From assembly GCF_048128805.1 (NCBI RefSeq), contig NC_136005.1, positions 18,626,260 through 18,690,259 on the forward strand: a stretch of DNA of 64,000 bases, read 5' to 3'. How positions within the stretch are numbered: position 1 is the stretch's first letter; the number at the start of each line of letters is the position of its first letter. Made by a program: the position numbers and the translations under genes. Below, in pieces: positions 1 to 64,000 of this stretch. Under the pieces are notes generated by a model. The model saw nothing but the letters and a program-made list of their open reading frames with translations, ran no database searches and had not been told where the DNA came from. The DNA is from Centroberyx gerrardi. Its lineage: Eukaryota > Chordata > Actinopteri > Beryciformes > Berycidae.

Positions 1-95
1 CTGACATTTTATAGACCAAATAACTAATCGATTAATCGAGAAAATAATCGACAGATTAATCGACAATGAAAATAATCGTTAGTTGCAGCCCTACT
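1..95 (-). mobile_element. hAT-like DNA transposon end, cut by window edge
   Basis: The stretch carries repeated TAATCGATTAATCG-type blocks and ends in TTAGTTGCAGCCCT. Read on the minus strand it begins AGGGCTGCAACTAACGATTA, which is the recognisable terminus of a very common hAT-type non-autonomous element in fish genomes. The rest of the element lies outside the window. The family assignment is from memory of the consensus. Confidence 0.75.
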
Positions 96-284
96 AAGAT
101 TATTGATTTAATACTTTACGTGCCTCACCTCTATAGGCTGAAAGCAACATCAATCAACATTCCTTCTGATACTTGCAGTCATGGTATTTTGTTGCTCCAT
201 ACAACTTTCCCACAGTATATCCAGTGCTTACACCAGGTAGATAAAAAACGGAAACACCAAACAATATATGAATATCAAGTACAT

Positions 285-790
285 AATAAGGAGTAGGACT
301 ACGCTTTGTCTTCAGAGCAGCTTCAGTCCAAAGCTGGAAATATATATATACTTCACCCTCTGTGCTCCTGAACTCCCCATAAAGCTTCAATGATGTTTTG
401 ATCTGGTGATTAGAGGGGTAATGGAAGACAACTGACTTCAGCATTCATGAAACCACTCTTGAATTTGTTTAGCAGTGTGTACGGGGGCATTATCATCTTG
501 GGATATAGGAACTTCATGAGGGATGCTCCAGGTCCTTCAAAATGGGCTCATATTGGCGGTTAAACAAACATGCAGAGCAATCATTGAATTTTATGACTCG
601 ATGAGATGGATGCCCATATCATTGCAGATCCACCACCATGTTTAACGGTTGGCAACAGACAATGAGGGTTGAAGACTTCCCTTGGCTTTGACCAAAGGTA
701 AACCCATCCGAATGTAGAAAAGAATGTAGGCATTTTGTCAGTGTATGAATTCTCAGTCAAGTATTGAACAAAACAATAATACACTGAAAA
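285..790 (-). pseudogene. Tc1/mariner transposase remnant
   Basis: Minus-strand translation gives TVKHGGGSAMIWA (about 640-600), the block that precedes the second catalytic aspartate of Tc1-like transposases. Further along, near 510-460, comes a frame with DDNAPVHTA and then a tryptophan-containing segment. Stops and frame changes break the reading frame, so no active enzyme is possible. It is a 5'- and 3'-eroded copy sitting in non-coding DNA. Confidence 0.85.
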
Positions 791-795
791 GAGTG

Positions 796-1935
796 ATTTA
801 GATGCACTGTGGAAGCAGTGGTAATAACATTGTTTAAATTTTGATTTCTCACAAGGAGGTTTGCAAGGCCTGAATCAGTCTAGATTTAAACAGCATCTGA
901 TCGAGAAACACAAATGGGCAAAGCAGAAACAACCCTTGATTTACCCTGAAAGGCTGCATGCAAATGAGGCTTTCTTGATAATCTAATTAGACAAGATATG
1001 CATGGTGATCTAACTTCCTTGACTCCAAAACAAGACAACATAGATTATTAAAATAATATAATTTGTGGAAGACTGCTCAACAAATTAATGATTTGATGTT
1101 GTCCTTTACAACAGCTGTACCAAAACACCCTAAAAGGATTTATCACATTCTGTTTTGTAAACACTACAATTCAATTTAAGAAGCTTCTTTGATATTTCAG
1201 AATATGCATGATGTTTTCAATAATATTTAGTGCATCAGTACACTTGTGATTGGGTTGACCTTTGCTCACACTATAAAACACCTGTTCTTTGATCAGTTGC
1301 ACTGCTTTTCTTAATTTCAAAAGTCAAACATATCGTTTCAAGTTCTAACAGTAATCATTTCCATAGCCATCCTTTCATTCTCATCTGACTTGTGTGGTTT
1401 GCAGTTTATATGTTTTGGCACATCAATAATGGCTCTGTGTTTTGCCAACAACATGCTTCAATAAATTAACAGGCTTTCGAGGCTGGCATCTGTCATTGTA
1501 TGCTAGACAAGTGTGCCAGTCACATTTCATGCAGTGTCCCATTAGCCTCAAGCTTCTGCCTAATCTGAGATTAATCAGTTAGTGGCATCTGATCCCTAAT
1601 GATAGGGGGTCATAGAAAATGTCTGGAATTGCTATTGTTATGATAATGCATCAATTGAATGTTGTTCAGTGGTACAGAAAGGGTTGCTAAATGCCTACAA
1701 TAACAACTACAACAACAACTTTCACCAATCCGCCAATCAAAATGTAGAATGTAGGTGTGTTGAGATCCATTAACATCAAACAGTTAAGTAATAGGTATGG
1801 AGTGATGTAAATGTCAGAGAATAACAATGCTAAAGTCATTAGACTTATGTTTCTAGCCATTTTATTGTTTCTTGAATCAGAGAATGCCACTGTCCACATT
1901 TATTCTAGCAACTTCTATCGACATTCGGTTAAAAG
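796..1935. other. Non-coding stretch between Tc1 remnants
   Basis: AT-rich DNA with only short chance open frames. I see no splice-flanked exon, RNA gene or repeat I can name. Confidence 0.5.
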
Positions 1936-1939
1936 CCAA

Positions 1940-2360
1940 AAATCTGATCTGATCTGATCTGATGAAACGAAAATTGAACTCTTAAGCTGTAATGCCAAGT
2001 GCTGTCTGACAGAACCTGGGCACAGTTCATCACCCATCTAACACCATCTGTACCGTGAAGCATGGTTGTGGCAGCATCATGCTGTGGGGGGGGCTTTTCA
2101 GTGGCTTGTATTGGTAGACTTGTAAGGACAGAGGGAACAGTAAATGCAACCAAATATAGCCAAATTGAGGAGAACCTGCTTCAGAGTGCCAAAGACCTTC
2201 AATCAGGCCAATGATTTATGTGCAAACACAACAATGACTCTCAAAAGGCCAAATCAACACTGGAATGGCTTCAGAACAACATGAAAGTCCTTGAGTGGCC
2301 CAACCAAAACCCAGAATGACTTGAAGATAGCTGTTCACAGACTCTCCCCATCCATACCCG
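1940..2360 (+). pseudogene. Second Tc1-like transposase remnant
   Basis: The plus-strand text around 2045-2110 (ACCGTGAAGCATGGTTGTGG, then GCAGCATCATGCTGTGGGG) encodes the TVKHGGGSIMLWG-type block of Tc1 transposases. Around 2220-2320 it continues with the region that in intact copies reads as the DND block and the LEWP..NPD segment. The open frame is broken by stops and small deletions. The copy is on the opposite strand to the 0.3-0.8 kb remnant and belongs to a different Tc1 subfamily. A short direct repeat of GATCT lies at its left edge (1944-1963). Confidence 0.85.
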
Positions 2361-2364
2361 TACT

Positions 2365-4185
2365 TGACAGGGCATCAGCAAATCTGACTTCGTCAAATTT
2401 GTCATTATGTAGTATTTTCTGTGGACTGTTGACAAAAAAATCTAAATTTAATCAATTTTGAAGTCAGGCTGCAACACCACAAACTGCAAAAAAAGTCAGG
2501 GGCACTCTATCAACAAAACATCCAAAAATATCAACATTTACAAGTGTCACACTAGGATAGAGGAGCGTAATATTGCTATAAGTGTAGAATATTACAAAAA
2601 CTATTGGGTCAATCTTTTCAGTAATGACTGAAATCTAGAGCAGATTTAGCCCATCTGAAAATGCACTGGTTAAAGTGCCACCAGCAGAACTCTGGGAAAT
2701 TGTTTTGGCCCCGCCAATTAGGCAGTGTGAGCTATTTAGTGATTCCTAAGGCAAATAACGATTCTGTAAGTTAGTTCACCCTTTTGACTTATCGTTGGTT
2801 AAAAGGCAAGAGAATGGAAACCATTAGCAAAAGGCTGATTTATCAAAATGTTCATTCAATGGTTCAATAAACTCACTAACAATAAAATGTGGAATAACCT
2901 GCCTTTAATATCCGCCAGTCAAAAATCAAATCTTCAAAAACAATCAAAAGATGCACTTACTGTTATGGAGGTGACAGACTGACCTGTGGCATGCATTTTC
3001 AAAAGGTTTTTCTGGAACCCATATTTGCAGTTTTTCCTTGGAATTCCTAGTTTTTTTTGTGTATCTATGCTACTTTCCTTCTTTTTCTATTACCATGCTC
3101 TTCAATTTTATTATATATATATATGTAATATCTGTGTGAACCCCAAGCTGACTGCCATGGCACTGGCTCATGAGAATCCATAAAATAAACAAACTCATGA
3201 ATAAAAGAGTAAATTCAATTTTCATACATTAGATGTGTTCTAAGCACTCTTGAATATGTTATTTCTGTCCATGGCGGTGTCACCTCTTGGCAGTGTTTTC
3301 TTGAGAGACAACAGAATAAAAGTCCCTTCACTGTTCATGTTTACATAGAATCTCAGTGTCCAATCTTCACTCTAAAACTCTCAACAGTGAAAAGCTGTTT
3401 AGAAGGCATCATTAGCTATACAGTAATCATGAGTTAAACAGAAAAACAGAAAGTAATCAAACCCTTAAAGTGATTCTCCTTAATAACAAAGATAATCTCC
3501 TTCGCTTTAGCTTGAGTCTCCATAGCTCAGTGAGATCCTCAGTGTAATTGCTCTTGTTAATCATGCCTTAATTTGTTGACGAGATTCATTTGGAAGACTT
3601 GTGTTTAAAACATAAAATCTCTCCCAATCTGGGGACGCAAACATCTTGAAATTAAGGACAGCAAAGTAGAATGAGACCAGATTAAGTCATCTTAAGTGTT
3701 TTGGAGATGCCGCCAGAGACTGATGTAATACCATGATCAGTGTCTGTCACCGCTTATTAAACTGGTATAGCTACTAAACTAACCCAAAACATTCTTCATA
3801 TTGTGATTACTGATGATATTGTAAAGAAACTGCTACTGAAATATATATGAAATGAAGTGTCACTACTAATAGTACAGTGTTTATGCTAATTATGAATCTG
3901 ATATATGTTTACATATGCAAAGTCACCATCAGTGTGAGCCAAACATCAGCTACAGCATAATTATCCTTAATGACTAATCAATAATTATTAAGCCATTTAA
4001 GCATAACTCTGGACATTTTCATCATTGTCCTATAATGTTTCATCATGCCAATCGATTCTGACCAAAATCTTGTCAATTGCCTCACTATAGAGGTACTTAT
4101 GTCTTGCTTGCCAGGGTGCGTGGCTCTCCAGTACAGTCCTTTAGGGCCAATGGACACTCCAAAAATCAAGCCCAAAAGCACCTAA
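2365..4185. other. Non-coding stretch, no feature recognised
   Basis: AT-rich and without a frame of protein-like composition. A short (TA)n tract lies near 3110-3124. No gene or repeat family is recognised. Confidence 0.5.
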
Positions 4186-4187
4186 GG

Positions 4188-4262
4188 CAGGAGTATTCAA
4201 CTGTATGCCATGGAGGGCCTGGAGTATGCAAGCTTTCAATGTTTCAGGGTCCAATAAAATTG
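4188..4262 (+). mobile_element. hAT-like MITE end
   Basis: The phrase GGAGTATTCAACTGTATGCC, followed by ATGGAGGGCC and a TGCAAGCTTTCA-type continuation, resembles the terminal part of a fish hAT MITE, in which an 'aggggtgttcaactc...atggagggcc...tgcaggttttc' pattern recurs. Only this end is recognisable. Confidence 0.5.
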
Positions 4263-4612
4263 TAAGAAAAAAAAATGAAGATTGAGACTGGGAAGCTAAT
4301 AGGATGACTATCTCTAAGGCTGAAAGCTGATACAGTCCCTGTGTAATTTTAAGATAAAAGTAATTAGATTATCACACCACACCATCATTAAAGTCAGCAG
4401 CATCAGCCCTTAAAGCTAAGTAAAATCGTTTACCTCTTCCCTCTACTTGTGAAGTGTGCTCGAGAAAAAAAAAAAAAAAATCCTATCAGGCACCTGCCAG
4501 TAAATGATTGAAGTGTGGGAGTAAGACTCAGGTGGAAGGTCAGAGCTGTTAAGGTGTAGCTATCAGTTACACTGAATGTTTAGAAAACCAAAATAGTACA
4601 GTGACCTGAGCT

Positions 4613-4676
4613 GCCCCCCCCACACACACACACACACACACACAAACACAAACACACAAACACACACACACACAGG
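4613..4676. repeat. Poly-C plus (CA)n microsatellite
   Basis: A run of C is followed by CA dinucleotides interrupted by AAACA units. Its minus-strand reading produces a spurious cysteine/valine-rich open frame. Confidence 0.97.
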
Positions 4677-4679
4677 CAC

Positions 4680-7600
4680 ACACCAACAAGTCCTCTACAA
4701 CAAAACAAAATACTACTGAGTTCAGGGATTGTACACATTTCCCATTCTAAAATTCCACATGTATTCCATTCTAGAACTCTATTAGCAGTGAGCAATGAGA
4801 TTCTTTAGACCTCTCAAAGATTCATACAAATAGAGATGCAGGTTTCCCTCAAGCATAGCCTACTGAGAACAGAAAACAGAGAACACAGACGTACTTTTTG
4901 GACTGATGCAGGGTATAGACCAATGGATTGCATTACTTGTTATTATGTTATATATCTATAATATGTAATGATAGATAGATAACCTGAAGGTGTTGAGCCT
5001 GAGGCATCGTACAAGCATCGTCCTACTGGAGCCCAAGACTGTTCAATTCTGAATAAATAGCATGAACCAACAAATAATACCAAGTGGGCTACAGATCTGC
5101 CATATGGTGCAATATTGCCAGTTAATATCTTTCACTCTGATGTACAGTATGTTTGTAATTCTACTGGATCAGTGGGATGAGCTTTGAAACCTCACACTTG
5201 CTCCATCATTTCCATATCTTACACAGCCGAACCACGTGAAAAACCCCACCCTCTAGGTGTTTCCAGACCATAGTAACAGTGCAGTGTTACAACACATAAG
5301 AGCTAAATGCTGTCATCCTGTTGACATCCACCAAGAATCAATGAAAGAACAAAGGCATCTGAAAAAATTGAATTAACCATCTCACAAACTTAGAATAAAA
5401 ATAACATAATTTGGTGGAGTCTATTGGGATTGAACGTATTCTGAATAAAGCTTGTTTGACACAAAAATAAGTCAACAGTGTCTAGAAGACAGTCACTTAG
5501 CATTAATGCTATGTCTCGGTCAGACTTAGTGAACAGTAATTTTCACAATAATAATATGCTAGCCTGACTGCATACCGAGTTACCACAGTACTAATACATT
5601 AAGACAAAAAAAAAATAGCACAGAATGATACTCACAGATTCTCTTTAGATTACTGAAGCACAGAAAACTGCTAACTTCACTAAATGGCAGTCACTTGGAA
5701 GGATCCTCTCACCCCCAGAAAGCCTTATGCTGCTAAAATGACTCACATTCCCTCTTCCAACCTCTGTCAACCATCATGAGGAGGTAAACATTTCCAAATA
5801 TGGAGAAAATATGAAGAGAGTATTGAGGGCAATATCAATTGGGTTTGCTTTTAGCTTGGAATGCCATAGTTTGTGAGCCAGAGTCACTCAACAGAGCCAG
5901 TTCTGTGGTGCATACCTTTCACTAGGAATAATAATGATGATTGCAGAGAACTTTTCACAATGATTTGGGTTTGGTCTGACCTAAGATGGGTAACGGTGTC
6001 AGTCTGCCCTGCAGGCTCCATTTTTAAGAGTAGATAATCCAAATGTAGAGAACAGAAAGTTAGTTTAACACTGCAAATAGTAAACTAATAGAGAAAAGTG
6101 TAAACAATTACCATTACTATGCTATTACTGTAACAGTTTGACACAAGACAATGTCTCCCAGTACCCACTGAGAAGAATGACAGAATTATAACAGAAGAAA
6201 AAATGACCCTTTCAAATGATGTCATTAATCATCACACTACAGTATTTACTAATTCCACAAAAAAAAAAAAAAAAAAAATCCACAAACCAAGAGGTAGATT
6301 TGCCATATTTCATATGGCAGTATACTGCAGCACCTTTCTAGTTTTTGATATTAGATGTATGGTAACATTATCAATTGTAAAAACAATTGCATACTGTGCA
6401 CAATTAATGCAAGCAGTGCAAATCTTACAGTCAATACATTTTGGTATGTATATCTAAGAAAAATATGGGAGGAATTCATCCACGTGTTCAAAAAAAATAT
6501 CAGACACATCATTTACTTCTTTGCTCATCAAACCACCAGGGTGGGATTAACAGGTAAAGATAGCCCATTTTCTGTGAGAGGCTGTCTTGTCACACAGAAT
6601 ATCTTCAAGTGATTAAGAAGGTATAATTAAAGTTTGACTACTTCCCATGAGTGCAGCAGGTCAGAGGAGGTTATGACAATATTAACAGCAGCTAAAGAGA
6701 GAACATTATGCAGCACTGCCTGGACTGGATTTGTATTGTAACATTCCTTAGCTAGTGCTAGTTTCCTAAAACAGTAGAACCTCCTTCATACAAGCGTGCG
6801 TAAACACACTGTTTTCAGCCAGTCTCTGAGAACACAATTTTGAAAGATGCAAAAAAGTAGGATGGGGAGCGAGAGCGAATAGGGAGATGTGTCTGTGATA
6901 AAGGATCACCCATCTCGACTTGGGGGCGGTAACAATTTTCTGATCACAAAAACATTTGACACTGCCAAAAGCAAAATATCACTTGACATCACTGATTGAT
7001 GTGTGGCAAGAAGTGAAACACGGTTGAAAGTTTTAGCCCATAGTTAATACATTTTTTAAAAATTGCAATTAAGTACAGGATTAATGCTATTCACTTTATA
7101 GAAGCCATATAACCATGTTTATAGCTCAAAAATGTGATTTAGTGCTGATTGTTAAAACAAGTGCAGCAAAGAACAGCAAAAGCTATCATACCTTTTCTCC
7201 TCTCTGGATGTATGGGCCTTCTAGATGAAAGTCTTCGGTCACTTTGTCTTTGTCTGAAATCTGTAAGCAAAAAGAGAACTCAGTTTTACTCATCTGGGTT
7301 AGTTAAGTACACATGTGCTGGATGGACAGGCCCACACCAACACAGTCCTGTCACATATCAACTTGTAAAAAAAAATGTTCTATGACTGTCATTCATCAGA
7401 GGAAGGGATGGACCTTGGGCAGACTCCCATAAATTGTGAATGAACCTGAGAGTACCATGTCATTCTGAATTTTAGTTTATTTTTCCACCTGTTCCACATT
7501 GTTAGAATAATATTTAATTGCGAAATAGATATGTAGTATAGAGAAAATAATGCTGACGTGCCAATACAGAAACTACTTCAACAATTACCTAGTGAAGAGA

Positions 7601-9815
7601 ACTAACAGATTAAATTCAATGTGAAAGGATCCCTTTCAGTGAAAAGAAAAATTGATCCACCTAAGCCATAACTGTCTTGTTAGGTCACTCCAACATCTCA
7701 TTACTCAGTGGTAAAGAAATGTAAAACCACAATTTTAATTGTTGAACTCTGTTAAACTAACTTCCACTTGGGCATTCATGATCCAAAGTGGTGCCCTTGG
7801 CTAAGCTCTCACCAAACAGGTAAGTGTGATATACGTCGCTCTTTCACTCTTGCCTTTTCTTTGTTGTGTACTTCACATCAGACCTCCTCCAGTGAGTAGA
7901 ATAAAATAGTCCGGTTCCAGGATGCACAGCCTGTTTCCAACCTGGTGCATGCCAGCTGGGGTATTTTAAAAGGAATATGTAACTGGGTGGCAGGATAGTC
8001 TTCGCACAATAGAGAACATTATTCCATTTTCAAGTAACCTACTATTATATTATATTATACTATTATATTCAGATTTTTGCCCAGAGTTTGGTGAGGATGT
8101 GCACATACTTCTCTCATTATTTGCACACTGCCAAATCTCTGATTGACCTCCAGTATGGTGCCAGCCATAGTTGGTACGAGATTTTTGATGCAAGTGCAAA
8201 GCCTCTTTAAGATGTAAAACACATGAAATGCACACTCCTGTGTGCTCTAGTGCACTGAACTTGTAATAGAAATGCAGACACATATACATTTAAAATACAG
8301 TAAATGCCATCAGTGGTCTCCACAAGCGCCAGCTGCCAGCCGATTACTGACTTCTTTCCAGCCGGCTACTTTAACAGAAATTTTTGTTTTTAATTAAGGT
8401 TTTTCTCCTGAATCTGATTGTCATATTGATATTAACAGCCTTGTACTCGTGCGTCAGACAAACTTATCTCCTCACTTGGTTTGCAAGTGCTGTGCCAGTG
8501 CAGGAGAAAGGAAAGAGATGTCTCATCCAGTCTGACTGAACCTCCCATTGTGAAAACAAAACTTAAAATCCTTAACTTCTAAAAACTTCTAAAAGTGTGA
8601 AATTGCCCAACACTTGGGTATAAGGTGAACATGAGTGCGATGCCACTCACTGACTGCCGCTTTGCCCAACTTGCCAGTTCAATTCGACTCGACACACACT
8701 GTACTGGCAAATTTCAAGAATCATTAATTGCAGGATCCCCAATACCCCGATACAGGATCTGGTATATTGAAAATAATCACAGTTAAGGTGCATTGTTGGC
8801 ATGCATGCAGATATCTTCTGAGATGGAGAGTTTCACCTAATTACTGTAGTTTACGGACTGTTGTACTAATCTGCTGATATCTGTTGTAGTCACTTCTTAT
8901 ATACCAATGCTCAATTCATAATTTAAGCAGAAACTAGGCCTAAGACATACAGTTTTTGAGGTCAACACATTAAAATAGTCAAAAATTAAGATGTGTATTA
9001 GAATGTCAGAATGCTTGAAAAAAAATAATAATAATGAAGCATCTTCATCAAAACATTTTCCCCAGGCGATCACGCCGCTGGAGCCCCCTAGCTGGCTACT
9101 TGATCTCTATGGCTGGCCACTCCATGTGCTTGTGGAAAACTCTGCACTATGTGTACTTGGTTGAATCGAAGTAAACAAAACAAACACTAAATAGACCGAG
9201 TGTTGACTGTTTTCAATCTATAACGGGAGGGTGCTGAACATCCAAGTGGTGTCTTGTCAGGTGAGCATGTAATTTTTTACTTTGGTACTGTATGACAATG
9301 TAAAAAAACAAGGAGCAATTTATGGTAACACTCAATGAGGTGACACTGTGAAAAATGTCCATACCATAACAATGTCCTGACATCATCATCTCTAGTGCTC
9401 TCCTCTAAAGCAGCGTGTTTTTGAGTCTGGGAAACTATTGCTGTTCCTTCCAGCTAGGAGCATGCTCATTAAAATATGCCATGGAACACGTACAGTAGAA
9501 CAACTTGACTAAACCTACCAGGGGGGCCGGGCTCAAAGGCAGTTGAGGGACTCAGCTTTTAACTTGAACATCATCAAGGCTGTCAAATGTGTCTTTTTTA
9601 GCCAGAGATTTTAAAGACAGTTCCGTTTAATGTTGCCTGAGTCAAAAATGTGTGGGAACGACACAGATGTATTCGGTTTGATGATAGAGCTCTCAGGGGA
9701 CCTTGATGTTATTGATTTGAAATTCATATCAAAGTTTGAATTCAATCTTTTCAATAGAAAAGAGAGATGAATTTTTCACCCTGTTAGCTACTTTTTTGGC
9801 AGAACAATGTCTATA
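4680..9815. other. Gene-poor AT-rich stretch
   Basis: About 5 kb without any exon I can support. It holds poly-A runs (for example near 6258-6278) and short chance frames only. If the 11.9 kb promoter is real, this stretch would lie in a long first intron of a minus-strand gene. Confidence 0.5.
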
Positions 9816-9822
9816 GTCTGGA

Positions 9823-9990
9823 CCAGGGGTTCTTTAACTTTTTTAGCCGGGAAACCAAATACTAAATTCAGACTCCTCTATTGGGAACAAAGCTCATTAA
9901 AACATAATTTCCCCACTTGGCATGTTGAGACTTAGTAGACCCACAAACCACTTTGGATCCTGACCTATAGTTTAAGAAATCAGGGCCTAG
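9823..9990. mobile_element. hAT-like MITE remnant with eroded terminal repeats
   Basis: The left end CCAGGGGTTCTTTAACTTTT and the right end TTTAAGAAATCAGGGCCTAG are degenerate mirror images (CTGG..GGTTCT versus AGAA..CAGGGC). This is the layout of short hAT elements whose ends read 'caggggttctcaaactttt'. The interior (GACTCCTCTATTGGG) is decayed. Confidence 0.65.
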
Positions 9991-9994
9991 ACTT

Positions 9995-11820
9995 CACTGC
10001 TTCAGTTGTGTAGAATGTATTCTTGGGGGGAAAAGTGCAGAGAAAATGTAGACTACCTTTCCGCAGCAATTCACTCAGGAAGAATGAGACAGTAGACAAT
10101 GGTAAGGCCATTTATGTCAGGTAGGCATTTAGTTAGCCCAAACAGCCTCAAGATGTTACTGTCATTCATTTGCATTTACTTGCATTCTTGGGTCTGAATG
10201 CGACCTATGTAAACCCTTGGAGGATATCTTGGGGCAAGAAGCAGCTGGCCAAAGACTTCCTCCTTGAGTATACAGATATATGTGAAACACACACACTCAA
10301 AAGTTTAATTTTGTTGTTGAAGTCCACTTTAAATGTCTCTGAAATGTAAAGCTCCGTGTCTATGTCCACCAATCACAAGCACTATTCCCCGCTCCATCTG
10401 GCACATGCACGTGCTGTCTCTAGCACGCACAGACCAGATTTCAAAGTAAGAGTGATACCTGGACATAACATTCAAATCCTAATACACAAGGCCACAATGC
10501 TGTATCATACAATGCTATTATTGGGTTTCTCTAATCAGTGGATCACTCTTTTTAGGGTTAGGGACACAGAATGCAGTAAAATGGTGTATTTGGACATGGA
10601 GTTTTCCATTTCAGCGACATTCAAAGTGGATGATCAAACTTTAAAGTGTCCATTTTTCACCTACGCCTGTTCTGTATATACTCAAAGAAGAAGCCATCGC
10701 AACAGAACCCATCTTCGACCAGACACTTCTTGTCACACAGTATGTAGTCAAGATTTCCTCCAGGGATTTACATGCGTTTGTTCAGACTCAAGATGCAAGT
10801 AAATGCAAATGAAAAACAAACAATTCTTAAGGAAAAGTCACCTGAAACTCTGGTAGGTCAGGCCTAGCCAGCTCTTGTCTTGCTCTTGTCAAGGATACTA
10901 TGTGTCACAATTAAGGTGTTGGCTATGCACAGGCAGTGGTTTGCTGCTTTCTCCTCTCTTCTATGGTCTGTAGCTAAATGACAAATCAGTGCTAAGAAGA
11001 TAATGTAGGCCTGCATTTTAACGTGAGTTAGTCCACTGTTTTATGGGCAACAGTACTGCTTTAGCAGGCTAGTTCTGTCTAGACAAACGTGTAATGTGCA
11101 AGTGTACTGGTTGGATATTGTCAGTTATGAAGTATCGTGGATACAGTAGCCACAGTCACTTACCATAACTACAATATCCTGTAGGTTACATTATCCAGGC
11201 CGTCATTATAACAACTAGATAAAGCAATGTAGCCAAACTGTGCTGCCGTAAACAGGCGCGTCATTCACAGTGTATGGTGCTCTTTTTTCTTTAGTGACAG
11301 CAAAGATTACCGTTGTATCAGCACATGCCAGCTATTTCCGAAACAGGACGCGTATGAGACTGCTTAAAACAATTCAGCTGCAAATTTCGCTGCAGATAGT
11401 CGCTCTCATGTTTCTCCAATGGTGACAGCCCGTCTTCCGCATTGCTCAGCGGCAGACCACTTGGCTAAAAACAGAAACAGCAGGGAAGCCTACAGAGTCT
11501 ACCATATTCGCAAAACTTGACGGTTCACAATGTTTTGCCCCTTCAACGCATACATGATTGGTTGATATGAAGTTCCACCAAGCAATAAGTTAGTTAGCCT
11601 GATTTAGCACCAGCCAAGGCTACGGTGCGAGTCCACGCCCTCATTCTGAACTCCGTCCGAGCTACAGTAAAATTCATATTATACCCTAACAAGGCTGAAC
11701 AAATTGAAGCCGAGCAACTCCAACAGTAGGTTATCAACCGTGCAGGAGTTAAAACTAATTCAATCACAGCACAGAAGCGCAGAGATGTTGTTAAGTGTTA
11801 GAGAAGAGTTCGATGGTTTC
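9995..11820. other. Non-coding stretch left of the candidate minus-strand exon
   Basis: A 148-residue open frame at 10356-10802 has no domain character. From about 11.2 kb base composition becomes richer in CpG, which may be the flank of the promoter at 11.9 kb. Confidence 0.45.
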
Positions 11821-11826
11821 CCTTAC

Positions 11827-11935
11827 CTCGCTTTCTAGGAATAAGAGAGATTCAAAATCCCACAAAAAAAGTGAAACTTCTTGATCCAAATTCTGGGAGA
11901 GTAGTAGGCAGTGACGTCACGGTCTGAAATTCCAG
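11827..11935 (-). promoter_or_regulatory. Candidate promoter and non-coding first exon, minus strand
   Basis: A perfect cAMP-response palindrome TGACGTCA lies at 11912-11919. About 85 nt downstream on the minus strand is a good splice donor, CGAG|GTAAGG, with the exon end at 11827. The surroundings (11.2-12.0 kb) have more CpG than the rest of the flank. No coding frame crosses the donor, so this would be a 5' untranslated exon of a gene running left out of the window. In mammals LPP is the divergent neighbour upstream of BCL6 and has non-coding 5' exons, so lpp is a reasonable but unproven candidate. Confidence 0.35.
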
Positions 11936-12108
11936 CCGTCTCAGTCAGTTCAGATATTTGCCCATGTAAGGCAGTAGGCCAGCGGGATCACCAAGTCTTC
12001 CCTCGGTGCGTTTATATTGTAATGCAAACATGGTCAAGAACAATATAAGTAAACCATGACTGTCGATGACAACTCCAGAGAGATGGGTATATGCTTACAA
12101 AAAGCTGC

Positions 12109-12160
12109 ATGTTAAAAAAAAAAAACACACACACACACACACATACACGCACACACTGAC
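12109..12160. repeat. Poly-A and (CA)n microsatellite
   Basis: An A run passes directly into CA dinucleotides and then CATACACGCACACA. Confidence 0.95.
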
Positions 12161-12239
12161 CATGTAAGCAAGTATAATAAAATGACAATGAAATATTCAT
12201 TTTTTTTGTGTGTGGTTCTTCTTTTTAAAGTTAACCCCT

Positions 12240-13685
12240 TCAGGATTTTCATTCATTTTTGATATGTCGTTGTCAAATGACAAATGATATACAAATCCTA
12301 TCTTATTATTTATTGAGACTTATCAAGAATTCCCCAGCTGCTTTTACCAGTGTGCTGGAAAAGGCTTTCACTCCCAAATAACTCCCACATTAAAGTAGCA
12401 AATGAAAACCTAAAGCAGATTAGTTGGGCTGTTGTTTCTAACAGTGGCAGGTACCTTTTCTTTCCTTCTGTGCTTTTTGTTGGCTTGTTTGTTTGACTCA
12501 TATAATGACAGTCAATTTCACAGTCATGTTTTAATGTTTTTTTCTTTTATTTTCAGGTAGCTTGCTGCAAACAGAAGCTACGGCCGAGGTGGTAATCAGA
12601 CAAAGGGCTTTGAAATTGCAAGATGCTGGCTAGAAAGCCGGCTTCCTATGCTAAGTTGTTCCTATGCTGCCATAGAAAACTCCAAAGAAGAATCCAAAGC
12701 TGTGTGCATTGTGTGCATAAGTTGAAACAGTTTCAAATTCAAACGCTGTGTGTTGCATGCTACAACGCTCCCATGCTTGTCAGGCACTGTTTATGCTCTG
12801 AAACCATGAAATACAGTGAGGAAGTTTGATCTTTAGCGTCTCCGCCTCAGCTTGGCAGTGTGATTCCTTCTTTAACTATAATCTGAATTAACTTGTTAGT
12901 TTTATTCTTGATACATTTGAAAAATTAACAGCCATATGAGGTATGGAACTTAAAGGGAAGGTTCAGAGATTTTATGAGCCTATCCTATTAATCACTAATC
13001 AAGCCTCCTCTTGGATTGTGCCAAAAGTTTATACAGCTTCTGTGAAATCAGCAACCACCTCCTATTATCATTTGTTAACAATGCTAGCACAAGTCAGTGG
13101 AGTATAAAATAAAATCACTTGCAAGCCATTACATATACTTCCATAGATGTAGTTATAGTAATAGATAATAGAACTGTCTCAAAGCACTTGAAGTGGATTT
13201 TGAAAGCAATTGTTTCATAAACCATTAACTTGCAAACACATGCTAACTAGGCTGGTGCTGATTTGAGAGACATGAACACTGTTTTGAATGTTATAATAGT
13301 GGACATGGTTAGTAATCAGGATAGGCCTCTAAAATCACTGAACCTCCACATTAACAATATTTAAGAATGGAGAAGGCTACAAGCCTGGCTTAAATGTTAG
13401 GCCTTGATCACACAAACATGCAAGAAACTTGCTTGCTTGCACAACTCAGAGCAGTATTCTCCACTGACTAGCAAGGAAAAATAAATGAATGAGAAATATA
13501 GCTGCTGCCGCAAAAAAAAAAAAATTATATTGTATTTTTTGGCAATTCTTGACAGCGTACTGCCTCTTTATCAATCAAGTGGTGGTCAGATCAAATGGCC
13601 CTGCTGTTATCGACACACTGTCCATATTTTGTAGTTTTGCTCGTTTCTGGGTTACAATTTGTTTCAAAGGGAATAAACAATATGA
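12240..13685. other. Non-coding stretch
   Basis: No supported exon. A possible plus-strand splice acceptor (TTTTATTTTCAG, ending near 12556) is followed by an unremarkable open frame. It is too weak to call an exon. Confidence 0.4.
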
Positions 13686-13687
13686 GC

Positions 13688-13805
13688 TGCAATGAGCTCC
13701 ACAAGTATTTGGACAGTGACACATTGTTTGATGTTTTTACTTGATCTCTTAGTACTTTGGATATGAAATATGACACGATGACCCAGGGGTGAAATTGCTG
13801 ACTGT
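13688..13805 (+). mobile_element. DNA-transposon-derived repeat ('agtatttggacagtgacac' family)
   Basis: AAGTATTTGGACAGTGACAC, followed by a segment ending CTTTGGATATGAAATATGA and ACGATGA, is the recognisable end of a fish Tc1-like/MITE family. Only about 110 bp is preserved; the partner end is not found nearby. Confidence 0.6.
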
Positions 13806-13809
13806 TAGC

Positions 13810-16770
13810 TGGTCAGCCATATTGGATGAAAGGTTAACAAACTTAATTCCCCTAACAGATTCACTAGCTAGTATGTAAACTATTGTCTAAGTCCAACCAG
13901 CCTGAAACCTTCATACTCCTGAAACAGTGCTTAAAGACTGACGGCTATCTTAAGCACTCTATCAGTGTTTTGTTTCTACAGGCATTTCACGTTTTTGGTG
14001 AAATTTTCTGGGAGTAAGGCTAACTATAAATACTGCTTACATGAATATAATTCATCAAATTAAACCTTATGATGATAGAGCCTTTCTATGTGCTTGTTGC
14101 CTGGCTTGCACTTGAATTTGGAATTGCCATGCCGCTACTCACTGCTCAGAGCTCAAATCTGCAGCTGACCTCTGATCTTTAATGCAAGCAAGCTACTATC
14201 AGATGTCCAACAAAAGCTCCCGCATCATGTTGGCTTTGCCTGACCTCAGTGATCTTTGCCATGCAAACTAGGCTATTAGTTTGCATGTTCTTGATTTCAT
14301 GCAAATATGATAACTGCTCTTTCACCTTTGATTGTGTGCGTACAGTTGTATTGCAGCGGTGTCAGTGCTTTATGCATTTATACACCTCAATACACTTACA
14401 GATATAATTGCTCTTATCTCTTCTATAGAGCAGAAATTGTGTTTGAGAATGATATAATTACACATTAGTGTCTTTGAAGTGGTGTAATTAAACACATTTA
14501 TAAGAAAGTAAAGCTCTGTCATTCTTTTTAGAGGCCTAATGTAAAACAGGATCATTCAATCTGAGCCATATCTATTCAGCAATAATTTTTAGTTTACTAG
14601 AGCTGATTACACTGCGCTGCGAGCAGTGCATAAACTTCTTTTTTCACCATGCATGAAGAAACCATAAACAGCACTTGAAGATCGAGCACGCTGATAAGCC
14701 AAACGATTTCAGCTATTTCAGTGTTTCACCCATGGATCCCCTCGTCGAGAAGTTCCAGGGCAAACTGAAAAGGTAATCTCATTTGTAATGTGTGACAGCT
14801 TATTTGCAAGTGTGCGTACTGGCAATTTTTTAATGGGCCCGCCAGTGATTCTTCTTCCACTCTTAAAGCTGATTTCAAAAAGACACTCTGGAACAGTTAA
14901 GAAGACACTTGCCATTGCCTGTGAACTCAAGTTATCAATCAAGCACCAATTAACATGCTCAGTGAGAGGAAATCAGCGACTCTTTGATGTTCAGTAGCAA
15001 GGGAATGGTAGTTATGCATGTCATTGATATGACGGTTTTCAATCTATCCTCAATGTACAGCATCATATGAAAAGAAATACACACACAGGGCCCCGCAACC
15101 AATAATTTAAATTGGTGAACTGTTTGAGAATGTAACTAATGTTGCTTAATGTTCCTGATCTATGGTATGGAGAGACAATCAATAAAGCACAGAAGTGTCA
15201 GAAAACATTTGTCACAATTTAAACACCACATTTTTCTGTGACAAGAGCTTTTGCTTCAATTTTTCCAGCATCGGATATCCTGTTTTATTTGCTGGTTGTG
15301 ACACACTGTCTTCTCCCCCACACCACTTCCTCTGAAGTAGGTAAACCTCACACACTACACAGAAGACAGCAGCTGTGCAGTTAATAAGTACTTCCTTACA
15401 AAATAGTGAGGGAAAGCATACAAGGCAAATAAGAAAAAGACTAAATCAATTTCACAAAAATAGTCTTAGTGCAAATTCTCAAGGTGATCCTGCAACTCTC
15501 AAGGCATCAAAGAGCCCAGTTTTCAGGAAACGATGGCTGATGACACTGGTGATATCATGCAGCGTTGCTATGCACCGATCTCAGAATTAGCAGAATTATG
15601 AAATGTTACTGATGAGTTGTTAATTGGTAGATAATGTTATTTGATATCTCACCATAATCCTTCAGTTGTCAGTAGGCAAGTCCAGGTGCTTTGCACAAAA
15701 ACAACAACAAAAAAAACAACAAAAAGTTCTTTGCGCAAAAAACAACAACAACAACAACAAATGTGTTTGGGAACTATGTATGCTCTGTTAATTAGAGTTG
15801 AGATAGCAGAGATTAATCTTCAAGCACAACCATATTACAGAGAGTCACGCCAAATAAGGAGAAACAAAAGTACGAGACAGGCAGACTCACTACAAAAACA
15901 ATGTCCCAAAGCTACTAATCAAACAACTCCTGATCTAGATCTAGACCTCAGATTACACTAATGAATTCTAATTCTTGTGTTTTAGCATGTAAATATGTAT
16001 TAAAATGGTAGACAGAGACAATCCCTGCCTACAGCAAAGGTTTATAAATTTCAGCATAAATGATCCGTACTTATGAGCTCGCTGCACCTTTGAAGAGTTT
16101 TTAAAGCAGCAGGATATTTTGTCGTCGTATCATGAAATCAGTTTTAGGGTTTGTCATTTAACATGGCGCTTGTTTTTCAATGAACATGATCAACTTTTTA
16201 ACCCTGAAGAAAATTGATTCAGCTGGTTCTGTTTTCCAGCAGCAAGAAAGCAGGTTAGCATTTTGTTTATATTTCTGACCATGAACGTTGCACTGGACAA
16301 CACATACAGCCACTAGCAACATTTGTATACAGTACGGTTTCAGTAATGTAACCATGCAATATAAAAAAAAAAATAATGCTAAAATGAAATTATAAAAACA
16401 AGTGTTTAACCTGAATTGTTCTTATCTTAACCAAAACCTTAAGATGAACCCTAACTACACTCTATAAAATAAAAATTTAAAAGTGTATCATCTCCAGTTG
16501 AGATGCAGCATTCAGGCAGCAGGAGCCCGGCTTCACAGACACAATATTTCCAAGTGTTGGATGCAGGGGAGGTCAGTAGTGCTTCTTGTCAAAATCAATT
16601 ACCATATGCAGTGGTGTATAATCTGGCTTAGCTATGTGGTGTGGGGCCTTTTGGACTCTGAGTTTTAAGGCTTTCCTTCATATATTTCACTTCACAGTGA
16701 TTAGACAAATATTGATTAGCCTGTCCTTGACCTTAGGAAGAACATAATATGAGTTATTGAGTATTGAGAA
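13810..16770. other. Gene-poor stretch
   Basis: No supported gene. A purine-rich AAC-repeat patch lies near 15700-15765. Chance frames here (up to 106 aa) are low in complexity or without domain features. Confidence 0.5.
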
Positions 16771-16774
16771 TACC

Positions 16775-16813
16775 ATGTATGTATGTATGTATGTATGTAT
16801 GTATGTATGTATG

Positions 16814-16862
<49 letters not shown>

Positions 16863-16911
16863 GTCTATCCGTCTATCCATCTATCCATCTATTCATCTAT
16901 CCATCTATCTG
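16775..16911. repeat. (TATG)n / (CTAT)n compound microsatellite
   Basis: About ten TATG units pass into about eleven CTAT units and then degenerate CTGTC/CATCTATC units. The YLSI-repeat open frames across it are artefacts. Confidence 0.97.
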
Positions 16912-16959
16912 TAGATGGTGGATTTATTTATTTATGCCTAGGTTCTTTTGTTTATTCAT

Positions 16960-17420
16960 TCATTCATTCGTTTGTTTGTTATTTAACCAGGTTAGTGCGT
17001 ATGGCGTTCTTTTGCAAAGGAGACCTGGCCCAGAACTATATGTGTTTTGAACAGACAAACAAATAATACACACCTAAAAACAGACAGAGAGAGAGAGGGG
17101 GGGAGACAGAGAGGAGAGCAGAGCAGTGGCACAGCCTGGAAGAGTGAGACAACAACGTGTTCAAAGCAACAACTCCCAGTAGATTCATCTTCCCTAGTCC
17201 TAACTAAGGCTTTGAATTCAGTGAGAGAGATCAGTTCCTGAAGTTTTGTTTTCCTGCAGGCTGGATGGATACAGAGGATGAAGAGATCTTAAAGGGTTTT
17301 TTGTCCCTTCCTGTATGAGCTTTAAGGACAGCATCGTTGGACTATAAACCATATTGACTTTGTACATTTCCATGTTATAAAAATACATACATAAGGAGGA
17401 CACTGTCTTAAAATCGGAGG
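16960..17420. mobile_element. LINE/SINE-type interspersed repeat remnant
   Basis: TTATTTAACCAGG, then CAAAGGAGACCTGGCCCAGA (about 17020-17035), is a phrase repeated widely in fish genomes as part of a non-LTR retroelement. The following part (CTTTGAATTCAGTGAGAGAG, TCAGTTCCTGAAGTTT, CTTAAAGGGTTTTTTGTCCC) also looks like its continuation. The right boundary is uncertain. Confidence 0.5.
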
Positions 17421-17429
17421 GAATCATGT

Positions 17430-20400
17430 TAAACTGTATTGAACACGCAAAGACAGTGAGCTGATGCATTCCTGCACAACACTCCCAAAAATAAATCAAA
17501 AATAAAGCCAACTTTTCTAAAAGATTCTCATCATTTACCTTAAAAGAAAGACAAACATCAGTTAAAATACTCCAGTATTCATAACAAGATGTCACCTTTA
17601 TCTGTTTATAGTGTTTGGTTAGAATGCCTGGAAGATTTGATTGTTTCTTCCCGGCAACAAACATTATCAATTATTCATACTTTTTGTCTACAATAAAAGA
17701 ATGACAAAGTTGGGACTATGTTGAGACTATACAACATCAAAAGCAAATTGTAAGTTATTAAAAGACTTTTGAGTGTATATTTGTAAATATTGTCCCTTGG
17801 AAAAAAAAAAAATATATATAGTTGCATGCACAGTAAGTCACGTTGTAAACATACATCTTTTCAAATCTTTTACACGTCATGGCATTACTTTTGATGGCAA
17901 TGTCAGCATTTCATAGCCACCATGTCTTTCAGTGTAAAAGGCAACATAGCCTAAGAAAGAAATTTTACAATAAAACGACAGATACAGCAGCTTACAGTGT
18001 GTTCATGGGGGTTTACATCCACTGTACAATGGTGTTATCCCCCAAAAGGCCGTTCACTGATAACAACATAAATGTATGATGCAACCCATCCAATTCACAA
18101 ATTTTGAGTGAGAGAACAGAACGGTTTCTCATGGATGACTTGGTAAAAATAGTAATCAAAAATGCAAACATATATGCCTTTTAAAACATCCTCTTGGATT
18201 CCTCCTCTTTGTTTGATCTCTCTTTAAACATTGTTCCTTGTAAATGTTCTTATACGTTGCTTATCCACATTCAATGGATCATCAGTAAATAAAAAGTTTG
18301 ATTTACACATTGAAAATCACACCTGACCCCACTCTGAGTGATTCAGGCAGTCGGCGGCAGCAGGATGGAGAGATTTTATACCTGATACTGCAAATCACAC
18401 ATTCTGTATAATCATATATCAAGCTTTCTGTAGTGTGGCTGCATTAAAGAAAGAAAATCCTAGAATGTGCACAGACAGAGCTGTCACTTACAATTATCTC
18501 TTACATGTACCCTGTGTCTCACAGAAGTATATTTTCCTTTCACTCTATAAATGCCAGCTAATGCAAAGCATGAGATTAGGCACTTCTGACCTTTATTAGA
18601 GCTGATAGCAGCAGCCATGGATAACAGGAAGCTCCAAGCTGCCACAAAACAAGGTTAGTAGTGAGCTAGATTACAGATTTCCATGATAGCAGGTAAGTAA
18701 AAATGACAAAGAGGCATTATCCTTCACTGATGTGATAATTACCTACAGGACGGTCTCAAAAAGGTTATCATGTACACAAACAACCTGTTATTGCTTCAGG
18801 AAACAGCAACAGAAGGTTGTTCATGGAAGATCTGAGACGTCAAATCCATAAGTAATTAGAACAATTTTAATTAATTTGACAGACATGTTATATTGATAAA
18901 TTAATAATCTATACAATCAGGCTGTATCACTCTCATCACAAGTTCCCCGATGGCTGAATTTAAATTGAATGGGTCAAGACAGTAGGTGTTAAATTGGTCT
19001 GTCTGTAACATAACTTTCTGGCAATTTTTTGGATGCTGCTTGCCAATTTGAATGACTGTGTGGTCAGGGCCAGCCGTGTTGTCGAGAGAGAGGATGCTCT
19101 GAATTGTTGATCTTATATTTCCATGGGAAATGCCAAGCAAGAAATACGACGTCTATTAGGACTTTAAAACCCAAAATAAACATTTCATTAAATCAAATCA
19201 AGTTTGAATCTAGAAGGTTGCAACAAAAATGATCCATTTTAAAGAATTTGGTTGATCCCTTTTTTGTTAATTTGACGCAGGCCGAAATTACATCAGATGA
19301 CAGCATAATCCAACATCATTATCAACATCAAAATGTGTTTGACGCGGTTTGGCCCGAGGCCGATGGCAGCAGAGCCTCTGTAACGGGATGATATGGATTA
19401 CATTTTGCAAACCGACCGTGCCCCCACTCATTTTTTATGCTTGCCAGCAATGAGTTGAACACAGTGATGACCGCATGCACTGCATTGCTGCAGAATAAAA
19501 CCCAAATATCCCTCTGATGATTAAGGTCACTCATACACTGCTTCACACAAGCCATCCTCTTAAGCATTACAGAGTAGGAGAGGGGGTCGACAACTTGGAA
19601 TCAAGTCCGTCTTGATTCTGTCATTGTTATCCGTCATTAGCAATGCCCAGGTCCTTTATGCCTTCCTGTGGCTGGTGACAGTGAGCGGACAATACAGTAA
19701 TCAAAGTTTTCTTCATAGGAAGTGACCTGTTGTTGGCTTTCATTAGTGTGTCAATTCAGAGGTTTAAGCTGCTTCATGAGAAGTTTATCCCTGGATCATG
19801 GGGATCTGAGGGCTCACCGGTCATTTGCCATCAGCGTCCAAAGAGCTCAGATTGTTGGGACTGCTTTATTTTAGAAGATGATGGAAATGTGTTGGACTAA
19901 TTTGGGTTTAGCAGGATTGGCCGAATATTAGTCCACTCATCCAATGGATTATCCCATGGTTGCATTGAACATACTATAGATGGACAATTCTGTCAAACTG
20001 ACAAATCTACCATATATCTAACTTTTCTCTAATGTATTAATTTAGTTTTTAAAGAAAACAAAATGCACATTCTGATGAATTTGTCCATTACTTATTTTTT
20101 TGTAAAGATGACAGCACATATAACCAATAACATGCTAGTTCTTCTCATTGCCATGCACAGTAAAACAGCATCAAACACTGTTATTAGAGCTTTGGGAGTT
20201 CTTACCCAATACAGTGAGATTATCTGTACAGACAGCATATGTATTCATTTAATTTGAGTTCAATTCATGCGTCAAGAAAGATCATACACTGATACACAGT
20301 ATTCAGCAAATTGCTTTTACATTAACAGTATGAATTCATGCAGGGGGGATTAAGATGTGGAAACAACAGTGTTTTGCAGAATGTATGTCTAAAGTGCTCC

Positions 20401-20990
20401 ATGGATAGTAAAAGTCTTTTGCACTGCATCCAAAAAGGAAACCACACAAGTTGATTACATGAGATTACATAGAAAATATGTGATAGTACCAAAGGTTAAT
20501 GTCCAGAAAACTAATGTGAGATAGGGCAGAAGACCTACATTAACAGCTTTTTTAATTTTTGCTTTGCTTTTTTCAGGATTTTACTCCCTAATTTTCTCTC
20601 CAGCGGGCACATTACTGGCCTTCTATTGGCTGTGCCAGGTCGAAGTGACAGCTGGTGTGATGTAATAACACCCCCTCTACTAGACAAGTTATAAAGAGCA
20701 ATATCTAGTTCCATGGATTGAGATCAGCTTAGGTAGATTAATGCTCTAGGACACTGAAATGTTTGTTGTATAAAAGCTCTGTTTATAAAACAATGTATCA
20801 TTGATGTACATGAAAAACTCTGATCTGGCAGATGGCCGGTTGTCCGAGAGCTTCTCCACATTAAAGGCAATGGTAGTCTATGGTTTGTGTTCCTGTGGCT
20901 CAATGGGATTTTAGATTCTTCTTCATTCAAATGTATTATATATAGAAAAACTGGGATTATTTTACAGGCTGTTTAATCTCTTTTTTTTTT
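17430..20990. other. Gene-poor stretch with possible conserved non-coding blocks
   Basis: No exon is supported. The 150-residue minus-strand frame over 17218-17670 has no domain signature. The blocks near 18.33-18.40 and 19.33-19.57 kb have balanced base composition and no repeat character, unlike their AT-rich surroundings. Confidence 0.4.
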
Positions 20991-21149
20991 TTTTTTTTCC
21001 AAAACTGAGCCTGCCCCATGGTTTTAGCATTCGTGGAAAGTGGAACGACTGAGTGCTACAATCAATGAACGCTAGAGTGCAGGCGGCCTATCAGCTTAGA
21101 GAGCCAGTGATGCCCTGTGGACCGTTTCACTAACATGAAGCGTGCTCAG

Positions 21150-21637
21150 TCGACTTGACTCACTTCAGCCCGCTGCCGTGCCGCTTTTCTAGAAGCATTC
21201 CCATCCTGCCGGAGAAAGACACCAGAGGTTTTCTCCAGAGCCGCTCTGCCACCGCCAGACACACAGATCTGCTGCCCTTTTGCACTGAAGACAGCTTCGT
21301 CTCTCAAGCTTTAGCTGTCACTCAGGAAGGTTTGGGTTCCAGTCAGACTCTGCGTTCTGGATCTTCTAGCTTACCAGAAAAAACCCTGGTAAAAAAAAAA
21401 GAAAAAAAAGAAAAGAAAGAAAGGCTGGTTGTTTCTCGCTGTGCTCCGGATCTTACTATCGTCAGGTAGAATAACTAATTGAGCTCTGCGGCTGGCATCT
21501 CTGAAAAGACATTTGGAAGCGCACCAGAGGCCCTCGCTGCCTGAACTTGGCTCAAAGCTCTGAATTCAAGGTTCTGCACTGCCTCCTGATTCCCACTACA
21601 GATCCCATCATGCCCCACTCCTTCCAGCAGAAAAAAG
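21150..21637 (+). other. Possible exon ending in a splice donor
   Basis: This interval is GC-richer than its flanks. It contains a 104-residue open frame (21155-21469) of unclear composition and ends at a strong splice donor AAAAAAG|GTGAGA (exon end 21637). A short in-frame start codon at 21610 (MPHSFQQKK) runs into that donor. It may be an upstream non-coding exon of bcl6a or a separate transcript. I do not recognise the peptide, and no partner exon could be joined with confidence. Confidence 0.25.
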
Positions 21638-21759
21638 GTGAGACTTCTTTTTGATTTGTTTAATGCTTGCTTTATTTTCTGTTTCTCCGCAGTCATGTTA
21701 GTTACAATCACCACATTTCTGTGCTGGCAAGATAAATGAACGTGGAGCAAGGCGTTGCT

Positions 21760-24380
21760 GCAAAACAGAATGCATTCTCAGCAAACCCTCCCCGAATTAA
21801 TAAAAGTTTAAAAAGTAAGAATACCTGAAACTTTTTAGATAACTTACTTTGGGATGCCATCAGACCAATGTTAGTATATACTGTCATATATACTGCCACA
21901 AAGCTGCATCAGACATTATAACACATTATATTATCAATTGTCCACAAATATCAAGAATTATTATTTCCTAGAAAATATAATTCAAGCATAAACAACAATA
22001 CATAATAGTTTGCTAATATCTGTAAATACAATGGGCTTAGTCATGAAATTCTTTCCATTCTGTTGCATTCTGCCCGAGAGCAATAATCTGTATTGCAATG
22101 CAAATTGTATGGAGAGAGATGCAATTATGTGACATGTCAGGTAAGTATAATACAGTTGTGAAATAACACAAATAAACATCATGAAATCAATTTTCACTTC
22201 TTCCAATCATGCTGAGGTTAAACCCAAGACCTTGGAGTTGTCAGTGTGAATCATGAGCTACAGGCATGTGAGCTACAGCTAAACAGGATGAGTGGCACCA
22301 AAAGACATTCTTATACATAATCGTACAACAATGGCCAGCAACGCCGGCTCGCTAACTCCTGGATTTAAATGAACTGATAAAACAGTATATTTTCATACAA
22401 TTTTTCTGATGATTAGCTAATCTCTGAGATTAAATCAGTATACTTTTGAAGCCCTTGAAGTACCAAATCTTAGTCTCAACATTAACAAGAGTAAGCCTGC
22501 AAAAAAAACATCATAGCATATGGATATGAGACATTGGTTGACGAAGATCTTGATAAAACAACTGACATCTGACAAGCAAATGCGAGTACTGAATGCATTT
22601 TGATGGCGTCAGAGGTTTATCTATGTAAAAGCAGGTAGAGTTGAGCTAAGATAGGATCTGAGAGATTTTCATTTTCACTCATTTTTTATCTTTCTGTAAG
22701 CCTTTCTATACCCTTCAAGAATCTTTCCACATGCGCAGTAAAAAGACACTAAAAACAAAGCTTCGGGCTTTAAGTAAACCACAGAGTGAACCTAGGTCAA
22801 ACGAACACATTATCACCTCTTACTCAGTCTTTCAGTAAAAGAATGGAAGCCTTTTACCGTTATTACCATTTTTCATTTTTTCAAAAAGTTTTAAGCAGCA
22901 ACATGCCACTTCCCTCAACCCTTTCTGAACCTTTGAATTGAGGGTCACTAATGTACACACAATACTGACGGAAATATTTGGTTGATTTTCCTTTAAATTC
23001 ACAAGTGATGCTATCAAGAAATGTTTGTCGTCCCATGCAAGCAAAGCACAAAGTTTGTCAAACCTCGGTGGATAAATTCAGGAGTGTCTTCATGATGTGT
23101 GACAGCTGCTGGTTGTGCCACTGTGTGGATAGGTAGGACCTGCTGTGTATATTAGAGTTGTCACCCTGCTCTTATATGGAGCACTTGCATCGTTTCTGCA
23201 ATCACCACCTCGACCTGCCAGTTCTCGGGCGGTGGAGCTGGTTTTCATGGAAGCATTGGGTGATGGATACAGTAGCTGCTGTTCACTATGCTGAGGTGCC
23301 TGATACATTTGTAAGGAAGACGAAATAAAATGCAATCAGAAAGTGTGTTCAAAACTCCAAACATGCATAAATATACTGTAGATAAATGAGGTTTTTCAGA
23401 GTTCAGTATAAAGTGCTATGAGGGCCAACTGGAAAAAAAAAATCTAATGAAAACTGATACATTTTAGACAATACTAACGCAGTTTGCTTAACAAATGAAT
23501 AGAAGAATTTAAATTTAAATAGCTGCAGCTACAGAGATCATGTCTATCTAGAGCCACCATGGTTTTCTTTCTGAATATTTCTTTGTCTGTAAATTTACAA
23601 CTTAAATGCAGCATTTAATGAAATTACATGTGTATACATTTTCTTTGAGGTATATAATTAGGTTGTAAAAATGAGTCCTGCTTTGTTTTGTGTAAATTCA
23701 TAAAAACACAGGGAAATATTTGTTTATCTCATCCTTGAATCCATGACATTGCCTAGAGTACTTCCACATTTTTTAGGTAGAGCAGTTGATTTCTGGGGCT
23801 TGGTGGGATTGCTTTCATCCTGCCCAAATCCCATGTTTCCATGTTGGATTTAAATCCATTTACTGCCTTGGCTGGAGGAAACCAAAAGAGCTGACATGAA
23901 ATTGCACCTATATACTAATGGATGCTGCGAATGTTTGATGCAGATGGAATTTCCTCTATCCAGATACCAAAATATGTTGAGGGCAAATGCCAGATTTCTT
24001 TCATGAAAAAAGTGTATGAAGCAGCTCATCCAGATTATACACAGCGGCCATACAACCACAACCACACTGAATTCACACAAGTCCTATCTGAGCATTTATA
24101 AAAACAGAGTTGTAATCACAGTGGACTTGACATTACATCTGTGAATGCAAAATTAATTGTTCACAGTTTATCCTGCTATCCAGTCTATTATATATGATTC
24201 TTTACGCATTAAGTCAAGTACCTATATGGACTTTTTGGCTTGGTGGAAGAAACTGACCAATACTTTATGCATGATTACATTTACATTTTAGGAATTTAGA
24301 TTTTGATCTTATCCAGATCAACTTATGAATCTGTCCATCACTATCAAGTAACATCTATCCATCTATCCATCTATTAAGTA
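21760..24380. other. Gene-poor stretch
   Basis: AT-rich DNA with no exon or named repeat apart from a small ATCT microsatellite at about 24353-24375. Confidence 0.5.
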
Positions 24381-24419
24381 ACCTAATAATAAAGAGATGG
24401 ACAGGGTGGAAGTGCTAAG

Positions 24420-24800
24420 CGCACTGTTGCTGCTGTGCACATGTTTCTCATTGAACCGCGGCCTGGAGGAAGGTGTGTACAGTTCCTGTCTAGCCGGCCC
24501 TGCAGACCAGCTCCAGCATTATGCATCGGATGCAGGCGGCTGCTTTGACCCGGCGGAGGGAGCAGTGTAACGTGGGAGAATTTAGCTGAAAGAGGAATTG
24601 GGCCACAGCATTTTGGATGAGGTGCAGGAGCAAGAGAGAGCGCACAGTGAGTGCAGCCAGGAGAGAGCTGCAACAGTTAATTCAGGGAATGACATCGGCG
24701 TGGACGAGGTGCCGAGCCGAGCCCCTCGTAACAAAAGACTGGATTTGACAGCTGTTGCGTGGAGTGCAATTCTCCAAGAGGTTGCGGCTGCGATGTGGGC
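24420..24800 (-). pseudogene. LINE (Rex/L2/CR1-like) reverse-transcriptase C-terminal remnant
   Basis: On the minus strand the text reads as a damaged version of the conserved non-LTR block 'DYCNSLL...[10 protein letters not shown]': NCCSSLLA near 24676-24650, then LHLIQNAVAQF near 24630-24600, then a segment resembling '...LHWLPV..RI.FK.L' near 24570-24500. Stops and indels show that it is dead. The 152-residue plus-strand frame at 24598-25056 partly overlaps it antisense and is not a gene. Confidence 0.7.
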
Positions 24801-25787
24801 CTCAAACTATACGGACACACCAAGTGAAAATGATTTTGTTGCAGTATTTCTATTCAGCATTTTTTATTCAATTTTACTCCTATACCCAGAACCATTCCAG
24901 ATCAGTGCAATGAAATACTGTGTGTTTGAAATCAGTACAATACTCAATCAAAACAACCCGAACTGGTTTGGCAACTTCAGACCTCAGTCAGTTACATCAT
25001 CAAAACCTGAATACCTGTTGACAGTGGAAGATTCCACCAGGACAGTGGAAATGTAAAGGTTATCTCTATTGCCAAAACAATGCAGATGACCTAAGCTAAG
25101 AAATTAAATCTCAATGGTTTGTGCGTCCTGTTTATATTTGTCACTCATACAGCACATCACTGCTCTCTGTCTATTTAACTGTGATCTCAGTTTCACATTA
25201 GACTCAGATTTTAGTCTGCATCCTTAATAATTCTGTCAGTATCTGTCAAAAGCCAAATGACATTAATATTTTGAACCATCTCAGTCTCAGACATAGGCTA
25301 CCAAGTGGCAAAGCCAGTGGTTTTGTGGTGTGGTTTATATATCATACAATAAATAAAAGATGTTTCTAATATCAGTTCATAATCGTGAAAGTAATCTTGG
25401 CTTATAAATCTAGGCTTACAAAATACATTCTGTAATAACACCAAAATGTTCAAGATGAAATCAGTGGAATCAAAAGTGACCATTAGCACACTTTATTTTA
25501 ACTACAAGTTCTGTACCGGCTGAGAATATTTCCAGTATTACAAGGGATTTATTTGAAAATGAAAACATGAAAATATATTGTGTATTAAGTTGCTTATGAA
25601 ATTCAAGATTGGACCTCATGACCCCTCTATTTGAATCACTGGATGTCTTTTCTTGTGACAGTATGCATATATTTGTGTTTTTGGTAACACTATTTGGATA
25701 GTCCAATGTTCATACTCAGCGATCAGAGGACAAGGTGTATGTTAAACAAAGGGACACTCGCTTATTTGGTGCTTCTCCACAGACTAT

Positions 25788-25912
25788 GTAACCCAAACCC
25801 TGACCTTAGCCTAAACCCAAACCCTGACCCCGTTTTTTAAACCTAAACCCAACTCTAACCTGGCCCAATTTCTAAAATTAACCCCAAGCCTATGATTAAC
25901 CCCAGCCCAGAC
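25788..25912. repeat. Degenerate CCCTAA-like minisatellite
   Basis: The stretch is built of imperfect AACCC(A/T)AA and CCCTGACC units (for example ACCCAAACCCTGACC). It resembles decayed interstitial telomere-like repeat, common in fish, and is not a functional telomere. Confidence 0.6.
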
Positions 25913-25919
25913 ACTGAAT

Positions 25920-28890
25920 ATTTATAGACAACTTTTCATACAGTTATGAGTCTCACCTGAAACTCAGTAGACTTTTTAGTGACACATTATAGCCACTTGA
26001 CAGGAAGCTGAGTGTCAACATCGTACTATTCAAATGAAGTGTCACTGTGTTTTCTTAACTTTTGTCTCTTTCATTACTTAAGTTCTGAATAGAACCATAA
26101 AACATGGTGGGACATTTTCCCCATCTGAAGCACAAATGTTGAGTGGAAGCAGGCATAATACATAATGCAACTTGTATTTTCAAGGAGTATGAATTATACA
26201 ATGCATTCTTAATGCGAAAGACAATGACAAAGTGAAAAAGGTATGATATGAGGCAAGAGCCTAAAGTCAACACATCCAACAGCAACATTTAAAAAGCTTG
26301 ATACTGACTAATAGGTATTGTGACAGCAGTGCAGGAACGGGGTTGACTCAGACAGATGATTCCTATTGGATATCATTATTGAGGGGAGGTGCAAAGAAAT
26401 AAGACCCACTTGTTTACCGTTTGAATCTCTCTACTCATGCTCCCTCACCTCCCATTCAGAAGGGATACTTGTGTCAAAAAAGCAAATTGAATTCACGCAG
26501 AGACATAGAACAAGGCTTTCCTGCTTTGAAACTATGGTGCGCTGAAGTTGACCCAAATCTAACAACTCCTCTTCATGTGCTCTTCGAACTCCTGCCTCTG
26601 CAGCCTTGAGCATGTGAAAGCAGAGGAAGACAGAACAAACGCTCACATTGCGACGATTTACTGTAAGGATGGTAGCTATTAGTGCATGCTGGTACTGTAT
26701 GTTCTCATGTTTTGTAGAAGCAACTGACCCATCATCCACCAGATGGCATACTGGCGAGGGAATGTTTCTGGTATGCATGGAAAATTCCATCAAGTTTGAC
26801 TCTGCAGGCTGCATTCCTGGCTCCTCTCAGCTGGCCTTGAGAAAGCCCTGAATCTACATGCTTTGATTTGACTAAATTGGAATTCTAGCCCACTAACACG
26901 CCTCTGCTCCGACTGTAACCTTAGCATGTAGCTAGCAAGGTTATCAAGGTTATCCACACAGGAACACAGGGGGAACTTACTCAAAAGTTTCTCTTTTTCA
27001 AATAACTGATAAAGCAGAATGGAAAGAAAAGAGTCTTTTATAGAGCTTTTGCATTGCCTCATTATTGACCATCACACATTATTTAGTAAACTTTAACTCT
27101 AGAGCTGAAACACTTGTTCTGTTATTGTTGCCCTGCAATAGATGCATAACTTTATACAGTGCAAATTATTTAGGAAGAGGAAACATGATATAACGTTCTG
27201 AAACGCACTGAGCAGGTTACATTGCTAAAATGATGCATACACAGTAATATTAACAGCACTACATATCCACTCTAATTAAAGGGTTCCCTTTAGATTAGTG
27301 TGAACCTTAGCAAGCTTTTTATCTCTTTCAGTCTGTGCTGTTGATGATCTCTCTGTATGCCTAACACTGTCAAGGGGGATGAAAGCAAACTTCTCACCCT
27401 ACTGACTGTGTAAGTGGAGACACGCACAGCCGCATTGTTGCAAACAGACATGAATTCATGTCAGAATGTGACTTGCCTGTTTACCTATTAATTAGAAACG
27501 CAAAAGAGTCAAGGCTCCAAATAAAGAGCCCTTATCATTACCTTGCAGACAATCTTTTGAAGAGGCATCAGGGATTTTACATTGAATCTACATCGCACCA
27601 CATGTATTTAATTGACATTATAATCTATGCACATTATACATTTTTAATGATGTCGGCAAATGAATGATCAAGGAAAATTTATAAATAATACATACAGTAC
27701 CACTAGAAGTAGAAATCCTTTTATTCACCTATTATGTAGCCGTATTACAATTTAGACCTGGGGTTGCGATGCCGTTTGACATCAGACAGCTCTATTGTGG
27801 ACAAAAAAAGAAAAAAGGCTTCTGGGATTCAAGGAGTTAAAAAAGTGAAACTTAACAATATAAAAAGAATTTCTTTTAAAGAAAGGAACTAAAAAGACCT
27901 CTGTAGCTAACAGCATTATCTGTTTGGTGTTACAGCTTGGTTGCATCATGCCTCTCAGAACAAAACTCCACACTCACATCTTTGCTGACAATGAACACTG
28001 AAGTTGGCAGAAATTTGCTGTGAAACGAGACAAAAGTGTGCAGTTTATGAAAAAAAAAGTGAGGCAACCTCCGGGCCTCAGGCTTTTGTCAGTGGGCATT
28101 TCTATTCAATGACCTATCATGCACCAAGTGTAGGCCGTGGTGCAGCTTAGAGATGTTTCACACTGTGGCAGAGGTGTACCAGATTTCTTTAATGTGCAGC
28201 TGTTACTGGGCTGTGCAAACCTGAAGCACTGTCACAACCTGTGTTGGCTGAGGTTGTTTTTGACCAGCCTACCGTTCAAAGAAAGAAACCAAGACTTGAA
28301 AGTCATGACCCATAGTTTAATTACATGGTCTGAATGGAGATCAAGGATTATCCCATAGACTATTCATAACGTGACAATGAGCTGTGAATGATTCCTGCAA
28401 GTTTGGAGTAGGGGTATTGATCAGCTACCCCGCGCTCTTTCTCCGTCCTCTGTAAGTGGGTCATTTATTTTTGCTAAGAATTGGTTGAGTAAAAGTTTGC
28501 CAAGGATTTGCAGTAATTATCTCATCCTTCTATTGCTGGGCACAGCATGGGGCCTTGGTAAATTACACATCTCTCTCCTAACTCCTGGATGGTTTATGGC
28601 CGTGCATTATGCATAACTGTGCTGGAGCGCCTTAAACATCCCCCAAGTGGATTGAAATAAAGTTGACGCTGCTCTTTGTTTGGAGCTCAAGATAGTCTTT
28701 ATTTGGCAGTGCTGAATCGGAGATTGCTGTAAAAGCGTGTGTCTTAATTATTTTGGAGACTTTTTTTCCCCACTGGTTTGTGAACACCTGGAGTGTTTTT
28801 AGTGGGATGCCGGATCCAGATGGGCGGATGCTTGGGCAATCCAGAGGGAAATGTCTGTTACATTATAGCAGAGCGTGTCGTCACACAAAG
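25920..28890. other. Gene-poor stretch
   Basis: No supported exon or RNA gene. A repeat-free block near 28.56-28.75 kb stands out from its AT-rich neighbours (see findings). Confidence 0.45.
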
Positions 28891-28892
28891 GG

Positions 28893-28920
28893 TAAAATAA
28901 ATAAATAAATAAATAAATAA
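28893..28920. repeat. (AAAT)n microsatellite
   Basis: About seven AAAT units. Confidence 0.95.
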
Positions 28921-29452
28921 CCCAGCAAAACAATGGCACTGCATCTTATTCATTTGGACGCCTATAACACGTTCTGTTGTACACTGTATGACAAAGATAA
29001 TGGTTCATCTACCGCTGGCTTCTCAAGAAAACTTAATGTTATTGTCATCATGTAACAATAGTAGTTGCTTTGTAAAATATTACAATTTACACTTGCCTGT
29101 GTAATAATGACAAAATCGTCCATTGACACTTTTTCTATACAAATATCAAACAACAAAAAATTATTAATTAAAAATGTGGTGCATCTCTTTCTCAAAAATA
29201 TCTCTTGGGGAAAGTTAGAGAAACATCTTGACATTATTCTTAAAAGGAGAAAAAAAAATGTTTACATGGAGATCAAGAATGACCAATCTTTAAAAATTGA
29301 AAATGTTTCATTGTTCTCCCATCATCAAAACAAAAATGATAAACTACTCATGAGACGTTCAAAGACTATAAAGGTGATATATAATGTATAACGGTAGGTA
29401 AGTGAAGAGTAGGAGCAAGGTCTTTACAGTCCCACAGCTTTCATTGATTGTT

Positions 29453-29454
<2 letters not shown>

Positions 29455-29500
<46 letters not shown>
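29455..29500. repeat. (CA)n microsatellite
   Basis: About 21 CA units ending in CGCACC. It underlies a spurious HTHT-repeat frame. Confidence 0.97.
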
Positions 29501-29729
29501 CAGTGAAAGTAGACCAAATATACTTCTACTGGATTCCCCAGTTTTAGAGGTAAATCCTACACTTAAACCACGAAAGAACCTGAGGAAGTGCAATCAGCCT
29601 GTTCCTGGCCTACACTTTTTGAGGCTGAGTGTTACAAAGGACAATTGTCTTCAGAACTCTTCCTGTCTTCACTTTAGCAAAGGGCTTTGCTGGCGGAAAG
29701 GGAGTCTGCATTTTGCATTTTGAAACAAA

Positions 29730-31950
29730 TCAAAACTCAAAACTGTAAAATTTATTATCCCACAAAATGCATCTTTTCTTACTGTTTCATATTACGACCG
29801 TTTCACAAGATCATTATGTAAATCCAAATGACAAAAGCTGTCTTTTTGAATATGGGATATGCTCAGTGCGCTGAAGATAGCATTTTATTTGAATATTTAG
29901 GACAAAACCACTATTGATAACTGCACACAACTTTTAGTGATTAAATCTCAACTACAACAAGATCATGGCAGAAAGGCATGGAGGCAATGCTTTAGTCATT
30001 GTATGCCCACAGATCTGTACACTGTTACGCAAATCAACTGTATCATTAAAATATTTAATTCATGTTGCATATTTTGTGCCATCACAGCAATTAGGCCTAA
30101 CTAATCCATTAAAAACAAATCAACACATTTTCTGGTATTGCGTAATTTAATTTTTGGAAGTCAAAAGGGATTCTGTGTTATTTTTATTAAAAAATACTGA
30201 AGATAAAATTTTGAAGAGGGGGGGAATTTCACTTGGTAACACAGTTCTAAAAGTTCTCACACTTAAACTGTTCAATATAATTTGTTTTCTGATTGAATTT
30301 TTTACACTTGTATTTGCCCTATATTCTCAGCGCAACAAATGTTCCTTCTGTGCCAAGGAGTCAACGGGATGAGAGAAGAGGGGGACTCAGTGGTTTGGAG
30401 CCACCACAAACAAAGTTTCCAAGGTGAGTCAGTGAGAGTCGACTGCTTACTCACAACTCATGAAATTAATAAAACTTTTTCAGATGCAGTCATACAAATC
30501 TTCTAACCAGGCATCACAAACAATCTATCAGTTAGTAAAAGACAGCTTTGCAATTAACATCAATAGCCAAATGATGGTCATTCACATCAGTCCCCAGTTC
30601 CAATGCGGTGGGACAAAATACCCAAGTGAATTCTCTTTTATGACACCATGTTACACTAAGGCCTAGTTTGCGATAGGTTTCCAAGGAAGAGGCCACAAAG
30701 TAAAACACAATACTAGTATGCTGGGAAATAAGAGTTTATTGTTGCCCAATTCTGAGATGATGCAACAGGGAGTACACACATGCTTTAAACAAAACAGGGA
30801 GGGGGGGAAATCACAGCAATGCATTCAATTAATTTTCCAGGAATTCTTCACTATGCATATCAATGAAGAAAATTATTTTTTTTTGTTGGAAATGTGCATC
30901 ATATCATCTGACATGGACATGTTTCACACTCACACACACACACCCCCCCTCTAATTAACCACAGTTATATAATTCATTAGGCATTTAGTTACAAAAAACA
31001 GTCAATCGCCTTTGAAAAGTGACAATAAGTGACAATAGGAGACTGGAGTTGGACTCAGTGGTGTTGTGTTGAGGAGGACATAGCCTATTGAGGAAGTACA
31101 GTGACTCCAATTATGGGAATAATACCAGACAGATACGGGAGGATACTCTGTTCACCAGGTATTTACGTATTACAACACAAAGACTTGACCTAGACATTAA
31201 ACCTCTTCATAACTTCAGCATCTCTTGAATCTTTCTCAATTTATTTGCTGCTGTACTTTATTCTTCAACACAGCCTATATATTAGAATTTAAACCAGTGG
31301 GAGATTGCACTCACATAACCTCGATGCACACTGGGCATCCTATGCAGTAAAATAGCTGTAATTCACATGTCACATTAAAGCCACTGTCTAGGCTTTCACT
31401 TTAGAGGTTGCGCTCGCTTTCATGCAACAAGTTTGCCTGTCTTGTGTTGAAGTCAACACGGTCGCACCTACAGTAAACCTCCTCTGCCTGGTTTCGGACC
31501 AGTGCATGGCCGCTCTGTAACCGCAATGTAGCCTATCGCTTCAGCGCATTAAGGTTATTGTCGAGGATAGCTCTAGGGCAAATATACATAACGTTAAGAT
31601 AGGCTCAGCAGAGAAATTGCTTATTAAAAATCACGTCCTGAACCTGTCGAGTGCCAATTATATTATGCATTTAAATTAAGTGGGAAAACAAAAACAGCTT
31701 AGGAATCACATCGAAATGAACTGCATTCCACTGACAGCTACAGACTTTACGAATAATGAATTTGATAAGCCTTCCTTTACAACAAACCCTCGCTGGCGAT
31801 TCGCAGCATTCCGCATCTATGAAGTCAGCATACCTGCAGGGAATTTGGCTAAAAATGAGTTCTCGATAAGAAGAAAAACAAGAAAATATCACATCGACCT
31901 GTCCGTATGGGCCTAATTAAGATCTCCGGTTGTGTGCTGTACGTGTAAGG
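29730..31950. other. Non-coding sequence upstream of bcl6a
   Basis: AT-rich to about 31.4 kb, with a short CA/C tract at 30931-30950. From 31.4 kb CpG content rises towards the bcl6a promoter. No coding exon seen. Confidence 0.5.
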
Positions 31951-31959
31951 TCTGTGTGT

Positions 31960-32401
31960 TAAAAGCGATGGGAAGCAACGAAAGAACACATTGCTTAAGT
32001 CATGGAATATAAATTAGTTCTGAGAATTTGGGGGGCTGGGTTTAAAGAACCGGTGACGTCGCCAGCTCGACGTCCTGTGACTGGAAGCGACCAAAAGCGG
32101 GGGGTGTGGATCAAAATGTAACATTTTCGCTCATTATAGTGAAAAATAATACAGTTTTCGGTTCTTAATCGAACTTGAGGTTTATGCTATGATTGTCGTA
32201 ATACTCGCTATGCGTAATATGCGTTGAAATAACTGTTTCTGAAATAAGTTGTTCTGGCCGTGAGGAAAAAAACGTGTCTCCCCCGCCCTCGGAAAGTGGT
32301 ACGGTCACAGGCTCAAATTCCGAGAATTGAGCTCGTCTGATTCTTAGAACTGGGGTTCTTAGAAGTGGTGATGCAAGAAGTTTCTAGGAAAGCGCTACCA
32401 G
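31960..32401 (+). promoter_or_regulatory. bcl6a: Putative bcl6a promoter and non-coding first exon with TTCNNNGAA cluster
   Basis: This CpG-richer block lies 2.4 kb upstream of the first coding exon. It contains five TTCNNNGAA palindromes, the core read by STAT factors and by BCL6 itself: 32018-32026, 32318-32326, 32341-32349, 32356-32364 and 32382-32390. The last reads TTCCTAGAA on the minus strand, the classic BCL6 consensus. A CRE-like TGACGTC is at 32054-32060. A possible donor CTACCAG|GTGATT follows at 32401. Mammalian BCL6 is known to repress itself through sites in its untranslated first exon. The exon boundaries here are inferred and the start of transcription is not visible. Confidence 0.55.
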
Positions 32402-38417
<6,016 letters not shown>

Positions 38418-39420
38418 GCTGGACGAAGGGAATGAGGGCAATTTTGGTGGGGGCAATCTTGACCTTGGCATTTAAAGACCCCAACTTGTACAATCATCCA
38501 AAATTGTAGTGCCACACTGTGTTCATTAGATAAGACAAATTAATTGGCAGTGTACGCCATTCTAAACGGGTTTCCACTACATGTGAACGTAGAGCCACAT
38601 ATGGCATCTTAGTCACTTTATTGTTTCTATATAGATATGAATATATAGTTATGTTGGGAGTGTTTCTAAGCTTTGAAGGTACGTATATAAAGCTTTATTT
38701 TGTTGAGAAGGATGGAATGTAAACAATCCTTTTTTTGAAAATACAGTATTTTATATCAAAGAACTTACTTTTCTGAAAGTATTGAAATTTTGATTGACGG
38801 GTGGTACATATATTTTAAGATAATGGAATTTCCGGCTGTATAAAGAGTTGTCTATACATTTTTATCTAGATGTACGTACATGTTACACCATGTGAAGTTG
38901 CCATATTCATGTGAATGGAAAAAAAGTAAACATTTGACATTGTAATTGGATTTAGTCTAAAACATATCAAGATGATTGCTGCTCTTTGATGAGGATGTGC
39001 ATGAGGCATTGCTACCGTTGCCAATTGTCAACATACATGAAGTGGGCAACTGCATAAATATTGTGACATATTGTGTAATTATATCCATGGGATTGCTCTC
39101 TGCTGGCGGAGCCAATCTACAACTTAAGTGTTGAAATATGCATTTCAAGGTACTGCTTTGTTATGACCAAGAAAATATTTTGCTTCAAATGTATTTGTAT
39201 AGATGTGATTTTTGTTTTTTTTTGTTAATTTGTTTTCATAAGTGAAGGTTTACAGTTTTGGTCATTGTTCTAGAACCTACAGTAAAGTTGTGTAAGTGTC
39301 AAGATTTTGTTTGTACATACACTGTGTATTCAATGTGCCTTTATCTATGGTGACTGAATTCTTCTCCATTCAGCCCAGCTCTATTAAGGTACAACTCAAG
39401 GACGCCACTTGTCCTAGATT

Positions 39421-39422
<2 letters not shown>

Positions 39423-39462
<40 letters not shown>

Positions 39463-39509
39463 TGTGTGTGTGTGTGTGGGCGAGCGAGCATGTGTGTGTG
39501 TGCGTGTAT
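39423..39509. repeat. (GT)n microsatellite in the bcl6a 3'UTR
   Basis: About 27 GT units with one TATG break, then GGGCGAGCGAGCA and a second short GT tract. Part of the predicted mature bcl6a mRNA. Confidence 0.95.
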
Positions 39510-39652
39510 ATATTTTTAAAGGCTTGTCACCAACCTTAAAACATGCAAATTCATCATTGCTTGAGCTGTAAATCTTCAGGACTTGTTTTTGGATTGGGCT
39601 TTTTTTAACTGCATTAAAATTATTGTACAATGTTATAGATGTATGAATGTAA

Positions 39653-39658
39653 AATAAA
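39653..39658 (+). terminator. bcl6a: Poly-A signal of bcl6a
   Basis: Canonical AATAAA 1.24 kb after the stop codon, the last one before sequence character changes. Cleavage would fall near 39.67-39.69 kb. Confidence 0.75.
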
Positions 39659-39699
39659 GGTATTGGATTTCTATGTATTAACACCAGAGTCAAGTGTTT

Positions 39700-41580
39700 A
39701 CTTTTGAATGGACTTTTTGTGGACTTGTCAAATGAGTAGCATGATGGATATAATTCATACCGGCAGACAGCTTTATAATTTTATTTTAATAATATGAAGC
39801 AGAATAGACTGCTACAGAAAACTAGTGGGCATCACTGAATAACTTAAAAATAACCAACCACAAGAGGGTCTCTCAATATCACAAAGCCTGTTTGAGTAGC
39901 AGGCAATTTCAGCCTTTGCAGACTCCAGGGTTACTTTTGGTAAAATCAAACTATATCTGCAAAACACACTTTACTAGATTGTAGCTACTGGGTCTGTGTT
40001 TCATGACAGCTGATAAAAAAAAGAGATGGTCAGGAAAATAATAATAAAAAAAAGGTTTCCCCTGATGTTGACCACAACAGAAACTCTGGAAATATTGCAA
40101 CTCTCCACCTAGAACACAGCAAAATGCAAATGTATGGCGTTACTTATGTTTACCTTCTTTAAAATGATATATTGAAATAACACAAGATTTGTTATTCCTC
40201 ACTATGCACATGCAGATGTTTTGAAAAATGACTCAACAGATCAAATACAGCACTGTGAGGGAGATTAACTACCCAGTCACTTAATTTTCTACTTCACCAT
40301 TTACACTAGGGGAAAATGTGGCTTTCCTTATCTGGCTCGATAAAGAGCTCTTGCCAACAAAGGATATTTTCATTGTGTAAACAGGAAGACTTTGTTTACA
40401 GGTCCAGATTGATTCCTCTGGAGGTAGAAGGCAGGAACTACATTCAGAGCCACATTCTGCCTGTTCATGCTAAACCTGTCTTCAGTCAGATCACTAAGAA
40501 AGATGCTGTAGGCCTGTCTGGATGACGATGATGTACTTCATATTGATTTATGTTCCCCAACAGACCAGTAGTAAGGATGAAAATGATTGATGAGTTATAA
40601 CTGTACCAGTAACTGTTAACATACAAACAAAAAAAATGAGGGCGATAGAAAATCAACTTTGTTTCCATCCTCTCATTCAAAGACATTTGAGTAATGCAAA
40701 AATCCTGTTCCCACTGACAACTTGACAACTAGCTTTAGATTTTACATACTGTTTTGGCTATAAAGCAATCTACAGTCCAGTCTGTACTTGATCCCATAGG
40801 CTGTTGCAGCAGTAAATAGTGATAGGTTACAGCAGAGAAAAATATAGTATAAATAAGAATGGAGTAAATGAGGGATATTAAACATAATTAAACAGTCAAT
40901 ACAACACTAGGACATATTTAGAACTACAATAAGGAAAAGTATGAAATATATTAATAACAGCGTGTAAGGTGTGAAAAATAGCAGCAGTAGAGCACACTGA
41001 GACAAAGACATGAATGATAAATATGTATATTAAAATATACAAAAATAAGTTTGAAAATGAATGAAAAAATATAAAAAATGTCAAGATGTATGCAATACGT
41101 AACAAATGAGAACAATATGAGAAGACAAACGTTAATTTACAGTATATAGTGGATGTGCAAAATGTGCATGTGTGTACTGTACTGGTTCACCTATGTAGAC
41201 CAGATAATAAGGTGGTTCCACCTAAAGGTTGGATCAAACTCTACTAGTATTAAGTTCCACAACCCATCTAGAAGACTCATGATAGTGTGTTCCTTAGAGA
41301 TGCTGTCAAGTCTTTACCACAATCTCTTATATTTGAAGCCATCTGAATAATCTGATTATCTGGATGAAATGAGGGTGAAGGATTTTATAGTCTTTAATTT
41401 CCCATAAATGCAATAATTTACAAAATAATAGTCGCTTCCACGATCACAGGTGATGGTAATAAAGTTTAATCAATTTATCTCGTTGGAACAAAGACAAGCC
41501 CAAAAACTCAATGTCCATAATTTCAAAACCTCCCACGAAAACATTTCCATAAGAAAAATCACAATACCTTGAACACATTT
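39700..41580. other. Convergent intergenic region between bcl6a and lsm2
   Basis: AT-rich sequence with no supported gene. The two genes end facing each other. Confidence 0.6.
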
Positions 41581-41585
41581 TTTGT

Positions 41586-41591
41586 TTTATT
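41586..41591 (-). terminator. lsm2: Candidate poly-A signal of lsm2
   Basis: TTTATT on the plus strand is AATAAA on the minus strand, about 480 nt after the lsm2 stop codon. No better signal was seen closer. Confidence 0.5.
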
Positions 41592-42068
41592 TCGTAATAA
41601 AAATAAAAAATAAAAAAAATTAAATCACCCAAAAGCCATAATTGGTTTACAACATAAGCAGTGCTTGTTATACGTAACATTAACATTACAACAGATCTTT
41701 ACATCAACTGGGCTCTGTGGACTCAGAACTGTAATAGGTTGTGTCATTTTATCAAAGTTTTTTAACAAAACCAAAAAAGTATCAAGTTTACGGGGACCCA
41801 AATATGGCTTGCGAGGTAGATAACATTCCCAGCAATTAATATTTTGCAAAACAGAGATCAGTAATGCCAGGAATGCATTTGAAATCTCATCTTCAAAGAG
41901 TGTGGGACAACGAGCAATATTGCTTAAAGACAAGATTTGCTGGAACTTCAGATGCTCATCTGGTTCAAATTAACCGAACACAAAACTTCAGATACAAGAC
42001 TTCACCACCCCTATACCCCAGACCCCCCCCATCCCCTCCCTCAGACTAAGTCCCATCCTGTGGGTGAA

Positions 42069-43242
42069 TCACTGCTTCTGCTGCATCGCTTCTTTCCGTG
42101 CAGCATCTTGCAGCAGCTGAGTGTCGACTTCGTCTGCAGGCAGCTGAACGTACCGGACCACCGACCCACGGATGAAACAGTTTTTCACAGACAGCTGGAG
42201 AAAAGTTAAACAAAAACACAATGGACTTTCAAGACAATTATCATTCAATGTTAAATAGTATCCAAACAAAAGCCTGCAATGCAAATGACAAAGTCTTACA
42301 AGCACTTGTTAAGCATCCAGATCTATTGCTCAAGCCCAAATACCTGATAATAAACAGTATTATTGATGTACAACACTTGTAAATATAGGCTACCGAATGT
42401 GAGGAGACAGATGAACTTACCATATGTGGATATTTCTCTGGATCTGTGACACTGATGTCTGTAAGTTTGATGTTCAAGTACTGAAACACACAAGAAGAAG
42501 AACACAGTGATGACAAAAGTATGACACCATCTTTTACAAAATGTAAAACTGAATGGATTTGTTCCACAAAAGTAAATCAAGTCTGTCAGATGAATTCCTA
42601 CCTGATCAACAGAATGAAGTGTTCCACAGATGCTGAAAAAGAGGTTGCAGGAGAAAAGCAAAGTTTGAAATTTGTAATCATTCCAGGCATGTCAGGGAAG
42701 AGTTTTGGGACATGGAAAACTAATAATAATAACCCTATATACAAACAGACTCTCTCTTTAAAAATGGCTTATTTAAAAATTGCATGAATATGTAACATGA
42801 ATTTTTGAGCCCCATCAACAGCAAATTTGCCCACAGCTACTGAAAATAATGGAGACTACAGACAGAATCAGCATCAGGGAACTAAGCGGCAACATCACAA
42901 AACAAACCTCAAGTCATTTTTGAGCTCCACGACCACATCCTTCCCCACCAACGACTTGAAAAACGAGTAGAAAAGCTGGAAAACAAAAGCCCGATGTTAG
43001 CTAGACAACGAGGAATCGTAAGCTACATATTGGGGTAAGTAAGCAAAGCACGGCTGTCGACATCGTAACGTAACGGCTCGGTAAATGTGGAGTGTGATAC
43101 ACAGTTGGCTAAATAACATGGAGGCGATAGTGAATTGCCGCAAACCCTACGTGAGTAATTCAATGTATCATCGTATCTTACAGCAGAACATTTGTTGTAA
43201 TGTGAAAAACAAATTGATACATTCAAAGTAATTTCTCACCAT
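42069..43242 (-). CDS. lsm2: U6 snRNA-associated Sm-like protein LSM2
   Basis: Five coding exons on the minus strand: 43242-43240 (only the start codon), 42975-42908, 42632-42602, 42480-42421 and 42194-42069. All junctions are GT-AG. The joined frame is 288 nt, 95 aa, the same length as human LSM2. LSM2 is a subunit of the LSM2-8 ring that binds the U6 snRNA 3' end in the nucleus and of the LSM1-7 ring that acts in mRNA decay in the cytoplasm. The Sm fold is clear: LFYSFFKSLVGKDVVVELKN at the start (Sm1), CGTLHSVDQYLNIKLTDI in the middle, and KNCFIRGSVVRYVQLP (Sm2, with the RG of the RNA-binding loop). The tail ends ..RKEAMQQKQ. ATG|GTGAGA places the start codon at the very end of exon 1. It is convergent with bcl6a and is preceded by inpp5d on the same strand. 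Confidence 0.97.
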
Positions 43243-43390
43243 TATCGCTGCTGTTCCCTATGGCGCTTCGTCTGAGGTTGATGATGTTTCAGCCTGCGTA
43301 ATATTCCTGTGACGGACCCTGGACAACAGGGTACAGTTACGCATGCGCTCCACGAGGGGGAGCCAGAGAGCACCTCGAACAGTTTGGAGC
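43243..43390 (-). promoter_or_regulatory. lsm2: lsm2 5'UTR and promoter with NRF1- and CTCF-like sites
   Basis: Immediately upstream of the lsm2 start codon is a CpG-containing block with the NRF1-like palindrome CGCATGCGC at 43340-43348, typical of housekeeping genes. It is followed by CCACGAGGGGGAGC at 43350-43363, close to the CTCF core. No TATA box was seen. The exact transcription start is not visible. Confidence 0.5.
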
Positions 43391-43807
43391 CGCCTGGACT
43401 ATACTCTTCATTTGGTGCTGTAATTTCAGTAAACAAGCGTCACATTTGTTTGTGAGACTGATATTTTGTCCACTGTGTGTCCAAGTGTCCACTAGTCCTC
43501 AGTCCTTGCACTTTGCAAAAAGTGGCTGGCGTTGTCAAACAGTGAACCTGAGTAAGTTTTATTGTAACTAAGTGAATGCTGCCGCCATCACGCAAATACC
43601 ATTAAGAGATATAACACTTCCAACTATTTATTTGTTGATTGAGGGCTCAGGCTTTTTCTTCAACAGGTTTTCAACTGTATGTAAGTAAGTACTGTGGCCA
43701 TAGAGATCCAGTTTTGGCAGAGTGCCATACTGGTTTCAGCTGGCAGTGACAGCTCCCACAATCTGGACTGGCCTTCTGCAGTGTGTCCCTGACTAAAGTG
43801 GTTGTCA

Positions 43808-44062
43808 CTCCCAGTCCTCGCGGCCCGGTCGTCTAATCAGGGACTGATTTACACCTGGGATTCAAGGTGAGTGCAATGAACTAGCTGTTTGAGAATCACG
43901 TGGTTCTCGCAGTGCCGCTGGTGTTCTATCCCACCAGGTATTAATTGCAGTTAATTGCATTCATCTGGCATCCCAGGTGTAGAATAGTCCCTGATTAGAT
44001 GGCTGGGATGAAAAGCAGCAGGGTTCTGGGTCCTCAGGTCCGGCATTAAAACCCACTGAGGC
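43808..44062. mobile_element. hAT-like MITE with internal inverted repeat
   Basis: A 29-bp arm at 43832-43860 (starting TCTAATCAGGGACTGATTTA) matches the reverse complement of 43971-43999 in 26 of 29 bases. The flanking CAGTCCTCGCGGCCCGG and GGGTCCTCAGGTCCGGCATT pieces look like the ends of fish hAT MITEs ('gggtcctcgaggaccgggattgaaaa'). Confidence 0.65.
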
Positions 44063-44184
44063 ACGCCCTCTGCCCTAAGTGCCTCTTGAGATTCACCAGA
44101 ACATGTTCAATTTTATTCTCTCCAGGAAGTAAACTGTTTAATATGTACCCAGCAAAACCCAATCAGTTCCTCAGAGCAGGGGGG

Positions 44185-44345
44185 GAATCACGTGCCATGC
44201 AGGGCCGAGAGGCTGCAGGTTTTCAGTCCAACCAAACACAACAGCGGCTGATTTCACTGATGAGTTCCTCCTCTCTGGTTGAAGGTGGACTGATCAGTGA
44301 AATCGTATGTTTAGTTGGGAGTAGTGGTGTAGGACTACAAATGAA
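44185..44345. mobile_element. Second hAT-like MITE
   Basis: The phrases GGCTGCAGGTTTTCAGTCCA and CCAACCAAACACA, and an inverted pair GATTTCACTGATGAGTTCC (44250-44268) versus GGACTGATCAGTGAAATC (44287-44304), mark a separate short palindromic hAT-type element. The spacer contains CTCCTCTCTGGTTGAAGG. Confidence 0.65.
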
Positions 44346-44349
44346 GAGG

Positions 44350-45130
44350 TGAAAAAATTATATCCATTGATAAAAAAAACCACACATTTTTAAGTACTTG
44401 AGTGTATGGCAAGTTCATTTTAGAGGTCTTTGTCAAAGTTCACATCATCAACCAACATCTCATCTGTGATACCAAAGGGCAGCTGTCCCAGGAAGCAACA
44501 ACAGACTGTCATTTTTTTTTTTACACATATCTGGCTTGACCGAAAAAATGCAGGGGAATTAAATTATTGATCAGTAAATCTGAATAATATCAAGTAAAAG
44601 AAAATGTATTCAAGATGTCCCCTTTGATTTAAATATTTATACCAGTTTGGACAAAAGATAAGACTTTCAGTATCTAACTCTTTGCATGCAATTCTTTTAG
44701 ATAACAGCAGGTGGAAGCAAATGATCTTGTTACAGTACCAAGGTCTCCTTTGCAGACCTAGAAAAACATTTACAGTTTAGCAGGCCTATAAGCTAATGGC
44801 TTTAATTATGACATAGAGGCTGCTGGGAAACACAAAATAACAATGAAGCCTAATTAAGCCTTGACTTTTTAATTTATTGGAGCAATTAATATACATCTTC
44901 AAGGCAGACATCCAAACTTCTGTGCAAGAAAATACTGGGTGGTATTCATCCGTTAGCTAATAGTGTAAGACCCTTCATGTAACGTAACAGAAGTGTTTGC
45001 AAGGCAAGCAGAATTCTCCAACCTATTTTTCACGCGCGTTTAATAGAGCTGCAGTCTGTTTGTATCTTTAATATGCATGTCATATTAATGCAAATTAATC
45101 AGTGAGGCAGTTCCAAGGGGGGCGATGACT
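44350..45130. other. Intergenic, downstream of inpp5d
   Basis: AT-rich with no gene. It contains a homeodomain/POU-like block at about 45060-45115 (see findings). Confidence 0.5.
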
Positions 45131-45150
45131 GGCCAAAAACTACCGGAGCC

Positions 45151-45156
45151 TTTATT
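45151..45156 (-). terminator. inpp5d: Poly-A signal of inpp5d
   Basis: AATAAA on the minus strand about 325 nt after the inpp5d stop codon, giving a short 3'UTR. Confidence 0.65.
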
Positions 45157-45329
45157 CAATGTATTTTACACTTCTCAAAATGCAGGAAGCTGCTCAGCCG
45201 GTGCTGAACCCCACAGCAGGACCTCACTTCACAGAACGTCCCATCTTCGACGCTTGAGTCTCAGGATGCACTGAAGGAAAACAAGGTCAAAGAGTTTTCA
45301 ACATTAGGTAAAGATAACATGACTAATAT

Positions 45330-45330
<1 letters not shown>

Positions 45331-45405
<75 letters not shown>

Positions 45406-45414
45406 CCTACCTAC

Positions 45415-45464
<50 letters not shown>

Positions 45465-45470
45465 GTCTTT
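45331..45470. repeat. (CTAT)n microsatellite directly after the inpp5d stop
   Basis: About 33 tetranucleotide units with a CTAC patch near 45403-45415. Its edge is only about 10 nt beyond the inpp5d stop codon, so the predicted mRNA would carry (GATA)n at the start of its 3'UTR. Confidence 0.97.
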
Positions 45471-45478
45471 CTGTCCAT

Positions 45479-48400
45479 CTATACCAAGTTTGCCTTACTG
45501 TCTTTGGGCTGCGGCTGGCCGGGCCTCGCTGGTTGCCGGTTTTTGCTGGGGAGTTCGGAGCTGTCTCTGTAGTCTCGGGGTTTAGCTTGCTGGGGCTCCG
45601 GCAGGCCGGGCCGGGACTTGACAGGCAGAGGGGGCCGGTTGTTTGCCATGCCCCCTTCTGAGCGTGAGGGCACCACTGGTTTCTTGAACGTGGTAGGGTG
45701 CAGGGTGGGGGGGCCCGAAGGCTGAGGTTTGGTCTCGGAGCAGGTGAAGGATCGGTTGCGAGGGGTGGGCACAGGGGGGCGATCGGGATCCCCGTCCGCC
45801 GGTTTGGAGGATCCAAACATGGCATCTGGGGGTGCAAGGTGGTCCTTCTGCTGAGGTTCTTGCTCCTTGCCCCGAGTGTGTGATTTCCCCATTGCACCGT
45901 ACAGAGGATTGTCAAACATCTCTGATGGCTTTTCATCCTCACCGCTAGGAGACACAGAGTTAGGTAATAAAGATTCAGTTTCACACAGGCCTTTCTGTTG
46001 AATCATATTAGCTGATATCTTATGTAAGAGTTAAAAATGAAATGTTGTATCTTATCCAAAACAGACACTTACAAAAGACCTGGTGCTTTCCCCGTGGGAC
46101 TGCGTGTGGTCGCATCGTAACTCTTTTTGGGAGGGATGTTGCCCAGGTGCAAGTCCTTACTCACTTGCCCAGCCGTTCCTTTTGGTGGCATGCTGTAACT
46201 CCAGCCCTTATCTATTGCACTCCCAGTTTTGAAGATCACTCCCATGTAATTGGGGTTAGTAATATCAATTGCGTGGGGAAGGGCAAATCTGTCAACCAGA
46301 AAAAAAGAAATCAAACACTGAGGTCATGTGATATTGTGAAGTAACCACAAGATAAAAGAAATATCTTACTTGCTCAGGTTGTCACTTCTGCATTTTGAGG
46401 TGGCAGGATCATCCTTTTCAACTTTGATGAAATCTGAATAAACAGAATAGACAGAATAAAATAGCAATTGATACTAAAATAAAAGCATGAATTTATGAGA
46501 AAGAATAAACTGAAAATAGCATAATAGCTATGTTTTGCAAATTTTCAGGTCAGTATCCAAATGTTTTACAGTAGATTATAGCGTACTGTTTAGGACAGAA
46601 AGCGATCTAACAGATTTTCAGACTCACCATATAGCTTTTCTGTCTGCTTGCCCTCTGAGGTGCGTAGCTGGATGCCCCCTGTCAAGGTGCCTGTCCTCTC
46701 TCCATGGTGAGTCAGCGTGACGTGAAACTCGGTGTAGCAGTACTCAGCGGCCCGCAGCGCAACACAGCCCTCTCCTGCGGGAACAGCACAACAGCAAGAG
46801 AATATTTAAAGTCTCGCTCAGCTCACTGGGTCTGTATTACCGTATGGAGGTTTATTACCGTAAGACTCGTCGCAGTCTGTTGACTTGACACAGATGAGGA
46901 TGTGCTGATCCAAAAGGTACTCTGGGTCTGAGATGATGGGAATGAGCTTGAAGAGAGATAAAAGACAAAGACGATAAATACTGATTTTCATGCACCACAA
47001 CAATCAACTTGCATACTGAAAACTGCGTCCTCATTTTACCTCAACTTGAGCGCCAAACCGGACTTTTATTGACCCATCTGAGTGCTCCGTGTTCTCTCCC
47101 TCTGAAGTCTTCACAATTTCTGTGGACATTTAGAGTCATGCTTGTAGTTTTTCTATAACTGCCCATATTAAGGCCATTGTAATAGAATCCAACATGATAT
47201 AGTCAATCAAACAGAGTGCAACATACTCTCCAAGCAGCTGGAATGGTATTCAATGAAGAATTTTGTCTTCGATTTTGTCAATAAGGTGGCAACACAGTTC
47301 ATGAACTGTATCCCACCTTGAGACACATTGTTTGGATCTGGAAAAAAAACAAACAGAAATTATTACATCATACTGCAGATATTGGAGCAAAGACGTTTGT
47401 AGAACACATAAACTCATCTGCAGCGGGACATAGAGGGTGAAAGTACCGTTCTTGGAGACAAACTGCGAGGCCACTCCGACTTCAAATGTTGCGAAAACTG
47501 GTGAGTGGTCACTTGTCATGATGTCATTAGAGCACCCTGCAAGTCGAAAAGTTTGCCCAAATGATTGTGCTTCACCAAATGTCATCAAAACATGCAACAA
47601 CATTGTCCATTGAATGTTACCTACCATACGACTGGCAGACAACATGAACCAGAGGGTATGACTTCCGCAGGACGCGATCACACCAGGAGGGAAGATTGTA
47701 TTTTGTCTGCAGAGTAGAATTCATTGAAAAGTAAGAACCTTCAAGAAAAGCTTAAAAATCAGGCCCTACAGAGACAATTTCAGCAATGCCACCAAGCCTA
47801 GTAGTGCTGAAGTTGGTGCTATTCTAACTGCTAGATGGTCAGATGTTTAGTCTTCATTCAAACTATACAAATGCAAAAGTATCTCCCATAGGAAGCCTCG
47901 CTTTGGCCTTCCTACAGGGGAAAATGTTATTTTGTAATTTTAAAAAAAGTATGAATTCATGCCAAATATGAACAAATTCATTCAGGATGTAATGTCTGGA
48001 GCTGTTCCATAAAGAATGAATTGGGGACAAATGGTAAAAGTGAGTGTGTGAGCACCCAGGCAGAACATTTATTGGTTCAGAACCACAGAAAAAAGCTCAT
48101 TAAGATATAAAAAACTCAAAAAACATTCTGTGCGTTCACAAAATGAGACTCCCATTCATTGTTACTTCATAACAATAAGTATAAGCTCTGTTTCTGTAGC
48201 AGTTGTCAAAAACAGCGTTGCAAAGCATATAACTTTAAGTATCAGTAAAGCACCTAAAATCTTTTGGAAAGTTGAAGGAGACATGTCTGTTTTAACATTT
48301 TATTTGATCCCTCATTTATTTTTTAGTTTGCTGTTTGTGAATAGCACAATGTGTGAGAGGAAGAATGACTTGATCACTAAAGATACACGTGACTAACTAA

Positions 48401-51400
48401 TACTGTGCTAGAGTTAATTTCATTTTTGGTTGAAACGGGATCAAACATGCTTGCTGGTCTGGATCAGCTCCAGATAGTTCATTTCTTGAGGCTCTCCACA
48501 GCACAAAGCTAGGAAACTTGTTGAAATTACCCCGGTGCCTGTAGATGAGTTATATTATGAATTTGCCATGAGCCACAACATACCTTCACACTGATGTTCT
48601 GACCTAGATGGCTTAAAGCAAAAGCATGTTCTGGGTCACTGGAGATTCGTGTTCAAAGCGAACATGGCCTCCGATTCAGTGAATACTTAAGTTGTGGACG
48701 TCTTTACTGTTTCTGCACTGTGGGGCGTGACTATGGCCAGAGAGGGAGAAGACATCTGACAAAACACAAGCCTACCCCTGTGGCTTTGGCCTTTGTGTAG
48801 GCATACTTCTCTCGTGTGTCTCTTTCAAAACGATACGTGGGTGCAAAAGTGATATCCTCTTCATCTACAGTCAAAGGAAATAAACAAGACAAGCATTTTT
48901 CAACATTTTGATGTATGCTGACAACTGATGAATGCAACAGAGAATGTAGGGCACAGAGTAAATGTCAGTCACACAAAGGGAAGCACACCTATGCCTAAAT
49001 GGTGGATATGCGGAAGGATTATCTGTGTGTGTTCATGGCTCACCGAAATGCAAGAAGACCTTTCCCTCGTCCCTCTCCATGTTGAGCTGGTCTTTACTGA
49101 GGAGTTCCTGGTACTGCTGCTGTTTGATCTTTGTCACAATGTGCTCAGCTTCCTGTAAGGAGAAACAATGCAAAGTAGTGACTCTTCCTGCCTCACAATG
49201 TTAGCAGTTGCTGTATTTAACTGCTGACAAGCAGCACGCTCTTTTATGCACCAGTGGTCCATATTCTTTGTATTGTTTTGCATGATCTCTAATTTCTGAG
49301 TAATGCACTGAACTCAGTGTAGAGACATCTGTCCCATAAGGCAACATTTTAATAGAAATCTGGTTAATACACATAAAACAACAGCTGCATGAATACTGAT
49401 TTATACCTTGTGTCATCTATCATGCAGTGTCTAATATCTGTGTCATTTGTAACAGTAATAAAACTGCCAAGTCAGTTGGCAAGAATTTCAAAATAAAGGT
49501 TAGGATTGTATGACATAGGTATTACATAAACACCATATAAAAGCTGACACAAGGTATAATCTTTATTCATAAATATGCATGTTGTTATTAAGAAGCTTCA
49601 TTTAAATGTTTTATCTGTGTTATTAACTGGGTTCCAAGTATGGCGTTACATCATATTGTCTGTTTTCTTCTTTGCTGTCATTCGTTTATATTTTCTGTGA
49701 TCTGTCTATATTGTTGACAACTTACCGTTGAAGCAAATTCAATCCGATAGTTCAAATCACCAAGCCAGAAGAGGTGGGTGAATTGATGCGTAATGTCAAA
49801 AGGATTCAGTTTCTTGTCGCCCAGATTCAGGAATCGCAGAATGTTGACATAGTTCTGATTGCGTCTGCAGAGAGAGACGAGAGAAGTTATTGTTCACACA
49901 GATGATAAAATGTGGTTTCAGGAATAATGCTGCTTTCTGTTTTTATTGCTACTTTGGAACACATTTGATTTGGGCTTATTACACTTTGGGTTCTACTCCA
50001 TATATTTAATAATGTCACTTCAAACTTTGTTGTTGTTGTTAAAAATATAATCTACTGCTCACCTGAGCTTCTTCTCGCTCCCTGAGGTCAGGTGACTGTT
50101 GACAAAGCCAAAGGATGTACGATTGAACATGAAGGACACTCCCACTGCTCCCTTGTTTCCTACAAAACAACCAGAGCGGTGAGTTCTGATGGGTATTTAT
50201 TCATCTATTCTTTCATGTCACTGAAATGGCACGGGGAGAAGTGGAATAACTTACCCAGTGTATTGGCGATCCCGGTCTTAACACTGTCTGAGAAAATGTG
50301 GGAGATTCTGTTTTCGTGCTCTGGCTTTGCTAGCACCACAATCCGGATGTTCCAGAGAGTGTGGATCGCCACCTGAATGTCAGAAGATGTATATTACGCA
50401 TCATGGCACTGGACCCGCTTTCAGTTGTATTTTGGCGTTTCTGACACAGTCACTCACTGCTTTGAAGCTGATATTTGTGATGTTCCTCAAGACATTTTTC
50501 AGCATGTCCCCCCACTCCTTCTCTCCCAACGCATCCTCTTGAGTCCCAATTACATAAATATCATGCGGGATATGGTCAGCGGTGTCGTCACGCGTCTTCC
50601 CTTGGCCCTTACACTGAAACCAGGACTTGATGTTGTGGGGAGGACTGGCATTCCCTGTGGGTTTACGAAGCGATTCTCAACTTTGGAATGAACTCTGATA
50701 CTGAAGTATTATGTTGATTTGTCATCTATGAGTACAAAACAAAGTCAAACATCTAGGTTTAATATGTAAAAATTGTTACCCATGTTCCAGGTGCCGACAA
50801 ACACTGTGATCATGTCTGGCTCAGGTTTGCCAGAGTGTTTGTTCTTCATTTGTTGAAGAAGCTGGCAAAATCCCTCTCTCTTCTGGTGAAGCACAAAAGA
50901 GTAAAAAAATATATAAACATTAACAACAAACCAATCACACGTTAAATTGTGTTACTAATAAGCATGTGTAATTGAGCTAGTAATAGCATCTCAATGAAAA
51001 TGTATTTTACAACAATGGTTTTTGTAGAGAGTAATTTTAGTCATTACACATAGGGACTATTCTTCTCTTGGACTTCAATCATTTTGCCTATGACATTGTT
51101 CTCATAATTAGTCCTTTCAAAGACCATTCTTCTTAAATTACATGCTTAATGTGACTAGAGCCTTAAACCAAATCGGGAGCAGGCTCACTGGCAGATGTCT
51201 GTTAGACAAAACAATGTACACTTTCCATTAAAATGATTACCTTTGTGTCATCAAAGACAAACTCTTTACGCAGAACCTTCTCTTTCTCTGTCTCCACCAC
51301 GATGACAAGTTTGACATGCATCTTCTGGGATTTCACCAACTGCAGGACTGGATAATTACAGCACACTCACTAAAAAATTGCAATGTTGCATGTGTACACA

Positions 51401-52058
51401 CAGCAATAGTTAAAAAAAACACAATGAATTTAGGTTATAGCACAATACGATCCCTTACTTTTATTGTGCACAAAGTATTTGTCTTCAGGCCCGTCTTTAG
51501 ACTTCTTGAAGTAGACTTTCCCACTTTCAACATCCACTTTGAGGAACGACTTTGTGGAAATACCAAGAGATTCTGTCTTGACCTGCAACCATAAAAGAGG
51601 AAACTGACCCTTGTCAAATGTACAACAAACTGCTAGACATTGTAATATTTTAATTTCATTTTCTGCAGTGTACTGCATTATTGAATTTAGACACTAAGCA
51701 CCTCAAACGTAACAGGCGGTATGAGAGATCTTCTGTGGCCTCCGTCGTATCCAACAGACTCAAACACAGCAGTTTTAGCCTGAAAAAATAATACATGTTT
51801 TTTTTCAATAGTTTTCATAGGCCTACAGCTTCAGACTAACTTGTTAAATCAATGATTAATTAGAAACTGTCAGTGAATGATGTCAAGTGAAAATGAGTTA
51901 TGATTATCCCATATGGTACATTACCTTTTCTTCTACTGAGTAGAGCAGTTTCGTTAGTTGCTCAAGCCTAAATGATATAGACTGTCCTGAATCAGCAGAA
52001 ATCTAAAAAGGGAGGAAAAAACCCATGGTGAAAAGTTTTTTTTTCTGTATGTGTATAT

Positions 52059-52094
<36 letters not shown>

Positions 52095-55000
52095 CTACAG
52101 TCTTTGTGGTGAGAATATGTATTTTGCTCAGTTGTGGATGAACAAAAATTGGGGGTAATCAGTGTCGTTATTTTCTCAAATATTCTTAGAAGTCAAAGTC
52201 TTAAATATTCCAAAAGGATTAATGATGCTGTTGATCTAAGAACGGATCAAAAGGGCCACCTACTTGACTCCTATATCGTCCGATCCCTGGGGAGAGCTGC
52301 TGGTCCAACAATTTCTGAAAGGCCTCCAGAGTTGGCAGGGTGCGGGAAATTTCACTGCCCCACAAAAAGATGAGAGCATGGTTAAAGCGGGCTTTGGATA
52401 AATATCAGTGTAAATGCTGAATGATGTTGTGGAGATACTGGTAGTAACTGTACCTGTTCAGATTCTTGCAGATTGTCATTGTCAGCTTCTTCAGAGAGGG
52501 GAGGTTGGGATTACCGTTCTGCACTTGGTCAGCGTCCAAAGTTATTGAGGTCCTGAAGTATTCCTGGATGGCCTTTTGGTGCTCCTCTGGTACTCTGGAT
52601 TACACACCACAGGATCACTTTGAGTATTGTTATCGCATACTTTATACAACGGGTAGTGTCAGCCATGTAATCTGATAGGTTAAAGATATGTTCCAGCCAT
52701 ACTCATGATTCCCATAAAGCACTTCTTATGTTAGTACACTATTTTAAAGAAACTTTTCCAGACAGTACACATGCAGTGGTAACTGTATAAAAGCCGTAAT
52801 ACCCTTGAAGATGTTCTTTAGTGTGATTATGGGTACTTCAGTGCTGCTTTGTACTGCATTATGCATAATGCATAGTCAAAACCTTTGTATGATGACTCAC
52901 TATAGACTGGCTGTAGGTAGTTCTTACTGGGTGCGCTGCATAAATGCAATTCTTAGTTGTATGTAAATGTGATCATACCCTGACATGTCCACATTTTGCA
53001 GTCTCTGCAGATAGGTCTCTGATAAGGACATGCAGGCCTGTTCAGAGCTCTTTGAGTCGCCGTCTTTTCCGTCACTGGCTGTGAAGTTCCTGGGTGGCAG
53101 TTGTGGCGGATGGTTGTTGGGTTCTGCAGAGAAAAGATACACCAGGTTTCAGCACACAACAGTCATTTCAGCTCATAATCTGATCACGATTCTCTCATCA
53201 ATATCTACGACATCTTCTGCTTTATAGTGTAGCCGCTGTACAGATAACGTTGAGGTGTTTGACCTGGCTCGTCCTCTACCTCCTCCTCCTTCTGGACCGG
53301 GAACTGCAGGTGTGTGACAAGACCCATATTGGGACTGTAGTACGCATCCACCAGCTCAGACAACACAGAGAAGAACCTGATCGGGACTCCCTCGGATGCC
53401 TGTAGAACAGAACACAGCAGACAAATAACTCTCTGTCTCTCTGTTGAAGCTAAAACAGCAGATGTCATTAGAGCTGGAATGTCATGTGGTTCTGGAAGAG
53501 TTTTCTCTCATGTCAACCAACCAGACAGCATACTTTTACCGGTGATAATTGCCCAATGGTATGAAGTAGGGCAAATGTCTTCAACTGGGTAGGAAAATGT
53601 TGCATTGTGTGACTGTATTTGTCATTGATTATGAAAGTTTCCCAGTCTCTATAGAGAAATAATATTTTACCATCAAGTACTGATGTTTCCTTCACAACTA
53701 CTACTAATACCCATTAGCCTAGCTAGCTCCCGACCATTCACACGATCAGAAGAGACTTGTGCTCTACTACGCAGCTCGTACACAGCGCCTGATTTGAAGT
53801 CCAAAGATGCTGAAAAAAATATTAGCAGAGGTGAAAATTGTTACAAATCTTAACATGTAGAGCAGTGTAGCTAGCTAGGCTTGTCAAGTCAAGCCAAAAA
53901 TAATTTCAACTGCAGCCCGGCACAACACATTGCACCATTGTCACTGTCGGTTGCACTGTCCGCGGCTTTTTAGGGCAGACTAGGGCAGCGCTCATGTTAT
54001 GTGAGGATGTCAGAAAGTTGAGAAAAAAACTGTAAATCTCACCTCCTGCCAGGGACTTATCTACCTGTCCTAAGAATTCTCCTGTTTTGGCCCACTTTGC
54101 ACCTGTCTCTCTATCATTCCTAGAGGAGACTGTTTCTTATATGAAACCCTCCACTTGTCCACATAGACATTGTTTTCACAAAATTTTGAAAACAGGTTTT
54201 TGACATGGTCCTTTTATTCTGTCTATTTTCAATAGCTCACTGACCACTGGCACCTTTCCATCAGGTTTTAAACATGCAGTAGTCCAATCCCTCCGAAAGA
54301 AACCCAGCTCAGATCCTACGTTCCTTAATAACTACAGGCCTATTGTAAAACCACCATTTCTAGCAAACATTTTAGAGAAAGTTCTTTCAACTCAGCTGAT
54401 GTCTTTTTTGAACCACAACATTTCTGAGAAATTTCAATCTGGATTTAGTGCACTTTTGCTACTTTAATTGACCGTCTGAGGCACCAGGTTGGTGTTACAG
54501 ATACAGAACAGATCTGGTTCAGCTCCTACTTCTCCAACAGAACTTTCTCTGTCACCATAGATAACTTATCATCTTCAGCACATTTTACCTTCAGGGTTCC
54601 ACAGGGTTCAATTTTAGCCCTATCTTATTTTCCCTGTGCATGCTCCCACTTTGACACACTAACTGTAAACAGAATGTCTCTTTTCACTTCTACGTTGATG
54701 ATACTATATTACTATACTATATTGTCCCTTCATTCCTAGCAACCCAAACTACATTGACACCCTCCATAAGTGCCTTGTACTCGTGGAGGATAACTTAATC
54801 CAAAGCATACCAGGTATCCTATCTTCAAATGTGAAGTCAGTGGGCAGAGATTTGAGGGTGTTTTTGATAGCAGTCTAAGCTTTGATGAGCAGGTAAATGT
54901 AGTTCTGTTTCTATCAGTGGAGAGATTCTATCCAAAATCCAAAATCAACCATTCTTATCATCATGCCTTTTACCTTCTCACGGCTAAATTACTGCAATCC

Positions 55001-57025
55001 TTTGACTCCCGCCTCAGTCAAAAGTTCCTCTCACGCCCCCAGCTCATACAGAATGCAGCCGCTAGCAGGTTTTTAACAGGTGTCAAACATAGAGACCACA
55101 TGATTACTCCAGTCCTTGCCTCCGTATACTGAGAGAGATTTTACGAAATGTAGCTAAGTCTGGCAGTACAGTGCAATGAGCCAGCTTTTCCAGGCAAAGC
55201 TCCTCTGGCCATTCCTCAGTCTAGACTGAGTTGAGTGACCTGGTTTTATTATTTGAAACTATTGTCTTTTTTATTACCTTTTATTATTTTAAAGAACTAC
55301 TGTCTCACACTCAACATGTGAATTGAAGCACGTTTTGCATGAGTTTGTATGTATGATCTATGTACTTGCGTGCATGTGCATTGTGATGTTGTTGACAAAT
55401 GTGTTGTGTGATGCAGTGGCTTGGAGCCCAAGACAAGTTTCCCTGCGGGTAAATAAAGTATATCTTATCTTATCTTATCTTAGACTGAAAACAATAGGTG
55501 ATCGGGCATTTACCAACAGAGCCCCTACACTGTGAAACAAATATTTTATTCGATTATAAACATTGTCCATTTACCATAGACTTGGAGTGGCCCAGCCACC
55601 ACCAGGCACGCTTAGCATGAGTCTTAAGGAGGCAACTGTGAAATGAAAGTTGTTGCCATCTGGATGCTTGCATGAGATACTTACTGTTAGTCCACCCTCA
55701 TAGACTGAGTGGAGGAAGTGTTACACATTCACAGACTGAAAGTAACCCAGTTAATATTTAGTTAAGCTTACAGGTTTTGTTTGCAGTAAAATATCATGCA
55801 GTTGCCAACTACAGCAGTTAACCTGCTAGTAGTATACACAAAGGAGCAAAAGTCATCCAAATGGTGAGAAAACATTGAGAGACACAAGGGATACTTTGAA
55901 TGCAAACTTGAAATGGTACAGTTCACATACATTTGTTATGTTGCCTCAACTCTGTTTTGATGTAATTACAAATTGTGATTTATTCAAGAAAAATGTTGCT
56001 ACCAGCAACCACCATGAAGTGTTATATATATATCAGTCTTAAATTGGTTTATATCCTTACAGGTGCCACAGCATTTAAGATGTCTGCAGCCCTTATTTTT
56101 GAGAAGATTATAATCAAAAGCAGAGGTAGTGTGGCGCATGAGAAATAGCCCTTTAGTCTCAACTATCAATAGTTGACAGTGATGATTAAATTAACAGTTT
56201 TTTAAAGTTGGAACACAAGCATTAGGCCTACAGTATATGGTGCCATCTGCCATATTGTTTGACCCACCTGGACAGAGAGCTTCTTCTCCTCATTTGGCAG
56301 GATTCTGTATGTGTACACACAGTTCTGGTATCTGTTGTTAAAAATAATAAAATGTAAATTTCTGTCATTGGAATATAACGTAAAGTAAAGGAACATCCTG
56401 GCTGGTGTATTCAATGGCCTCAGTGTCTTCTACTTAGTATGCAGTTTGAATATCGGTTTGTTTGGGTGACACTTTAAATGAAAACTGACTGATGCAAAAA
56501 CATATGAGTTGCAGAGGGCAAAGGCTGTTGCTTTGCAGGAGCACAGTATGCAAATAAAGGGGAACTAGCCTAGCATTGCAATGTGATGTGCAAACAAAGT
56601 ATGATATACTAAACAAAACATGTCATGCTGCGACATTTTAGAAATGTTCTGTTAGGTCTATCCAAATTATGAAAGACTTAGCTTACACCTAATGCTAAAC
56701 ACACACAATAATGTCCAATTGCAGTTTTTTTTCCATTAGTTCAGTTCATACCTAATTCACATTGCATTTTGTCATGGTTCCTTGAACAAGGAACAAGAAT
56801 GAGAATCATCCATCATCATTAAAATGTATCATGGTGAACTATCAGCTACATGTGCGGTAGATAGAAACAAGTAATGTTTACTTACAAAACACAGAGGGCA
56901 TACGCGCCTTGTATTGACTCACTGCCCCGGAGAAGGAAGCTTCCATCCCTCGCTGCTTTGGAGAGGAGATCCTCCGCTTTGGATCGAGTTATATTGCCAT
57001 GGTACCAAGGTTGATAACTTGGCAT
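45479..57025 (-). CDS. inpp5d: SH2-containing inositol polyphosphate 5-phosphatase 1 (SHIP1)
   Basis: Coding exons (minus strand, high to low): 57025-56886, 56331-56268, 53399-53264, 53123-52979, 52594-52454, 52354-52264, 52002-51925, 51779-51702, 51582-51459, 51347-51241, 50882-50780, 50654-50458, 50372-50255, 50159-50063, 49864-49726, 49152-49044, 48864-48776, 47706-47625, 47536-47447, 47337-47227, 47119-47040, 46946-46859, 46774-46628, 46433-46370, 46288-46073, 45944-45479. All borders are GT-AG and phases agree. Total 3,300 nt, 1,099 aa (human about 1,189). The enzyme converts PI(3,4,5)P3 to PI(3,4)P2 at the plasma membrane of blood cells. SH2 domain about 8-105 with FLLR (30-33). Phosphatase about 395-695: TWNMGN (399), WLGDLNYR (573), PSWCDR (658), SDHSP (688). 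A C2-like region follows. NPNY (884-887) and NPLY (957-960) are the paired NPxY docking sites, and the tail is proline-rich. NPxY pairing and the RNRSFTCS and RPPLPVKS tail motifs favour SHIP1 over SHIP2. A dead LINE sits in intron 2. Confidence 0.97.
52064..52092. repeat. (GA)n microsatellite in inpp5d intron
   Basis: About 14 GA units between the sixth and seventh coding exons. Confidence 0.95.
52786..52850. repeat. Second copy of the unnamed 37.7-kb repeat
   Basis: TATAAAAGCCGTAATACCC, then GATGTTCTTTAGTGTGATTA and TGGGTACTT, match the minus strand of 37725-37797 with few differences. Only one arm of the inverted repeat is kept. It lies in an inpp5d intron (fourth to fifth coding exon). 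Confidence 0.7.
54080..55486 (+). pseudogene. 5'-truncated Rex/L2-like LINE, dead reverse transcriptase
   Basis: The plus strand shows eroded non-LTR reverse-transcriptase blocks in order: [19 protein letters not shown] (about 54240-54295), NNYRPI (54330), a block like 'LEKVL..QL..FL', FQSGF (54437), FRVPQGSIL (about 54590-54620) and [11 protein letters not shown] (about 55045-55075). Stops and deletions separate them. The 3' end TGCGGGTAAATAAAGTATAT runs into (CTTAT)n at 55463-55486, a typical tail. It is inserted antisense in inpp5d intron 2. Confidence 0.85.
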
Positions 57026-57300
57026 CCTGTTTCTCACTCAAAACACCGAGGTCAAGAGTTTTGCATCTGCTCTCAAAGTGTAAAACAACAAAGCAAAGTA
57101 GTCTCAGTGTTTCTTTCTGGCTGTTTTCATCTTTCACTGTGTGTGCATTTATGTCCCTTCTCTCTCTTGTTCATCCTCTGTCTCTTCCTGTTAGCAGGGC
57201 GAAAGCTGTAAAAGGAAGCTGCTACTAACACAACTCTGAACTTCCTCATTTGAGAAGTTTGAGAGGACGGCCACAGAGCTACCACTCTGTAACACTACAG
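57026..57300 (-). promoter_or_regulatory. inpp5d: inpp5d 5' region with ETS/PU.1-like site
   Basis: Upstream of the SHIP1 start codon the minus strand carries GAGGAAGT at 57247-57240, the PU.1 (SPI1) core, and further AGGAAG elements near 57213-57218 and 57182-57189. There is no clear TATA box, in keeping with myeloid/lymphoid PU.1-driven promoters. The transcription start and any upstream non-coding exon are not visible. Confidence 0.45.
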
Positions 57301-57304
57301 ATCA

Positions 57305-58845
57305 CACAAAGCTGTCAGAGGGAAATAGACTTTAACTGCTGGGTAGAAACCTTTATCACATAATTCTAATGATTAACCAGCATACCCAAGAGTAAAACTA
57401 CATTTTTTTAATCTGGACTGTCCAATAAATAGGCAATCCATTTGTAAGCAGTTTGTTTTAAAGAAGAAAGGAAAGTAATAAAAAAAAGGTTAATATGTTG
57501 AGGGACATTGTTACTCCTTAACAGTGAATTCATTCACAGTGATAAGAAGCTTCTTCGGCTTCCCAAATGCATTTACAGTACTAAGATCATCTTCAGCTTA
57601 GAATAAAACAAACACTCAGATGCTGTGAGAAAACCTGGCCTATAAGTCTTAATGCTGACTACTTAAGTGCCTAATATGAATCAGGAAAGCTTGGGTTCCT
57701 CTATAAAGTTTATACTCAGGAAATACAAGTATAGAATGGTTTGCCATGTTCATGTGATGGACAGGAAATCTTGCACAAATAAGAGAAGAAAATGAGCTGC
57801 TTGCAAACCACAACTTGAGTCACATGACGAAAAGAGAACTACGCTGTGACAAGTCACTGCAGCCTTGGAGGTTTCTATACCCTGCGTCTGAAATAGGGCT
57901 ACCACTTTCACAGAGAACACATCAAAGCCTCTGCTGTGATAGCATAGAAAACACATATGACCTCGAGAGGATTAGACATACAGACACATGAAATCATACT
58001 TGTCCTGTAAGTTATAACGTTTGTAATGCCATTGAGTTAACATGCATCTTTATATCATGGCTTTACAGCTTTACAGTCCCACATTGCATGAAAAGCATAC
58101 AGTATGTTGTTAATACAAGAAACAAATTGAAAATGAAATGTGGCTCAGTCACTGGTGCATACTATACTATGACTCGGTAATAATTAAAATGTTAAATATT
58201 TACAACTTGAAGTCACAGAGAGCGTTTGCATAATTAATAACTGCTGTAAACTACAGTTTACTAATCTCTGAATCATGCATTTCTGCCTCAGTCAGCACTT
58301 CATTTGCAGATGACGTGTAGCAAAATTGGTTCACAGTAATACAGGATGATTATTAGTTTTTCATGCAGTAGTGCAACGTTACAGAACTCTGGACAACACA
58401 ATAAATGTATAGCATAGAATAATTAAGAAGCTGGATACTAAAGACTATATCAGACAACACACATCAATAGATTTGTCTAGCAGAAACAAAGTAAATGTAA
58501 AACTGGTATCTCCCAGCAACCTGTTTTCCAATAAAAAAGGATTACACATTGACATGTTAAGCCACTGTCACAGAAAATATGTTCACATTTGTGTGTGTGG
58601 TTATAAAAATACAGGTTTAGATAAAAGATTGCATTTACAAGCTAACTAATGATCATTTATCATATTTGGCATAAGATTACAAAACAATAATAGGAAATAC
58701 ACATAGAAAGTTGACAAAATATGTACATATTGTTATTTGATTCATCTTTTGGTGTGTGATATAAAAAAAACATTTTCCAACATCAACATGAAACAACATT
58801 TCTAAGCAGTAGGTTTGTAGAGTACAGCATACAAACAATATGCAT
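57305..58845. other. Region between gpr17 and inpp5d
   Basis: AT-rich, no exon recognised. Part may be the gpr17 3'UTR. Confidence 0.5.
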
Positions 58846-58849
58846 ACAA

Positions 58850-58985
58850 GAGTCATTCATTGATTCATTGATTCATTCGTTTTCTCTACCCACTTCATCC
58901 TTGTCAGGGTCCCAGGTTGCTGGAGTTCAGGTCACCAGGGAAGACACCCTGGACATGTTGCCAGTCCATCAGAGGGCATACAAGA
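58850..58985. repeat. Common fish interspersed repeat fragment
   Basis: ATTCGTTTTCTCTACCCACT, TCATCCTTGTCAGGGTCCCA and the end ACACCCTGGACATGTTGCCA, then GTCCATCAGAGGGCA, correspond to the widespread fish repeat whose consensus reads 'tacccgcttaatcctgtaagggtcg...acaccctggacaggtcgccagtctatcgcagggc'. It lies about 200 bp beyond the gpr17 stop codon. Confidence 0.75.
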
Positions 58986-59198
58986 GGCAGCAACACTAAA
59001 ATATTCAATTCAGTTTGCATTTTTGACCAATTTTCTGTCAATGTCAAGGCTTTTAGATACAGCGTTTTGGGAAAATCTGCAATGATACAGTACAATGTAA
59101 CATTCTCTGAATAGGGCTCTTTGCTCTGTTTTGTTCCCATCGCTATGAAAAGCTGCAGTGGAAAAAAGGTGTTCCAGATGAGTTCAAATCTCTCCACC

Positions 59199-60218
59199 TC
59201 AGAACTCAGACTTTGCGCTCACTGAGCTCTCATGTGTTCCCTTTAACTCTGCGCTGGTGGCTCCTGAGACCCCCGCCTTATCTCTGCAGAACAGCCGTGT
59301 CAGCGTGCCGCGGAACTTCTCTGCCCCGAACAGGTAGACCAGCGGGTCCATAGCACCGTTCAGACAGGTGAGGGAGGAGGTGAGGCGGTTGGCGAGGCTC
59401 AGGCCCCTCCGGGTCTGGCAGGAGATGCCTGGGTGGCCGTAGCCCAGGATGAAGGTGGCCCTGCTGGCGTGATACGGCAGGAAGCAGACCACGTAGATGA
59501 GCATGACCAGGCCGATGGTGCGCAGGGCCCGCAGCTTGAGGGCCGGTTCCAGCCGGGAGCCTCGATGCAGGCTGTGGATGATGAGCAGGTAGCAGGACAG
59601 GGTGGCGAGGAAAGGTGGGGTGAAGGCCACAGCCAGCGAGATGAGTGCGTTGCGCGAGGCCTTCTCTCTGTACAGCTGCAGGCACACCGTCACACCATCC
59701 ACCTCCGCAGTCTGGCGGGTGACCAGCAGGGGCGCCATGGAGACAGTGACCAGCGCCCACAGAGAGAAGCTGATGATGTGGGCGTAGCGGGCGCGGCGAA
59801 TCTTCAGCGATCTTACAGCGTGAACCACAGCCAGGTAGCGGTCGCCCGCTACGCACGCCAGGAAGTACAGACTGGCGTACATGTTGACGTAGAACAGGAA
59901 GCCGGCCAGTCTGCACGGCACCTCGCCGAAGGGCCAGTGACCTCCGGTGAGGTGGTAGGTGGCCCTCAGCGGCAGGATGATCACATACGACAAGTCCGCC
60001 ACAGCGAGGTGCAGCAAGAAGACATTCGCTGGGGAGGAAGTGCCGCGCTGGTGAGAGAAGATCCAGAGGGCCAGGCTGTTTCCGTTCAGGGCCAGGAGGA
60101 AGACCAGGATGTAGAAGCCTCCGAACAGCATGTTCTCAACGGTGTTATCCACCGCTGCACAGCTCACCGACGACTGGTTGGACAGCAGGGAGGGAAGCTC
60201 TATTGTAGAAGACTCCAT
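59199..60218 (-). CDS. gpr17: G protein-coupled receptor GPR17 (P2Y/CysLT-like)
   Basis: One uninterrupted coding exon of 1,020 nt, 339 aa, equal to the short human isoform. GPR17 is a rhodopsin-family receptor of the P2Y/cysteinyl-leukotriene branch at the plasma membrane; in vertebrates it marks and restrains maturing oligodendrocyte precursors. Seven hydrophobic helices are evident. Helix 1 contains LALNGNSLALWIF, helix 2 LHLAVADLSYV, the end of helix 3 GDRYLAVVHAV (DRY box), helix 6 FLPYHASRATFI, and helix 7 NGAMDPLVYLFGAEKFR (a DPxxY variant as in the family). The tail ends SVSAKSEF, close to the family SLSAKSEL. I chose the ATG at 60218 because CCACCAAAATGG is a good Kozak context and lies next to a splice acceptor (CTATTTCCTTCAG, ending 60227). 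An in-frame ATG at 60272 would sit in the intron. It shares the minus strand with inpp5d, 2.2 kb upstream of its start. Confidence 0.95.
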   Translation of the reverse strand: MESSTIELPSLLSNQSSVSCAAVDNTVENMLFGGFYILVFLLALNGNSLALWIFSHQRGTSSPANVFLLHLAVADLSYVIILPLRATYHLTGGHWPFGEVPCRLAGFLFYVNMYASLYFLACVAGDRYLAVVHAVRSLKIRRARYAHIISFSLWALVTVSMAPLLVTRQTAEVDGVTVCLQLYREKASRNALISLAVAFTPPFLATLSCYLLIIHSLHRGSRLEPALKLRALRTIGLVMLIYVVCFLPYHASRATFILGYGHPGISCQTRRGLSLANRLTSSLTCLNGAMDPLVYLFGAEKFRGTLTRLFCRDKAGVSGATSAELKGTHESSVSAKSEF

Positions 60219-60227
60219 TTTGGTGGC
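60219..60227 (-). other. gpr17: Splice acceptor before gpr17 coding exon
   Basis: CTATTTCCTTCAG ending at 60227, followed by CCACCAAA and the ATG, implies at least one upstream non-coding gpr17 exon that I could not place. Confidence 0.75.
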
Positions 60228-61024
60228 TGAAGGAAATAGACAGATGTTAGTAAATGCTGTCCTACATATCAAGATAATACCAATTCAGTTAAAATTAGAA
60301 TGCATCTGCCCCCAGAACAGATAACTACCCCATCCTGACCCTTTATTATTAGATCTTTGTCCTTCTATTTACAGCTTATCTGGCCCAGCTGTCTGATTTG
60401 TCACTGTGGATTCTCCCATCCAGACCTCTAAATACTCATTTCCGGTGACTTTTGAGAGAAGACTTGTGATTGTATCCCAATTCGTTGTTACCAGCTTTAA
60501 GTTCAAATTTTGAGTATGAAATTGACCCAAATACCCATATATCCAAATAATGCCCTTGTTTTTGAGGGAATGATGAAATGAGCCCATGACATTGATATAA
60601 TACTAGTCACCACTCACATTCTGTCTGTTGTTTCCAAAGGGAACCCACTCCAGATATTAAGGTCAATTTCCAGCATTCCTCATAGGATTGCATAGGCTTA
60701 CAGCAAGGCCACCCCCATGTGGTGTGACAGTCCTTAAGGCAAGACTTTAGTGTACACATTGAGACTGATCATTTGATTCCCCCATGCCATTTTTGGACAC
60801 TGCATTGGAAATACTTTTTCAATCTGAGAGAAGAATTAAGAAGCCCCCGCAAAAAATAACTACCCCTCCCCGTCCCTCCCTCAACTCTGGCAAGCTACAA
60901 TGCTCCACTCCTCTTTTTCTGTTTTTATTTCCACTTTTCTATTTCTGTCTCAACCCAACAACTACACAAACAACATCTTACATCAATTAATCCGAGAATC
61001 AAAAGGCTTCACTGGCCAGGTTAA

Positions 61025-61097
61025 GGACCTTGAAACCTTGAAACAAAACTTTGGAATGTGTAGACTCTACAAATTCCAAAGTTTTGTTTCAAGGTCC
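61025..61097. repeat. Near-perfect inverted repeat (hairpin)
   Basis: Left arm GGACCTTGAAACCTTGAAAC, continuing AAAACTTTGGAATGTGTAGA, pairs with the right arm, which begins TCTACAAATTCC and continues AAAGTTTTGTTTC then AAGGTCC. One C separates GTAGA from TCTAC. The arms differ by an 8-base duplication (CCTTGAAA) and one base. Confidence 0.9.
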
Positions 61098-61433
61098 TCT
61101 GCAATGTAGAGGATCCAAGAACAATATGAAAAGATGTGCAAAACGGAAGAACTTGTTATCCCACACATGTTGGAGCTGAAGGGAGTGTTAGGGAATGTTA
61201 CAAAATATACAAATCAGATAACTCAACAAACATAAATGTGTTTAAAATAACACTGCACCATTGTTGGTCTCCTTAACAAAAATGGGCTTGTCCTACAAAG
61301 CTGTGGAAACAATGTAGAGGAGGCTGAAAACTTCCTTTATCTAACTAAGCTACAGCTCCGTTTCACCAGCACACTGTCCAGAGACTTCTGGCCCAAAAGC
61401 AGCCAGCCAGATGTAGCAGCATGGCTCTTTTCA

Positions 61434-61460
61434 GTGTGTGTGTGTGTGTGTGTATGTGTG
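61434..61460. repeat. (GT)n microsatellite
   Basis: About 13 GT units with one TATG break. Confidence 0.95.
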
Positions 61461-62279
61461 AATCCTGCACCAAGTGGAGCTGTGGGACTCACAAGGAAGG
61501 GCATTTCTCAGCCAATGCTCTGACTCCCAGCATTCAGGAGCTCAAGTCCCCCAAAGAAAAGGTTGCTGTCCCTCCAGGGATAACAAACCGGGAGCAGCAC
61601 ACTTGAATGCAAAAGCTTCCACAAATACCAATCCCTGGGGCTTAATCCTAAAGAGAGACAATCCCAAAATATGCCTTCATCACAATGATCTGGGTAAGCA
61701 AATCTGTGCATGCATTCACATGTGAAGAGTGGCGGCAGTGACAAAGAGGAGACCAAGCGTCTTGGCATTGGGTTTTTCAGAGATTACTCAAAGCAGCTCA
61801 TTGTGATCAAATTGTGGCGGCTGTGCTGCCGGCTCTGTGCGATCCTCTAATGTTAAAACTTGTCACAGAAACACCCAGGTGGAATGAAGTAAATGTGAGA
61901 TTTAGTGATGGGATAAAATAGCACTCTACCAGTATGAGTCAAACTGATAATCATCCATCCTCTCTCAAAAAAGCAGAGTGCCATCACTGCATGCTTTGCA
62001 AAATCAGTTGAAAACTAGAGCTGTTTTGGGGTCTACATGGCAATAAAAATTTTAATTTTAAAAAGACAGTTATTGGATAAATAATTAGTATTGAATGAAC
62101 TATAATGTGAAAGTTTTACCAGAACCTAAAGTTCTGCTATCAAGGAGACATTTTTTTCAGTTCAACCATTTATTCAATTCTGTGCCACTTGCATATAAAA
62201 CCAATAGAAGGGAATTTGTAAACTAGCCTTATGGAGCCAGACTTTTTGTAAAGTTGTTGAATAACAAATAATTCAAAAA

Positions 62280-63933
62280 TGTCAGGTAAAAAGACTTACC
62301 CACCTATCCAGAGCTCTTCAGAGAGTGCAGTACTTGAAGCAAGGTCGGCCCGTGAGGGAGCAGCTCAGTTGCTGGCAGAGAGCGGACAACAATTGGAGCA
62401 GGGAGCAGAGAGCTGTGCAGCAGTTGTAAGAGGCGCAAAATTAAGACTGGGAGTTTGGAGGCTGAGCCGTGTAAGAGCCGGAGCATGGACAAAAGGAATG
62501 CTGTCCTGTAACCCCCTTTCTCTCCGTCAAGATGTTCTTGGGAATGAGACTGTAGCTCTTTTTGTGTCTCAACAAATTTGATAACAGAAAGAGAGTCCCA
62601 ATGGGAGCCTTTCGTTTGAACCTTGACCCCACCCTTTCTTCTCCATCCCCTCTCCTCAGAGGGCCACTTGTGCGCTCAACAATAGCCCGAGTCAGAATAA
62701 GCCGCACATTTTAGCAGCGGAGAAAAGAATGGCGTGCCTTAGTTGCAATGAGTCCTCGGGTATGACTCCATGGAAACGAGGCCTAGTGGTATAGCAAATG
62801 CCTTTACCATGAAACCGCCCCCCCAGCACCCTCCCATCATTAGATAGAAGATGGACTGTGCTGTTAATTGAGAAGTTTATGACTAAAGTCTCAGAGATGA
62901 TCCTTTTGTGAACAGTCTGTTTCAAAGTTGTAAAGAGGGCCCCCATGCCCCCTTAGGAGAGCAAGTGAAAAACAAGAGAGGGAGGGGGAGCATGGAGGAA
63001 ACAGAGGCCCTTGTTGGTTTCTTGCCTCCTGGGGCCATCCTGAATTGGAATGCCCAAAATAATCAGTCACATAGCCATCAGACAGATGTGGAGCGAAGAC
63101 CCACTGGCTGAGGGAGGATAATATTTCTTTCATACATGGAGATCACAGCTGTGTGTCACACACATCGTCCCTGTCTCTTTCCCAGTGGCCTGAAACATCG
63201 ATATGCAAATGGTATTCTGTAGACTTGAATGAAGCCACTATCTAGGCCGGACTGTGGAGCAGCTTTGACATCACCACCCTGTTAATCTACTGCCAGCTAC
63301 TAATTGGGATGGCCCCCACTTTTGTTGTTGTTGCTACTCCTCTGTGTCTGCTGTGTATCTTGTAGCCCCGAAGCAAAAACATTGCCTTGTGTAATTGCCT
63401 GCTATCACAAATATATCATTCTTCCTACTGTGAAGATTGAATCAAAAACACTTTACTGCCTATTGCTGAAAGATTTTGATTTAAAAACATGCTCCCACCA
63501 TTTTAAGCAGTTGAACTCACCAACAGGCATCAGCTGGGAAAAGGTTTTATTTGTCAATTTTGGCAGCAAAGAAATAATTTCTCAACAATGAATGGCTCAT
63601 CAAATACTTTCTCATCTGAAACCCAGTATCATTTTAGGTACTCAAAAATTTCCATTGTCCTAAGTTTCATGGTTTTAAAGCAGGTAGAGCAAAGGCTTAC
63701 GAGGCAACATCTGCAGGAAGACCTAAGCAAATGGCCTGACAATCGTGTAAATATTACCTTGAATAACAAGTGTTCTTCAGTTAAGTTAGTATTACTTGTG
63801 TCAGTGCTAAAGTACCAGTAATTTTAAAGAAAATGTAAGAAATCTACAACAACATTGTTTTGCACAGTAAATCATTATCACACATATAATGTTTCAAGTA
63901 TTTTTCTAAAATCTAAAAAGAACTATTCACGCT

Positions 63934-63935
<2 letters not shown>
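62280..63935. other. gpr17 upstream sequence, part 2
   Basis: GC-richer and repeat-poor from about 62.3 to 63.3 kb, with an octamer ATGCAAAT at 63203-63210. No exon is supported; chance frames reach only 100 aa. It may hold the non-coding first exon or enhancers of gpr17. Confidence 0.4.

Positions 63936-63939
<4 letters not shown>

Positions 63940-63967
<28 letters not shown>
63940..63967. repeat. (CT)n microsatellite
   Basis: About 14 CT units near the window end. Confidence 0.95.
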
Positions 63968-63971
<4 letters not shown>

Positions 63972-64000
63972 GTGCATACATAAGATATAAAGTAAGTTGG

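Follow-up and report, generated by a model that had tools for sequence, protein, structure and literature searches.

The predicted first exon of bcl6aa in Centroberyx gerrardi contains four palindromic TTCNNNGAA sites within 73 bp, and this cluster is very probably (at roughly 0.85, judged from sequence comparison) the fish orthologue of the BCL6/STAT element in exon 1 of mammalian BCL6. The window, i.e., the whole stretch of DNA analysed, comprised 64 kb; its features are listed in Table 1. The sites, the identity of the gene, the exon-1 location and the conservation are documented here.

The site cluster and the first exon of bcl6aa

The original prediction described five TTCNNNGAA palindromes at 32018–32390 (373 bp), four of them inside 73 bp (32318–32390), and these positions proved exact. 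As a "cluster of five", the description was only partly upheld: the four-site element stood, whereas the fifth site, at 32018, lies 300 bp off and had no conservation support. The expected density was also revised, from the previously given one site per ca. 4 kb to one per ca. 2.7–2.9 kb for TTCNNNGAA in this DNA. The window as a whole was not enriched in such sites (24 observed, 22.2 expected), which fits a chance origin of the cluster; however, none of 400 simulated 64-kb windows (first-order Markov) had more than two sites per 73 bp (one in 262 windows, two in 138), and the cluster is nearly identical to mammalian BCL6 primers in the published excerpts available. In the same simulations, the maximum number of sites per 373 bp was four, reached once. 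Simulation of 20,000 stretches of 601 bp with the local composition yielded at most three sites in 73 bp and at most four in 373 bp, once each, and the Poisson estimate for the four-site cluster was 1.8 × 10−6 per site, multiplied by 24 sites. The four-site cluster is far outside chance; a fortuitous grouping is hardly credible and was refuted for these four sites, although chance stays the default for 32018.

The site at 32382 was found to be TTCCTAGAA on the minus strand (TTCTAGGAA on the plus strand), an exact BCL6-type core as originally claimed, and the only one among the four sites. Counting either strand, the window holds this core three times (11833, 21965 and 32382); therefore, the core alone is nothing special. 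The copy at 21965–21973 lies 328 bp past the distal exon A, and single copies such as this one and that at 11833 may well be chance. Sites 2 and 3 are identical TTCTTAGAA sequences with a pitch of 15 bp and a gap of 6 bp, and most plausibly represent the tandem STAT pair already known. STAT5 tetramers prefer a spacing like this pitch.

Table 1. Features of the window, with coordinates counted from its first base
Feature	Position	Strand	Remarks
Distal first coding exon A	21610–21637	+	MPHSFQQKK; good splice sites
Alternative 5′ coding exon B	30331–30423	+	AQQMFLLCQGVNGMREEGDSVVWSHHKQSFQ; good splice sites; like exons in annotated fish proteins
CpG-rich promoter-like stretch	31800–32399		CpG o/e 1.15 and 1.18 for a pair of overlapping 400-bp segments (0.38 in the whole window)
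Isolated fifth site	32018–32026	+	TTCTGAGAA; 300 bp upstream; putative background
Site 1	32318–32326	+	TTCCGAGAA
Conserved 3′ part of exon 1	32329–32401	+	Primer matches; junction in annotated proteins of other fishes
Site 2	32341–32349	+	TTCTTAGAA; first of tandem STAT-type pair; within 22/25 human BCL6 primer match
Site 3	32356–32364	+	TTCTTAGAA; second of tandem pair; within matches of human (21/21, 18/18) and mouse (22/22) primers
In-frame upstream ATG and 10 codons	32371–32401	+	MQEVSRKALP plus 1 nt; joins E-L-D-K-M-A-C of exon 2
Site 4	32382–32390	−	TTCCTAGAA BCL6-type core; overlaps V-S-R-K codons of exon-1 frame
bcl6aa exon 2	34795–34966	+	Usual start codon at 34806; start of BTB domain
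Remaining bcl6aa coding exons	35076–35297, 35383–36345, 36896–37077, 37195–37362, 37477–37607, 38013–38150, 38274–38417	+	Gene model

The gene is BCL6 "a", as had been claimed, and more exactly bcl6aa, as indicated by BTB structures, named relatives and the full gene model. The predicted gene comprises nine spliced exons from 32371 to 38417 and encodes 716 aa, including a BTB domain and C2H2 zinc fingers (Pfam), and its first coding part matched human BCL6 BTB structures. Among the 120 of 210 matches listed for the middle exon, proteins named "BCL6A transcription repressor a" (two from Hucho, one from Salmo) showed 62%–72% identity at 92%–97% coverage, whereas those named "BCL6A b" (Kryptolebias, Polymixia, Phyllopteryx) showed 32%–46% identity at 32%–72% coverage. 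Thus, the named "a" proteins were closer over this exon, identifying the gene as bcl6aa. On the minus strand, an open single-exon GPCR frame at 59199–60284 had a uracil nucleotide/cysteinyl leukotriene receptor as its best PDB match (383 bits), and we take it to be GPR17-like. Another open stretch on that strand (45479–46030), to which Pfam assigned no domain, presumably resembles the C-terminal tail of INPP5D (SHIP1). These downstream neighbours appear to differ from LPP, TPRG1 and TP63, the synteny given for zebrafish bcl6aa in the accessible part of PMC9650189, although the window may end before those genes.

The sites had been placed at the bcl6a promoter. They are not upstream of the gene but in its predicted exon 1, adjoining the splice donor: site 4, the last of the cluster, stops 11 bp short of the donor (ACCAG/gtgatt at 32401/32402). 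The predicted exon 1 joins exon 2, which starts at 34795 with AACTTGACAAAATGG, in frame, and the same exon-1/exon-2 junction recurs in the annotated proteins of numerous other fishes. Vertebrate promoters are often CpG-rich, and the CpG o/e ratio reached 1.18 at 32000–32399 (GC 44%), with raised values (0.8–1.0) running on to ca. 33.4 kb. The GC content of the CpG-rich stretch was only 42%–44%, and the usual CpG-island cut-off lies above this range. A conserved RNA structure in the 5′ untranslated region would suit palindromic sites, which are able to base-pair on a single strand, but the final 112 nt of exon 1 folded no better than shuffled sequences (z = 0.76; 153 of the 200 shuffles were equally or more stable), and Rfam gave no hit at the gathering threshold in the whole window. 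An RNA structure is therefore disfavoured and very improbable as the reason for the conservation.

Comparison with exon 1 of mammalian BCL6

The comparison with mammalian DNA rests on human and mouse BCL6 primer sequences, taken from the accessible parts of published papers and scored against the window. Four of them matched the region of sites 2 and 3 closely: a human RT-PCR primer at 32329–32353 (22/25, next-best place in the window 17; PMC7762542), a human qPCR primer at 32351–32371 (21/21, next-best 15; PMC7288929), a human ChIP primer for the BCL6 exon-1 autoregulation site (18/18, next-best 14; PMC7288929) and a mouse ChIP primer at 32353–32374 (22/22, next-best 15; PMC4667269). An RT-PCR primer for Bcl6 from a mouse study (PMC8770984) scored 15/20 at 32379–32398, a total that is weak by itself (next-best 14/20); what gives this match weight is the primer's first 14 bases, which are identical and span site 4. 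Where such primers permit comparison, the element is thus in the same gene and the same exon as the mammalian BCL6 sites, with near-identical DNA.

The claimed likeness to mammalian first-exon sites was accordingly borne out, best for sites 2 and 3, but four further primers were unconvincing. These were a mouse exon-1/exon-2 primer (14/20 in the window), a human reverse ChIP primer (14/18), a human reverse qPCR primer that scored 16/20, but at the unrelated position 21738, and a mouse primer reaching across the donor into intron 1, which scored 15/22 both at the expected place, where its first nine bases, spanning the donor, are identical, and at unrelated places. Thus, mammal–fish conservation fades past the donor. 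The human and mouse reverse primers are presumably situated in intron 1 and exon 2. Past AGGAAAG, the tail of exon 1 reads CGCTACCAG in the fish and GCCGGACACCAG in the mouse primers. No printed human or mouse sequence covering site 1, or the joined pair, was found in the papers searched. Exact exon-1 strings had no matches in prokaryote and virus contig collections, as expected there, and a primer-string match in PMC12247995 was dropped as PHGDH cloning DNA.

An absence of conservation, which would have spoken against the original prediction, is countered by these published primer excerpts together with exon-1-encoded N-termini in many fishes, the exon 1 of the window being the sole fish exon-1 DNA compared.

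An in-frame ATG within the cluster and alternative N-termini

The ATG at 32371, inside the cluster, opens without a stop into the BCL6 reading frame, and the V-S-R-K codons that follow (GTT TCT AGG AAA) contain site 4. Conservation among fishes was read from protein N-termini, which cover site 4 and, in one species (Oryzias javanicus, P0122), also site 3. The N-terminus survey comprised the 120 relatives listed among 246 hits; most of these records are predicted genes, and an exon-1 start can become visible only in species where it is in frame. Methionine at −14/−15 together with S-R-K at positions 5–7 was found in 49 of the 120, whereas 33 began at the usual start, 33 had other extensions and four had methionine at −14/−15 without S-R-K; the latter had unrelated sequence there, two being of the exon-B type. 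A single protein (P0197; 1/120 listed) began with MQEVSRK without the usual start. The 49 included proteins of salmonids, eels, tarpon, catfishes, a medaka relative, gar, sturgeon, bichir and coelacanth, five rows from two turtles (Chrysemys and Trachemys; sequence MQGVSRKARRPGRVE) and three named bcl6ab proteins (Centroberyx, Diretmus and Semicossyphus) beginning with MH[RK][VI]SRK, so that site 4 and the in-frame ATG appear to be shared with bcl6ab. Other named "b" proteins among the matches listed were annotated from the usual start (Kryptolebias, P0098) or from further in (Polymixia, P0099). The survey shows, at the level of annotated sequences, that exon 1 and its junction with exon 2 are old; annotated starts are no proof of translation.

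The annotated protein of O. javanicus (P0122) contains ELGFLEVVMQEVSRKALP, a peptide that arises in the window when exon 1 is entered at TTCTTAG/AACTGG inside site 2 (32341–32349), and its F-L-E corresponds to site 3. The sequence TTCTTAG/AA at 32341–32349 could act as a putative splice acceptor, and P0122 fits such use. Further upstream, exons A and B together would place 44 alternative N-terminal residues ahead of the usual methionine, in a predicted protein of 746 aa in all. Sequences like exon B were found in 22 of 234 proteins using a loose motif. Hence, bcl6aa probably has a distal promoter and an alternative N-terminus. Bases 32348–32370 would be coding only in the form that joins exons A, B and 1.

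These reading frames raise the possibility that the conservation serves the N-terminal peptide MQEVSRK..., with the binding-site match as a by-product. This would agree with the in-frame opening in the window, with the annotated starts in many fishes, the coelacanth, two turtles and bcl6ab, and with a possible isoform entering exon 1 at 32348, which would make 32348–32370 coding as well. However, positions 32329–32347 were noncoding in every model built (in-frame TGA at 32338) and are nevertheless part of the 22/25 match to the published human primer, and 32348–32370, noncoding in transcripts started in exon 1, had no mismatch to the human and mouse primers covering them. Moreover, the annotated starts are mostly predictions, and a protein database shows in-frame cases only. 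Because the conserved block starts before the ATG, includes the TGA at 32338 and is kept as far as mammals, binding-site constraint is the simpler cause, and peptide coding is an improbable explanation of the conservation. The exon-1 ATG of the window is in frame with BCL6, whereas no mammalian exon-1 frame is known to run into BCL6; the human exon-1 ATG presumably opens a short upstream reading frame, only partly under the primers.

The in-frame ATG inside the cluster, as an annotated BCL6 start in many fishes, the coelacanth, two turtles and bcl6ab, appears to be new here. The exon-1 peptide (searched as MQEVSRKA, MHRVSRK and VVMQEVSRK) was in no paper found, although prior art may be missed, and the accessible texts on BCL6 and upstream open reading frames included none about the leader of BCL6 itself. 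A tentative extension, to which we give clearly less than even odds, is that the exon-1 BCL6 site is put to dual use. The site itself would be translated in bony fishes, as probably already in the ancestor of bony vertebrates, adding MQEVSRKALPELDK- before the BTB domain, and the choice between the proximal exon-1 promoter and the distal A/B promoter would select self-repressed or differently tailed isoforms. Mammals would then have retained the sites but not the frame, so that an upstream reading frame remained.

Proposed regulation of bcl6aa and its implications

Negative-autoregulation sites in exon 1 of mammalian BCL6 were reportedly described by Wang in 2002, Pasqualucci in 2003 and Mendez in 2008. 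By analogy with mammalian work, from which binding, corepressor use and repression are carried over, the Bcl6aa protein would bind its own exon 1, chiefly at TTTCTAGGAAA (32382), and recruit corepressors, and bcl6aa transcription would thereby be lowered. Activated STATs, STAT5 foremost, would occupy the tandem TTCTTAGAA pair (32341 and 32356) as two adjacent dimers and may also repress bcl6aa. For mammals, the available portions of the literature describe BCL6 self-repression through exon 1 (PMC7288929), repression of BCL6 by STAT5 via tetrameric sites (PMC11507070), STAT sites alpha to delta and an added epsilon in the human BCL6 promoter and first untranslated exon, and repression by pSTAT6 via STAT sites of the same region in lymphoma lines (both PMC3759668). 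The two TTCTTAGAA sites of the window are alike to the STAT5 tandem (tetramer) sites of the BCL6 promoter region as presented in those portions. According to a 2024 review (PMC11507070), the zebrafish bcl6 promoter has tandem STAT5 sites that are almost identical, and the likeness of these to the window is by description only in the part of the review available. The STAT half of the idea is therefore already in print for zebrafish, at least in that part.

An element for STATs only, through which STAT5, STAT3 or STAT6 controls bcl6aa while fish BCL6 represses itself weakly or not at all, is a rather unlikely alternative. Three of the four sites differ from the BCL6 core TTCCTAGAA, the longest identity to the published mammalian primers is that of the tandem TTCTTAGAA region, and the accessible text of PMC11507070 names zebrafish STAT5 sites and not autoregulation there. 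On the other hand, site 4 is an exact BCL6 core, the S-R-K codons over it persist in 49 of 53 listed proteins that have methionine at −14/−15, and the human ChIP amplicon for BCL6 autoregulation, as given in its published primer, begins at site 3. A combined BCL6/STAT element thus remains the preferred reading. The original statement that the self-regulatory switch is kept in this fish is a functional claim that would lie beyond any sequence tool.

Use of the exon-1 ATG would give fish BCL6 N-termini that are absent from mammalian models, in which case knockdown or tagging designs in fish should allow for them. The near letter-for-letter retention of the element in fish suggests that a feedback and cytokine switch on this gene may be older than mammalian germinal centres, and such a switch could be tested in zebrafish or medaka.
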